Shown: positions 1 through 46,104 of the stretch, piece by piece
How positions within the stretch are numbered: position 1 is the first letter of the stretch
How the letters are laid out: each line of letters opens with the position of its first letter
DNA from: Candidatus Hodarchaeota archaeon
GTDB lineage: Archaea > Asgardarchaeota > Heimdallarchaeia > Hodarchaeales > Hodarchaeaceae
Reading direction: 5' to 3'
Length of the DNA stretch: 46,104 nucleotides
Assembly: GCA_016839785.1 (NCBI GenBank)
Contig: JAEOTQ010000075.1
Coordinates: 1-46,104 of the forward strand
Translations under genes and position numbers: made by a program
The notes under the pieces: generated by a model
Databases searched by the model: none
What the model was told of the DNA's origin: nothing
What the model saw: the letters and a program-made list of their open reading frames with translations, nothing else

Positions 1-39
1 CTTACTAATCTTACCTTATCTTGTCTTAACCTGAAGGGA

Positions 40-252
40 TTAGTAACAATGATCCTGTTTTAACTTTATATCAGGGGTGAAATCTAATTCTAATGTAAGA
101 ATATGTAAAAATTGACTTTTGGATAACATAATAGTTTGATCATTATGTTTTATCAGAATCTTCCCCGAATGAAACTTAAATTTAGTTAGTTTGTCATTGA
201 CTTCCTTAACTGACAAATCAGTAAAAGAAGCAACATTTTTTCCCTTTTGCAA
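40..252 (-). CDS. Small orphan protein downstream of histidine kinase
   Basis: A 70-residue reading frame with a TTG start and TAA stop, lying 35 bases after the stop of the REC-PAS histidine kinase on the same strand. It could be the last gene of that transcript. I recognise no family. The sequence is a soluble mix of short strands and helices rich in Lys and Leu, with no membrane segment, no Cys cluster and no clear helix-turn-helix. The next upstream gene runs in another frame, so it is not a read-through tail of the kinase. Its reality rests on length and position only. Confidence 0.4.
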   Translation of the reverse strand: MQKGKNVASFTDLSVKEVNDKLTKFKFHSGKILIKHNDQTIMLSKSQFLHILTLELDFTPDIKLKQDHCY

Positions 253-287
253 AGTTCCCCCAAAGAATTACTTGATGTTTTGGAAAT

Positions 288-1790
288 CTATGTGGGAATA
301 GATATTTGGAAGTATGTTGACTCCTGACTTGAATGTACGGATATATACCAGCCATGAGCTTCAATTATTTTTTTAACAATGGAAAGACCTAGGCCCATAT
401 TGTTAGACATTGTTGTAAATCCATAATCAAAGATTTTTTCTTGGATTGTCATTGGGATTGGGATACCGTCATTAATCACGAGAATATGGATAAAATCATA
501 ATCCTCTATTAGTTTTAATTCAATTTTTTGCGGTTTCCCATGTATTAAAGCATTCTCAAACATGTTCTTGAATACTTGAAAGAGTTTTTCGACATCACCC
601 AAAACTTCGGGTAAAATATCACTGTTGAAAGATACTGATTTAGGTATTACAGTTTTTGCTACACTCCGAACAAGATCATTCAGATTAACCATTTCCTTGA
701 GTTCAACAACTATCCCTGCATCAGCTAGAGTAAGTGATCGCGTTAATAAGGTCTTCATGTATTCGACTTGTCTATTAATGATTGAGGCTTCATCATATTC
801 CATATCTAGAAGTTGAGCATATCCCTCAATCGATACTAAACAATTACTGATATCGTGAGCAATGAAATGTGCAAATTCACTTAATTCTTGTTTCTGCCTT
901 CTTAACGTATTCTCAACAATTTTTAGCTTTGTTATATCAATCACAGATACAATTATCTTTTCTAGGGTTTTTTCATATCCAGGAAGAACTGATAAACGGA
1001 CAATGACGTCTATTTTCTCCCCTGAAAATTTGTAGCCAGGAAATTCACTTTGATATATTAGTCTTCCATTAAAAAGTGCTACGATCTCCTCTTTGAATAA
1101 TTCCAGAGCTTCAGAGTTAAAAAATACAGGAAGCCCTTCAAAAAATTCCGTTTTATCCTTAGCATTGTACAATTTTAGAGTTGTATTGTTAATGTTGACT
1201 ATTTTGACCATGTTTGAGATTTTTCCAACTTCAGTAGGATTTAAATCAAGATATTCGCGTAAATCCTGTATCCCTTTTGTTTTCAATAGATCGAAATACT
1301 TTCTAACGGCAGAAAAGTCTTCTTCCCATAAACTAATAGGTGATTCATCAAAAATTATCCGATACCGTTCTTCGCTATCCTTTAGAGCTTTCTCCATACG
1401 CTTATGCTTCGTTACTTGAAGAACATTATGACGAAGTTCACTGAATAAGGTTTTCATATCCCCTCGTTTTTCCATGTAATAATTTGCCCCCAAATTCAAT
1501 GCTCTAATTGCTACTTCTTCTCTACTTCTTCCTGTCAAAAAAATAACTGGGATATCATTATTTGCTTCTCTCAGCTTATTTAATAATTCCAGACCATCCA
1601 TTAATGGCATATGGTAATCTGTTACTATAACATCAATTCTTCTTAATTTCAACTCCTCAAAAACTTTCATCGGATCTGACAATGGAATTATTTGTAGGTT
1701 CTCATCCCCAATTAGTTGCATAAATTTCTGGGCCAAATCTAAAAAACTCTGTTCATCGTCTACATGAAGTATAGAAATCGGTGTTTCCAT
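288..1790 (-). CDS. Hybrid histidine kinase, REC-PAS-HisKA-HATPase
   Basis: A soluble two-component signalling protein of 500 residues with no membrane segment. Residues 1-125 form a receiver domain, with the acidic pair D11/D12, phospho-acceptor D58 in the motif VTDYHMP, T86 and the K108 position. A PAS region follows at about 135-290. The dimerisation/phosphotransfer helix has the motif AHDIS with the phosphorylated His at about 312. The ATPase domain shows an N box (NMFENALIHG), a G1-like segment (NDGIPIP) and a G2 box (NNMGLGLSIVKK). The ATG start at 1790 is fixed by a strong AGGAGG Shine-Dalgarno nine bases upstream. The receiver sits at the N terminus, as in many archaeal kinases, so the input may be another kinase rather than a ligand. 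The stop is TAG. No separate response regulator lies nearby. Confidence 0.93.
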   Translation of the reverse strand: METPISILHVDDEQSFLDLAQKFMQLIGDENLQIIPLSDPMKVFEELKLRRIDVIVTDYHMPLMDGLELLNKLREANNDIPVIFLTGRSREEVAIRALNLGANYYMEKRGDMKTLFSELRHNVLQVTKHKRMEKALKDSEERYRIIFDESPISLWEEDFSAVRKYFDLLKTKGIQDLREYLDLNPTEVGKISNMVKIVNINNTTLKLYNAKDKTEFFEGLPVFFNSEALELFKEEIVALFNGRLIYQSEFPGYKFSGEKIDVIVRLSVLPGYEKTLEKIIVSVIDITKLKIVENTLRRQKQELSEFAHFIAHDISNCLVSIEGYAQLLDMEYDEASIINRQVEYMKTLLTRSLTLADAGIVVELKEMVNLNDLVRSVAKTVIPKSVSFNSDILPEVLGDVEKLFQVFKNMFENALIHGKPQKIELKLIEDYDFIHILVINDGIPIPMTIQEKIFDYGFTTMSNNMGLGLSIVKKIIEAHGWYISVHSSQESTYFQISIPT

Positions 1791-2009
1791 TCTTCTTTCC
1801 TCCTTTTTGATGAGTTTGGATAATACTTGTCTTTTGCTCTTAAAATATCTACACTAATTACTGATCTCAATCATAACTAGAACCCTGAAGACGAAGGCTA
1901 AAAAAATGTTAATTTTGAAATACAATGAGTTTTTTCTCCCTCAACACCCTCCTAAGCTCTAATTCAACCCCATATTAAAGGTGTAAAAAGAAGAAGTAAA
2001 GAATATTTC

Positions 2010-2750
2010 TCATACTAATTTTTTTCTCTCAATTCTAATAAAATCGAGACCTAGAAATAAGAACCATGGAATATAGAAAATTCCTGAAATCATTAATATG
2101 GAACTGGCAATAGAAGGAACAAAAATATGAATTAAGTGTTGAAGTAAATCTAATCCATTGGCTAATATTCCAGTGTAAGCCGTTCGTCTTTTAAAGGATG
2201 TGCCTCGCATCATCATGATTGAAAATATTAAGAATGGACCCTGCATCATGATACCTACAAAATAACCTGCAGTTGAATGCCATAAATTCGAAGCAATCAC
2301 CGCTTCTCCTGCTGCTAGAAGTTGCTGTCTCATACTTTCAGTTGAAGCAGCTGCAAATCGGCCACTAAGATGAAAAAGTGAGAGTACATCACTCGTTGCT
2401 AGTGCTAATGTAACAGAAACAAAGATCAGCGCGGTTAGGAGTACCGAAACTGCTTCATTTTTCCTTCTCAAAATCCCATACAATCCAAAACTAGTAAAAT
2501 AGGCCATAAATAGTAATAAATACATCGGAACATCTAAAAAACATATAGCTGCAAGTGGATCTTCTGTAATTATAGTGAAAAAGTCAAGAGCTGATTCTGG
2601 GGTATCAAAACCACTACCTGCAACTACTGGTAATTCTATCGCGAAAACCACGATTATATACCCAAGTTGTATAAAAGCTGCTATCCCTGCAACTTTAACG
2701 ATTGATTTCCAATCTGAGTGAGTATTTTTTGAGATTGTTTTTTCGTTCAT
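2010..2750 (-). CDS. Multi-pass membrane protein, DUF4386-like
   Basis: A 246-residue integral membrane protein with about six hydrophobic helices: one near residues 20-40, one near 75-95, one near 105-125, and three in the C-terminal half around a conserved-looking His/Trp patch (SNLWHSTAGYFVG). The pattern, length and the central hydrophobic pairs resemble the DUF4386 family of small unknown membrane proteins; this assignment is by eye and tentative. Its start is ATG at 2750, with a weak AAGGGATGA-type Shine-Dalgarno and a clear TATA box about 50 bases upstream. It appears to be a single-gene transcript, separated from the kinase gene by about 220 bases of AT-rich DNA. Function unknown. Confidence 0.7.
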   Translation of the reverse strand: MNEKTISKNTHSDWKSIVKVAGIAAFIQLGYIIVVFAIELPVVAGSGFDTPESALDFFTIITEDPLAAICFLDVPMYLLLFMAYFTSFGLYGILRRKNEAVSVLLTALIFVSVTLALATSDVLSLFHLSGRFAAASTESMRQQLLAAGEAVIASNLWHSTAGYFVGIMMQGPFLIFSIMMMRGTSFKRRTAYTGILANGLDLLQHLIHIFVPSIASSILMISGIFYIPWFLFLGLDFIRIERKKLV

Positions 2751-2796
2751 ACTTATTCATCCCTTTACAACGTATCTATGGATCATATATATTGAC

Positions 2797-2808
2797 TCTA
2801 TATATAGA
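2797..2808 (-). promoter_or_regulatory. TATA box/palindrome before the membrane protein at 2010-2750
   Basis: The perfect 12-base palindrome TCTATATATAGA lies 47 bases before the ATG at 2750. As a TATA box it would put the transcription start near 2775 and leave a leader of about 25 bases. It is the only strong TATA-like site in this gap. Confidence 0.5.
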
Positions 2809-2989
2809 TTGTGGTTACAGACCCTAATGACTTATAAATTGTATAATGTTTTTTTCGTGCTAAAGGGGTTACCATACGGATTCAATAAACCCTCCTTTCA
2901 GATTTAAGTCAGCCGCAGTGTTTCTTGACTTTTTCCTGATCAGAATTTCGATTTTTTTATTTTTTTACAGATTTAGAGGCATAATCCAG

Positions 2990-3032
2990 ATTGCAAAAAA
3001 AGAAGGAAAAAATAAAGGGGAGAAAGCCTTTG
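2990..3032 (-). terminator. Poly-T terminator of the MMPL gene
   Basis: Just past the stop of the large MMPL gene, the minus strand carries pyrimidine-rich T runs (ATTTTTTCC followed by CTTTTTTT). Intrinsic archaeal termination uses such T tracts without needing a stable hairpin. Confidence 0.45.
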
Positions 3033-3038
3033 AGAATT

Positions 3039-6000
3039 TTATTTCTCCAATTTGAATTTGAGATTGTCAATTTCAATAGTCTCGTAAATCTCGCCTGTTC
3101 TTTGCGTTCTTATGGTATCAATTCGTGAGATCAATCGTCTAACGTCGAAAATAAACGTATGACGCACATTACGTGGTAAATTCCGGATCGATTTTTCAAG
3201 TCGAGCCAAATTATTAAGGAATTCATCATGAGAAAGACCTTTACGCATCTTTTCCAATTTCCTAAGATCTCTCCAATAATGTTTCATTTTCCCACGGTAT
3301 TCTTTCAATTGATTATCAGTAAGATCCTTTTGTTTGTGATCCTGTTCGAGCTTCTCAAGCTGTGCTTCACGAATCCACTCTCTCTTTTCTTCACTGGGCA
3401 CTCGTTGTAATGATTTAATTGGATTCCACCAATTGGCTTTTTTCGCGACTACCATGATAGCAGGCACTAACAATTGTCTTACCAGTGTAGCATCTAATAA
3501 TATTCCTATGAAAAATGCAAATCCAAATAATTTCAGGATAGCCGAATCAGCGACGAAAAGTGACCCAAGAGAGGAAGCCATGATAAGACCTGCAGCCGTA
3601 ATAATGGTAGAACTTTTGTCTAAGGCTTCTAATATCGCATCTTCATCTGATAATCCCCTCAAAGCTACTTCTTCACGCATTCGAGTAATTATAAAAATAT
3701 CATAATCCATACCAAGTCCAAAGATAAGGACAAACAGCATTATTGGCATAACCCACGATATACCGTAACCAAGAAATTCTACAAAGAATAGCTGACTAGC
3801 GCCAAGTGTAATAATTACAGTCATTAAGATTGTAAGTTCTAATCGTATAGGGGTAAAGATGGATCCTGTAATCAGATATAATATGATAAAAATTCCTATT
3901 AAGACGAAGACAACAATTAAGGGGGTTTCCCGCTCAATAATATCTGACATATCCTTGAAACTAGCAGTTGTTCCACCAACAATGATATCAACTTCCTGAG
4001 TCCCAAAACCAGTAGCTGCATTTACAGTCTGGTATTCTTCAGTCCAGGAACGTAGATGACCAACAAATGCTAAAGAGTCTCCACTTATCGGATCAACATC
4101 CATAATGATATCAAGAACAACTGTTGTATTAGAAACTGGTCCTACAAATTGAGTCATTAATCCTATTGTTAGTGTATCGAGTGTTTCAGAGAAATTCAGA
4201 GGTACACCATTAGGTCGTGTTACCGTATTAATTTGACTAACCAGCACATCTCCATCTGATGTTAAACCGAATTCTTGCTCAATAGCCTCAGCATATTCTT
4301 CAATTTGCTGTAGTTTTACCAAATCATACATTGGATCATTAGTTGCTGAAAGGGGATTACTAAATTGCAGAACAACTTTGATGGGATAAAGCTGTCCTTT
4401 TGGGAAATTCCCCTCCATGGCTTGAAAACCATCCATGGATTCAACATTAAGGGGGAGTAGATCAGCGGTGTCATAGCTCACGCGAATATCCATTGTTTTA
4501 ACAGTAAAGAATGCAGTAACCGCTAAAAATGCTAATATTACTGGCCATGGATGTTTAACTGTCCAGTGGCTCATCCTTTTAATTGAAATTCTCCTTGGCT
4601 TATCGTTCTTACGTCGACCCTCTTTTTCTGCCTTAATATCTGCTTGAATTTTTTCTCGATTTTTGTCATATTCCTTTTGGAAATTTCGGGGGAAGAAGAC
4701 TTTATCCCCAAGGAAGTGTAAAAATATTGGAATGATTGTCAAAGCGGCTAATAATGAGAACGCTATTCCTACCATAGGCCCTAAACCAAGTTGATTCAAT
4801 AGTGGGAAAGTTGAAAGAAGAAGACTTCCAAAACCAATCATCACGGTTGACCCAGAGGAAACAACCGATTCTCCTGCATGAATTGTCGCTTCACGAATGG
4901 CTAAGTATCTATTACGCCCGTATTGACGTTCTTCTTTGTACCGCCACAGGATGAACAGACAATAATCAACACCTGCGCCAAGCATTGTAACAGATAAAAG
5001 TGCCAACATTAACGTGGGGATTTCTTGAGCAGACAACGTTACAACAATGAATACAAAACCGATAGCTTCTACAATAGCAATTCCAATCGCTAATAATGGG
5101 ATAATAGGAGCAATTATACTAAGGAAGACAAGCGACAAAAGACCGATTACTAATATGACTGCGACAATATCCACAGTTTCTATATCCTCGTTGATCGAAT
5201 GAGCACTATCGTACAATTGTGCGAGTCCACCAGTCACCCAATAATCAAGATCATCGTCAAGATTATTAGCCGTGACCAATTCTCTTAGCATTGCTCTGAT
5301 AGGTTCGACTGAATCGGAATAACTTTCACCCTCTTCACTTTCTGGAAAAGATATTACCAATAAAGTGGTTTTGTTATCAGCTGAAATCAATGACTTAGTT
5401 ACTGCTTGTGGAAGGGTATGAATGGTTGGTTCAGGGATAATTAAGGTAATTTGCGATACTAGAGTCTGACCAATACCCCCTGTAATATGTAGAGTTGTGA
5501 TATTACTTCCTGGGACAGTGCTTGCATATAGATTAACCACTAATTCTGTGAAATTAATTGATGCTAAAAGCTGGGTCGTATTAAGCTCAATAGAACCTAA
5601 ATCTGATTCTCCAAACATGGAGGGATCGAAAAATGACGTGATATCCGTACTTTCTAAGATGGTGACAAATAGATTGACAATTATATCCTGAAGAACTTGC
5701 GTAGGAAATCCTGTATCGCGATACAAGACTGCTAACGGAATGATTTGGGTGTTTAAAGCATTTGTAAGAATTGAAACATTCATTGGAATATCTGAAACAT
5801 ATTGTGACAATATACCAGCAGATAATTGTACTACGAAGGATTGTAGTTCTGTTTCATTTTTTATTGTTAATCCAATTACTTCCGAAATCGATTTCGTTGT
5901 ACTGATTTCTGATATCTTGAAAGAAAGGGGAACCCCAGCGTCAGTAAAGTTCATACTACTAAAGATCGTACTTGCATAAACCTGGAATGTGGAATTAGTA

Positions 6001-7658
6001 ATCCCCATCATACGATCTAAAACACCTAACTGAGAAAATTCCACATTAGGGCTTGTGAACGGTGTACCAAGAAAATCACCAAACAGTGGACCACCAATCA
6101 TTGCAGATGCATTCCACAAAGTTGACCAAGTATCCTTGAGAATCAGTAAAGATTGATATTCTGATGATAGACGGTATCCTTGGATATTAGTAGGATTGTT
6201 AATGACCCATTGTTGGAACGAAGACCCATTCACAATGTTGAACACAATCTCATTTAGAGTTGGATCTCCGAAAGCAGGAATAGTTGACATAGCTACCCCA
6301 AGGGGAACACCAAACGGAATGTAGGTCATATTTGTTGATGTGTAAGCCAACGATGATAGAGTGTAATCCTGATTAGGTAACCCATACAGTACTCCAGCCC
6401 ATGTATTATTAATTGCGTCAAGATCGTTCGGGATTGTCAATCCTGTAAAATATGCTGTAGTATAGTTATTAAGATAGAAGATTGCACGAGAAAGATCAAA
6501 CCATAGTCCCATATATTGGATGGGAGCATTATGCAATCCTTCAATGAGAGTACTATTCACTGTTGGAACCAAATCTCCTGATAAATCTAAAACACCCTGC
6601 AAGGATTCTAATCCTGCCTTTAGTTGCGAATCAGCCATAATGGCTTCAAATAGATCATTTAATGTTACTACTGAAACGTTTACTAATCTACCAAGCATAT
6701 ATTGTTGATTAAGTGAAGTTAAGGGTGTAAATTCTAACGCACCATACATAGGCCCGTTCAAAGTTGTTTCATTTGCAAAGTTAGCACCCCATACACTTTC
6801 TAACAGGAGTAGCAATTGATTGACCGCTGGTATGTGTTCTACTGGTACAGTACTTCCCATTGATTGATTAAAGAATCCTAACACTAAATCGTTTAGCAAG
6901 ACATCTATCATAAAATCAGGAGTTAGTAAAGGATTGATTACTCCAAATGTAGCTAAATAAGCTTGTAGAACCATAATTTGATTAAGTTCTCCCGTTGTAT
7001 TATCCCATACAGAATATAAAGTGTCATAATCAGAAGCATAGAAATAGGATTCATATGCCGTTGTAAGGTTTGAAAGGTAATAGATACTACGGGCGAAATC
7101 ATAATAAGTTAATAGATAGAAATCTAGCATCTGAGCAAACATTTCGATGGACTTAGCTAAAATAGTATACTCACCTAATAATTCTTTCATTAAAGTAATA
7201 TTACCCTGATAATCGTTGAGTATAGGCAACATGTTTGTCGTAAGTGTACTCTGAAGTTCGAGCATGGTTTCCTGAAAAATCTCTTGGATATCTTCTTCCA
7301 ATGATACCCAAGAAGTCAGATTTACTTCTGGAATTTCTTCTTCTAACTGGAGTTCGGTGTTTAAATCCTGAATAAGAGAGACAACCTGTTCATTAAAAAC
7401 ATCTAGCGATTCGTTTTTACTCTGCAATAGAATAACCACACTAGAATCCGATCGACCAGGGAACTCTTGTTCAAGTATGTAATCTGCATTGCCTGATTCT
7501 AAATTTTTAGGTAAAAATCCTGCAAAATCTGCATTAGTTGCTGTAAAAGCTCTCAAAGCGAAGGGTACAAACGTAATTGTTAGAATTAATACCATTGGCA
7601 CGATAAACTTTTTGTATGATTGATTAATATCAGCTATAAATTCAAATGGGTTTCTCAA
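3039..7658 (-). CDS. Giant MMPL/RND-family transporter
   Basis: A 1539-residue membrane protein of the MMPL branch of the RND superfamily. One N-terminal helix (about 18-40) leads into an extracytoplasmic region of about 740 residues. A first MMPL helix bundle (about 790-960) follows, then a cytoplasmic basic loop, a second extracytoplasmic domain (about 1040-1210), a second bundle (about 1220-1390) and a 150-residue charged cytoplasmic tail. Both bundles keep the proton-relay type motif: GVDYCLF near residue 898 and GMDYDIF near 1319. The family exports lipids or other hydrophobic molecules using the proton gradient; the cargo here cannot be told. The start is TTG with a GAGGG-type Shine-Dalgarno. 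The first outer domain is far longer than in typical MMPL proteins and is rich in Asn-X-Ser/Thr. It diverges from a MarR/GbsR-type regulator, a likely control pair. Confidence 0.93.
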   Translation of the reverse strand: MRNPFEFIADINQSYKKFIVPMVLILTITFVPFALRAFTATNADFAGFLPKNLESGNADYILEQEFPGRSDSSVVILLQSKNESLDVFNEQVVSLIQDLNTELQLEEEIPEVNLTSWVSLEEDIQEIFQETMLELQSTLTTNMLPILNDYQGNITLMKELLGEYTILAKSIEMFAQMLDFYLLTYYDFARSIYYLSNLTTAYESYFYASDYDTLYSVWDNTTGELNQIMVLQAYLATFGVINPLLTPDFMIDVLLNDLVLGFFNQSMGSTVPVEHIPAVNQLLLLLESVWGANFANETTLNGPMYGALEFTPLTSLNQQYMLGRLVNVSVVTLNDLFEAIMADSQLKAGLESLQGVLDLSGDLVPTVNSTLIEGLHNAPIQYMGLWFDLSRAIFYLNNYTTAYFTGLTIPNDLDAINNTWAGVLYGLPNQDYTLSSLAYTSTNMTYIPFGVPLGVAMSTIPAFGDPTLNEIVFNIVNGSSFQQWVINNPTNIQGYRLSSEYQSLLILKDTWSTLWNASAMIGGPLFGDFLGTPFTSPNVEFSQLGVLDRMMGITNSTFQVYASTIFSSMNFTDAGVPLSFKISEISTTKSISEVIGLTIKNETELQSFVVQLSAGILSQYVSDIPMNVSILTNALNTQIIPLAVLYRDTGFPTQVLQDIIVNLFVTILESTDITSFFDPSMFGESDLGSIELNTTQLLASINFTELVVNLYASTVPGSNITTLHITGGIGQTLVSQITLIIPEPTIHTLPQAVTKSLISADNKTTLLVISFPESEEGESYSDSVEPIRAMLRELVTANNLDDDLDYWVTGGLAQLYDSAHSINEDIETVDIVAVILVIGLLSLVFLSIIAPIIPLLAIGIAIVEAIGFVFIVVTLSAQEIPTLMLALLSVTMLGAGVDYCLFILWRYKEERQYGRNRYLAIREATIHAGESVVSSGSTVMIGFGSLLLSTFPLLNQLGLGPMVGIAFSLLAALTIIPIFLHFLGDKVFFPRNFQKEYDKNREKIQADIKAEKEGRRKNDKPRRISIKRMSHWTVKHPWPVILAFLAVTAFFTVKTMDIRVSYDTADLLPLNVESMDGFQAMEGNFPKGQLYPIKVVLQFSNPLSATNDPMYDLVKLQQIEEYAEAIEQEFGLTSDGDVLVSQINTVTRPNGVPLNFSETLDTLTIGLMTQFVGPVSNTTVVLDIIMDVDPISGDSLAFVGHLRSWTEEYQTVNAATGFGTQEVDIIVGGTTASFKDMSDIIERETPLIVVFVLIGIFIILYLITGSIFTPIRLELTILMTVIITLGASQLFFVEFLGYGISWVMPIMLFVLIFGLGMDYDIFIITRMREEVALRGLSDEDAILEALDKSSTIITAAGLIMASSLGSLFVADSAILKLFGFAFFIGILLDATLVRQLLVPAIMVVAKKANWWNPIKSLQRVPSEEKREWIREAQLEKLEQDHKQKDLTDNQLKEYRGKMKHYWRDLRKLEKMRKGLSHDEFLNNLARLEKSIRNLPRNVRHTFIFDVRRLISRIDTIRTQRTGEIYETIEIDNLKFKLEK

Positions 7659-7719
7659 TACAATCCCTCAATTTTTAGCTAAGAATAAAATTGTAAACAT
7701 CGAGAAAGCATTAATCGCG

Positions 7720-7757
7720 TTCTCCTTTATAAATATTTCAATTGTGTGCAATTATGG
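7720..7757. promoter_or_regulatory. Shared promoter/operator between MMPL and regulator genes
   Basis: The 148-base divergent gap holds a TATA-like run (TTTATAAATATT at about 7726-7737) readable on both strands. Right beside it is an inverted repeat, AATTG-TGTG-CAATT, at 7740-7753. An inverted repeat abutting a TATA box is what a dimeric winged-helix repressor would use. The natural candidate is the regulator starting at 7807. Confidence 0.45.
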
Positions 7758-7806
7758 AAAATATTAAAAAACAGTTAATCATAGTAGAATTACAAGTTGA
7801 GACACC

Positions 7807-8337
7807 TTGCCCCTGACCACTCCCGACGAAGAATCATTAAAACAGGTAATTACGGAATTCACCACTCTTTTTGAGGCGTGGCTCAATGATGCTGGTGCTG
7901 GTCCTTATGCTGGACGGATCTTAATGACAATATTACTTTCTGACACTCCCTTAACTCAAAAGGATATTGCAAACAGGTTAGGAACATCAGTATCAACCGT
8001 TTCTCGTAATATAAAACTTATTACAGACAGTCCACCTTTAATTATGAAAACAAAGATTCCTAATACCAAAGAATGGCAATATGAGAAACGATCGAATACA
8101 CCTGTTGTCCTTCTCAGTGGAATGATATTATCCTTTACCTCAATGCTCAGAAATAATGTCACTCCAATGACAAACGCGTTACAGCGTATGGGAAATTTAA
8201 GTGAGGAATTTCTAACAAGACCTGATACCAAACGCTTTCAAAACACTCTTGAAAACCTGTTATCAGCAACAAAAATCATGTTGGACGAATTGGATAGTTT
8301 GCTCGTTAGCTTTCAAGCCCAAACCACAGAGGGATGA
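7807..8337 (+). CDS. GbsR/MarR-type transcriptional regulator
   Basis: A 176-residue DNA-binding protein. Residues 20-95 fit the winged helix of the GbsR/MarR group: a Gly-rich start (GPYAGRILMTILLSD), a helix-turn-helix (LTQKDIANRLGTSVSTVSRNIK) and a wing with the basic, aromatic run KEWQYEKR. The C-terminal half is helical and would form the dimer interface. The start is TTG. It is transcribed divergently from the giant MMPL transporter 149 bases away. MarR-type regulators commonly control a divergently transcribed efflux gene, so it is likely to repress that transporter and perhaps itself; this is inferred from position. No ligand can be predicted. Confidence 0.85.
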   Translation: MPLTTPDEESLKQVITEFTTLFEAWLNDAGAGPYAGRILMTILLSDTPLTQKDIANRLGTSVSTVSRNIKLITDSPPLIMKTKIPNTKEWQYEKRSNTPVVLLSGMILSFTSMLRNNVTPMTNALQRMGNLSEEFLTRPDTKRFQNTLENLLSATKIMLDELDSLLVSFQAQTTEG

Positions 8338-8410
8338 GAGCGTTTATTTGAAGGATCTTTGATCGCTCTTGCCTTCAGAGGTACATTAAAAAAGCAATTA
8401 AAATCCCCAT

Positions 8411-8416
8411 TATATA
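8411..8416 (+). promoter_or_regulatory. TATA box of the GNAT-like gene
   Basis: TATATA is centred about 26 bases before the GTG at 8437, which predicts a leaderless or nearly leaderless transcript. Confidence 0.5.
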
Positions 8417-8445
8417 CTCGTTAATTTTCTCCTTGAGTGATAACT

Positions 8446-9348
8446 ATGGGAAACATTGAATATACTTTTTATGAGTCTGGTAAAGGATTTGAAAGGGTTC
8501 AAGCTGATCTATTTAATAGCAATACTAGGAGCAATGTTTCAGCAGAAGATATTGAACAAAAAATCATTAGAAATAAAAAGGACCCCCGATTATTACGTTA
8601 CGCTTTTACTGAAGAAAACAAACCCTTAGCATATATTCAAGCATCCCAAGTGTCAAGTACAATCTATTATCTTGGTTATCCATGGTGTACAACTGATTGT
8701 CCCCCTTCTGTTCAGGAGAAACTGTTCTCCGATATGTTGACGTATTTAAAGTCAAAAAAACCTAAGGAAATCCAATATTGGATTAGGTTTGATTGGCCAC
8801 AAGTCAAGGATTTCTTCTTAGAAAGGGACTTTAAACTTAAAGTTAAGGGCTTAGAATACAGCTTTGATATCGAAAAACTAAGCAATCAACACATTGATCA
8901 ATTATCGAAATATAAATCACGTTTAGCTGCAGAGGATGATATTAATTCATTGATAGACCTTGGGAGAAGCGATAAGGAACTTCACGAGGCAGGTTTAACT
9001 GAAGAATTTTTCCAAGATTATTTCAAGAACAAAGTCCTGAAGGATGGCCATTGCATTATCATCTCTCATGATTCGCAAGATGTTTGTGCCAGTGCACCCC
9101 TTTTAGATCAACCCTCTAGTGATTCTCCAAATCTTCTGTTACGTTTTACTGCTACTCGTCCAGGTTATGAGGAGGCTTGGCCACTCTTACTTACTGAGAT
9201 AGCAAAAGAATGTAAAAAAGCTGGTTGGACTAGACATGCATTACATTTGAATACAGATGAAGGGAGCAATATTGCAACCACACTGCTTCAATTTGGACCA
9301 ACAATTACTGAAAATTATTCTCTCTTTACATTGGAATTAAGCCAATAA
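8446..9348 (+). CDS. Tandem GNAT-like acetyltransferase
   Basis: About 300 residues that look like two diverged GNAT folds in a row. The N-terminal half has the strand-turn-strand pattern LRYAFTEENKPLAYIQA and a closing segment of the FYEKxGF type (VKDFFLERDFK). The C-terminal half begins with a second unit (AAEDDINSLIDLGRSD) and ends with a strand/helix/strand block. The acetyl-CoA pyrophosphate loop (Q/RxxGxG/A) is not obvious in either half, so one or both may be inactive. An in-frame GTG at 8437 would add three residues; I chose the ATG at 8446, but the TATA box fits either. It precedes surE by about 55 bases on the same strand. Substrate unknown. Confidence 0.6.
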   Translation: MGNIEYTFYESGKGFERVQADLFNSNTRSNVSAEDIEQKIIRNKKDPRLLRYAFTEENKPLAYIQASQVSSTIYYLGYPWCTTDCPPSVQEKLFSDMLTYLKSKKPKEIQYWIRFDWPQVKDFFLERDFKLKVKGLEYSFDIEKLSNQHIDQLSKYKSRLAAEDDINSLIDLGRSDKELHEAGLTEEFFQDYFKNKVLKDGHCIIISHDSQDVCASAPLLDQPSSDSPNLLLRFTATRPGYEEAWPLLLTEIAKECKKAGWTRHALHLNTDEGSNIATTLLQFGPTITENYSLFTLELSQ

Positions 9349-9407
9349 TTAATGAATCTTCTAAAAATCTAGAGATTCAATCTTAATGTTACAATTCTTA
9401 TTTGAGT

Positions 9408-10220
9408 GTGAAAAATCTGTTATTTTTAATCACAAACGATGATGGCATTGATGCAATCGGGTTAAAAGAGCTGGTTATAGAAATAAGCTCATTAGGAGAT
9501 GTAGTTGTTGTTGCTCCATCCACACAACAATCAGGTAAGGGAAAATCAGTGACCTATACTACACCAGTCCGAGTTCACACAGAAGAAAATTACCTTTCTG
9601 ATTTGGATATTTATACCTATTCTGTTAATGGTACACCAGCAGATAGTGTGATAATTGGTCAAAAGTTATGTATGCAACATTTTAGCAAAATCCCTGACTT
9701 CATTCTCAGTGGAATAAATCATGGTGATAATACTTCAGTTCATGCCATTTTCACATCAGGTACTTGCGCAGCCGCTTTAGAGGGAGGAATTCTAGGGATT
9801 ACATCTATAGCGTTCTCTTTAGAACTACCTGATAATGAACTTTTCGAAAAAAATCAGAATTCTTCTTCGAGGTTTAGAATAGCTGCAAATCATGCAAAAG
9901 ATATCATTAAGTACATTTTATCTAATCCTCTCCCAAATTCAGTAAAAGTACTTAATGTGAATTTTCCTAATAGTGTAGATTTAGCTACAAAATGCAAAGT
10001 TGTTAGACTTTGTCCAGTCAAGTATATAGATAAAGCAATTGAAGCTCTAGATCCTCGAAATATTCCAGTTTACTGGCTTTGGGGACTAGTACAGGAAAAT
10101 CTGCCAAAGGACACTGACAGTTATGTTTTGATTAATGAAAAGCTAATTACAATATCCCCAATTTCCTTAGATTTAGGAAGTAGTCAATTAGCAGAAATAA
10201 AAAATTATTTCTCTAAATAA
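9408..10220 (+). CDS. surE: 5'/3'-nucleotidase SurE
   Basis: A metal-dependent phosphatase that removes phosphate from nucleoside 5'- and 3'-monophosphates in the cytoplasm. The diagnostic SurE motifs are present in order: the metal-binding TNDDG near the N terminus, APSTQQSGKG, NGTPADSV, and SGINHGDN followed by the Ser/Thr/Gly stretch TSGTCAAALEG. The length of about 270 residues is normal. The frame is open from a TTG at 9402, but GTG at 9408 starts closer to the usual N terminus (VKNLLFLITNDDG). The C-terminal part is less conserved. It runs towards the small GTPase gene and their stops are 18 bases apart. Confidence 0.92.
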   Translation: MKNLLFLITNDDGIDAIGLKELVIEISSLGDVVVVAPSTQQSGKGKSVTYTTPVRVHTEENYLSDLDIYTYSVNGTPADSVIIGQKLCMQHFSKIPDFILSGINHGDNTSVHAIFTSGTCAAALEGGILGITSIAFSLELPDNELFEKNQNSSSRFRIAANHAKDIIKYILSNPLPNSVKVLNVNFPNSVDLATKCKVVRLCPVKYIDKAIEALDPRNIPVYWLWGLVQENLPKDTDSYVLINEKLITISPISLDLGSSQLAEIKNYFSK

Positions 10221-10238
10221 GCCTTAATGACATAATGA

Positions 10239-10865
10239 TCAAGTTTCGTCTTCTAAAGATTTTAGAATATTGCTAACTTGGTTTTGATACGTTAAAAGCA
10301 CCTGACCAAGAGAATCGAAGGCTTTGACTACGTTTTCTCCTGTTTGTGCAGAGGTTGTATGGAATGGGACTTTCAATTCATTATTTTCGTATTCATCATG
10401 ATACTCGTTCTCAATGCTACTGATGAAACTTTCGACGGGTTCGATATAAGAAAAATCTGATTCTACTAAATCGGATTTATTTCCAAGGATCATTATGGGA
10501 ACTTTGCGTTGAGAATAAATGAAAATCTCTTCCTTCCATTTTTCGAGAGATTGTAACGAAGTTGGGCGTGTGAGGTCAAAAACAAGAATACCTGCTCGTG
10601 CACCACTAAAATACATATTTCTGATAACATCAAATCGTGCTTGTCCTGCTAGGTCCCATAACTGAAGACTAAGCGTCTTTCCATTATGCTGCAATTGGAA
10701 TGTTGAAATATCGGTACCTATAGTCAATAAATAATTTGTAGTGAATGCTTTTCCAAGCAAGTGTTGAATAAGAGCCGTTTTTCCTACTCCTCCATCCCCA
10801 AGAACACATACTTTGAAATTTGTACGGAATATTCCCTCGGCGAAATCCATTTTTGCCCGTGGCAT
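10239..10865 (-). CDS. Rab/Ras-like small GTPase
   Basis: A 208-residue Ras-superfamily GTPase with every G box intact: G1 GDGGVGKT (23-30), G2 Thr in LTIGTD (T48), G3 WDLAGQ (70-75), G4 NKSD (129-132) and G5 TTSA (about 170). The WDLAGQ form and the switch II run ARFDVIRNMYF are Rab-like. There is a ten-residue N-terminal extension. No Cys lies near the C terminus, so membrane attachment by prenylation, as in eukaryotic Rabs, is not expected. The ATG at 10865 follows a weak GGAAG Shine-Dalgarno. No GAP, GEF or roadblock gene is adjacent; the divergent neighbour is a PEP carboxykinase. Asgard archaea carry many such GTPases; the cellular role here is unknown. Confidence 0.93.
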   Translation of the reverse strand: MPRAKMDFAEGIFRTNFKVCVLGDGGVGKTALIQHLLGKAFTTNYLLTIGTDISTFQLQHNGKTLSLQLWDLAGQARFDVIRNMYFSGARAGILVFDLTRPTSLQSLEKWKEEIFIYSQRKVPIMILGNKSDLVESDFSYIEPVESFISSIENEYHDEYENNELKVPFHTTSAQTGENVVKAFDSLGQVLLTYQNQVSNILKSLEDET

Positions 10866-11041
10866 GATTCTATCTTCCTAAGGTATATGTTTCCCTTTTC
10901 GTGTAAATAACGCTTCTTTCTTAAAGCAAATATTTAGTTTCTTCCTTATTTCTACGTAATAGTTGCCTCTTAGAAGGATTTTCTTCCTCTAATTCTAAGA
11001 ATTTCATTCTCATATATTTTTCCAATCTAGAACCTTTGAAG

Positions 11042-11057
11042 TTGTAATTTATTACAA
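11042..11057. promoter_or_regulatory. Inverted repeat upstream of PEP carboxykinase
   Basis: TTGTAAT-TT-ATTACAA is a perfect 7-base inverted repeat around a two-base centre, about 90 bases before the ATG at 11144 in the gap between the GTPase and PEP carboxykinase genes. It may be an operator. Its AT-rich composition means chance is possible. Confidence 0.35.
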
Positions 11058-11143
11058 TAAAGATAAAAAACCTAACAAAATTGCCGTCTCAGTGCAGTCA
11101 GTTCGAAAGTAAATTGACATGAAACATCAACAAATTATTAGAG

Positions 11144-13093
11144 ATGGAAGATGTGACTGAGGCCATTATAGATATTGGTTACGATTGCCAGATTTCAAAA
11201 GATAGTTTGATTGTTAAGAATCCAGACCATGATTGGTTTAGGATATTCCTACGAAGATATTATGTTCATACTAAAGATTATCAATACCTTTTCGGATCCA
11301 CTCAACCTGGACGACGCCCTGATCGCGCATATTATATGGTACCAGAAGGGTATCGACTAGGAGAAGGACAAAGGGCATTTGATCGTGAAAGAGGGAAGAA
11401 ACTATATGATGTTGTTCTCCGTTACCTTAAAGAGGAAAAAGTACCTGTTATTGTTCAAGATGGAATACAAGGAGAGCATGGTTATGAAATTGGTCTTCGT
11501 ATAACCATTAGCGTCAAAAATCCTCACTCAGCATATATCGGTTGGTTTGGAAAACTGATGGTATTTCCCCCAAAAGAGGATCAGAACATAGATTGTTGGA
11601 ATTTTATAATTCAAGAACCATTACCATTAGTGTATGTAAACGAAATACGGGAATTTTGGCCAAACTTCGATCCTAATGAACCTATCACATTATATGATTT
11701 CACTGAAATGGATCAGAATAAACGTCGTGTCATAAGTTTACGTGTTGATTACTTTGGAGGAGCCTACAAAAAGCCTAACCTCACTATGGTATGGAATAAA
11801 GCCGAATCTGATGGTTTTATTTCGTACCATGCAGGAATGACTTCAGATAGAGTTCTCAAAGGATTATCAGGGACAGGAAAAACCACTTTGACCGTTGGTC
11901 CTGAACTAGAGCAAGATGATGCATGTATTGGAAAGATAATTCGTGATTCTGAAACCAATAAAATTGATAAAGTTCAGTTGATTGGACTAGAGGCAGGATC
12001 TTTCGCAAAATCTCAAAATTTAGGCCCCCTATGTCCTGAATGGCCAGGTCTCATGAAATCCTTAGAAGTGGATGAAAATGGTGAACATCCTGTCGTTCTG
12101 GCCATGAATATTGATAGTGAAAATGTCAGTTACAAATTGAAGAAAATAAATGGATATACTGTAAAAGTTCCTGAAGTTGATGAAGGCAAAGAGCCAGGTT
12201 CACTACTTTGCACACGATATCACAGTTCGGGAACCACTAACGGTCGTTTTATCTTTTCCTTTTCTGAGCTAAACCCTGATTGGGGAAAAAGCAAAACACA
12301 CCGATATTTGAAAACAGTAGTTCTTTCGATGAAGCGGTTTGATTACATGCACCCCATGTTTCGTGTGGTTGATCCAGTGGTTGCTGTCGCACTTGATAGT
12401 GCTGTTGAATCAATAATTACCTCAGCCGTTGCTGCTCAAAAACCTGGAACGCGTGTACGTAGCTATTCAGCCACCGACTTCATGGCACGTGAACAATGTC
12501 ATCAAGCCTTATTAAAATGGGAAATGTACAGAGATATGGGTCTCGGCCCTGATGGTAAACTTGCTTTTATTGTTATTAATACTGGTGCTATTGGTGAACA
12601 TGATATCAATGGAAATAAAATTCAATTAACAGATGAAAACGGGGAATTTATACCAAAAATTGATCGAAATACTGGAAAAATCCTCCGAAATGAACTAGGA
12701 GAAATCGTTTATCAAGGTCAAGGGAAGAAAATTAGAGTTCCTCACTCAAAACAGTTGTTAGATTTAGCAGAACATCGTAAAATTGAAAAATGGTTACCTC
12801 ATCCCATTTTCGGGAAGCGAATTCTTATTCCAGAACCTAAAGAACTTGAGGATAAATGGAATATGAAACGATTTGGAAGGATGTTCAACCGTTTGCGTTA
12901 TTATAGTGAAAAGGAATATCTAGCTTTCGTTGTAAGAGATATAAAAGAACGAAGTAATTTTTTGAAGAAACTTTTCAAAGGACAAACCTGTGAAAAGGAA
13001 CTAGACGAAGTTATCAATGTTTGGCGTAATATGGATATTCCAGAGCCTGAAAAATTAGAAGAATTCTATAGAAAGTACTTTTGGGACTACTGA
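11144..13093 (+). CDS. pckA: Divergent ATP-type phosphoenolpyruvate carboxykinase
   Basis: Predicted to convert oxaloacetate and ATP to PEP, ADP and CO2 for gluconeogenesis. The kinase P-loop GLSGTGKTT at residues 240-248 has the ATP-PEPCK signature. Upstream, YFGGAYKKPN matches the YGGEMKKG metal/substrate region, and H229 may match the catalytic His. Downstream, the usual GDDEHGW is replaced by QDDACIG, which keeps the acidic pair. EAGSFAKSQ replaces EGGCYAKT, and VINTGAIGE matches the LVNTGWTGG strand. At 649 residues it is about 110 longer than bacterial PckA, mainly from N-terminal and C-terminal additions and a charged insert (about 485-530). It starts with ATG and has no Shine-Dalgarno. 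The altered motifs leave some doubt about exact activity. Confidence 0.8.
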   Translation: MEDVTEAIIDIGYDCQISKDSLIVKNPDHDWFRIFLRRYYVHTKDYQYLFGSTQPGRRPDRAYYMVPEGYRLGEGQRAFDRERGKKLYDVVLRYLKEEKVPVIVQDGIQGEHGYEIGLRITISVKNPHSAYIGWFGKLMVFPPKEDQNIDCWNFIIQEPLPLVYVNEIREFWPNFDPNEPITLYDFTEMDQNKRRVISLRVDYFGGAYKKPNLTMVWNKAESDGFISYHAGMTSDRVLKGLSGTGKTTLTVGPELEQDDACIGKIIRDSETNKIDKVQLIGLEAGSFAKSQNLGPLCPEWPGLMKSLEVDENGEHPVVLAMNIDSENVSYKLKKINGYTVKVPEVDEGKEPGSLLCTRYHSSGTTNGRFIFSFSELNPDWGKSKTHRYLKTVVLSMKRFDYMHPMFRVVDPVVAVALDSAVESIITSAVAAQKPGTRVRSYSATDFMAREQCHQALLKWEMYRDMGLGPDGKLAFIVINTGAIGEHDINGNKIQLTDENGEFIPKIDRNTGKILRNELGEIVYQGQGKKIRVPHSKQLLDLAEHRKIEKWLPHPIFGKRILIPEPKELEDKWNMKRFGRMFNRLRYYSEKEYLAFVVRDIKERSNFLKKLFKGQTCEKELDEVINVWRNMDIPEPEKLEEFYRKYFWDY

Positions 13094-13119
13094 GAGGTTA
13101 AACTTCTCTCATATTTTTC

Positions 13120-13410
13120 TTATCTCTGCCACGCTGGTTTATTTACAACCACCACTGGACTAGTTGACGCGTCATCAAATTTCTCGTTGCTAGACTTATA
13201 ATCTTCCATAGATTGATCTGAATGAGTTTTAGGACTTAAATCGGGACTATTGCCATATTTAGCAAAATACAAAATTGCATCTCGAACGAATAACGATTTT
13301 CTTTTCTGGTCAATTAGGGATAGAATTTGTTCAACTTCACTCGAGATTCGAATAGTGAGACGAGGTGATTCACCTTTGGATAGACTTTGTCGTGGAATTT
13401 TCAACACCAT
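13120..13410 (-). CDS. Ribbon-helix-helix repressor
   Basis: A 96-residue protein whose residues 15-52 fit a CopG/MetJ-type ribbon-helix-helix: a basic strand RLTIRIS, helix A (SEVEQILSLIDQ), a turn with KRKS, and helix B (LFVRDAILYFAKYG). Such proteins dimerise through the strand and bind palindromic half-sites. The C-terminal 40 residues are polar and probably flexible. The ATG at 13410 lies ten bases from a pair of perfect 9-base palindromes that almost certainly form its own operator (separate entry). It is convergent with PEP carboxykinase and divergent from a class V aminotransferase. Its wider target genes are unknown. Confidence 0.8.
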   Translation of the reverse strand: MVLKIPRQSLSKGESPRLTIRISSEVEQILSLIDQKRKSLFVRDAILYFAKYGNSPDLSPKTHSDQSMEDYKSSNEKFDDASTSPVVVVNKPAWQR

Positions 13411-13419
13411 TTCTTATTT

Positions 13420-13448
13420 TGTCAGACAAAAACTAATACTGTCTGACA
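13420..13448. promoter_or_regulatory. Twin-palindrome operator TGTCWGACA x2
   Basis: TGTCAGACA at 13420-13428 and TGTCTGACA at 13440-13448 are each palindromic around one central base and are reverse complements of each other. Their centres are exactly 20 bases apart, about two helical turns. They lie between the RHH gene's start codon and its likely TATA box (ATATTTAAG on the minus strand near 13468-13477), covering the expected transcription start. This is the arrangement expected for autorepression. Confidence 0.75.
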
Positions 13449-13550
13449 TTATCGGTAATTGCTACATCTTAAATATTTTTCTTGATTTAGTCATACGAAT
13501 CAGTTGTAAATTATGTCATCCATTCTTTGTGATAACGAGTTTTCTTCTAT

Positions 13551-13562
13551 GTTATATATTAG
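13551..13562 (+). promoter_or_regulatory. TATA box of the aminotransferase gene
   Basis: GTTATATATTAG is centred about 65 bases before the TTG start at 13622, giving a predicted leader of about 40 bases. Confidence 0.4.
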
Positions 13563-13621
13563 AGATTTAAACAGTAACCCTCACAGAAATTTTCACAATT
13601 AACTAGGGATGTAGAACTGGT

Positions 13622-14770
13622 TTGACGTTTAAAAATGTCCTTGACAATTTTCCTTTATTAGAAAAGAGAAATTACCTCTCTACTGCAAGTATAGGATTAG
13701 TTCCTATTTCTGTCATCGAAAAATCAACTGATATATTCACTGAATTAGCTCAGGGAGGAACAATTGCTCTAGATGAAGAAAAAGAAGTATATATTTACGA
13801 AAATTTAAGAAATGAAAGTTCCAAATTGCTAGGTTGTAGCAAAGAGGAAATTGCAATTTTTAATAGTGTTACAGAAGCATTGAATATTATTGCATGGAGT
13901 ATAGGTCTGAAGTCTGGAAATGTAATCTCTACGTCTGAAGAATTTCCTAGCGTTACGTATCCTTGGATACGACAAGGAAAGGATAGCTCTCTCAACCTAG
14001 AGTTCATTAAATCAAAGGAAGGATGTATTTCAACGGAGGAGCTAATAAACAGGATTGACAAAAATACTGAGATAGTTGTGCTAAGTCATGTTGAGTATTC
14101 CACAGGGCAAAAGTTTGATCTTGCAGAGATTGCAGAAGCTGCACACGAAGTTGATGCTCTTTTAATTGTTGATGGAATTCAAGCAGCAGGTTACTGTCCC
14201 CTTGACGTTAAAAAGTGGAACGTTGATGTATACATCACTGGAAGTTACAAATGGCTATGTGCACCATTTGGAACCGCTATATCTTATATTTCTCCCATTC
14301 TATGTGAAAAGCTTGAACCTGCTTTTGCAGGATGGAGGTCAGCGGATGATATGTGGAATTTCAGACCAGAAGAACTAGTTTTTACAAACAATGCTAAGAA
14401 GTTTGAGTATAGTACTAGTGCCTATAGTGCAAAAATTGGATTAGCAGAAGCAATCCATTATATACTTAATCTTGGAATTAACAATATTGAAAATTATTCT
14501 GAGAAACTAATAAAAATTCTTTTAGAGGAGCTAGAGCATATCAAAGGAGTGAATTTAATAAATCCACCTTCACGTGGATCTATTGTAACATTTAACATGA
14601 ATCAAACAGATATAACAAAGATTGGAAAACTGCTTGGATTATTACCAAGACCCATCAACATTACAATAAGACAGAATAGACTACGAATATCTCCGCATTT
14701 CTACAATACAGAATCGGACATTCTTGATTTTATCAAGGAATTCAAGAAGATAATAAAAAAACATGAATAA
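13622..14770 (+). CDS. Class V aminotransferase (PLP-dependent)
   Basis: A 382-residue fold-type I PLP enzyme of the cysteine desulfurase/isopenicillin-N-epimerase/kynureninase group. The PLP-ring Asp lies in IVDGIQAAG (near D184), and the Schiff-base Lys in TGSYKWLCAPFG (K210). The N-terminal NYLSTASIGLVP loop, the phosphate-binding FNSVTEALN, and the SHVEYSTGQ strand also fit. No Cys-containing desulfurase loop is seen near residues 320-340, so a NifS/SufS role is not supported. The substrate could be an amino acid or a sulfur compound. It starts with TTG at 13622, the first good codon after the TATA box; there is no Shine-Dalgarno. It diverges from the RHH repressor gene, which might control it as well. 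Confidence 0.85.
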   Translation: MTFKNVLDNFPLLEKRNYLSTASIGLVPISVIEKSTDIFTELAQGGTIALDEEKEVYIYENLRNESSKLLGCSKEEIAIFNSVTEALNIIAWSIGLKSGNVISTSEEFPSVTYPWIRQGKDSSLNLEFIKSKEGCISTEELINRIDKNTEIVVLSHVEYSTGQKFDLAEIAEAAHEVDALLIVDGIQAAGYCPLDVKKWNVDVYITGSYKWLCAPFGTAISYISPILCEKLEPAFAGWRSADDMWNFRPEELVFTNNAKKFEYSTSAYSAKIGLAEAIHYILNLGINNIENYSEKLIKILLEELEHIKGVNLINPPSRGSIVTFNMNQTDITKIGKLLGLLPRPINITIRQNRLRISPHFYNTESDILDFIKEFKKIIKKHE

Positions 14771-14806
14771 TGTAACTATAATTGTAATACTAATTCAAAA
14801 CTTGGT

Positions 14807-16594
14807 TCATACCCGACCCTGAAACTCATAATAAGTTTGGTACAAGTCCCGATATACATCGTTGTCCTTCATTAACTCCTCATGAGTCCCATCACCAATG
14901 ATTTCTCCCTGATTAAATACTAAAATTCGATCTGCTGATATAATTGTTGATAACCGGTGTGCGACTACGATGCTTGTCCGTCCTCTAAATAGATTATCAA
15001 TACCATCTTGAATTAAGCTCTCAGTATAGGCATCAACTGAAGCAGTGGCCTCATCTAAAATTAGAATTTTCGGGTCAGCGACTAATGCACGAGCAAAGCT
15101 AATCAATTGTCTTTGTCCCAAGGATACTTTGGCTCCTCTTTCACCAACATCAGTCTGTAGTCCCTCTGGAAGAAAATCTACAAAATCAATAACGTGTGTT
15201 GACATAATTGCCGATTGAAGAGTCTCAGCACTAACCTCATTTTGGGAACCATATCTTATGTTCCCTTCGATCGATCCACTAAATAGAAAGGGATCTTGTA
15301 ATACAATACCTAAAGTACTTCGATAAGCATCGATATCATAGGCTTTAATCGAATATCCATCTAGATAGATGTCGCCAGCCTGAAATTCATAAAATCGTGC
15401 AAGTAGAGAAATAAAAGAGGTTTTTCCTGATCCTGTATGACCTACTAATGCTATATTTTGTCCTGCAGGGATTGTAACATTTAAATGTGAAAATAAAGGA
15501 GTTTCATCTTTTGTATAACCAAATGTGACATCTTTAAACTCAATATGTCCTTGCACATCAGCTCCTGGAATAATATTACCCCATTTCATCTCGCTAGGAA
15601 TTTCAATCAAAGAAAATATACGCTCTGCGGCGGCTCGACCTATCTGAAATTGAGCAATTTGTTGTGAAAAACTTATTAGAGGCTGAATTAATAGTAAAGA
15701 ATAACTATAGAATAGCCACAAATCTCCAAGTGTTATAGATCCGTCAATAACAAATCCCCCCCCAGACGTTACAATTAAAAAGTATATTAGGGTGGAAACG
15801 AACTCTAGGATAGGAAACATTGTGGAAAATACTAAAGATCGTCTAATATTCGCTCGCAAATTCTCATTATTGAGCTCAATAAACTCCTCTATATTCTGAG
15901 CTTCTCTAGCAAAACTTTTCGTAACCATGATTCCAGCAATGCTTTCTTGAGTAGCCCCATTTACAGACCCTACTGTTCGTCTACAAATACGATTATATCG
16001 CATGAGCAAATATCCCAAGCCAATTGTAAACGTAAAAATTATTGGAGCAATCATAAATAATATCAGTGTTAACACTGAATGTATATAAAACAAAATTCCA
16101 ATCATGCCAATTATAGTAATTAAATTTGCAGCAAGTTCCACGAAAATTAGCATGAAATTGCCAAGTTCCCAGGCATCATTTACAACACGACTCATAATTC
16201 TTCCTGTTTTATTTTTGTCGTAAAATGAGAGATCATGGGCCTGTAATTGAATGAACATCCTTAGACGTAATGTGGTCACTGTTTTTGCAATTATTGACCA
16301 TTCACTGCGAATAATTAGGTAGAGACTGATCCACAAGAATATAGTTCCAAGTAAATTTCCCCAACCAAGGAATTGGACAAACTCAAAATTTGGACCAGGC
16401 TTATTCAGTTCATTAATAGCTTCACGCAGAAATAAAGGAACAATAATACTTATTACTGTATTTACCATAAACAGAGAAAGTACAAGAAGAAGTCTCATCT
16501 TTTCTGCTACTGCAAAGACCCATAAACGGGTAAGAATATCTCTAATAGAGTATTCTTGATCATACTCACTTTTTTGGGCGCTACTAAACGACAT
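14807..16594 (-). CDS. ABC exporter half-transporter, catalytic Walker B subunit
   Basis: A 595-residue type IV ABC exporter: six membrane helices in residues 35-320, then a nucleotide-binding domain. Walker A is GHTGSGKT (about 382-389) and Walker B is ILILDEAT with the catalytic Glu. The signature motif is degenerate (VSLGQ instead of LSGGQ). Its start lies one base past the stop of the gene at 16596-18599, so the two are translationally coupled and should form a heterodimer. The pattern matches BmrC/D- and TM287/288-type transporters: this subunit's Walker B pairs with the partner's good LSGGQ to give the working ATP site. Such pairs usually export drugs, lipids or peptides; the cargo is unknown. 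Confidence 0.92.
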   Translation of the reverse strand: MSFSSAQKSEYDQEYSIRDILTRLWVFAVAEKMRLLLVLSLFMVNTVISIIVPLFLREAINELNKPGPNFEFVQFLGWGNLLGTIFLWISLYLIIRSEWSIIAKTVTTLRLRMFIQLQAHDLSFYDKNKTGRIMSRVVNDAWELGNFMLIFVELAANLITIIGMIGILFYIHSVLTLILFMIAPIIFTFTIGLGYLLMRYNRICRRTVGSVNGATQESIAGIMVTKSFAREAQNIEEFIELNNENLRANIRRSLVFSTMFPILEFVSTLIYFLIVTSGGGFVIDGSITLGDLWLFYSYSLLLIQPLISFSQQIAQFQIGRAAAERIFSLIEIPSEMKWGNIIPGADVQGHIEFKDVTFGYTKDETPLFSHLNVTIPAGQNIALVGHTGSGKTSFISLLARFYEFQAGDIYLDGYSIKAYDIDAYRSTLGIVLQDPFLFSGSIEGNIRYGSQNEVSAETLQSAIMSTHVIDFVDFLPEGLQTDVGERGAKVSLGQRQLISFARALVADPKILILDEATASVDAYTESLIQDGIDNLFRGRTSIVVAHRLSTIISADRILVFNQGEIIGDGTHEELMKDNDVYRDLYQTYYEFQGRV

Positions 16595-16595
16595 C

Positions 16596-18599
16596 TTAAT
16601 TTCCCTCTATGACTAACGGAGGTAGTGTCATATAGCGTTTGAAAATTCGTATATATGGCGCAAAACTCGTAATTAATTCTGCGTGAGTCCCAATTCGTAC
16701 AATATTACCCTTTTCCATAAAAATAATTTTGCTTGCAGTCTTCAGAGTAGCTAATCTATGAGTAATAATGATGGTAGTTCGACCTTTCTGTATGTTTACA
16801 ATAGCCTTTTGGATTCGTTCCTCCGTTGCTGCATCAACAGCTGAGGTAGCATCGTCCATAATTAGAATTTTTGGGTCAGCCAAAAACCCACGTGCCATTG
16901 CAATTCGTTGACGCTGTCCACCACTCAGTGTAATCCCTCTCTCTCCTACAACGGTATCATATCCTTCATGAAATTCTTGTATAAAGTCATGAGCTTGAGC
17001 AGCGATAGCTGCCGCCATAATTTCCTCATTTGTGGCATTATCCTTTCCATAAACGATATTATTTCGAATAGAAGTAGAAAAAAGAAAGGTATCTTGTTCT
17101 ATTACTCCCACGAGTCGACGTAGAGCTTTCATATCCCAATTTTTCACATCAACATCGTCTATTAAAACAGCCCCTTTCGTCACATCATAAAGGCGATAAA
17201 TCATCTTCCCCAAGGAAGTTTTTCCACATCCAGTAGGCCCTATGATTGCCACAGTCTCTCCTGGTTTTATTGTTAAAGAGACATTATTTAGCACTAAAGG
17301 GCTATTTTCTTTGTATGAGAAAGATACGTCTTCAAATCTTATATGCCCTTGAGCTTCATCCTCAGGAACATAATCTCCAGTTTCTATAACATTGTCATGA
17401 ATTACAACATTAAATATCCGTGCAGCTCCTGCAAAACCTAAAAGGGTCATATCTAAAATCCAACGAAGAAACATTGTTGGCATAGCAAGTATACTCGTAA
17501 GACCCAAAAATGTTATTAGCTCAGCCATTCCAACCGATTGTATATAGGCAGAATAACCAAATATACTGACGTTTAAGGCTCCTAACAAAGTGATATCGAT
17601 AAGATACACTCCTGTAATAAATATCAATGCAGTTGTTATCCCTAAAACTAAACTAGGAATATAAAATGCTGAAGTCACTCCACGTGTTTTCAGAATGTCT
17701 TCTAAATCTTCAAGTGTTGATGAAAATTTCTTTATTTCCTGTTCCTGAACGGAAAAGGTTCTAACTACACGAACTCCAGTCAGATTTTCCTGTAACTCCG
17801 AATTCATTCGTGCTACAATAGCCTGTCTCCGTTTAGACATTGGATGTAATTTTCTTCCAAAACGTATCAAAAAGAAAATATAGAGTGGTAATGTGAGTAA
17901 GAATACCATCGAGAGTGTGGGTGACGCAATAAACATAGCAATCCATGTAAAAAACAATGTAGACACTGTAGTTACGGTTATTCTCACTCCAGGTGAGATT
18001 GAAGCATTTATTTGACGGGTATCTCCTGTGGCCATCTGAATCAGATCTCCCGCCCGAGCTGTATCATGAAAGCTCATTGATTTGGTCTCGAGATTCTGAT
18101 AAAATTCAATTCGAATTTGCATTTCGACATACTGTGCAATTATTTCATTTAATGCCGCTGCAATGGAGTTTGTTACAAGTTTCATTAAACCAATTGCAAT
18201 AACAAGTGTTCCTGCACTCAAAATTAGTCCAAGATCCCCTGATGGAATTGTTCCGAAAACATACCCCAGTATAAATGGAATTAGAGTTTGAAGAAATATA
18301 CCGATCACCGTAGTGACCGAAATAATTAGAATTTTCCATCTATGTTTAAGAACATGACCTAATAGCCACCACTTGTACCCACGCGAGTACCAGCGTTGAG
18401 AAAGATAAATCTGGTTACGGCTAGCGGAGTCATAATTCAATTTGAATGGCCTCAAAAAAGAACTGGGGGGGCTAAACGTAATTATATTCCCCGTTATATT
18501 TTTGTTGGTTTGAAAGCTCTGTTGGTGTGAATTTCCTCCGATTTTCGAATTATTTGCGGAAATACAGGGCAAGAATTTATTAATTCTCTCTCCGTTCAT
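16596..18599 (-). CDS. ABC exporter half-transporter, degenerate Walker B subunit
   Basis: The partner of the downstream ABC gene. It has six helices (about residues 90-385) and a nucleotide-binding domain with Walker A GPTGCGKT (about 453), an intact LSGGQ signature (about 556) and Walker B ILIMDDAT, in which Asp replaces the catalytic Glu. Its own Walker site, facing the partner's VSLGQ, is therefore doubly degenerate. The N terminus is suspicious: the first 50 residues are polar and unlike the family, and the ATG at 18599 is only six bases from the divergent ATG at 18606. A TTG at 18440, preceded by a TATA-like GAATATAATTA near 18478-18488, would give about 614 residues and is a reasonable alternative start. 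Confidence 0.9.
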   Translation of the reverse strand: MNGERINKFLPCISANNSKIGGNSHQQSFQTNKNITGNIITFSPPSSFLRPFKLNYDSASRNQIYLSQRWYSRGYKWWLLGHVLKHRWKILIISVTTVIGIFLQTLIPFILGYVFGTIPSGDLGLILSAGTLVIAIGLMKLVTNSIAAALNEIIAQYVEMQIRIEFYQNLETKSMSFHDTARAGDLIQMATGDTRQINASISPGVRITVTTVSTLFFTWIAMFIASPTLSMVFLLTLPLYIFFLIRFGRKLHPMSKRRQAIVARMNSELQENLTGVRVVRTFSVQEQEIKKFSSTLEDLEDILKTRGVTSAFYIPSLVLGITTALIFITGVYLIDITLLGALNVSIFGYSAYIQSVGMAELITFLGLTSILAMPTMFLRWILDMTLLGFAGAARIFNVVIHDNVIETGDYVPEDEAQGHIRFEDVSFSYKENSPLVLNNVSLTIKPGETVAIIGPTGCGKTSLGKMIYRLYDVTKGAVLIDDVDVKNWDMKALRRLVGVIEQDTFLFSTSIRNNIVYGKDNATNEEIMAAAIAAQAHDFIQEFHEGYDTVVGERGITLSGGQRQRIAMARGFLADPKILIMDDATSAVDAATEERIQKAIVNIQKGRTTIIITHRLATLKTASKIIFMEKGNIVRIGTHAELITSFAPYIRIFKRYMTLPPLVIEGN
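18574..18583 (+). promoter_or_regulatory. TATA box of the split membrane-protein gene
   Basis: ATTTATTAAT is centred about 27 bases before the ATG at 18606, which predicts leaderless transcription. It lies inside the annotated N-terminal codons of the divergent ABC gene, which argues that those codons may not be translated. Confidence 0.4.
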
Positions 18600-18605
18600 A
18601 AGTTA

Positions 18606-18809
18606 ATGCGATTTCCAGATCTACAAATTCCTTGGCTTTATCCTGTCACTCATGAAAGAAAATTATTTTCAGGACGAGTTTTTGAGATTCAATATACTAG
18701 AATCTTGGTTAGTATATTGACCATAGTTAGTCTAACTGCGGTATTTTTTTTATCATTAGGAACAATAGAGGGAATTTTGCCTTTATTGGTTTATTATTCA
18801 CGTTGTTAA
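18606..18809 (+). CDS. Membrane protein, N-terminal fragment (frameshifted)
   Basis: The 67-residue first part of a membrane protein. It starts at ATG 18606 and enters a first hydrophobic helix (ILVSILTIVSLTAVFFLSLG). The frame then ends in a non-hydrophobic tail at TAA. The frame used by the next piece is open from about 18731 and reads NFAFIGLLFTLLIFFPLF, a clean second helix, across the last 60 bases of this frame. A run of eight T at 18744-18751 lies where the two frames could switch. The intact gene would span 18606-19234 and encode about 209 residues with four helices. The break could be a sequencing or assembly error, a real mutation or a programmed shift. No family recognised. Confidence 0.55.
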   Translation: MRFPDLQIPWLYPVTHERKLFSGRVFEIQYTRILVSILTIVSLTAVFFLSLGTIEGILPLLVYYSRC

Positions 18810-19234
18810 TATTTTTTCCGCTTTTCATAACTCCTTGGGATCTTGCTTTGTCCAATAAGCGCTTTGTTGGGAGAAAACGATTCTGGAATATTTCCATTTT
18901 CTCGAAAACTCATTCCTTTAACCTGGAGTTCATTGAAACCATTAATATTACTCCACGGATCAAAGTAGGATTTATCCTTACAGGTTTTTTCCTGATTCAA
19001 CAAGCTCTAATGGTTCTTGAGTTTAGTTTTTCTCAAAAACTTTCGTTGCCAATCGAGATTGACATCTTGGTATTATTATTAGAACAGATCGTAGGTGATA
19101 TAGGGACTCCTCTCAATTCATTCCTAATCGATTTGTTAAATCCATATATTGATACATTACCACTTTTGGGATTATTGCTCCTATTAATCGGTATTCTAAC
19201 TTTTTTGTTTGGATTTCCAAATAGGATTGAATAA
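18803..19234 (+). CDS. Membrane protein, C-terminal fragment (frameshifted)
   Basis: The continuation of the preceding fragment in a different frame. The annotated start (TTG 18803) lies inside the second membrane helix, which argues against independent initiation. The piece carries the rest of helix 2, a basic cytoplasmic loop (LSNKRFVGRKRF), and two more helices around residues 50-70 and 120-140. It ends TAA at 19234. A small winged-helix-like gene follows 34 bases later. I recognise no family. Confidence 0.55.
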   Translation: MLIFFPLFITPWDLALSNKRFVGRKRFWNISIFSKTHSFNLEFIETINITPRIKVGFILTGFFLIQQALMVLEFSFSQKLSLPIEIDILVLLLEQIVGDIGTPLNSFLIDLLNPYIDTLPLLGLLLLLIGILTFLFGFPNRIE

Positions 19235-19268
19235 AGGAGTACCGAGAAAATTTATTCAGGAGGTTCAT

Positions 19269-19586
19269 TTGGGCGTTTTAGAGCGAGTACATCATACTAT
19301 GCATCATGAAGATCAAGAAGATATTAATGTAGTAGAATTTCCGTTAGAAAGCTCCAACATGTTAAAAAAAGCACTAATCTATGCTCAAACACCGAATGAA
19401 AAAACCGTTCTCAAGTTTTTAGATCAAAAACCGGCACAAGCAGAAGAATTGTGCCAGAACATTCCAGAGCTATCTCACGATCAAATTGACGAAGTATTAT
19501 CTACATTACAAGAAAAAAATCTTGTGAAGTATGAAATAGACACAGATGTATGGCGAATTTCCGACAATGAAACCATATCGTCATAA
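19269..19586 (+). CDS. Small winged-helix-like protein
   Basis: About 105 residues. The open frame reaches back to a TTG at 19209, but TTG at 19269 has a consensus AGGAGG Shine-Dalgarno six bases upstream, so I place the start there. The second half (NEKTVLKFLDQKPAQAEELC, then a helix with SHDQIDEVLSTLQEKNLVKYE) fits a winged helix-turn-helix with a short wing. The first half is acidic with several His. It follows the split membrane protein and probably shares its transcript. It may bind DNA or act as a protein-interaction wHTH; no specific family. Confidence 0.55.
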   Translation: MGVLERVHHTMHHEDQEDINVVEFPLESSNMLKKALIYAQTPNEKTVLKFLDQKPAQAEELCQNIPELSHDQIDEVLSTLQEKNLVKYEIDTDVWRISDNETISS

Positions 19587-19635
19587 TCTACAGATAACAT
19601 CCCCGATTAAATTATTTATATTTGGACTAATAGCT

Positions 19636-19887
19636 ATGAATTCACATTTTTATCTTGAAAGAAATCCTCACCCCATGCATACTCAACTTATCTCCCTTGG
19701 AGTATTAAGTCACAACACATTCTATCCAACAATGGCTGCGGATGTTTTTGAAATTCTTGTGAAAGAATCACGATTTCAAATAAAGGATGAAGAAGGTCAG
19801 AAATACTCTCTCAACGAATTTCATGAAAAGATTATGTACTCATTTAGTAATTCTCCACCAGTAATTTCACTAAACGCATTACCCTGA
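19636..19887 (+). CDS. Hypothetical small protein
   Basis: An 83-residue frame from ATG 19636. The same frame is open back to 19546 and has another ATG at 19567 that would overlap the previous gene. A TATA-like TTATTTATATT at 19609-19619 lies about 22 bases before 19636 and favours the shorter form. The sequence is soluble, with three His in the first 20 residues, and matches no family I know. It ends 15 bases before the convergent GTPase gene. Confidence 0.35.
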   Translation: MNSHFYLERNPHPMHTQLISLGVLSHNTFYPTMAADVFEILVKESRFQIKDEEGQKYSLNEFHEKIMYSFSNSPPVISLNALP

Positions 19888-19902
19888 AGGCTTAAAATTC
19901 GA

Positions 19903-21003
19903 TTAGAAAAGCTGTTCAATTGGATTGAATAGATTAAATTTATCTACTCTTTCGCTTTCTTTAACATCTACCATCATTTTTCGTATGAGGGCAGCTGCGT
20001 ATTCTAATCCTTCATCCTCAAAAATTGAAATATGTTCATGTCCACTCACCTTCCACCCTGTTTTCGGGCTAAGTTTTTTGAGTTCTGAGACAAGATCAGT
20101 AATATCTGCTTCACTTGCTAGCAAATTGTTTAGGATGGTATCTTTTATTACATCTACGGTTAAATCATCCATATTAACTTGAGGTTCGGCACCTGCTTTT
20201 GGGTATTTTTGAAGTAAATCAACCCAATTCGTATCTAATTCTAGCATACTTGGTCTCATATCATTAAGTAAACTGAGGATTTGCATTTGGTCACCTTTAG
20301 GTTTTGTTAGCTCTTGTGTTAATGCTCTGCTAAAAATCCTGCAATTTACTAAACTAAATCCAGGTAAAAGTACTTTTCCTTGTCGAGCATTACCAGGTAC
20401 CAATCCAGTGAAATATTTTGACTCTAAGGAATTAATAATGACCTGTTCTAGTGTTGTAAAAGGAATTACATTACTTAGTAGGTGAATTTTCCTCTCTGTA
20501 ATACGGAAACCACGACTATAATATACTATCGGGGAAGTTTTAGCTTCTTTTAAACCGTCTACGATAGCCTGTGCAAAGTTCTCTGCCTCTTTACGAATAA
20601 TTTCATTCAAATCTCGTTTTGTTATAACCGCAGCTATAGGGTAATTGTCATAAGGTAAGAAGGAGGAAATAGATGAAGCTTGTGATAAGGAGTTTAGCCA
20701 GAATTTCTTAGTACAGGAATCTAAAATGATAATCATACCTTCCGCTGTACTACCGAACCGTTCACGTAATTTTTGCCATTTTTGCTGTCCACCTACAGGC
20801 AATAATAAACTAAAAAATCGTCCTTCATCAAATGAAAGTCGTAAATATTCTGTTTCAATTGTACCGCCAAAATCTTCCTCATAACTCATTGATTGATCTG
20901 TACGAGCAGCTAGTTTGGTTACTAACGCAGTTTTACCACCAGCTTGAGTACCTACTACAAGGAGTCTTCCCGCATTGATTGATTCTTCTCGTGTGTCTGA
21001 CAT
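19903..21003 (-). CDS. Atypical Arf/COG2229-like GTPase with C-terminal extension
   Basis: The third gene of an operon with two large unknown proteins. The N-terminal 190 residues are a Ras-fold GTPase: G1 GTQAGGKT (18-25), a G2 Thr in GGTIETEY (T48), G3 PVGGQ (about 69-73), where the Asp of DxxG is replaced by Pro while the Gly-Gly-Gln of Arf-type WDVGGQ is kept, and G4 TKRD (about 128-131). COG2229 and MglA-like GTPases show a similar loss of Asp (GTPGQ). The remaining 180 residues are an uncharacterised helical region. The frame is open to 21036, but the ATG at 21003, five bases after the upstream stop, is the likely start. Function is unknown; it probably acts as the switch for the two upstream proteins. 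Confidence 0.82.
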   Translation of the reverse strand: MSDTREESINAGRLLVVGTQAGGKTALVTKLAARTDQSMSYEEDFGGTIETEYLRLSFDEGRFFSLLLPVGGQQKWQKLRERFGSTAEGMIIILDSCTKKFWLNSLSQASSISSFLPYDNYPIAAVITKRDLNEIIRKEAENFAQAIVDGLKEAKTSPIVYYSRGFRITERKIHLLSNVIPFTTLEQVIINSLESKYFTGLVPGNARQGKVLLPGFSLVNCRIFSRALTQELTKPKGDQMQILSLLNDMRPSMLELDTNWVDLLQKYPKAGAEPQVNMDDLTVDVIKDTILNNLLASEADITDLVSELKKLSPKTGWKVSGHEHISIFEDEGLEYAAALIRKMMVDVKESERVDKFNLFNPIEQLF

Positions 21004-21007
21004 AACT

Positions 21008-22954
21008 TCAACTCCAATTGTACTTAATATTTCCAATAACCGTCATAAGATCTTTAGGATCTCTAGCACGTGCTTTTTCCAAGACTAAATGCAAATTGTT
21101 CTTTTCAGGACCCAAAGAAAGGTATTTATGAGGTCGATAAACAATTTCAACAGGATCAATACCTGCTTCATCCATAATATCGACTTCTTTAAAGGCTAAT
21201 GCAGATATTCCCTCAGGACTAGTATCATAATAGATAATATATGTTAAATCATCAACAGTAAATACTGTTTGTCTCAACTTAACATTATTATGAAGTGAGG
21301 AAACTTTAAAAGATGGAAGAGATAAGGCTTCAATCACAAGTGATTCTAACAGGAGATTTGTATCGTAAAACCAGGGATAACCGGCCATTTGGGCATAGCG
21401 ATATTCAAATTCGAATCCAGAACGTACCCAGATACTCATATTCTCAGGATGCACTCCTTTTTCGTCATGGTATATTCCGCGCTTAAAATCAATCGCTACT
21501 TGAAATATTGGTACAAATTTCTTCGCTGTAATTAAAGAGGTTGTATCTTCGCTTGAGAAAATATTCTTTAACAATCTAACAGATTGAATTTCCTCGTGAA
21601 TAAGCGTTTCTTCAAGAATTTTCATTAGTTGTTCGCTAACATGATTCCATATTCTCACTGGGAGTTTATTGGTTAAGATATAATTTCCATCAATTAGATC
21701 ATTCCGATCTACCCTTCCTGATAGAATAATATTAGCTAGTTTCTGACAAATCTCTAAAACATCAAATTTAGGTTGGCGATCACTCAGCATAAAGAGAGTA
21801 GATCGAAGAATTTCTGTTTCAACCCCGCTGTAGTCGTAAATCCATGCACGTGAGGGAATTTCCACTACATTGTCAATTACAAATTGCGAACTTTGCATAA
21901 ATGCGTTATTTTGTTTCAATTTATGAAACGGTGCAAGGATTCTTTCAAATGTCCCTTGAAGATTTCCGATATTACCTAGAATTTCACTATTGCGGTGTTT
22001 ATCCATCACTGAAAGACCGAGTAGGTGTTCTTTCTTAAGTCTTAATTCCCCAGGTTGGTCATCTCCCAGACTACTTCCCATAGTTTTCATACGCATGACG
22101 TCTGAAAGCCATGCGATGAATTTACCGATAGGATATTTGTCTATAGATGAATCATAGAATGTATTTAAACCCTTTCTGAGTTCGTCTCTAGGATAACCTG
22201 GTAGTAAATTATCCATAATTGAAAACACTTGACCTTCATTAAAATGCCCATCACTTGGATCCCGTTGGTATTTAGACCATTCAAATTGCTCTTCGATCCG
22301 TCTAAATGTGAGAGATGTCTCAATTAGGCTATCAATTTGATGAAAAGATTGCTTTGTTTGTGTTTTATGGGTTAATACGTCCTCTGATAATGCTGTTAGT
22401 ATTAAAGCATCAGTTAGTACGTTTTGTTTACGATAAGTATTGTTTGGACCAAAGTAAATATTCCGAACATCATTAACTGCTTCTCTGACATTTGTATATT
22501 CACTATAAGGCCAGAGGACTAAACCAAAAAGTTCTGGTAGTTCATGACGATGAGCCGATTGGAGTAGTTTCAGACGTTGTTCAAGTATATATGCGCGTAA
22601 TGAGTCGATATCAGAAAATAAGGACTTAATACTTGCATTTTCACTGTTCACTACATCCTTCCAGTAAGTAACATCTTCTTCAGTAATTAAATGCTTTATT
22701 TGGGTTTGAAGATCGTGTAAATGTGACTCTAATCCAAATAGATTATCATTAATTGGGACAATCACTGGAGCTAGCCACTGCTCAATCATTTGATAAGATA
22801 GGAAGAATTTTTCAGTCATTAGTTGAATATCTTCAAGATCTGAGGGTAAATTTCGAGCGGAACGAATTATATCTAGCTGGGGAAATAGATAATTTATACC
22901 AAGTTCTCCATATGCCTCTTCCAATTGTTTTTCAATATTCGATAAATCAACCAT
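21008..22954 (-). CDS. Large uncharacterised protein, GTPase operon gene 2
   Basis: A soluble protein of 648 residues in a family I cannot name. The first 170 residues are mostly long amphipathic helices with coiled-coil character. The middle is helical. The last 90 residues look like mixed alpha/beta (strands TVFTVDDLTYIIYYD and DPVEIVYRPHKYL). There is no signal peptide, membrane helix or recognised nucleotide motif. The ATG at 22954 overlaps the end of the upstream gene and sits seven bases after AGGAGG, which fixes the start; an in-frame ATG at 22981 is less likely. It lies between the 566-residue protein and the GTPase with almost no gaps, so the three should be made together in fixed ratio and may form a complex. 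Confidence 0.75.
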   Translation of the reverse strand: MVDLSNIEKQLEEAYGELGINYLFPQLDIIRSARNLPSDLEDIQLMTEKFFLSYQMIEQWLAPVIVPINDNLFGLESHLHDLQTQIKHLITEEDVTYWKDVVNSENASIKSLFSDIDSLRAYILEQRLKLLQSAHRHELPELFGLVLWPYSEYTNVREAVNDVRNIYFGPNNTYRKQNVLTDALILTALSEDVLTHKTQTKQSFHQIDSLIETSLTFRRIEEQFEWSKYQRDPSDGHFNEGQVFSIMDNLLPGYPRDELRKGLNTFYDSSIDKYPIGKFIAWLSDVMRMKTMGSSLGDDQPGELRLKKEHLLGLSVMDKHRNSEILGNIGNLQGTFERILAPFHKLKQNNAFMQSSQFVIDNVVEIPSRAWIYDYSGVETEILRSTLFMLSDRQPKFDVLEICQKLANIILSGRVDRNDLIDGNYILTNKLPVRIWNHVSEQLMKILEETLIHEEIQSVRLLKNIFSSEDTTSLITAKKFVPIFQVAIDFKRGIYHDEKGVHPENMSIWVRSGFEFEYRYAQMAGYPWFYDTNLLLESLVIEALSLPSFKVSSLHNNVKLRQTVFTVDDLTYIIYYDTSPEGISALAFKEVDIMDEAGIDPVEIVYRPHKYLSLGPEKNNLHLVLEKARARDPKDLMTVIGNIKYNWS

Positions 22955-22958
22955 CTTT

Positions 22959-24659
22959 TTATTCCTCCTGTACTCCACCAACAGAGGTGTTGGTTAATAA
23001 TTCCAGAAATTTAAATTCTTCTTTAAACAACTCTATAAACGATTGAGTAATTTTCCTTTGTTGCAAAATAGAGATTTTTCCTCCTCCAAATGCTAATTCA
23101 GTACTTTTTAATGCGAGTATGCTTGAATATATATCGGCTATTGAAGCTTCATCGTCAACGAGATTCTGTGCTTTGTTACCGTACTGTTTCGCTAAATTCT
23201 GTGGCGTATCGGTTGTTTCCATTAGCTCTTTTCTTATATCCATATCTCCTGTTTCGGTGAGAGCTGCCTTTACTTCTTTCTCTAATTCACTGAAATATAC
23301 TTCTCCTCTTGGAACCAATCTATCATAAGTAAATTTGAAAGCATCTTCTATAGATTGTTCCTCTGATTCGCTCCCCAAATATGTATGCATATTTGTTACA
23401 ACATTTAATACTTCTGCTTCCACTTCCTCTTTTAGAACGTGTTTTTCAAGATTATTTATTCTTCGATTTAAGATTAATCTTGACTGAATCTTACTTACAC
23501 CTTCAGGCTCGGGAATTTGCCTTCCTAAATTTTTAAGTACTGAAGTAATCATAACATCACCTAATTCTCGACATAAGAATTGAGGCTGATAATTTGCTAA
23601 ATCAAGCAAAGATAGAATGGTAGAGTTTGGTTTGTCGGTGAAAAGCTCTTTTTGACTTTGTAGGATATGGATATACTCTGACATATAACCGCTATAATTC
23701 CGCTGCTGGGCGTATTCACTTCTCATTCTAGCCCTAAAGTTACTTTTTACCGTATTAAATTGGTTCAATCGGATTGAAAAGAGTAGTGCACTTTTCATGG
23801 ATTCAATATCAGGGAATTGGTCAACAACATCTATTTTCATGTCTTCTATCTTTGTAACTGCTTGTGCATCAAACGCTAACAATAATCGCAACCATAAATG
23901 AAATATCCGATAGGGATAGTATTCAGGATTATTCCCCGCAATATAACGAAGTAAAAAATTTGGTTTTAATTTTGTATGGGGATTTTGCTCTCCAATAAAT
24001 GGTCGATTGTCATCTCTATTGGGTTGGATGAAGCGACGAACTAATAATTTGTCAGCAATTTCATAATCAAGCAAAAAATCAATGACTTCTGATATTTCCT
24101 CATCAGTCAGAATATAAAGTTTTGTTATAATAATGGATAATAATCCGTAAAGTTCAATTTGACATTTGGCATATTTTTTTGCAATGTCTTCAGGCCGATT
24201 TATATCATATAAGAACGACTGTTCAGGTTTTTCCGTGATATCGGGATCTAAAAAGCTAAGAAGTTCTACTCGTGTATCTTTAAAACGATCTCTGCTAGAA
24301 AAATGATCTTCAGCCAATAATGATTTTCTGACAACGAAATCTAATTCATTTTCTGGCACAGGAGGTAAAAATCTGATTTGATCAGCAAAAAATCCGAGAT
24401 CTCCATACCAAGGACGGATTTTCCATTCTGTACTGTCGATCAATCGTTGAATAATCTTATGACGAACACCTGTTGCTTCCCACGCGTGAACAGAATCATC
24501 CCCCAAGAATAGTGAACGTTTGTAAGTTTTTGCTTCTTCAGTCCCTATTGTATCAACAGGATAGCGGACATACCATGTTTCCCCTAAAACTGTAGAAAAC
24601 CACTTTCTATGTGCGACATATGTTTTCCACAGGTCTTCGGCTTCTTCGAAAATTGTCAT
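22959..24659 (-). CDS. Large uncharacterised protein, GTPase operon gene 1
   Basis: A soluble, almost entirely helical protein of 566 residues and the first gene of the GTPase operon. It is Trp- and Tyr-rich near the N terminus (TWYVRYPVDTIG, KIRPWYGDLGFF). A run of charged helices follows, with a possible coiled coil at about 440-500. No catalytic motif, Cys cluster or membrane segment is visible and I know no matching family. The ATG at 24659 is preceded by two TATA-like sites, one inside a GGTTA-AA-TAACC inverted repeat. Its end overlaps the Shine-Dalgarno and start region of the next gene. Confidence 0.75.
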   Translation of the reverse strand: MTIFEEAEDLWKTYVAHRKWFSTVLGETWYVRYPVDTIGTEEAKTYKRSLFLGDDSVHAWEATGVRHKIIQRLIDSTEWKIRPWYGDLGFFADQIRFLPPVPENELDFVVRKSLLAEDHFSSRDRFKDTRVELLSFLDPDITEKPEQSFLYDINRPEDIAKKYAKCQIELYGLLSIIITKLYILTDEEISEVIDFLLDYEIADKLLVRRFIQPNRDDNRPFIGEQNPHTKLKPNFLLRYIAGNNPEYYPYRIFHLWLRLLLAFDAQAVTKIEDMKIDVVDQFPDIESMKSALLFSIRLNQFNTVKSNFRARMRSEYAQQRNYSGYMSEYIHILQSQKELFTDKPNSTILSLLDLANYQPQFLCRELGDVMITSVLKNLGRQIPEPEGVSKIQSRLILNRRINNLEKHVLKEEVEAEVLNVVTNMHTYLGSESEEQSIEDAFKFTYDRLVPRGEVYFSELEKEVKAALTETGDMDIRKELMETTDTPQNLAKQYGNKAQNLVDDEASIADIYSSILALKSTELAFGGGKISILQQRKITQSFIELFKEEFKFLELLTNTSVGGVQEE

Positions 24660-24672
24660 TATGTATCGACCT

Positions 24673-24705
24673 AGTTAAATACTAATTCTGATTGGTTAAA
24701 TAACC
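24673..24705 (-). promoter_or_regulatory. Promoter of the GTPase operon
   Basis: On the minus strand, two TATTTAAC-type TATA elements lie 15-45 bases before the ATG at 24659. The upstream one sits in the inverted repeat GGTTA-AA-TAACC (24694-24705), which could also be an operator. The upstream copy has the better spacing for a short leader. Confidence 0.4.
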
Positions 24706-24823
24706 TACGAAATACCTACCTATTATGCTACATCTGGTTAGCGAGAGCTTGTAAACCAAGTAATTAATCCCATAAATAGTCTTTTTTTGTCCCTCACTAT
24801 AAGAACACGAGTTTAGATGTGCA

Positions 24824-25666
24824 ATGTCTTTACCTGGTGACTATCATACTCATTCGTATCTATGTAATCACGCTAGTGGTCAGTTGGTAGATTATATTCA
24901 AGCAGCGATCTCTCTTGGGCTACCAGAGATTGGATTAAGTGGGCATTTTCCAATGCATCTATTGCCTTCTCAGTTTCACAAGTATGCAATGGATTTTTCA
25001 GAACTGAATACTTATTTAGAGACTGCAAAGGAATTAAAACTAAGATTTAAGTCAAAAATCCAAACCAAGGTAGCTTTTGAAGTTGATTTTCACAAACCTA
25101 TTCTCTCACGTTATCAACAAGCATTAAAACCTCACTTACCAAACTTAGATTATTTAATAGGGTCCATCCATGGATTAAAATGGAAAAATTACATTATACC
25201 AATTGACGGGTCATTTTCATTGCCAGACGAGTTATCTCGTGAAAACAATGGGAAAGATACTCTTATTTTGTCATATTATGATGATTTACGAGAACTAGTT
25301 AGAAGCAAATACTATGATGTTCTGGGACATTTCGATGTAATAAAGAAACTCGGTTTTAATTTCGATGATGAGGAAAGAATCTGGGAAGGAGTCTTAAAAG
25401 TGATTGATGAACTCGAAAATAGTAGTATGGCAGTTGAAATAAATACGTCGGGATTGAGAAAACCAGAAAATGAATTATACCCAAATAAAGCCATTATTAA
25501 AGAGTTAATAAAAAGAGAAATTCCCGTTGTTATTAGCAGTGATGCACATCAACCCACAGATGTTGGTTATGCATTTGATTCCACCCTTCAATTTTTGAGA
25601 AAGAATGGTTTGAGATCAATATGTCAAATTACCGCATATGAACATTCTCAAGTTCCTCTCAATTGA
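24824..25666 (+). CDS. PHP-family phosphatase, histidinol-phosphatase type
   Basis: A 280-residue metal-dependent phosphoesterase of the PHP superfamily. The motifs appear in order: DYHTHSYLCNH (metal-binding His), GLSGHFP, a Glu in AFEVDFH, GSIHGL, LGHFDVIKK, EINTSG and the closing SSDAHQP. The spacing and the H-x-D-V-IKK element match histidinol-phosphatases of the HisK/HisJ type, which convert histidinol phosphate to histidinol. No other his genes are in the window, so substrate specificity is inference. It starts ATG 24824, with a TATA-like ATAAATAG about 50 bases before. It diverges from the GTPase operon. Confidence 0.85.
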   Translation: MSLPGDYHTHSYLCNHASGQLVDYIQAAISLGLPEIGLSGHFPMHLLPSQFHKYAMDFSELNTYLETAKELKLRFKSKIQTKVAFEVDFHKPILSRYQQALKPHLPNLDYLIGSIHGLKWKNYIIPIDGSFSLPDELSRENNGKDTLILSYYDDLRELVRSKYYDVLGHFDVIKKLGFNFDDEERIWEGVLKVIDELENSSMAVEINTSGLRKPENELYPNKAIIKELIKREIPVVISSDAHQPTDVGYAFDSTLQFLRKNGLRSICQITAYEHSQVPLN

Positions 25667-25681
25667 AGAAATATGCTTTTT

Positions 25682-26623
25682 CTAAGAGAAGAATGTCATT
25701 CGTTCCGTAAGTAGCTCTTTTCCAGCCTCAATGAGAGATGGAATGCTGTTTTTGACTCCATAAAGGATATAAGGAATGCAGGACCTTGAAAAGGTAAATT
25801 GCATTCGTTCTTGGAAATCCTTGTCAATTATCCCATCATAAAATGCCAAAATCTCATCTTGAAAAAGTTTTCCCTCTCGATAAAAGAGAAAATCGACTGC
25901 AGGATCGAAAATTCTCGTTTCTTCAAAATCGATGATTCCTGAAAGTTTACAGGAACCAGAGTCAACAAGAATATTAGAGGTATCGAAATCACCATGAATT
26001 ACAGTCGGTTCAAAGGAAAAATGGTCAATTTTGGACAAAAAACGTGTGTAGAGAGCCTGAATCCACTTCTTTTGTTCGGAATTGACAAGTGGCAAAACGA
26101 TCGATTTTGTTTCCTGATACTCCTTTTCCCAAACCTTAGTATATTTAGCTAGAAAATCTGAATTGTTGAGATTCATGCAGTTGGTGAATTTTTTAGTTAA
26201 TTTTACAGAGTGGAGTTGTGTTAAAAAAACTCCAATGGATCTTGCGAGCTTTTTAAGACACTTATTATCGTACTTTCGAATACATTTAGATAGTGATATA
26301 CCTGGTAATTTTCTATAACCCATTGCTGGAACTGTTTCCTCTAAATTAACATAGATTGGATCAGGAATAGGAATTGACAAGTTAGGTTTTAATAATTTTA
26401 GATTTTTATATTCACTCTCTATCATTTGTATTCCTTTCTTATTTCTCAGAGATTTATCAGGTATACGAAAGATAAACCTCCCCTCAACTTCAAATACATT
26501 ATAAGTTCCATGATAGAGAAATTTTATATCATTTACCTTAGAATCAGGTAAAAATTTATTTATAGCAGGCACTACTCTAGATATACTGATATCTTTAGGA
26601 TTCCGTTCTTCATAATATGTCAT
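25682..26623 (-). CDS. Aminoglycoside-phosphotransferase-like kinase
   Basis: A 313-residue kinase of the APH/choline-kinase superfamily. The catalytic loop is HGDFDTSNILVD and the metal-binding motif is GIIDFEETRIFDPAVDF; these correspond to HGDxxxxN and IDxxD-type motifs. The N-terminal lobe has FLYHGTYNVFEVEGRFIFRIP, in line with the Gly-rich nucleotide region. In an archaeon the substrate is more likely a small metabolite (sugar, choline-like or amino-sugar) than an antibiotic. The start is ATG 26623 and the stop is TAG. It follows the MBL-fold gene on the same strand with a gap of about 30 bases and may be co-transcribed. Confidence 0.82.
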   Translation of the reverse strand: MTYYEERNPKDISISRVVPAINKFLPDSKVNDIKFLYHGTYNVFEVEGRFIFRIPDKSLRNKKGIQMIESEYKNLKLLKPNLSIPIPDPIYVNLEETVPAMGYRKLPGISLSKCIRKYDNKCLKKLARSIGVFLTQLHSVKLTKKFTNCMNLNNSDFLAKYTKVWEKEYQETKSIVLPLVNSEQKKWIQALYTRFLSKIDHFSFEPTVIHGDFDTSNILVDSGSCKLSGIIDFEETRIFDPAVDFLFYREGKLFQDEILAFYDGIIDKDFQERMQFTFSRSCIPYILYGVKNSIPSLIEAGKELLTERMTFFS

Positions 26624-26653
26624 CGTGAATGGATCACATCAATTTGAGAAGTA

Positions 26654-27625
26654 TTACCTTGGATCCCGAAATCCAAGGTCAATAAGCTGGCCATATACAA
26701 GAGCTACTATAATACGGGTTAAGAATCTCATATCAGTTTTCGAGGTTTCAACTCGCCCTTCGAGTTCATTCTCAATGAACTGTTCAACTATCCAACGTGT
26801 TTCATTTTTCTCTTCAAATTTCTCTTTAACATATGTGCGAAAACGATGTGTAAACTCAAGGTTTTTTTTCATCAACTTTAGAGTATTATCTGTCCCTTTA
26901 ATTACTCCAAAATGACCTAGACCTATATTCATTGGATTTAACTCAATTAAATGCTCCAAACTTTGAATATAGGTTGCATAATTAAATTCAGGGGGCATAC
27001 TTGTACCCAAAGTTAGGAGATTTTGCGAATGCATTCTTGTACCTGCAGCTTCACCGAGAAACATAAATTCTGTTTTCTGATGATCGAACAATGTAGGGCA
27101 GACATGATCTTCACAATGACCAGGTGAAGGCACCAAAGATAAAGATTGTGTGTCAGTAAACCCAGGCAGCAAAACTTCTTCGTTTGGATTTACAATTTTA
27201 AAAGCTTTATCAGGAATGGAACGCATTTCTCCAATCATTTTTCCAAATGTTCGGTATGCTCGTTTCATATGAAGCTCAGGATCCTGAAGTTGCTTTTTCG
27301 TTTTAGATGTCGTGAGAATCTTAACATCTGGATTATATTCTTTAATCTGATTCCACAAGGACCATCCTCCACCAAAATGATCAAAATGATAATGTGTGGG
27401 AATTAAATACTTGATTTTCTTAAGAGAAATCTGGTGTTTCGAGGTAAGATAAGTTAATAATGTAGGTACATCATTCGATGTCCCACAATCTAGAATAGCA
27501 TGAGAATCTGGAGTTATTATTAAAAATGCAGAGCAGATCTCAAATGAATTGTACTGCTCGAGATCAACGTGAATAATATTATCTGTAATATGACCAGAAG
27601 AATGGACAATCCCGAGTAAACTCAT
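26654..27625 (-). CDS. Metallo-beta-lactamase-fold hydrolase
   Basis: About 323 residues. The di-metal site is visible: HYHFDHFGG (HxHxDH), the His in SPGHCEDH, and a C-terminal GLGHFG. The usual bridging Asp, normally found in a GD pair after the second His, seems replaced by Glu in FLGEAAG, an unusual change. The frame extends to a TTG at 27664, but the ATG at 27625 follows a purine-rich GGGGGGAA and is preferred. The C-terminal 80 residues are helical, as in the larger glyoxalase-II-like or lactonase-type members. Substrate unknown. It probably shares a transcript with the APH-like kinase downstream. Confidence 0.82.
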   Translation of the reverse strand: MSLLGIVHSSGHITDNIIHVDLEQYNSFEICSAFLIITPDSHAILDCGTSNDVPTLLTYLTSKHQISLKKIKYLIPTHYHFDHFGGGWSLWNQIKEYNPDVKILTTSKTKKQLQDPELHMKRAYRTFGKMIGEMRSIPDKAFKIVNPNEEVLLPGFTDTQSLSLVPSPGHCEDHVCPTLFDHQKTEFMFLGEAAGTRMHSQNLLTLGTSMPPEFNYATYIQSLEHLIELNPMNIGLGHFGVIKGTDNTLKLMKKNLEFTHRFRTYVKEKFEEKNETRWIVEQFIENELEGRVETSKTDMRFLTRIIVALVYGQLIDLGFRDPR

Positions 27626-27684
27626 AATTCCCCCCAGTTTAGGACTCCTTTTAATTTTTCTCAAACTTAATTTTACTCTTGATG

Positions 27685-29160
27685 CTAAATATAGAAGGAC
27701 CCACCACCACGTTCTCTAAAAATAAAGCAAACTGGTTCAAAATTATTGTCCAGAAAGAGCAATTGAGCTATATATACAGCACGACCACCGAAGAACGATC
27801 CACTGTTTGTAATCCAATTGAATTCTCCTTTATACAGCCATTCAGCATATAGCTCTGAACTATTGAAGGACTCTAAATTACCGTACCTGTTACCATCCAC
27901 CCAATAAATGAAGACGGTGGCATAGTCATTGAGTCTATCATATGATTGGGAATACCAATAATCTCCGACAACAGAAGTATCTAGCAAGACGTCACCAAGA
28001 TTGACTATATTCACATCCCAATATAAACTGATAATTTTCGGGGAAGAACGGAAAATGTAGGTGAAATCTATGTTCTCTGATTCTTCTATCTGATTCAACT
28101 TATTATTCAGTGTGTTATTAGTCATTGTATGTTCAGAAGTAATACTTGTAATACTATTCAGAGGCAAACTTTCGATATATAGCAAGGCGTTGAGAGCATC
28201 GTTATCGGGGTATTGCCTATTAATTGTTACCGATACTTCAGGTCCTTTGTACATACTGGTGATAAAGAAAGGGGAAAAAGGGAAAATAATCAGGAAGATT
28301 CCTATGATCACTATTGCGTTCCTTACCTTCCTTGTGTTCTTCAGATATTTCGTTTTTCTCATATTAATGATAATTGGTCTTCTAGGATCACCATCAGAGG
28401 TTCTGACTTCAGATTCAAAAATTTGAATTATTTCGATTCTTCCGGCTTGCTTTCCTAACACTGGGGTAATTATGTACTTTGATACTACAAGTCCAAGTAA
28501 GAGATAAATTAGTGAAGATCCATATTCCTCAAAGAGTGCGAAAGAACTAAGAGAATCTAAAAACACGTTTCCAAGAAGGAGGATAAATACAGGCAATAGA
28601 GAGAATAATCCAAACTTAGAGCGATGGTCTTCGAAAAATCCTTTTCTAATTTCTAAAGGATTGATTTGTGAATCAACGACTAGAAGTACTATTAAAAGGA
28701 TATTTGAAATAACCCAGACTATAAGGAAGCCAGTATCGGAGAGTAGACTTAAATATTTTGAATAAAAGTCTATTTCTGTGAGGGGTGTTGAAATATTTGC
28801 TTCAAATAGTATCATTCGTATAATTGAGGCGAAAAATAACCAGAATCCCACGAGTCCAAGAAATCTCTTTTTTAAGATATTCAAACTGGAGAATTTCTGA
28901 TTATATGCAACACTGGCTCCAATTAATGCTATCGCAACTAAATCCAATATTAAGAAAAAACTGAAGATAATTCTTAATACGGATACTAAGAAGTACCCTA
29001 CTTTCCAAAGGGAAGTATTTGAGATGAAGAAAATAGGAATAAAACTGATACTAATGGCTAGCACGAACGTATTTTGAATTGACCAAATCTTCCACCCCAA
29101 GTAACGGAATTCAGCCTGGGTGTCGATTTCGAGATAATGAATTTGTTGTTCAGAAACCAT
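27685..29160 (-). CDS. Uncharacterised membrane protein with C-terminal outer domain
   Basis: A 491-residue membrane protein. Seven hydrophobic segments fall between residues 30 and 240. A cytoplasmic basic stretch (NMRKTKYLKNTRKVR) follows, then one more helix (about 283-303), and then a 185-residue domain predicted outside the membrane, rich in Ser, Asn, Tyr and Trp. I recognise no family. The start is ATG 29160 and the stop is TAG. It may be transcribed with the MBL gene 60 bases downstream. It could be a sensor or a cell-surface assembly factor, but nothing in the sequence decides. Confidence 0.7.
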   Translation of the reverse strand: MVSEQQIHYLEIDTQAEFRYLGWKIWSIQNTFVLAISISFIPIFFISNTSLWKVGYFLVSVLRIIFSFFLILDLVAIALIGASVAYNQKFSSLNILKKRFLGLVGFWLFFASIIRMILFEANISTPLTEIDFYSKYLSLLSDTGFLIVWVISNILLIVLLVVDSQINPLEIRKGFFEDHRSKFGLFSLLPVFILLLGNVFLDSLSSFALFEEYGSSLIYLLLGLVVSKYIITPVLGKQAGRIEIIQIFESEVRTSDGDPRRPIIINMRKTKYLKNTRKVRNAIVIIGIFLIIFPFSPFFITSMYKGPEVSVTINRQYPDNDALNALLYIESLPLNSITSITSEHTMTNNTLNNKLNQIEESENIDFTYIFRSSPKIISLYWDVNIVNLGDVLLDTSVVGDYWYSQSYDRLNDYATVFIYWVDGNRYGNLESFNSSELYAEWLYKGEFNWITNSGSFFGGRAVYIAQLLFLDNNFEPVCFIFRERGGGSFYI

Positions 29161-29243
29161 GAATATCCACCACTCACAAACATACCTCCACTATACTAGA
29201 ATAATCCCAAAGGAATGTCTTCTTTGTTGAGTATCTATTCCAT

Positions 29244-29957
29244 TTAACTTATAGCACAACGATTTGGTCCGATTTCAAGCTCACCTACTTGTATGGGGGA
29301 TAGTATGAGCTTTCCGGAATTTACTAGACGTATTGTTTGATGGGAGGACGGTTGTTTTGTTTGTTGGGATGTTTGGACGGCATAGTCTATAAAGGCTTTT
29401 TCATCTTTCTGAAGAATCGGATTCTCTTTAAATGTTTGAATATCTGAAACTAAAGGAGAATTGAAATTTTCTAAAGTAAATTTACCATGATGTGCCGGAG
29501 CATAAAACATCTTGTCAGGTAAGGTTGCTAGACGGACATTCAAAGAATTGTACAAGTCTTTAGCAAATTCTTCTGACTTATCAGCCAAATCTGGACGACC
29601 AATTCCATCAATAAATAATATATCACCAGTGAGTACTCCTAAATCCCTCATCAGGAACGAAGTGCTGCCTGGCGTATGGCCTGGAGTATTCATAGCTTTC
29701 AGAAGTACCTTGTTCCCAATAGAGAACGTTTCATTCTCCTTTAATGGTTCAAATTCAAAATCATAAGGATCCTTTGGACTTACGAAATATTCAGCCCCAG
29801 TCTTTTGGGTAAGTTCTCTGGCCCCAGATATGTGATCAGCATGCAAATGTGTATCAATAATCTTGATAATCGATAAATCCTTTTCTTCAGCCATCTTCAG
29901 ATATGGAGAAATGTTATGAGCAGGATCTATTACAATAGCTTCTCCATTAGAATACAA
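29244..29957 (-). CDS. Persulfide-dioxygenase-type MBL domain (after in-frame TAG)
   Basis: 237 residues of the ETHE1/glyoxalase-II-like family: THLHADHISGA (HxHxDH), NTPGHTPGS, a GD pair in LTGDILF, DGIGRPDL and a final HHG. Persulfide dioxygenases oxidise glutathione- or protein-persulfide to sulfite. The N terminus is short: relatives begin about 15 residues earlier. The missing part (KGCLS) is present in the same frame at the end of the rhodanese gene just upstream, separated by one TAG codon at 29961-29963. The assigned TTG start at 29957 directly follows that stop. So this is either the second half of a rhodanese-MBL fusion or a gene restarted by coupling. Confidence 0.8.
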   Translation of the reverse strand: MYSNGEAIVIDPAHNISPYLKMAEEKDLSIIKIIDTHLHADHISGARELTQKTGAEYFVSPKDPYDFEFEPLKENETFSIGNKVLLKAMNTPGHTPGSTSFLMRDLGVLTGDILFIDGIGRPDLADKSEEFAKDLYNSLNVRLATLPDKMFYAPAHHGKFTLENFNSPLVSDIQTFKENPILQKDEKAFIDYAVQTSQQTKQPSSHQTIRLVNSGKLILSPIQVGELEIGPNRCAIS

Positions 29958-29960
29958 TAA

Positions 29961-30350
29961 CTATGATAGACAACCTTTTGCCACCCTTCGTAGTTGAATG
30001 AAATGTAGGTCGGTATCACTTACGACTTCTACTGTATCAAATACACTGTTCCATGCCGTCATTCCACCAACTAACGATTTCGCGTTGTAACCGAGAGCCT
30101 TTAGTTTTTCTGCCCCAGCGTAAGAGTCATTTCCTTTTCCACAGACTAAGACAATTTCTTTATCTTTGAACTGATCAGGAAAGTCTCTTGCTGCAAGTAA
30201 TTGCATGATAGGAAAATTTATACTATTAAAAATGTTCCAGTCAGTATAAGCTTGTGAATTTCTTACATCCACTATGAGTGGAACATCTCCAGATTGTATT
30301 TGTTTATGAAATCTCTCAGGAGATATTTCTAGGTCACTATTCCGTTTCAT
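29961..30350 (-). CDS. Rhodanese domain (before in-frame TAG)
   Basis: About 129 residues of a sulfurtransferase. The rhodanese fold is clear: IVDVRNSQAYTDWNI, the active-site loop VCGKGNDS with the persulfide-carrying Cys, and a closing GGMTAW. Residues after about 115 no longer belong to rhodanese. They read LRRVAKGCLS, the usual opening of an ETHE1-type MBL domain, and the frame then hits TAG before continuing in the same frame into that domain. The frame runs back to TTG 30359, but ATG at 30350 is the better start. A strong TATA box (CTATTTAAAAG, near 30458-30469) lies upstream. Together the pair would handle persulfide sulfur. Confidence 0.82.
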   Translation of the reverse strand: MKRNSDLEISPERFHKQIQSGDVPLIVDVRNSQAYTDWNIFNSINFPIMQLLAARDFPDQFKDKEIVLVCGKGNDSYAGAEKLKALGYNAKSLVGGMTAWNSVFDTVEVVSDTDLHFIQLRRVAKGCLS

Positions 30351-30577
30351 CGTTCTCAATCGAACCCTTCCCTAAATTTTTTTTATGTGTTGTTCTACGA
30401 AGATGGGTTTCCAAGACCAATACTCAAATTCCCCCACTTATACAATAGTATAGCTCTTTTAAATAGTTTAATACGAAGATAAGCTAGAGAAAAAAGAAAA
30501 TTCCAAAACCAACATAAATAATGTTTAATAAAATAATACCTAGCTCATTTCAATTGGATAGTATTAAGCAATATTCA

Positions 30578-30652
30578 AGCCCCGTGGTGTAGAGGCTATC
30601 ATATGAGGCTTTGACCCTCACGACTCCAGTTCGAATCTGGACGGGGCTGCCA
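30578..30652 (+). tRNA. tRNA-Gln (anticodon TTG)
   Basis: A complete cloverleaf. Acceptor AGCCCCG pairs with CGGGGCT; the anticodon stem TGAGG/CCTCA closes the loop CTTTGAC with anticodon TTG; the T-arm is TCCAG-TTCGAAT-CTGGA; discriminator G73 is at 30649 and an encoded CCA at 30650-30652. It has an A1-U72 first pair and an archaeal-looking D-arm (GTGT at 10-13). No intron. It decodes CAA. Confidence 0.95.
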
Positions 30653-30693
30653 TTTCTTCTCTACATAATTTAAATGAATATAAACATTAGTCA

Positions 30694-30765
30694 AGCCCCA
30701 TAGTGTAGTGGTTAGCACCTCAGGCTCTGAATCTGATGACTCCAGTTCGAATCTGGATGGGGCTG
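30694..30765 (+). tRNA. tRNA-Gln (anticodon CTG)
   Basis: The second Gln isoacceptor, 41 bases after the first. Acceptor AGCCCCA/TGGGGCT; anticodon stem TCAGG/TCTGA around the loop CTCTGAA, anticodon CTG; T-arm identical to its neighbour; discriminator G73. The CCA end is not encoded here. It decodes CAG. An AT-rich TATA-like stretch precedes it (30667-30685). Confidence 0.95.
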
Positions 30766-30870
30766 TTCTAATTTTTCCCTATACGCAGCCTGCGGAAAAT
30801 TTATCTCAATGCTCGAAATCAGATCACATTTATTAAAAATTTGAGAAATATTTGAGCTACCTGAGCCAAG

Positions 30871-31269
30871 ATGAACCAAAACACACACCCATTTGACTAT
30901 TTAGCTGGACATCGGACGATCAGTTTGACGACTTATTATAAAAGTGGTAAAGGTGTAGCTACACCTATAGATTTTATTAGGAAGAATGATCACTTATATG
31001 CATCAACTAGAGTGGATTCGTATAAAGTAAAACGGTTGAGAAATAATCCCGATGCCAAAATAGCCCCGTGTACGATGCGTGGAAAGCTTAAAGGCCCAGA
31101 AATTAATGTGAAAGTGTGGATAATTCCGAAAGCAGAGGAGCAATTCGCATCTGAAACGATGGAGGAAGCGATCACTCTCTTATACAAAATTCTTATTAGA
31201 TTATCGAAATTAGCTTTTTGGAGAAAAGAGACAGAGCGACTTTACTTAGAAATCACTCCACAAATCTGA
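30871..31269 (+). CDS. PPOX-class flavin/F420-binding split-barrel protein
   Basis: 132 residues of the FMN-binding split-barrel (pyridoxamine-phosphate-oxidase-like) superfamily, closest by eye to the F420-dependent PPOX class. The hallmarks are ISLTTYYKSGKGVATPIDF, then LYASTRVDSYKVKRLRNNPDAKIAPC and GPEINVKVWII. The strand order and length fit the whole domain. Members reduce or bind small aromatic substrates using F420, FMN or heme; the cofactor cannot be settled here. The ATG at 30871 opens a single-gene unit lying between the tRNA-Gln pair and glnS and convergent with glnS. Confidence 0.85.
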   Translation: MNQNTHPFDYLAGHRTISLTTYYKSGKGVATPIDFIRKNDHLYASTRVDSYKVKRLRNNPDAKIAPCTMRGKLKGPEINVKVWIIPKAEEQFASETMEEAITLLYKILIRLSKLAFWRKETERLYLEITPQI

Positions 31270-31302
31270 GGAGTTTGATTCCTGGATTCAAAGAAAAGAA
31301 TG

Positions 31303-33039
31303 TTACTTCTTTTTTTGCCTCTTTTTCTTTGAATGAGGATGCTGTTTAAATATTTTTGCCCATGTATCACGCAATGTGCTCGTACGATTAAATACTAGGT
31401 TGTCTTGGGAAAATTCCTTTGGATCAGTGAAAAAGTATCCTAACCGCTCGAATTGATAATGGCTAGCTGGTTTAGCATTTCCTAAGCTAGGTTCTACATA
31501 TCCTTTTGTTGTTGTTAATGAGTCAGGATTGTAATCAGGCAACCCAGAGGGATCTTCACGCTTGAATAACCGATCATATAATCGAAATTCTGCTTCCAAC
31601 GCATGTGGTTTTGAGAGCCAGTGGATTGTACCTTTTACCTTTCTTCCATCTGGGGACGATCCACCCTTTGTGTTGGGATCATATGTACACTGAAGTTCGA
31701 TAATTTTTCCAGAATCATCTTTTACAAAATTGGTACAAGTAATAAAGTAAGCATTCCGGAGTCGAACTTCTCTACCCACTGTTAATCGATAAAATTTCTT
31801 TGGAGGATCCTCCATAAAATCCTCTTGCTCTATGTACAGCTCTCGTGAAAATGGTACTTTCCGAGTACCTTTAGATATATCTTTTGGATGGTTTGGTATT
31901 TCTAAATGTTCTACCTGGTCATCGGGATAATTTTCAAGAACGATTTTCAATGGATTTAAGATAGCCATTACTCGATTAGCTTCTTGATCTAGTTCTTCAC
32001 GAACACAGGATTCCAATAAACCATAATCAATATTCTTCTCTCGCTTTGTAACACCTACTCTACCAAGAAAAGTTCTCATCGCGCTTGCAGGAAATCCACG
32101 ATTTCGCATTCCTGCTATTGTTGGCATTCGTGGATCATCCCATCCCGAAACATAGTTTCCATCAACTAATTCTAACAGCTTACGTTTACTTGTAATCGTA
32201 TAGGTTACATTCAATCGAGAAAATTCAATTTGCCGAGGTTTATGCTTTAATGCACCAACGGCTAGAAGTTCATCCACAAACCAATCATATAAGGGTCTAT
32301 GGGTTTCAAACTCAAGGGAACAGAGCGAATGAGTTATTCCCTCAATGGCATCTGATTCCCCATGTGTAAAATCATAACTGGGGTAAATTATCCAATCAGT
32401 CCCTGTTCTATAGTGGCTAACCCTTTTAATTCTATACATGATTGGATCACGCATGAGTAGATTGGGAGATGCCATATCTATTTTAGCACGTAAAACCTTT
32501 GAACCGTCCTCAAATTCACCGTTACGTATCCGTTTAAATAAATCGAGATTTTCCTCAATTGTTCTGTCTCGGTAAGGACTATTAACCCCTGGTTCTGTTA
32601 AGGATCCTCTTTGTTCTCTTATCTCGTCAGCACTTAAATCACAGATGTATGCCTTTCCAGCATTAATCAAAGCCACTGCAAGATCATATAATTCCTCAAA
32701 ATAATCTGAAGCAAAATATAACCGATCCTCCCAATCAGCTCCTAACCATTGAATATCCTCTTTAATTGCCTCTACATAGTCCATGCTTTCTTTGGAAGGG
32801 TCAGTATCGTCAAAACGAAGGTTAAAAAGGCCATTATATTCTTGGGCAATACTATAGCTTAAGTAAATCGCCATTGCATGGCCAATGTGCATCCAACCAT
32901 TGGGTTCTGGAGGAAAACGTGTATGAACTCTTCCTTCGTTTTTATTTGTTCGTATATCATCAACCACAATTTTTCGGATAAAATCAAGTCCGGAATCATC
33001 CTTCTTTGTTTCATCAGGCGGATTCTCTGAGGTTTTCAC
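31303..33039 (-). CDS. glnS: Glutaminyl-tRNA synthetase (bacterial/eukaryotic type)
   Basis: Attaches glutamine directly to tRNA-Gln. Its 578 residues match the full length of bacterial GlnRS. The class I HIGH motif is in RFPPEPNGWMHIGHA (HIGH at 51-54), followed by LRFDDTDPSKE. The KMSKS counterpart is TSKRK (about 283-287). GlnRS-specific segments include SLTEPGVNSPYRDRTIEEN, KVLRAKIDMASPNLLMRDP, DFTHGESDAIEGITHSLCSLEF and DDPRMPTIAGMRNRG. The C-terminal anticodon-binding barrels are present (RKVKGTIHWLSKPHALEAE). Archaeal GluRS proteins lack these. It starts with GTG after an AAGGTG Shine-Dalgarno. The two tRNA-Gln genes lie within 2.5 kb. Canonical archaea lack this enzyme, so transfer from a bacterium or a eukaryote-related origin is likely. 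Confidence 0.95.
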   Translation of the reverse strand: MKTSENPPDETKKDDSGLDFIRKIVVDDIRTNKNEGRVHTRFPPEPNGWMHIGHAMAIYLSYSIAQEYNGLFNLRFDDTDPSKESMDYVEAIKEDIQWLGADWEDRLYFASDYFEELYDLAVALINAGKAYICDLSADEIREQRGSLTEPGVNSPYRDRTIEENLDLFKRIRNGEFEDGSKVLRAKIDMASPNLLMRDPIMYRIKRVSHYRTGTDWIIYPSYDFTHGESDAIEGITHSLCSLEFETHRPLYDWFVDELLAVGALKHKPRQIEFSRLNVTYTITSKRKLLELVDGNYVSGWDDPRMPTIAGMRNRGFPASAMRTFLGRVGVTKREKNIDYGLLESCVREELDQEANRVMAILNPLKIVLENYPDDQVEHLEIPNHPKDISKGTRKVPFSRELYIEQEDFMEDPPKKFYRLTVGREVRLRNAYFITCTNFVKDDSGKIIELQCTYDPNTKGGSSPDGRKVKGTIHWLSKPHALEAEFRLYDRLFKREDPSGLPDYNPDSLTTTKGYVEPSLGNAKPASHYQFERLGYFFTDPKEFSQDNLVFNRTSTLRDTWAKIFKQHPHSKKKRQKKK

Positions 33040-33232
33040 GGTTATTCACCTTTTTAGAAATCGAAATTTGTATACTTCTATCGTCTAATCAGACTGAGTG
33101 GTCTTTTGGCAGAATTTTAAAAATAGGATTGTTAGTAAACCAGTAATTTTGGGTTCATTTACTGAAAATGCTATTCCCTTTGCAATGATTACTCGAATAA
33201 CATTTTGATCACTGAAGATGGGATATTCTTAA

Positions 33233-33631
33233 TTGAATCCTGAAAAACCTTTTCTTTCAAATATAACTATAGAGGCAAATAATTATCTCAATGATGTGTT
33301 TTATGAGTTATTGCTCTTTATTATTAACTCTAACTTAAGCGTTCTTGACCCTGATAATTCAACCTTTTCTATTAAGATAGAAGCTTCAATTTCATCCTTT
33401 GATTTATCTATCCGAATTCGCGATACTAATTCACGCCCTATCTCTCGTCTTCTCAGTACTGAATTAATCTCCTCAATTACAGAAAAGTGGGAGTCTAGAG
33501 GCTATTATCTTCCCATTGCCCTCGCTTCTGTAATAATGAAGTATTACGCTGGAACCTTGAATATAATACCTCTAGATCCAAAGGGCAATGTTTTCGAACT
33601 CCTTTTTCCACTCAAAATGGTAAATGAATAA
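33233..33631 (+). CDS. Stand-alone degenerate histidine-kinase ATPase domain
   Basis: 132 residues resembling only the HATPase_c part of a sensor kinase. There is an N-box-like helix (NDVFYELLLFIINSN), a strand with a degenerate G1 box (LSIRIRDTNSRPIS), and a C-terminal block (GYYLPIALASVIMKYYAGTLNII) that aligns with the usual GLGLAIVKKIVEAHGG but has lost the glycines. It ends with FELLFPL, as kinases do. There is no HisKA helix, so it cannot autophosphorylate by itself. It starts TTG 33233. It may be a decayed kinase, an anti-sigma-like regulator or a dimerisation module. No partner is adjacent. Confidence 0.55.
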   Translation: MNPEKPFLSNITIEANNYLNDVFYELLLFIINSNLSVLDPDNSTFSIKIEASISSFDLSIRIRDTNSRPISRLLSTELISSITEKWESRGYYLPIALASVIMKYYAGTLNIIPLDPKGNVFELLFPLKMVNE

Positions 33632-33782
33632 TCCGTTTAAGATATTACATGAATAGCGTTATCGAACACCTCTTAAAAAGAATTCTAGACAGAATAGGAG
33701 CCACATCCGCTATATAGCCGGTAGTAGTCGTGTCTTTTCCCCAAAGGATTACTCCCTTCCCTCTATCGTCCTTTATCTGCTA

Positions 33783-34550
33783 TTAGAATTTTCTTTGATT
33801 TTTCAGCTCGTTTGAAATTGTAGTCAATTTATCCTCTAGGTTTTGGAATCTCTGCGATAAAATTGTTTTAATATCCTGAAGAGCTTTTAAAAGATCATCA
33901 TCCTTTGATACAGTGATAAAAGACTGCGAATCTAGTTCAGAGCCAGTTTCTTTCAATTCCTTTCGTTGAAATGAACGAAGCTGGGTTAGAATATAATCGC
34001 GGACTTCTCGATATATTATAATCCCTTCTAATTTTTCTTCTGCCATTGATTCCAAAGATGAACTAGAACCCCCTGCCGTTTGGATTTCTACGGTTCCAAT
34101 ATTAAACAATCGATCGAATGGGCCTGCTCGCATACTAATATGAGTAACGGTACGATAAGGCACGTGTTTCTCAGTTCGATTAATCAGGCCCTTTTTTACA
34201 ACTATTTCACTTCCATGTACAATAAACACCATTTGTTTAACGTAGATATACATTCCAATACCATAAATCACAAATATAACTAACCATAATACAGAAAATC
34301 CTACTGACATGAGGATATACATATCATTCAACTGCTGTTGGACAGTAGGCCCTCGCGAGCTTCCAATCAGGATATTGACAAATAATAAGAAAATAATCAT
34401 TGCAATAATAAATACGGCTGCTGTAAGAAGGAATAAGAAATAATTCTTATATAAAAAGTTTCTACTAGGCCTGATTATTCGTGGTTTATCTGGGGGAGAG
34501 GGAGGAATATCAGAACCGACTATATGGGGGAGATCAGACATTTTAATCAC
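33783..34550 (-). CDS. bPH2-domain membrane protein (YdbS-like)
   Basis: 255 residues. Two membrane helices (about 38-60 and 82-105) are followed by a bacterial-PH type 2 domain: FIVHGSEIVVKKGLINRTEKHVPY, then ISMRAGPFDRLFNIGTVEIQTAG, which is diagnostic. The last 70 residues are charged and probably coiled-coil. Such proteins are widespread, membrane-bound and of unknown function. The GTG at 34550 overlaps the TGA of the upstream gene by four bases, so translation is coupled; an ATG three codons later is an alternative. It is an operon with the 178-residue Cys-motif protein. Confidence 0.82.
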   Translation of the reverse strand: MIKMSDLPHIVGSDIPPSPPDKPRIIRPSRNFLYKNYFLFLLTAAVFIIAMIIFLLFVNILIGSSRGPTVQQQLNDMYILMSVGFSVLWLVIFVIYGIGMYIYVKQMVFIVHGSEIVVKKGLINRTEKHVPYRTVTHISMRAGPFDRLFNIGTVEIQTAGGSSSSLESMAEEKLEGIIIYREVRDYILTQLRSFQRKELKETGSELDSQSFITVSKDDDLLKALQDIKTILSQRFQNLEDKLTTISNELKNQRKF

Positions 34551-35083
34551 GTTTCACGAGCAACAATTTCTTTAATAGTAATATCGATTAGATCAAGAAC
34601 TTCTAATTGTATATTTGGAGAAGGTAATCCATGTTCCGACCGAAGAGTTCCAAGAATACTCTTACAATCGGTTTCACACTGAGGACGACATTTATGGGCC
34701 TGCCATGGAAGAATAGATTGTTCTTTGAGGGCGAAGAAGAGATAAACCATAGCGTTTGAGCGAAAATCAAATCCTTTTAATATCCCATTACGCAAAAGAA
34801 TCTCATTAACTTCCTCTTCTTCCTTTTTTTCCTCAGGAGTATCAGCCTGTAATGAAAGATCCAGTCTAAAATCAGTAGCTAATTTTATTAACCCTTCTCT
34901 GATCTTTTTATTTCCAACAGATTTAAATTTAGAGACAGAACGTAAGTCTACTGCTTTGTTAGGTTTTCTTACTTGGCGATTTTCAGCGTTCTCTAGAATT
35001 TCTGCTAATTCGTTAAGTGTGCTTGATGGTCTTCTAAAGATCTCTCGAATTACAATCAATTCAGAATCAGAGAGCTTTTTCAT
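34547..35083 (-). CDS. Uncharacterised protein with Cys-x3-Cys-x3-Cys motif
   Basis: 178 residues, coupled to the bPH2 membrane protein. The N terminus (DSELIVIREIFRRPSSTLNELAEIL) looks like a short helix-turn-helix. The middle is acidic (EEKKEEEEVNE). The C-terminal part has HKCRPQCETDCKSIL, with three Cys and a His that could hold a metal or an Fe-S cluster. I know no family with this set. It starts ATG 35083 with a TATA box (GGTTTAAAAGG on the minus strand, near 35137-35147) at suitable spacing for a leader of about 30 bases. Confidence 0.6.
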   Translation of the reverse strand: MKKLSDSELIVIREIFRRPSSTLNELAEILENAENRQVRKPNKAVDLRSVSKFKSVGNKKIREGLIKLATDFRLDLSLQADTPEEKKEEEEVNEILLRNGILKGFDFRSNAMVYLFFALKEQSILPWQAHKCRPQCETDCKSILGTLRSEHGLPSPNIQLEVLDLIDITIKEIVARET

Positions 35084-35136
35084 GAGAAGACCATACCTTT
35101 CGAATGTGTTATTACTATAATTAGTTAATTACCAAT

Positions 35137-35147
35137 TTCCTTTTAAA
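35137..35147 (-). promoter_or_regulatory. TATA box of the Cys-motif/bPH2 operon
   Basis: GGTTTAAAAGG on the minus strand is centred about 60 bases before the ATG at 35083. It is the strongest TATA element in the 285-base divergent gap. Confidence 0.45.
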
Positions 35148-35338
35148 CCTTCTGGTAACAAGAAATAACAAAATATTGGATAATTGAATCAGTAGTACAA
35201 ATCATTTATCGTTATCAATAATTCTAGTTGTATTTGAGATAAAGATGCAATTTCTTTTCAGATCATTAACACCTATCTACCTTTTTCGACAATTAAGAAA
35301 GAACAGTGATAATTGGTAATTTTTTCCACAACCGAAGC

Positions 35339-35348
35339 TTATATAAAC
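35339..35348 (+). promoter_or_regulatory. TATA box of the zinc-ribbon membrane gene
   Basis: TTATATAAAC is centred about 26 bases before the TTG at 35369, which predicts a leaderless transcript and supports that TTG as the true start. Confidence 0.55.
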
Positions 35349-35368
35349 ATGTTACCAAAAAATAGTAA

Positions 35369-35815
35369 TTGACGAATAATGTCAATCATCACACAAAAAT
35401 TATTGAAAATGGTGAAAAATTAGTGATCCCAATTATCCCTTTTATCCCTCCCTCTCAAAAAGGGCAAAAACCGAATTTAGTTGCTCTACTTGCCAGTAGT
35501 TTTCTTCTGATATTTCTTGCTCTAGGTTTGGTAGGATTCACACTTCTAAATGGAATGTCTATCAGCATGATTTTTGCTATACTAGGAATAATCATAGTAA
35601 TTGCATCTTTAATTCCCATGATTGTTCTTCTAGAGTCAAAACAAAGTAATTGGGGTACTGAAACTCCAGTTAGATATGTTTCAAGACGCCCTCAACCATC
35701 AGAACCAACTTGGACTGATCATTCCAAATCCAAATACGAATATTGTATTGATTGTGGTTCATTAGTCGATCCTACTGACTTTTTTTGTGCTACTTGTGGA
35801 TTACGACTAAAATAA
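35369..35815 (+). CDS. Small membrane protein with C-terminal zinc ribbon
   Basis: 148 residues. Two adjacent membrane helices (about 34-58 and 65-88) are followed by a polar linker and a C-terminal zinc ribbon with two CxxC knuckles (YCIDCGSL and FCATCGLRL). Zinc-ribbon/two-helix proteins of this kind are common in archaea and uncharacterised. The TTG start is supported by the TATA box 26 bases upstream. It is the first gene of a probable unit with the ABC ATPase (gap about 25 bases) and permease downstream, so it may be an accessory of that transporter. Confidence 0.72.
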   Translation: MTNNVNHHTKIIENGEKLVIPIIPFIPPSQKGQKPNLVALLASSFLLIFLALGLVGFTLLNGMSISMIFAILGIIIVIASLIPMIVLLESKQSNWGTETPVRYVSRRPQPSEPTWTDHSKSKYEYCIDCGSLVDPTDFFCATCGLRLK

Positions 35816-35841
35816 ACTAAATTATCAATGGAGACTTGATT

Positions 35842-36633
35842 ATGAAGACAACACAAATACAAAATAAATCAAATGGCTTAATACAAATAAAAAACCTTTC
35901 CAAATTGTATTCGAAAGGTAAAATTAGAGCGGTTGACGATCTAGAATTAACTATTAACCAAGGTGAGACCTTCGGTCTTCTTGGCCCGAATGGGGCTGGA
36001 AAAACAACAACTATTCGCTTGTTAAATGGACTTATCAAACCAACAAGTGGAACAGCCAGTATTAATGGGTTTGATATTCTTGAGGACACTCAGGAAGTAA
36101 AAACGATTTCTGGACTCCTTGCTGAATCTCCTGGAGTATATGCAAAACTTTCAGCTTATGAATTTCTTGAATTCATGGGTGCTCTCTATAACATCCCTAA
36201 ATCTAACTTGAAAACGCGTATAAACGAACTCTTGACATTTTTTGATCTTTTAGATAGAAAAAATGATCTAATTGAAGGATTTAGCACTGGTATGCGTCAA
36301 AAAGTGCTTTTAGCATCTGCTATTATCCATGATCCGGAAGTAATCTTTTTAGATGAGCCAACTGCAGGTCTTGATCCACGAGCTGCTCGTATGGTCAAAC
36401 AGTTAGTAAAAGATTTTTCAAACCGAGGAAAAACAATTCTCATTAGTAGTCATCGACTTCCAGTGGTGGAAGAATTATGTGATCGTATAGGGATTATCCA
36501 TAATGGCCAGTTAATTGCGATGGGAACAATTTCAGACATTATAGATCAAACTCAAACGCAGACACTTGAGGAGGCATTTATCGCGATCACAGGGGGTAAT
36601 CCTAGCTCAAGTATTTCCCCTTGGAGGGCATAA
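35842..36633 (+). CDS. ABC transporter ATPase (ABC-2 type)
   Basis: The ATP-binding subunit of an ABC-2 transporter, about 263 residues. Walker A is GPNGAGKTT, the Q-loop region is SGLLAESPGVY, the signature is FSTGMRQKV (a common ABC-2 variant of LSGGM), Walker B is VIFLDEPTAGLDP and the switch His is in ISSHRL. The frame reaches TTG 35836, but ATG 35842 is the likely start. The end overlaps the ribosome-binding site of the permease gene. Such pairs export drugs, polysaccharides or lipids, or help place membrane components; the cargo is unknown. Confidence 0.93.
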   Translation: MKTTQIQNKSNGLIQIKNLSKLYSKGKIRAVDDLELTINQGETFGLLGPNGAGKTTTIRLLNGLIKPTSGTASINGFDILEDTQEVKTISGLLAESPGVYAKLSAYEFLEFMGALYNIPKSNLKTRINELLTFFDLLDRKNDLIEGFSTGMRQKVLLASAIIHDPEVIFLDEPTAGLDPRAARMVKQLVKDFSNRGKTILISSHRLPVVEELCDRIGIIHNGQLIAMGTISDIIDQTQTQTLEEAFIAITGGNPSSSISPWRA

Positions 36634-36635
36634 AC

Positions 36636-38231
36636 ATGATGAACACCTTTCAATGGTGGACAATTGCTAAAGCAGATTATCGAATGATAACGAGTCGTTT
36701 TAGACAATTCCGTCCAATTCTCCCTTATATTCTTGGTGGAGGGTTATTATTCTGGATTTTCTACTTGGGACCCTCACTGGCCGAGTCTTTACTCTCAGAA
36801 GTGGAAATGTATCTTTTTTCTATTGTTGCAGTTGTTCTTGTCCAATTTATACTGTTCTTTTGTTCCTTAGTATTCTTTGTTTTACCCATGATGAGCATCC
36901 TTCAAGATATTCGCGATCATCATTTTGAGAATTTATTTTCCACTCCCATTCGTCCAGGAAATCTTCTCTTTGGAGAATTTCTTGGTAAAATGCCATTTTA
37001 TGCAACTTTTGCTATAATAGTCGGTAGTTTTTTTACGATTGCACTGATCCCATTGGGTATCAACGTTACACAAGTACTAATAATAATCGGAATATTCGTC
37101 ATCACTTTCTTGACAGCTTCTTGGATTGGTAATGTCATAGCTGTAATCGTTAGATCATTTCTCATGAAAAATGCTAGAGGTCGTGATATTGGGAAAGGAG
37201 TAGCCTTTTTATTGATCATTCCTTTAGTAGGTCTGATGTATGCAGCGATGGGGGGCTATTTTGATTTTCTCCTAGACCCAGAGCGAGGAAAGTGGTTTGG
37301 AGACTTGATGGAATTACTCCCAAGTTCTTGGGGTGCGCAAATTATTGTTGAATTTGCACGATCTCCTGGGACTCTTACTGGAATTAATCCATCAACCTTA
37401 TTTCAAGGAGTATTATTAATTATATTTACTATTGCCGTTTTTCTCTTAGGAATGGGTTCCGCAGATCGATTATATAGTCTCGAATTAAGATCATTTTCAG
37501 CTGCAAAAGCAAAACCAGATAGAAGATTTTATCAATTCATGTCAAAGCTACTTGGCAACGGGTCATTTGCGGTATTAGTTACTGCTAGTTGGAAAGGATA
37601 CGTTCGTACAATAAGAAATTTAACGATGCTTTTATACGTCATTGCACTGGTAGCGGCAATGAATATCTTTCTGATGCAACCTGAAGATACAGAGGGTGCA
37701 ATAGTCAGTACAATCATGATTACTCCACTCTTAGCTGCTTTTATCGTAGGAGAAATCGGTATCCAAGGAAAGGAAAATCTTCTGCTTTATAAACAAACTC
37801 CTACCACAACATATTCTTTTGTGAAGTTTAAACTATGCCATTACTTCTTAATCATCATTCCACTAGCAGTAATGTTAGAAGTAGTTGTTTCTCTCCTCGT
37901 CCCAAATATTCAACTACATGAGCTCCTGTTCAATGTAAGCTTTCAATTGATTATGGCGACTGGATTAACCCTGTTTTCCACTGGTTTATTTTTGCGAAAT
38001 CCTGCATTTCATGAAAAAGCTCCTGAATATATGATCAATATGCAAGTTATCATTTTTTTGATAATGATTCCTTTTTTCTTTGGATTAATTATTTTGGATA
38101 AGTACTTATATGTAACTTTTGGCATTGTTGAATCTTTCTACTATATAATGGGAGTTGTGGCGATTTTTACCATGTTGTTAGGACTTATATTTCTCTACAT
38201 CGGAGCTAGACATCTAGATAATCTCGAATGA
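36636..38231 (+). CDS. ABC-2 type permease, fused double unit
   Basis: 531 residues with about twelve membrane helices in two groups of six, joined by a cytoplasmic stretch (about 285-315, SAAKAKPDRRF). One chain therefore supplies both halves of an ABC-2 channel. The first unit keeps the usual N-terminal amphipathic entry and the loop LQDIRDHHFENLFSTPIRPGNLLFGEF, which docks onto the ATPase. The ATG at 36636 has GGAGG eight bases upstream; the in-frame TTG at 36621 is less likely. It is co-transcribed with the ATPase. Confidence 0.88.
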   Translation: MMNTFQWWTIAKADYRMITSRFRQFRPILPYILGGGLLFWIFYLGPSLAESLLSEVEMYLFSIVAVVLVQFILFFCSLVFFVLPMMSILQDIRDHHFENLFSTPIRPGNLLFGEFLGKMPFYATFAIIVGSFFTIALIPLGINVTQVLIIIGIFVITFLTASWIGNVIAVIVRSFLMKNARGRDIGKGVAFLLIIPLVGLMYAAMGGYFDFLLDPERGKWFGDLMELLPSSWGAQIIVEFARSPGTLTGINPSTLFQGVLLIIFTIAVFLLGMGSADRLYSLELRSFSAAKAKPDRRFYQFMSKLLGNGSFAVLVTASWKGYVRTIRNLTMLLYVIALVAAMNIFLMQPEDTEGAIVSTIMITPLLAAFIVGEIGIQGKENLLLYKQTPTTTYSFVKFKLCHYFLIIIPLAVMLEVVVSLLVPNIQLHELLFNVSFQLIMATGLTLFSTGLFLRNPAFHEKAPEYMINMQVIIFLIMIPFFFGLIILDKYLYVTFGIVESFYYIMGVVAIFTMLLGLIFLYIGARHLDNLE

Positions 38232-38650
38232 GATGGTACGGAAACAGACGAGTTGGTAAGGAAATTTTTTCCTCTTTTTTTATCAAAACTATTCAAATTT
38301 TTCACGAAAAATTGTTTATTGGGACCAGATGTTCATATTTGGGAGGAGGTTGATATCTAATGCTATCGTTCCTATATAAGCCTCTCTAGAGAAAATCCTC
38401 TCGAATAATTATAAAAAACATGATATGGTAGTAGTTCCTCAATCACGCTAGAGAATCTGGATGGTATATCATTGAACTTGAATGTTCAGTTTATGTATAT
38501 CGTGATAGATTTACATCCAAATATTCTCTTATCTTTGATCCCCCAGATGGGATTGGTGGAACCGAACCTTTGTTAACAAAATTATTCATGTAAATGATAT
38601 GTAGATATCATAAATCAACATAATAAACATAGATAATTGTGTGAAATTGA
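38232..38650. other. Long intergenic region with a possible gene remnant
   Basis: 419 bases between the ABC permease and the Lrp-like gene. It holds the terminator listed next. From 38435 to 38593 a frame on the plus strand stays open for 52 codons (ending PDGIGGTEPLLTKLFM, TAA) but has no start codon after the TAG TAG that precedes it. It may be the tail of a decayed gene. No tRNA-like or repeat structure is seen. Confidence 0.35.
38259..38281 (+). terminator. Hairpin plus T-run terminator of the ABC operon
   Basis: AGGAAA (38259-38264) and TTTCCT (38268-38273) form a six-pair stem with a TTT loop, followed after one C by seven T. It lies 28 bases after the permease stop and looks like a classic intrinsic terminator. 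Confidence 0.65.
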
Positions 38651-39763
38651 ATGGAGCTCAGACTTGAAGATTTTGCGATTCTTTTGGCGCTTTATCAGGA
38701 CCCTTTTATGTCAATGAGTGAGCTCTCCCGCCAAGTTAAGATTCCAGAATCTGAAACAACTGAAAGGTATCACTTTTTAAAAGAGAAAGGGGTAATAAAG
38801 AATCCTATCGCTATCTATAATCCCGAATCTTTAGGTTTACAACGAATTCATGTCATTACTGTCCTCCCTGATATTCCTTGCTTAGAAATCATGGAAGAAT
38901 TATGTAATGCTCATCCTTATACTCACTATAGAACAAGAATATTTGGGGGAAATATTGGATTATTTATTCAATTTGATATCCCAAGTGGTACAAGAGAAAA
39001 GATCGAAAAATTATTCGAAAAATTAGTAGAACAGAAAATGATAACTTCTTTCGAAATTTCAGAAAGTAGTGGAGTAAGAACGGAATCCTATCCAAATCTA
39101 GATAAATATAATGCAGGAACATCCAGTTGGAGTTTCATTTGGCCTATTTGGTTTGCAGCCCTTGAAGTGGATCCTCCACCTCTACCTTTCCATTCAAAGT
39201 TCATAAAAAACCTAACAAATTTTACCCCTGCTCAGGCACAAATCCTTCGTTTCTTAACTTCTAATGCCTCACTATCAATAGAAGAGCTTTGTAATAAGAC
39301 AGATCTGAATAAAGAAGTTGTGGAAAAAGAATATCCAATCGTTAAAGAGAATTATGTGGGAGCAATTAGATTCATATACGATAGAGAAATATTTGACCTA
39401 ACAGAGACAATTCTCGCCTTTGGATCAGAAGTTGATCTCCGTAGACAAGAACAGTTGTATAACGGTATAAAAACCGATGCTCCTCCTTTCTTTCTATCAC
39501 TGGATATACTACAAAACAATAAAATACTCATTTGGATTACTATGAGTCCAGGACAAGCCTCAGATTTTACTTATGCTTGCTGGCAAAATATCCCTAACTT
39601 TAAAATACAAGTTCTTGATACAAAATCTCAAGGTTCTATGCTTTACTGTTTCTATCCTGATAATTTCGATTTTGCGAACAGAAAATGGAAATCTTCTACA
39701 GTATATATGGTAGATGAACCTCTTCAATCAACCAAGAAAGCGTTAGTTAATATACAAAAATAA
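38651..39763 (+). CDS. Tandem Lrp/AsnC-like transcriptional regulator
   Basis: 370 residues with a repeat of Lrp-like units. Residues 1-55 form a helix-turn-helix (LEDFAILLALYQDPFMSMSELSRQVKIPESETTERYHFLKEKGVI), followed by an effector-like strand/helix region to about 150. A second helix-turn-helix sits at about 195-245 (TPAQAQILRFLTSNASLSIEELCNKTDL) with another alpha/beta region behind it. Duplicated Lrp-type regulators are typical of archaea. The start is ATG 38651. It stands alone after a long gap, upstream of a histidine kinase on the same strand (124 bases away), and might be regulated by or with it. Ligand unknown. Confidence 0.75.
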   Translation: MELRLEDFAILLALYQDPFMSMSELSRQVKIPESETTERYHFLKEKGVIKNPIAIYNPESLGLQRIHVITVLPDIPCLEIMEELCNAHPYTHYRTRIFGGNIGLFIQFDIPSGTREKIEKLFEKLVEQKMITSFEISESSGVRTESYPNLDKYNAGTSSWSFIWPIWFAALEVDPPPLPFHSKFIKNLTNFTPAQAQILRFLTSNASLSIEELCNKTDLNKEVVEKEYPIVKENYVGAIRFIYDREIFDLTETILAFGSEVDLRRQEQLYNGIKTDAPPFFLSLDILQNNKILIWITMSPGQASDFTYACWQNIPNFKIQVLDTKSQGSMLYCFYPDNFDFANRKWKSSTVYMVDEPLQSTKKALVNIQK

Positions 39764-39887
39764 TTTAAAACTAAGGAAATTTGTTTTAAAAATAGTAGAG
39801 TTAGTTACTCATCTTGCCGATTCGATGTCAACCGAATACATTAAAAAATAACAAACTCCTCAAGAGTACAGAAAGGATTGGAAATAA

Positions 39888-41402
39888 TTGCCTAAAACGG
39901 TAAGTACGAATACTAATTTGCGTCAAACTAACGGCGTAACCGTCAGTCAACTTTTTCAGATATTTAACCTAATTTCTGATCCAATCTTTATTGTAGACAT
40001 TCATTTAAAATTCCAATATTTCAACGAAGCTTTCTTACGACTTATACATAGCTGGAATTTACCACCTCCACAGAAGGATCAACATATTGCTGAGGTTCTC
40101 CCATTCATAACTAATGATTTGATAGTTGATTACAGAAAAATTATACATTCAGAAGAAGTGTTAATCGAAAGAACAAAAACCTTCCCAGATGATCCTACTG
40201 CCTATACTATCAGCATTTTGCCTTCAATTGGGGAGAAGAAGCCTGATTTAGTTACAACAATCATCAAGTATCAATCCACGGAAATAAAAGTTGCTAAAAA
40301 GATAAAATACGTCGAGAAGAAGTACGAAGGAATAATGAAAGCCCTTCGCGAGAGTGAAGATAAATTTAGAAAGCTTATTACTCAAATGGGAGAAGGTGTC
40401 TGGTTATTTGACTGTTCTAAGAAAACAACTTTCATAAATGACGCTTTACGCCATATGTTAAGATACCCCGAGACTGAGATAATTGGTCATTCAATTACTG
40501 ATTTCATGCTCTCAACTTCTCAGAACGAGTTCAATAAAGTACTACTTTCTCTAGATAATCAATCAACATCTAATCCTATAGAAATTACCTTTTTAAATAA
40601 ATCGGGTGTTGAAGTTGATACAAGGCTTATTCTATCTACTTTAACTGACCCAAATAATCAAAAAATCGGCAGTTTCTGTGTTATATCGGATATTACACAA
40701 GAAAAATCCCTTCAGGATCTGCAGGAACGCTTCATTGCTACGACAGCTCATGAACTTCGAACTCCCTTAACAGTTCTTAATGGATATCTTGACGTTTTGC
40801 AAATAGGTCCTGACCTCTCCCAAGAAGATCTCCTCGCTATAATTGAGAAAATGTCACGAAATGTTAATCGACTTATCAGACTAGTTAGAAATGTACATGA
40901 TTTATCCTCAGTCCGTGCTAATCTGTTTACCATTAATCGTAAGAAAGTTGATTTATTTGAGTTCATTATTGAGGTAAAGGATCAAATTGGAATTCTCTTT
41001 CCAAAACGAAATATTTTCTGGGATACTAATGTTACATCTGATTCCAAAATTACATTTTGTTTTGACAGTGAAAGAATTAAGCAGACCATTGAGAATTTAA
41101 CACAAAACGCGGTTAAAAATTCCCCTAAAGAATCACCAATTAACATCCGAATTCAGAAATTAGGTGACGAATTGACTATTGTAGTTCAAGATCAAGGAAT
41201 CGGTATATCGAACGAAAGTATACTTCAATTATTCAAACCTTTCGCTCACAAACCGACACGATATTCCCAAACTGGAACAGGTTTAGGGCTTTATATAATA
41301 AAAATTATTGTTCAAGCCCATGGTGGTAAAATTGAGGTTGTTAGTGGTGAGGAGAGCAGCGGAAGTATTTTTACAATTAAAATACCTGAATTCAGAGATT
41401 AA
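39888..41402 (+). CDS. PAS-PAS sensor histidine kinase
   Basis: A 504-residue soluble kinase. There are two PAS domains (about 15-120 and 155-270), a HisKA helix with TTAHELRTPLTVLNGY (phospho-His at about 288), and an HATPase domain with N box ENLTQNAVKNSP, G1 DQGIGIS, F box LFKPF and G2 TGTGLGLYIIK. There is no receiver domain and no response regulator nearby, so its partner is elsewhere. It starts TTG 39888, preceded by a purine-rich AAAGGA. It is a close paralogue of the kinase at 43282-44721. The stop is only three bases from the convergent zinc-ribbon gene. Confidence 0.92.
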   Translation: MPKTVSTNTNLRQTNGVTVSQLFQIFNLISDPIFIVDIHLKFQYFNEAFLRLIHSWNLPPPQKDQHIAEVLPFITNDLIVDYRKIIHSEEVLIERTKTFPDDPTAYTISILPSIGEKKPDLVTTIIKYQSTEIKVAKKIKYVEKKYEGIMKALRESEDKFRKLITQMGEGVWLFDCSKKTTFINDALRHMLRYPETEIIGHSITDFMLSTSQNEFNKVLLSLDNQSTSNPIEITFLNKSGVEVDTRLILSTLTDPNNQKIGSFCVISDITQEKSLQDLQERFIATTAHELRTPLTVLNGYLDVLQIGPDLSQEDLLAIIEKMSRNVNRLIRLVRNVHDLSSVRANLFTINRKKVDLFEFIIEVKDQIGILFPKRNIFWDTNVTSDSKITFCFDSERIKQTIENLTQNAVKNSPKESPINIRIQKLGDELTIVVQDQGIGISNESILQLFKPFAHKPTRYSQTGTGLGLYIIKIIVQAHGGKIEVVSGEESSGSIFTIKIPEFRD

Positions 41403-41405
41403 CGA

Positions 41406-41591
41406 TTACTTCTGTTGAATTTGAAAATCGGTACGATCAGATTTCGACACGAGTCTTGTTCCGCATACCACACAATAGGCGAAACACTTGCCTTGCTGTT
41501 TCCCACATGAGGTACATATCATTTTGTTTTCGAGCTTTCTAAAAGACATCTGAATCGCTTTTTGTTTTAATTCGCAAAGATGGATATTCAC
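41406..41591 (-). CDS. Small zinc-ribbon protein
   Basis: Up to 61 residues from GTG 41591; an ATG at 41549 would give a shorter form of 47. It has four Cys, CTSCG and CFAYCVVCGTRL, forming a zinc ribbon, and a polar C-terminal tail. No other domain. It lies immediately after the zinc-ribbon/DUF2231-like gene on the same strand (44-base gap) and may be its accessory. The small size makes the call moderate. Confidence 0.5.
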   Translation of the reverse strand: MNIHLCELKQKAIQMSFRKLENKMICTSCGKQQGKCFAYCVVCGTRLVSKSDRTDFQIQQK

Positions 41592-41635
41592 TTATGGTCC
41601 TAGGAATTACATTCCAAGAAAAGTCGAAAATGACT

Positions 41636-42214
41636 TCATTCTTTTGGTCTTCCAACTGGAACAATGGGACAGATCATCTCTGCACCAATCCAACCTAGGT
41701 AACTAGCTATCCCAAACGCGGAAAAGATCAAGAGTCCTTCGATTAAACCAGTTATCACATCTGTTCCATCAAGATTATGTACAAATAAGATTAGAACGGA
41801 TACAACAAAGAGAACACTTCCTAAGATGATTTTTCGTTGGAGGTATGGAGTAGACAGTTTTCTAAATCGTATTTTTCCGTCAATAATTCCTGTAATTCCA
41901 CCTCCAATAACCAAAAATGGGAAGAAGATAATCTGAAGATCTCTTGTTCCTTCAATGGATATTCCCAATATTTCTGAGGAGAAAATTGATATTATATAGA
42001 GCAATGCTATTACAGCAATATAACTTATAGTAAAGTGAACAGATACTGGATGTACATCTAATTTCAGAAACATTCGTCTTTGTTCTGAGGCTTTATGTTC
42101 ATATGGAAGAAATGCTCTTTCTCGGGCTCCACAGGCAGAACAGACTCCACCCTTTCCCACTTTACGTACATACCCACACAATCGACAGTATTCATATTCA
42201 GCTTTGTCACTCAT
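41636..42214 (-). CDS. Zinc-ribbon plus DUF2231-like membrane protein
   Basis: 192 residues. A rubredoxin-like zinc ribbon opens the protein (YCRLCGY, then CSACGAR, residues 9-30). A membrane domain follows with four helices that begins DVHPVSVHFTISY. The HPxxVHF motif and the later GGGITGIIDG fit the DUF2231 family, in which the His may bind heme or metal. The combination of a metal-binding ribbon with such a membrane unit suggests an electron-transfer or redox-sensing part, but this is inference. The start is ATG 42214. Divergent from the alpha/beta hydrolase gene. Confidence 0.75.
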   Translation of the reverse strand: MSDKAEYEYCRLCGYVRKVGKGGVCSACGARERAFLPYEHKASEQRRMFLKLDVHPVSVHFTISYIAVIALLYIISIFSSEILGISIEGTRDLQIIFFPFLVIGGGITGIIDGKIRFRKLSTPYLQRKIILGSVLFVVSVLILFVHNLDGTDVITGLIEGLLIFSAFGIASYLGWIGAEMICPIVPVGRPKE

Positions 42215-42398
42215 TACTAATTCCTCATTTAAATGATTGTTATTATACTCCAGTTACTTACTAGCTGGAAAATTCATTATTCTTTTATGATTAATATTTT
42301 ATTCAAGATCAAGAATGAAATATAAAGGATTGTTGAAAGATTGATAATCAGAAGAGAATTTTCCGTTACAAATCTTTTTAGTTGGGGTGTAAAATCTG

Positions 42399-43289
42399 GT
42401 GCTAGAACTTCTTCTCCAATCAATCTTGGTTACTGCTCTGATCATTTTTATTTATTTAAGTGGTTGTTTAGTAATCATGCTTGTTTTAGCAAAATTTCCA
42501 AGGGATCCGATGCCTGATACACCCGACTGGGGAATTAAAGAAGAACATTGGATTCCTACTGTGAACAACAAAAAGCTCGAATGTTGGGTTGTTCGACCAA
42601 ACGAAAATAACAACAACCGAACAGATCTAAATGGCAAATTCCCTGCAGTCATACTTCTTCATGGATGGGGACGAAATAGAGGGCGAATGGTAACTCGAGC
42701 CCGAATTTACGGGGAAAAGGGGTATACTACCATTTTATTTTCAGCTCGTGATCATGGACAGTCTGACAAAGAATTGATTGGAATGAGCATTATACGCTTC
42801 ACCCAAGATCTGAAGGCATGTATAGATTGGTGGGGCAAACCTGTAGTACTATGTGGTCATTCAATTGGGGGAGGGGCAGCGTTGTTAGCAGGGGCACAAA
42901 GTTCTCATGTAAAGGCAATAATAGCTGAATCACCTCCTTATGCGTTTCCATTCAGTTTAAAATATGTTTATCAGCCTGCACTCAAAATGTTGACTCCCAT
43001 TCTGATGCCAGGAATCACATTTATCACTCTGAGGTTATTTCGACGATTTAAACAAGGGGAGTATAGTCCATTAGCGAGTACAACAGAGATCAATGTCCCC
43101 ACCTTAATCATCCATGGGAAACAAGATATCATTTTTCCTTACGAATATTCTCAGAAATTAAATTCAAGGATTAAAAATTCCACTCTTTGGACTCCTGAAG
43201 ATGGAACCCATTATAATCATGAGTTTCTTCCTGAATACAGAGATCACGTTTTAAAATTCCTAAATCAAAATTTAGAAGAATTTATCTAG
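42399..43289 (+). CDS. Membrane-anchored alpha/beta hydrolase
   Basis: 296 residues. An N-terminal membrane helix (about 4-30) is followed by an alpha/beta-hydrolase domain: oxyanion region LLHGWGRNRGR, nucleophile elbow GHSIGGG with the catalytic Ser, Asp in IIHGKQDIIFP and the closing His in GTHYNH. It is close to the serine aminopeptidase/monoacylglycerol-lipase-like group. The anchor suggests lipid or surface substrates. It starts GTG 42399. Its TAG stop overlaps the end of the convergent histidine kinase by eight bases. Confidence 0.87.
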   Translation: MLELLLQSILVTALIIFIYLSGCLVIMLVLAKFPRDPMPDTPDWGIKEEHWIPTVNNKKLECWVVRPNENNNNRTDLNGKFPAVILLHGWGRNRGRMVTRARIYGEKGYTTILFSARDHGQSDKELIGMSIIRFTQDLKACIDWWGKPVVLCGHSIGGGAALLAGAQSSHVKAIIAESPPYAFPFSLKYVYQPALKMLTPILMPGITFITLRLFRRFKQGEYSPLASTTEINVPTLIIHGKQDIIFPYEYSQKLNSRIKNSTLWTPEDGTHYNHEFLPEYRDHVLKFLNQNLEEFI

Positions 43290-44721
43290 GAATTTCTTTA
43301 TTTAAGCTAGGAATGGTGACGGTAAAACAGCTTCCCTTATTTTCTTGAGTTAAAACACTCAATCTACCGTTCTGAGCCGATATAATAGATTTTATTATGT
43401 AAAGGCCTAGACCTGTGCCTCTTTGCGAATATTCTGTTGGAATGTGAGAAAAGGGTTGAAAAAGTTGAAATAATATCTGGTTAGAGATTCCTATCCCTTC
43501 ATCTTGGACGGTAATGATAAGTGAGTTATCGAAGTAACTGAAATTAACACTGATAATCTTATCAACAGGAGAGTTTTTGGCAGCGTTATCAATAAGATTT
43601 TCCAGAACTTGGTTTATGCGATCGGAATCAATCATCATTTCAATTTGTTGGGATTGACTCTGTTCATCGATAATTATTAAGCGATTTGGATAAAGCATGT
43701 TAATGTGCTTTTTGAAATGATCCACAAAGTCAAGAAGACTTGTTTTTTTCGGGTTAATCGTAAATACATTTGCTTGTATGGCTGTCAGGTCATGTACGGA
43801 CTGTACTAGATCTTGTAACCTAACTGTATTTTTGTACATGGCTTTATAAATCTCTTGATGTTCCTGTGTATTTACCGTACCTTTTTGGAGAAGTTCCAAG
43901 TAGCCAGAAATAATTGCTAAAGGTGTTCTTAATTCGTGAGCAGTTACTCCAATAAATCGTTCTTGAAGTTGCTGAAATCTCTTTTCTGTAGATATATCCG
44001 AAATGACTCCAAACGAACCAATCATTTCATTCTCTTCATTATACAGTGCTGTCCCCGCGACTCGTGTATGAACCGTTAATCCATTTTTTGTTAAAAAGAC
44101 AAGTTCATATGTAGAAGCTCGGACCTCTTCTGCTAATCGTTGTTCGCGAACATCATTAAAAAACTCCAAAGATTCTGAACTTAAGAAATCCGTAACTTTT
44201 CTCCCAAGCATTTCTCCCTCTGTATAATTTAACATCTTCAAAAGAGTTGAATTAACTAGAATCGTTCTATCTAGTTTATCAGTTACCCAAACACCTTCTC
44301 CCATTGTTTGAACGAGTGATCGATATTTTCTTTCCGACTCTTTCAACGCTTCCATGATAGCTACGTTTTTTGAGACATCACGTATGATTGTGATTATATG
44401 AGTCACTTTAGAAGAAGTTTCATCCATTATAGGTATTCGTTGAATGTTATAGAAATCTTCTCTCCTAGGATTTGTCCTTTCAGCAATAGCCATTGGTTCT
44501 CCTGTATTAAAGATGTATTCATATTCAGCTAACGGTCGATCTGACAGGAAGGGGAAAATTTTAGTCAATTTTTTACCAATGACATTCGTATTAAACCCAA
44601 GGCGAGTATTCCATTTTTTAAACGCTTCATTTAAATATTCAAACTCATAATTCTTATTTATGATATGCACTGGATCGATCATGGCATTTAAAACAGAAAT
44701 GAGTTCTGGAGAGAGTCCCAT
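43282..44721 (-). CDS. PAS-PAS sensor histidine kinase
   Basis: A 479-residue soluble kinase and paralogue of the one at 39888-41402, with the same domain order: PAS (about 1-115), PAS (about 130-245), HisKA with VTAHELRTPLAIISGY (His about 262), and HATPase with ENLIDNAAKNSP, DEGIGIS, LFQPF and TGLGLYIIK. The sequences stay similar throughout, including the first PAS. It lies about 100 bases after the seven-helix longin-like protein on the same strand, which may feed it a signal. No response regulator is in the window. The start is ATG. Confidence 0.92.
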   Translation of the reverse strand: MGLSPELISVLNAMIDPVHIINKNYEFEYLNEAFKKWNTRLGFNTNVIGKKLTKIFPFLSDRPLAEYEYIFNTGEPMAIAERTNPRREDFYNIQRIPIMDETSSKVTHIITIIRDVSKNVAIMEALKESERKYRSLVQTMGEGVWVTDKLDRTILVNSTLLKMLNYTEGEMLGRKVTDFLSSESLEFFNDVREQRLAEEVRASTYELVFLTKNGLTVHTRVAGTALYNEENEMIGSFGVISDISTEKRFQQLQERFIGVTAHELRTPLAIISGYLELLQKGTVNTQEHQEIYKAMYKNTVRLQDLVQSVHDLTAIQANVFTINPKKTSLLDFVDHFKKHINMLYPNRLIIIDEQSQSQQIEMMIDSDRINQVLENLIDNAAKNSPVDKIISVNFSYFDNSLIITVQDEGIGISNQILFQLFQPFSHIPTEYSQRGTGLGLYIIKSIISAQNGRLSVLTQENKGSCFTVTIPSLNKEIPR

Positions 44722-44823
44722 TAAATATCAAAAGGGGGAACTACATAGAAAATAAAAATCTCTCCCTTCAGAATTATAATTTACCTACTGAAGTGCTAGG
44801 AGAATTTGAAATTGATTGATTTT

Positions 44824-45939
44824 TCAAGAGCCAATTGAGACAATTTTATATGAAGGGAGGAAAGCGAAATACAGGTCCAATAATGCTCCTGCTTCAGTAT
44901 ACTGACTAATCTCAGAAGAGTCAATATTCTCACCAAATTTCTCATAAAAATTCTTTGTAAATTCTTTTAAGGAGGATTTGATCAACATTGAAGTTTTATC
45001 AGCAATAACAAAGGCTACTATGTCTTTATAAGCCTCAAAAATAAAATAATAGTTATCTGTCTCAATAGCTTTTATTTTTTCCGTATCATGAATAACAGAT
45101 TGAACAAACTGGAAATTTGCAGTCATTAAATGAGGAATAAGAATGCTAGAATCAGGACCTGATTGTTTAGCATCAAACAGAACGTCAAAAATCGATAAAC
45201 CAATATTCATGTTGATAACTGAAATCCTGTATGTATTAAATGGTAAAACCCTTAGGACCCGTTCATCGATTAATATCGCAATAATTACGATAAATGTTCC
45301 TAAACCTACGCTTAATATTTCAATCCCGAGAACTAATAACGATAATTTTGTACTCACAAGCACTAAAGGAAAGAGGATCGGACTTAAACATCCAAAATAA
45401 AACAAGAGGGCTGGTTTCAGGTAAACACGTGGCACAAAAGGAATGAACCTGCTAATTCTTATTGATAGAAGAAAAGCTAAGCATATTAAATCTACTCCAA
45501 AAATAATACGTGCAAGATCAGACAGATATGGTCCAATTTCTAAACTAAAATGCACAGACTCTGGAATCACTGATAAGACTAAACCATTCCCCAGTCCTAA
45601 ACCTAACATCATTAGGATCAATGGTGATGGTTTATCAGCTCTTAGTGATTCAATGAAAAAGACGAGAAAGAAGACAACAATGAAAAGAAATATCATTTGT
45701 ACACGGAAAAAGAAAATCATAAGAGATTGATTTTGAAAACCAACCAAGAAAAGTAAACCATGCGCAATATTATAAGGAATTAGAAAGATTAAGATTAATT
45801 CTAGATAAATTAACGGCTGAGCTCTCAATTTTCGATATTCTCTAAAAACAATCATCGTTCCGCTTAGAGCCAATAGAACTGAAAACCAAGAAAGTACAAT
45901 ATATTGAATTTGAGGAAATGTATACTCGGTAAGAATCAT
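44824..45939 (-). CDS. Seven-helix membrane protein with longin-like C-terminal domain
   Basis: 371 residues. Seven hydrophobic helices fill residues 10-220, with short loops, like the sensory 7TM modules of archaeal kinases. The remaining 140 residues are cytoplasmic and soluble. RISVINMNIGLSIFDVLF, a helical middle, then FIFEAYKDIVAFVIADK and LKEFTKNFYEKFG give the strand/helix order of longin/roadblock-like domains, which in Asgard archaea often serve small GTPases. This reading is by eye. No kinase domain is fused; a PAS-PAS kinase follows on the same strand. The ATG at 45939 has a TATA box at suitable distance. Confidence 0.65.
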   Translation of the reverse strand: MILTEYTFPQIQYIVLSWFSVLLALSGTMIVFREYRKLRAQPLIYLELILIFLIPYNIAHGLLFLVGFQNQSLMIFFFRVQMIFLFIVVFFLVFFIESLRADKPSPLILMMLGLGLGNGLVLSVIPESVHFSLEIGPYLSDLARIIFGVDLICLAFLLSIRISRFIPFVPRVYLKPALLFYFGCLSPILFPLVLVSTKLSLLVLGIEILSVGLGTFIVIIAILIDERVLRVLPFNTYRISVINMNIGLSIFDVLFDAKQSGPDSSILIPHLMTANFQFVQSVIHDTEKIKAIETDNYYFIFEAYKDIVAFVIADKTSMLIKSSLKEFTKNFYEKFGENIDSSEISQYTEAGALLDLYFAFLPSYKIVSIGS

Positions 45940-45983
45940 TACTTGTTATTCCGACTATGTCGTTTGATAATTTCTCACTCCAA

Positions 45984-45997
45984 CTATATATTATAAT
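45984..45997 (-). promoter_or_regulatory. TATA box of the seven-helix protein gene
   Basis: On the minus strand ATTATAATATATAG lies about 50 bases before the ATG at 45939, giving a predicted leader of about 25 bases. The rest of the stretch from 45940 to the window end shows no gene. Confidence 0.4.
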
Positions 45998-46104
45998 CAT
46001 ATACATATAGCTGATTGCAAAAAGCTTTCGGAATTTATTCATTTTAGGTAGATAAATTCGCTCCAGTTTGGAATTCAGTCATTTCAAGTCCAATACACTT
46101 AATC

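Follow-up and report, generated by a model that had tools for sequence, protein, structure and literature searches.

Does a packed trio of genes from a Hodarchaeales archaeon, two of them large orphans and the third an atypical GTPase, encode a system that has so far escaped description? The genes lie in the order A-B-C on the minus strand of the window (the whole stretch of DNA that was analysed, 46,104 nucleotides long). An initial annotation, made from the letters of the window, had proposed that they specify a GTPase-switched complex, perhaps associated with a scaffold or a membrane. Its main point held: this is a conserved three-gene GTPase operon, and no description of it was found.

Gene layout and upstream region

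As annotated, the three ORFs are tightly packed and share the minus strand. Gene A (22959–24659, 566 aa) and gene B (21008–22954, 648 aa) each represent an orphan family, and gene C (19903–21003, 366 aa) was recognised as a divergent Ras-superfamily GTPase from its Pfam Ras match (E = 1.3e-6) and from alignment. The spacing is four bases both between A and B and between B and C. Two details of the annotation are corrected by these measurements. The B-C gap had been given as five bases, and A and B had been said to overlap; the stop codon of A ends at 22959 and the ATG of B lies at 22954, four bases apart. An overlap is seen only if B is started at the upstream TTG of the mechanically called ORF, and the alignment of relatives favours the ATG, which is the start they have in common. 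The consensus Shine-Dalgarno sequence reported for B is present (GGAGG, 22964–22968, minus strand) and is retained in most relatives. By the Nei-Gojobori method, most pairs of A, B or C sequences with measurable dS have a dN/dS of 0.03–0.15, the exception being C compared between the window and genome G044 (0.26, with dS near saturation). Such low values in most measurable pairs indicate that the ORFs did not arise by chance and that A, B and C are all functional proteins. The operon is real, and strong selection acts on it.

Upstream of gene A, the inverted repeat that had been described for the promoter was not recovered. No arms of at least seven bases were found, and a palindrome with five-base arms (GGTTA-TT-TAACC) is present in the window and missing from three relatives. 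Four species instead share, ahead of A, an invariant promoter block at 24694–24722 (minus strand), in which the 17-bp TAGGTAGGTATTTCGTA (24706–24722) stands just upstream of the TATA-like element TATTTAACC. TAGGTAGGTATTTCGTA has a single site in the whole window (chance expectation 0) and, among the fetched loci, occurs upstream of A only; it is possibly the site of a regulator.

Distribution and descent

Profile searches of 228 Asgard genomes recovered A and B in eight, all from a single genus, and these carriers are eight of the 12 species searched in that genus (Hodarchaeales MAGs, with the relatives appearing in public records as Hodarchaeota or Heimdallarchaeota MAGs). A weak match to A in G172 (E = 0.0246, 51 positions) was treated as noise. 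Outside the eight carriers, the C profile gave only G-domain matches to ordinary GTPases. The gene order on which the initial annotation depended is kept wherever the genes occur: it is A-B-C in 8/8 genomes with any A or B, and the intergenic gaps are ~3–24 bases wherever the genes of the carriers are separate. Conservation in relatives, as the annotation had expected it, is thus borne out within one Hodarchaeales genus and does not extend across the Asgard archaea.

Some carriers hold variants of the cassette. In G045 the whole cassette is present twice, in tandem and split over two contigs, and in G051 a further C survives upstream of A, reduced to its C-terminal part. This remnant has its nearest relative in the first G045 copy (71% identity), and the grouping of the two indicates a duplication older than the split between G045 and G051, most of which was lost in G051. 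In G044, A and B occupy one frame of 1213 codons, the junction of which (CTGATG) holds an out-of-frame TGA, a possible TGATG overlap. The fusion is an apparent one, seen in a single MAG, and a single-base error near the end of A could create it. Taken together, the tandem cassette and the apparent fusion suggest a unit that works together.

The window's own assembly has no RpoB match and so no place in the RpoB marker tree, in which G045, G050 and G051 form one group and G046, G047, G043 and G048 another. For the species carrying the operon, trees of the operon genes show the same groups as the main RpoB clades, consistent with vertical descent combined with losses or with gaps in the assemblies. 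In the four operon-less species, synteny comparison found the flanking gene absent or divergent, close to contig ends. A stretch of unreadable bases breaks gene A in the G050 assembly (L019:10905-11687), and only the C-terminal part of the gene can be read. A viral or plasmid origin was rejected, as viral contigs held no relative of A, B or C, and phage and plasmid records held no match to B.

Genes flanking the operon vary between clades and are mostly ordinary. None is common to all, and so the operon stands alone. Elsewhere in the window are an MMPL-family transporter ORF (3039–7658, minus strand, 1539 aa), a conventional Ras/Rag-like GTPase gene (10239–10865, minus strand; Ras E = 2.8e-38, Gtr1_RagA E = 1.4e-8), and two tRNA-Gln genes with TTG and CTG anticodons near a gene for a class-I Glu/Gln-type tRNA synthetase (30578–30765 and 31303–33039). 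In G044, two further Ras-family GTPase genes adjoin the C gene (L014:2166-3938).

Proteins A and B

No Pfam, NCBIfam or PADLOC family scored above threshold for A or for B, in agreement with the initial annotation, which had placed neither in a known family. Likewise, families, solved structures and the fold of A revealed no likeness of the two proteins to a known complex. For A, a profile search of solved-structure sequences returned nothing, and its AlphaFold model (mean pLDDT 61; residues ~270–470 confident and helical, N-terminus poor) had no fold match at E ≤ 0.001 in the PDB or among viral models. The C-terminal tail of A is acidic in several members. A match to Actin_micro (E = 0.0086, 15.7 bits against a cut-off of 27, in two of the eight members) was put down to chance, and paralogy of A and B was rejected (hhalign probability 0.2%).

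The best-conserved core of B spans residues 294–470. Its AlphaFold model has a mean pLDDT of 39.7, so the fold search made with it was considered a hint only. Both large proteins had been described as mostly helical, which the models bear out for A and, in B, for the N-terminal half; the last third of B instead carries several strands, modelled at low confidence. These strands are placed around a helix, and a Roadblock/longin fold was considered for this part and rejected on profile comparison: 38 Asgard Roadblock sequences gave hhalign P values of 0.76, 0.33 and 0.2 with B, A and C, and neither A nor B has a Roadblock match in Pfam. In the profile search of PDB sequences, B matched an engineered helical mimic (E = 0.0011), which was set aside as helix similarity.

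Residues 212–293 of B (22076–22321, minus strand) were considered a degenerate EF-hand-like pair from the AlphaFold model, Foldseek, hhalign and the alignment. Several of the top Foldseek matches of B are calmodulin, troponin C and myosin light chains, all at E > 0.5. In the model, this stretch is a helix-loop-helix pair with a strand bridge (block pLDDT ~51–76 from residue ~230 on, lower before), and the alignment shows two conserved blocks, EEQFEWSKY.RD..DG.F.E.QV followed by YD.S.D.YPI..F..WL. An Asgard EF-hand-pair profile matched B here in register (hhalign P = 0.0033, probability 9.8%), scoring 25.3 against a best of 21.4 among 300 block-shuffled versions (0/300 as good), and it scored lower with reversed B, A and C than with B. 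Pfam gave no EF-hand match. The canonical calcium loop (D at position 1, E at 12) is lost from both halves, R and Q standing at these two positions in loop 1 and the position-12 Glu being absent from loop 2. Given the poor model of B, the assignment draws on signals that are weak but agree, and residues ~212–293 are probably an EF-hand-like pair, predicted not to bind calcium. GTPases joined to EF-hands are known from Miro and others. Likened by description only, Miro and this operon both associate a GTPase with an EF-hand-like pair, whereas here the pair belongs to a gene other than that of the GTPase, is degenerate and has weak support.

The GTPase and the candidate complex

C can be placed in the Ras superfamily by its above-threshold Pfam match (28.5 bits against a cut-off of 21.6), despite the loss of the G3 motif DxxG. 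Other GTPases of the same genome, which has 57 Ras matches, reach E values down to 2.5e-50. The P-loop GTQ(A/G)GGK(T/S) is present in 9/9 copies of C (GTQAGGKT in the window), with ~11 residues before the P-loop strand. The switch-I Thr, T48, is invariant (GTIETEY, with TIE as in Ras), G4 is conserved as TK(R/K)D, with T128, K129 and D131 invariant, and G5 reads SRG rather than SAK. At G3 (residues 67–73, LLPVGGQ; 20785–20805, minus strand), an alignment that includes H-Ras and other GTPases of this genome upholds the annotated loss of the DxxG Asp, with PVGGQ at the DxxGQ position. All nine copies have PxGGQ, Pro69 stands at the position of Asp57 in Ras, and P69, G71, G72 and Q73 are invariant. 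Other GTPases of this genome are also without the G3 Asp, with Thr (L065, L111 and L114), Gly (L105) or Glu (L112 and L116) in its place; Pro is found in C only, among those aligned (a few of them in the wrong frame). Loss of the G3 Asp is in itself a known variation, seen in MglA as well as in these alignments, and the Pro is the unusual part. The C-terminal extension, annotated as 180 residues long, is present and measures about 170 (residues 196–366; 19906–20418, minus strand). One third of its residues are invariant, it ends in a conserved DPIEELF-like tail, and a profile search of the 228 Asgard genomes gave no match to it outside the family. C therefore resembles ordinary Asgard Ras/Rab/Arf-like GTPases in its superfamily, P-loop, switch I and Gln, and differs from them in its divergence, its Pro at G3 and its private 171-residue extension.

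We give an even chance to the reading that the operon encodes one dedicated, cytosolic, GTP-switched complex of three subunits, peculiar to its lineage, whose formation, GTP cycling and target we infer. A physical complex is suggested by linkage, by duplication as a block and by the apparent fusion, and the motif state of C would favour nucleotide binding with altered Mg coordination. C would be the nucleotide-binding switch, holding GTP through its intact P-loop, switch-I Thr and TKxD. Lacking the Asp by which Mg2+ is normally held via a water molecule, it would probably cycle slowly or have its cycle completed by a partner. The extension may anchor C to A and B, which would form a linked pair serving as scaffold and as regulator or effector. 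The EF-hand-like pair of B, probably binding protein rather than calcium, and the extension of C would serve as docking parts, and GTP binding by C would alter how A and B engage a target. The membrane association that had been suggested found no support, since no 19-residue window in the three proteins reaches transmembrane hydrophobicity (Kyte-Doolittle maxima 1.51, 1.29 and 1.12).

A complex that is not GTP-switched, with C as a pseudo-GTPase (a structural subunit with permanently bound nucleotide or none), is unlikely in our view, though it deserves serious weight. In its favour, Pro takes the place of the Mg-coordinating Asp in every one of the nine copies, and the G5 motif is altered, but the P-loop Lys, switch-I Thr, G72 and Gln73 are invariant, and a pure scaffold would not need them. 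In MglA of Myxococcus, Thr78 replaces the G3 Asp, GTP binding is required for stability and the protein acts as a switch; changing the Thr to Asp abolishes its function (PMC3000849). By analogy with MglA, loss of the Asp need not mean loss of switching in C.

We have little confidence in a functional equivalence between this operon and ArvABC, the GTPase operon for archaeal vesiculation in Haloferax volcanii (ArvA, PF01926; ArvB, DUF2073; ArvC, a DUF2072 zinc ribbon; PMC10927574). By layout ArvABC is the nearest described system, as it, too, unites three genes in an archaeal operon, one for a small GTPase and two for conserved partners of unknown biochemistry. However, it is widely distributed rather than found in one genus, and its gene order differs, the GTPase being last here. 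C has no match to PF01926 up to E = 1, and A and B have none to DUF2073 or DUF2072. An N-terminal amphipathic helix is described for ArvA (PMC10927574), and the ~11 N-terminal residues of C are too few for one of that type.

Spatial regulation of the MglA/MglB type, with C marking a site in the cell and A and B acting as GAP, GEF or effectors, is very improbable. MglA too is a Ras-like GTPase without the G3 Asp and is co-transcribed with its partner, MglB (PMC3000849), and the weak Foldseek matches of B include the Roadblock-type structures 3kye and 3lgo. Against this, C has Pro rather than Thr and a long C-terminal extension, its partners are two large orphans, and no Roadblock partner was detected, profile comparisons of all three proteins against the 38 Asgard sequences being negative. 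By the features tested, the operon appears to be neither ArvABC nor MglAB.

Equally slim is the prospect of a GTPase-based conflict or defence system, which would explain the patchy presence (8/12 species) and the tandem copies and would suit a DNA methylase gene that lies close to the cassette in G051, but A, B and C have no PADLOC match up to E = 1, the gene trees track the species tree, the flanks are mostly ordinary genes and some absences may be missing MAG sequence.

The dedicated GTP-switched complex is thus the reading we prefer. More tentatively, and with rather more doubt than conviction, the operon may represent an undescribed kind of GTPase-controlled complex, an invention of one archaeal lineage near the eukaryotes. 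In it, a Ras-like switch devoid of its Mg-binding Asp would act alongside two private proteins, one of which would contribute an EF-hand-like adaptor. Asgard genomes encode dozens of Ras-like GTPases, of which only a few have, to our knowledge, an identified partner. Here, genetic linkage pairs one such GTPase with its likely partners and offers a three-protein set for probing a switch that is without the usual Asp.

Follow-up and report, generated by a model that had tools for sequence, protein, structure and literature searches.

GlnRS locus and assembly context

The window, i.e., the whole stretch of 46,104 nucleotides analyzed, belonged to a metagenome-assembled genome (MAG) of a Candidatus Hodarchaeota archaeon (G000; other G-numbers denote genomes of the same phylum and f-numbers denote groups within Heimdallarchaeia, with f1 including the window's genus). 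It contained a bacterial-type glutaminyl-tRNA synthetase (GlnRS) of 578 amino acids with a GTG start on the minus strand (31303..33039), and two tRNA-Gln genes on the plus strand with the anticodons TTG (UUG; 30578..30652) and CTG (CUG; 30694..30765). In a profile search GlnRS scored 707 bits against TIGR00440 glnS (cut-off 425.8), covering positions 1–524 of 524, and was comprised of a catalytic domain (PF00749) and two E/Q-type anticodon-binding domains (PF03950 and PF20974) without an N-terminal extension. The tRNA-Gln genes, both within 2.5 kb of GlnRS, scored 56.9 (TTG) and 62.9 (CTG) bits, the Rfam tRNA gathering score being 29. Both carried A1-U72, G2-C71, C3-G70, A37, and G73, and CCA was encoded in the TTG gene but not in the CTG gene. 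The full-length GlnRS, the two nearby tRNA-Gln genes, and the acceptor bases A1-U72, C3-G70, and G73 reported in a preliminary description of this DNA were thus borne out.

Between the tRNAs and GlnRS sat a 132-amino acid ORF on the plus strand (30871..31269) resembling PPOX-class F420-dependent oxidoreductases (TIGR03666, 103.8 bits; cut-off 84.9). Synteny placed this ORF next to GlnRS also in G042, G046, and G047, and it probably has no part in charging. The GlnRS orthologs in these three genomes were 81–85% identical to the window GlnRS. A structure prediction for the window GlnRS from a nine-row alignment was poor (mean pLDDT 60) and supports no conclusion here.

In total, 29 of 32 window ORFs had a match on the retrieved pieces of G042, G046, and G047; 27 of the 32 were 68–93% identical and colinear. 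Contamination or chimeric assembly, joining a bacterial glnS to archaeal DNA, would fit the bacterial type of the gene and the 3.4% contamination of the MAG. However, gene order was identical in these three genomes, GlnRS was also encoded within the single-contig genomes G048, G050, and G008, and the adjoining tRNA-Gln genes had archaeal bodies, so that contamination is in practice refuted. The recurrence of the neighborhood in independent assemblies ruled out the chimeric contig that had been raised as an objection, and the archaeal host proposed earlier was supported. As the MAG was 84.5% complete, absences from this genome are provisional.

Distribution of GlnRS in Asgard archaea

The GlnRS search covered the window's phylum (227 genomes) and four named archaeal control genomes. 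Full-length GlnRS over the glnS cut-off was found in 26 of the 58 genomes of the window's class, and fragments were found in five more. All 26 GlnRS-bearing genomes of the phylum fell within this class; the profile search found none over the cut-off in the 169 phylum genomes outside it. The possibility that GlnRS is ordinary in this lineage, also raised earlier, therefore holds for its recurrence in the class but not for the rest of the phylum. Within the window's genus, GlnRS was not found in six of 12 genomes.

Among the matches listed, a tRNA-Gln gene was within 2.5 kb of GlnRS in five of the six GlnRS-bearing genomes of the genus and in 12 of 15 f4 genomes. In the sixth genome of the genus (G048) the distance was 117 kb. 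Bacteria also have tRNA-Gln near glnS (6 of 60 loci), thus linkage by itself proves little.

Type and origin of the enzyme

The preliminary description had called the enzyme bacterial/eukaryotic-type. The bacterial part of this assignment stood: the window GlnRS scored 518–672 bits with bacterial-type solved chains but only 417, 407, and 373 bits with the human, yeast, and 8uk6 chains, respectively. These lower scores and the missing N-terminal extension led us to reject a eukaryotic-type GlnRS. The longer f4 GlnRS behaved alike (486–663 bits with bacterial-type chains; human 400, yeast 385, and 8uk6 370). One bacterial-like chain, 4p2b (626 bits with the window GlnRS), is presumably from the eukaryote Toxoplasma, so that bacterial type alone is not proof of a bacterial donor. 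GluQ-RS, the short tRNA-Asp Q34 modifier without an anticodon-binding domain, was also rejected: the window protein had 578 amino acids and both domains, and GluQRS models scored far below cut-off.

The window GlnRS shared domain layout and family score with bacterial GlnRS (TIGR00440; 5bnz, 1gsg) and was 56–62% identical to its best 79 bacterial homologs among the matches listed. It differed from them in its archaeal host and in adjoining tRNAs with archaeal bodies, A1-U72, and C3-G70. Additionally, its f4 and f7 relatives bore a GluRS-type N-terminal domain, plainly archaeal GluRS-like, which the genus form lacked. When the domain was compared with 23 Asgard GluRS, eight of nine GlnRS matched an f4 or f7 GluRS best, and a one-residue deletion in the domain was shared with five of six f4 GluRS. 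From these matches and the common deletion the domain looks like a later fusion.

Bacterial rows for the GlnRS trees were the best 80 matches to the window GlnRS among the matches listed (one was archaeal), a choice that may under-represent relatives of the f4/f7 form. One incomplete locus (L113) was left out throughout, as were short Asgard fragments, and the smaller sets were without further bacterial rows. In the 73-row tree the 15 Asgard GlnRS rows formed one clade (UFBoot 100, not settled, and SH-aLRT 95; 96 in a quick run of the same rows). With yeast GlnRS and an Asgard GluRS as the root, an 87-row tree also joined the Asgard rows (SH-aLRT 97) and placed them inside bacteria (nodes at 92 and 80; long branches call for caution). 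A 108-row quick tree likewise nested them in bacteria, as two groups with f1 beside Bacteroidota (SH-aLRT 89), and a 35-row quick tree placed two Asgard groups next to different bacterial rows (91 and 94). An AU test on the 35 rows did not reject a tree in which all bacteria were constrained to a single clade with Asgard outside; the likelihood of that tree was the higher one, by 2.15 units (p-AU 0.55).

These results bear on how often, and in which direction, GlnRS moved. Separate transfers of the genus form and the f4/f7 form are possible, though we hold them to be the less probable course: the 108-row and 35-row trees part the two forms, their architectures differ, and so do their tRNAs (G73 in the genus; mostly A73 in f4/f7), whereas the 73-row and 87-row sets join them. 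That Heimdallarchaeia GlnRS is instead sister to, or the source of, bacterial GlnRS, with the N-terminal domain original and lost in bacteria and the genus, appears improbable. The AU test and the archaeal GluRS-like character of the domain speak for such a course; the nesting within bacteria in the rooted tree, the confinement of GlnRS to parts of one class, and the later-fusion look of the domain speak against it. The transferred route assumed earlier thus stood insofar as the gene is of a foreign, bacterial type, while its direction was not settled by the trees and AU test. An old acquisition from bacteria may best account for a bacterial-type GlnRS across part of the class.

tRNA-Gln bodies and identity elements

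The model R2 was derived from 14 Asgard tRNA-Gln-type sequences with A73, of which two came from the window's genus and three had a 6-base anticodon loop. The window tRNA-Gln genes scored 78.9 and 71.0 bits with R2, in contrast to 33.9–49.9 bits for eight bacterial tRNA-Gln genes (ARAGORN, 60 loci around bacterial GlnRS genes), confirming the archaeal look of the tRNA bodies described earlier. The bacterial tRNA-Gln identity set is tabulated as G73, G2-C71, G10, U35, G36, A37, U1-A72, G3-C70, and U38 (PMC9976931). Both window tRNAs contained the first six of these elements; in place of U1-A72, G3-C70, and U38 they had A1-U72, C3-G70, and either C38 or A38.

The search for tRNA-Gln genes covered a selection of 58 genomes, and the tallies given here count retrieved genes among the matches listed; 13 distinct rows (other anticodons, 6-base loops, CUA, and UUA) were set aside. 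G73 with A37 occurred in 12 of 12 GlnRS-set tRNAs from six genomes of the genus, while the other standard tRNA-Gln genes tallied in the genus had A73 with G37 (7 of 7). The earlier idea that the tRNAs were adapting to GlnRS agrees with this look. The f4 genes had 17 A73 and four G73, f7 genes had A73 in 18 of 18 cases, and two f6 genomes had tRNA-Gln with G73 and no GlnRS over the cut-off; G73 is therefore no universal partner of GlnRS. A37 was also present in 5 of 13 outgroup tRNA-Gln genes and is not special to GlnRS genomes. Three f1 tRNA-Gln genes came from GlnRS-less genomes, and two of these (G044) were without A1-U72. One tRNA counted under f4 (G011:C64, on a 5-kb contig) was identical to f7 ones and may be mis-binned.

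In the tRNA tree, in which one CUA row (G045) was retained, the TTG-G73 tRNAs shared a group with one f3 row and the TTG-A73 tRNAs of the genus itself (SH-aLRT 94). This tree supports descent of the UUG G73 tRNA from a host archaeal tRNA-Gln, and its archaeal body suggests the same origin for the CUG G73 tRNA.

The indirect route

The archaeal indirect route uses a non-discriminating GluRS and GatDE. Contig C24 of the window genome still encoded GatD and GatE at scores above their cut-offs (472 and 348 bits, respectively), and the genome also had a GluRS-type gene. GatCAB was rejected as an alternative Gln route: GatB was over the cut-off in 1 of the 58 class genomes (G053) and not in the window's. 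The search of the window genome yielded a single GatE, which fell in the GatE2 clade (100 SH-aLRT) rather than with standard GatE1. A canonical A73/G37 tRNA-Gln was not found in this 84.5%-complete genome by R2, and a 25-base pattern with up to three mismatches gave no hits. With the canonical tRNA not found and GatE a divergent paralog, the old route is probably unused for Gln codons in the window genome.

The coexistence of two routes suggested earlier was found at the gene level in relatives, most clearly in G050, where a single contig encoded GlnRS, a GluRS-type gene, GatD, GatE, and two tRNA-Gln pairs; the window genome probably departs from it. In both G048 and G050, each a single contig, the G73/A37 tRNA set stood beside a canonical A73/G37 pair and standard GatDE. 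Overall, GatE1 was present where the canonical tRNA was intact (G044, G048, G049, G050, and six f7 genomes, judged by the UUG-G37 gene) and absent where it was lost or altered (G000, G042, G041, G045, G046, G047, G051, and, for UUG, f4).

It is conceivable, if somewhat unlikely, that no replacement took place and that GlnRS and GluRS plus GatDE charge the same window tRNAs, with GatDE amidating Glu-tRNA-Gln as a backup. The genes for this were present, both window tRNAs retained A1-U72, a pair recognized by GatDE according to the available part of PMC9499178, and of 427 conserved cells in the catalytic part of f1 GatE2, 399 were intact. In the window's genome or clade, both GatD and GatE retained almost every conserved position of the catalytic part, so that the indirect route may still act. 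On the other hand, GatE was a divergent paralog, the C-terminal tail of f1 GatE2 had lost 31 of 80 conserved cells, and G048 and G050, which have standard GatE beside GlnRS, also owned a separate A73/G37 tRNA pair.

Probable replacement of a two-step route

We consider it likely from these sequences that the locus is a working direct Gln-tRNA route that was acquired together with duplication and re-adaptation of host tRNAs, coexisting with the old route in some relatives and replacing it in the window's lineage. GlnRS, with a predicted specificity for them, would attach glutamine to both adjoining tRNA-Gln. These tRNAs would have arisen from host archaeal tRNA-Gln and then gained two identity elements of bacterial GlnRS, G73 and A37. 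In G048 and G050 the direct route would coexist with the GatDE route, each owning a tRNA pair. In the window's sub-lineage, where the canonical tRNAs have been lost or changed and the only GatDE found was a divergent paralog, GlnRS is probably the sole supplier of Gln for decoding.

Living species show these stages: standard GatDE only; GlnRS and standard GatDE with two tRNA pairs; and GlnRS where the old tRNAs have disappeared or changed. The two-step route seems to have been replaced piecemeal in these relatives. GatCAB in GlnRS-bearing bacteria such as Bdellovibrio, Deinococcus, and Thermus is used for Asn. These bacteria retain GlnRS plus an amidotransferase, as far as the accessible text of PMC4206432 goes, and so resemble Asgard genomes with both, but theirs is GatCAB whereas here it is GatDE, and the tRNA-Gln pairs of G048 and G050 are separate. 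Some archaea gained AsnRS and lost the indirect Asn route (portions of PMC9499178); both cases have in common a direct synthetase displacing tRNA-dependent amidation, but here the Gln route is concerned and the tRNAs seem duplicated and re-adapted.

In the portions of three reviews available, archaea are without GlnRS or always make Gln-tRNA indirectly (PMC8762117, PMC9499178, PMC7373986). Two of the three link this absence to tRNA-Gln unfit for GlnRS, and PMC9499178, within the same portion, puts the missing transfer of GlnRS to archaea down to their divergent tRNA-Gln. One review states that GlnRS was transferred to Archaea; our literature searches returned no earlier report of an Asgard GlnRS. 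Part of an archaeal class seems past this tRNA-Gln barrier. The swap of a core translation route becomes directly testable, as does whether the barrier was passed via tRNA change (G73, in the genus) or enzyme change (in f4/f7, the N-terminal domain of GluRS type). Genetic code work could likewise make use of the paired tRNA sets.

Altered tRNA-Gln genes

In G045, G046, G047, and G051, the intron-bearing canonical tRNA-Gln(CUG) had a CUA anticodon and kept its A73 acceptor; three of the four CUA tRNAs had A1-U72. G041 and four f4 genomes retained a tRNA-Gln body with an anticodon loop of six bases. Neither form should read CAA/CAG normally, yet both were well formed. We tentatively raise, at a low probability, that after a GlnRS takeover of Gln decoding the freed tRNA-Gln and the divergent GatDE2 persisted as a device of their own for UAG readthrough or for non-decoding use of Gln- or Glu-tRNA.

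Pyrrolysine was rejected as an explanation of the CUA tRNA: PylRS was over the cut-off in none of the 12 genus genomes, with weak sub-threshold matches in five. UAG reassignment as a genome-wide code was also rejected, as TAG ended many ORFs with the frame seldom open behind. A separate readthrough comparison was confounded by antisense frames. In stretches of each genome, TAG ended 27 of 122 (G046), 13 of 71 (G047), and 15 of 50 (G045) ORFs of at least 100 amino acids. The frame stayed open for at least 60 codons behind TAG in only two (G046), one (G047), and two (G045) of those ORFs.

GlnRS and tRNA-Gln genes of the window

The window's genome (G000; 4.04 Mb, 248 contigs, 84.5% complete, the window being contig C26) encoded a full-length GlnRS (31303-33039, minus strand; TIGR00440 707 bits against the glnS cut-off of 425.8, model positions 1-524 of 524) with the catalytic and both anticodon-binding domains. 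tRNA-Gln(TTG) (30578-30652) and tRNA-Gln(CTG) (30694-30765) were confirmed as real genes. The bases read in the preliminary description (A1-U72, G2-C71, C3-G70, U35, G36, and G73) were borne out, and both genes also had A37. A model built on archaeal tRNA-Gln-type genes with A73 gave the pair 78.9 and 71.0 bits, compared with 33.9-49.9 bits for bacterial tRNA-Gln (n = 8, ARAGORN, 60 loci around bacterial glnS). The window genes are archaeal-bodied and not a bacterial import. GlnRS would activate Gln and then transfer it to G73 tRNAs. The identity table of PMC9976931 includes G73, G2-C71, G10, U35, G36, A37, U1-A72, G3-C70, and U38 as bacterial Gln elements; the window pair shares the first six and differs at the last three.

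A chimeric assembly, a possibility raised in the preliminary description, was excluded in practice as the origin of the window, as 29 of its 32 ORFs were matched in colinear order on fetched pieces of three other genomes of the genus (G042, G046, and G047), 27 of the 29 at a best identity of 68-93%. ORFs 288-1790, 2010-2750, and 13622-14770 had no match on these pieces. Of three overlapping genes at 19903-24659 (minus strand), one encodes a Ras-like GTPase and the other two encode large proteins that matched nothing in Pfam; all three were 85-89% conserved in G042 and G046. A 649-aa protein (11144-13093, plus strand) with distant likeness to ATP-type PEP carboxykinase (Pfam 38.6 bits) was 87-92% conserved in relatives.

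Distribution and phylogeny of Asgard GlnRS

The glnS cut-off was passed in 26 of 227 phylum genomes, all within the 58 of the window's class (families f1 to f7, f1 being the window's genus), and in none of the 169 others. The class is here named Heimdallarchaeia, because the GlnRS of one member, G018 (f4), is identical to that in record JAAFKJ010000130 of a Candidatus Heimdallarchaeota archaeon. Full GlnRS occurred in 6/12 f1, 15/23 f4, and 5/9 f7 genomes; f2, f3, f5, and f6 together had none over the cut-off (0/14). Contig-end fragments were found besides in G020, G024, G057, G061, and G062. Three GlnRS-encoding genomes were single contigs: G048 (70% complete), G050 (96%), and G008 (92%). Below the cut-off the model also responds to GluRS in many genomes; several GluRS of the class reached about 300 bits, and several from f4 and f5 had unusual HIGH-motif regions, e.g., PEPSKHPHIGQ (loci L352-L357, L031).

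Compared with solved chains, the window GlnRS scored 518-672 bits for the bacterial-type ones and less for those of human (417), yeast (407), and 8uk6 (373); the f4 form scored 486-663, 400, 385, and 370 bits, respectively. Chain 4p2b, counted as bacterial-type although it comes from Toxoplasma, gave 626 bits with the window enzyme and 632 with the f4 form.

A careful 73-row tree placed 15 Asgard GlnRS in a single clade (bootstrap 100, not settled; SH-aLRT 95), and so did an 87-row tree (97) with yeast GlnRS and one Asgard GluRS as the root. They fell into two groups in a 108-row quick tree and a 35-row tree. For the transfer suspected in the preliminary description, the 87-row tree was favorable, nesting the clade inside bacteria (nodes 92 and 80) with no clear sister and a long-branch warning; against it, bacteria as one clade outside Asgard had a likelihood 2.15 higher in the 35-row set and was not rejected (p-AU 0.55). 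Asgard GlnRS is thus considered bacterial-type, old, and common to members within families, the trees being compatible with either direction and with one or more transfers. Among the titles listed for open-access journals, none reported an Asgard GlnRS, and passages of PMC11193907, PMC12395588, and PMC9723677 did not mention one.

Two GlnRS architectures

GlnRS of f4 and f7 carried about 80 additional N-terminal residues absent from the window's genus. This part matched the archaeal GluRS N-terminal domain (the chain 3aii alignment starts at residue 3) and was 33-57% identical to Asgard GluRS N-termini (best E 6e-15, small local set). Bacterial homologues, judged solely by length ahead of the catalytic motif, mostly had 27-61 residues there, with longer open frames in L122, L126, L139, and L168. 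Compatibility of GlnRS and tRNA seems to have been reached by tRNA change in the window's genus; in f4 and f7, with mostly A73 tRNAs, it was perhaps reached by enzyme change through the extra domain, a contrast of two clades only. The genus also encoded a 332-336-aa protein (L278 364-1362, minus strand, in G000; L280 1052-2062, plus strand, in G050) with a GluRS-type N-terminal domain and a weak nucleotidyltransferase match (PF18765, under cut-off; G000 copy).

The indirect route

The preliminary description had considered coexistence with the indirect route, and G000 did encode GatD (472 bits) and GatE (348 bits) on contig C24, each above its cut-off, as well as a GluRS-type gene on C183; nothing in the genome passed the cut-off for GatB. 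The G000 GatD retained the TGGT, HGTD, and K motifs, which we take to be catalytic.

The GatE tree had two clades: standard GatE1 and divergent GatE2 (SH-aLRT 100, long branch). GatE1 comprised f2 G053, f3 G006, f5, f6, the first f7 copy, f1 G044, G048, G049, and G050, and four outgroup rows. GatE2 comprised the second f3 and f7 copies, 10 f4 rows, and f1 G000, G041, G042, G045, G046, G047, and G051. At positions invariant in 28 GatE1, GatE2 kept 399/427 (f1), 591/610 (f4), 411/427 (f7), and 59/61 (f3) cells before reference position 430 and 49/80, 91/120, 70/84, and 8/12 after it, a region presumed to be the tRNA-binding tail. The catalytic part of GatE is thus preserved in GatE2. Both GatDE pairs were encoded in f7; the second, divergent pair (GatD2/GatE2), at f7 loci (L085, L080, L084, and others) and in G006 (L086), occurred in genomes that had the standard pair as well.

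tRNA-Gln sets across the class

A tRNA-Gln model was run on 58 chosen genomes, and tallies cover the fetched part of the matches. The f1 genomes with GlnRS had 16 standard tRNA-Gln, 12 G73+A37 and four A73+G37; those without had three, all A73+G37. The f4 genomes with GlnRS had 17 A73 and four G73 genes. A73 was found in 19/19 genes of f7, 10/10 of f2, f3, and f5, and 13/13 of the outgroup (five with A37). In f6, which had no GlnRS over cut-off, three genes were A73 and four G73; the latter (L192 and L208 in G036, L224 and L228 in G033) also had G3-C70. In a tRNA tree of only 72 columns, the f1 UUG genes with G73 clustered with those bearing A73 and with a single f3 row (94); the G73 of f6 and f4 originated elsewhere.

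Both tRNA-Gln pairs were present in G048 and G050. Their G73+A37 genes had no insertions, whereas three of their four A73+G37 genes had insertions that were taken as introns. On the single contig of G050 lay GlnRS, GatD, GatE, a GluRS-type gene, and both tRNA-Gln pairs; the GluRS match located in G048 was partial (286-aa frame). A G37 UUG gene likewise occurred in six f7 genomes; five of these also had an A37 UUG gene, which lay ≤4.1 kb from GlnRS in G058, G059, and G060. A tRNA-Gln lay ≤2.5 kb from GlnRS in 5/6 f1 and 12/15 f4 genomes with full GlnRS; in the control set, one was present at 6/60 loci around bacterial glnS.

Apparent loss and alteration of the canonical tRNA-Gln

Canonical (A73/G37) tRNA-Gln was not found in G000 or G042 by the model or by a 25-base pattern with three mismatches allowed. 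In G046 (L268), G047 (L269), G051 (L270), and G045 (L271), an intron-bearing A73 gene matching the canonical CUG gene had a CUA anticodon, pairing-preserving stem changes, and A1-U72 (A1-C72 in G051). UAG was still an ordinary stop in examined stretches of G045, G046, and G047, and no PylRS was over cut-off in the 12 genomes of the genus. One UUG gene of G041, and likewise of G017, had a 6-base anticodon loop, and the loop was TTTAGG in G010, G019, and G026. These TTTAGG or TTTTGG genes (L010 1168-1242, L014 1132-1206, L018 1165-1239, and L254 66-137, minus strand; L250 4206-4277, plus strand) had standard acceptor stems, with G at position 72 in G041, and those of f4 lay near GlnRS. A standard UUG gene with G37 was found in 0/10 tallied f4 genomes, and a CUG gene with G37 in seven. 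One tRNA-like gene (L259 62-134, minus strand, G018:C37) had the 7-base loop ATTTATT, formally anticodon UUA.

In the sampled genomes, standard GatDE and canonical tRNA were either both kept or both fading. This pattern would be expected of two routes, one made up of GatDE and canonical tRNA and the other of GlnRS and the tRNAs linked to it.

In one f4 bin, a 5-kb contig (G011:C64) that is perhaps mis-binned carried a tRNA-Gln (L238) identical to f7 genes. Stretches of G045, G046, and G047, all of which possess the CUA tRNA, had two ORFs in one frame, split by a conserved TAG that an ATG follows four codons later. We take these ORFs to be E2/UEV-like and one resembling an ESCRT-I subunit; they are probably two genes.
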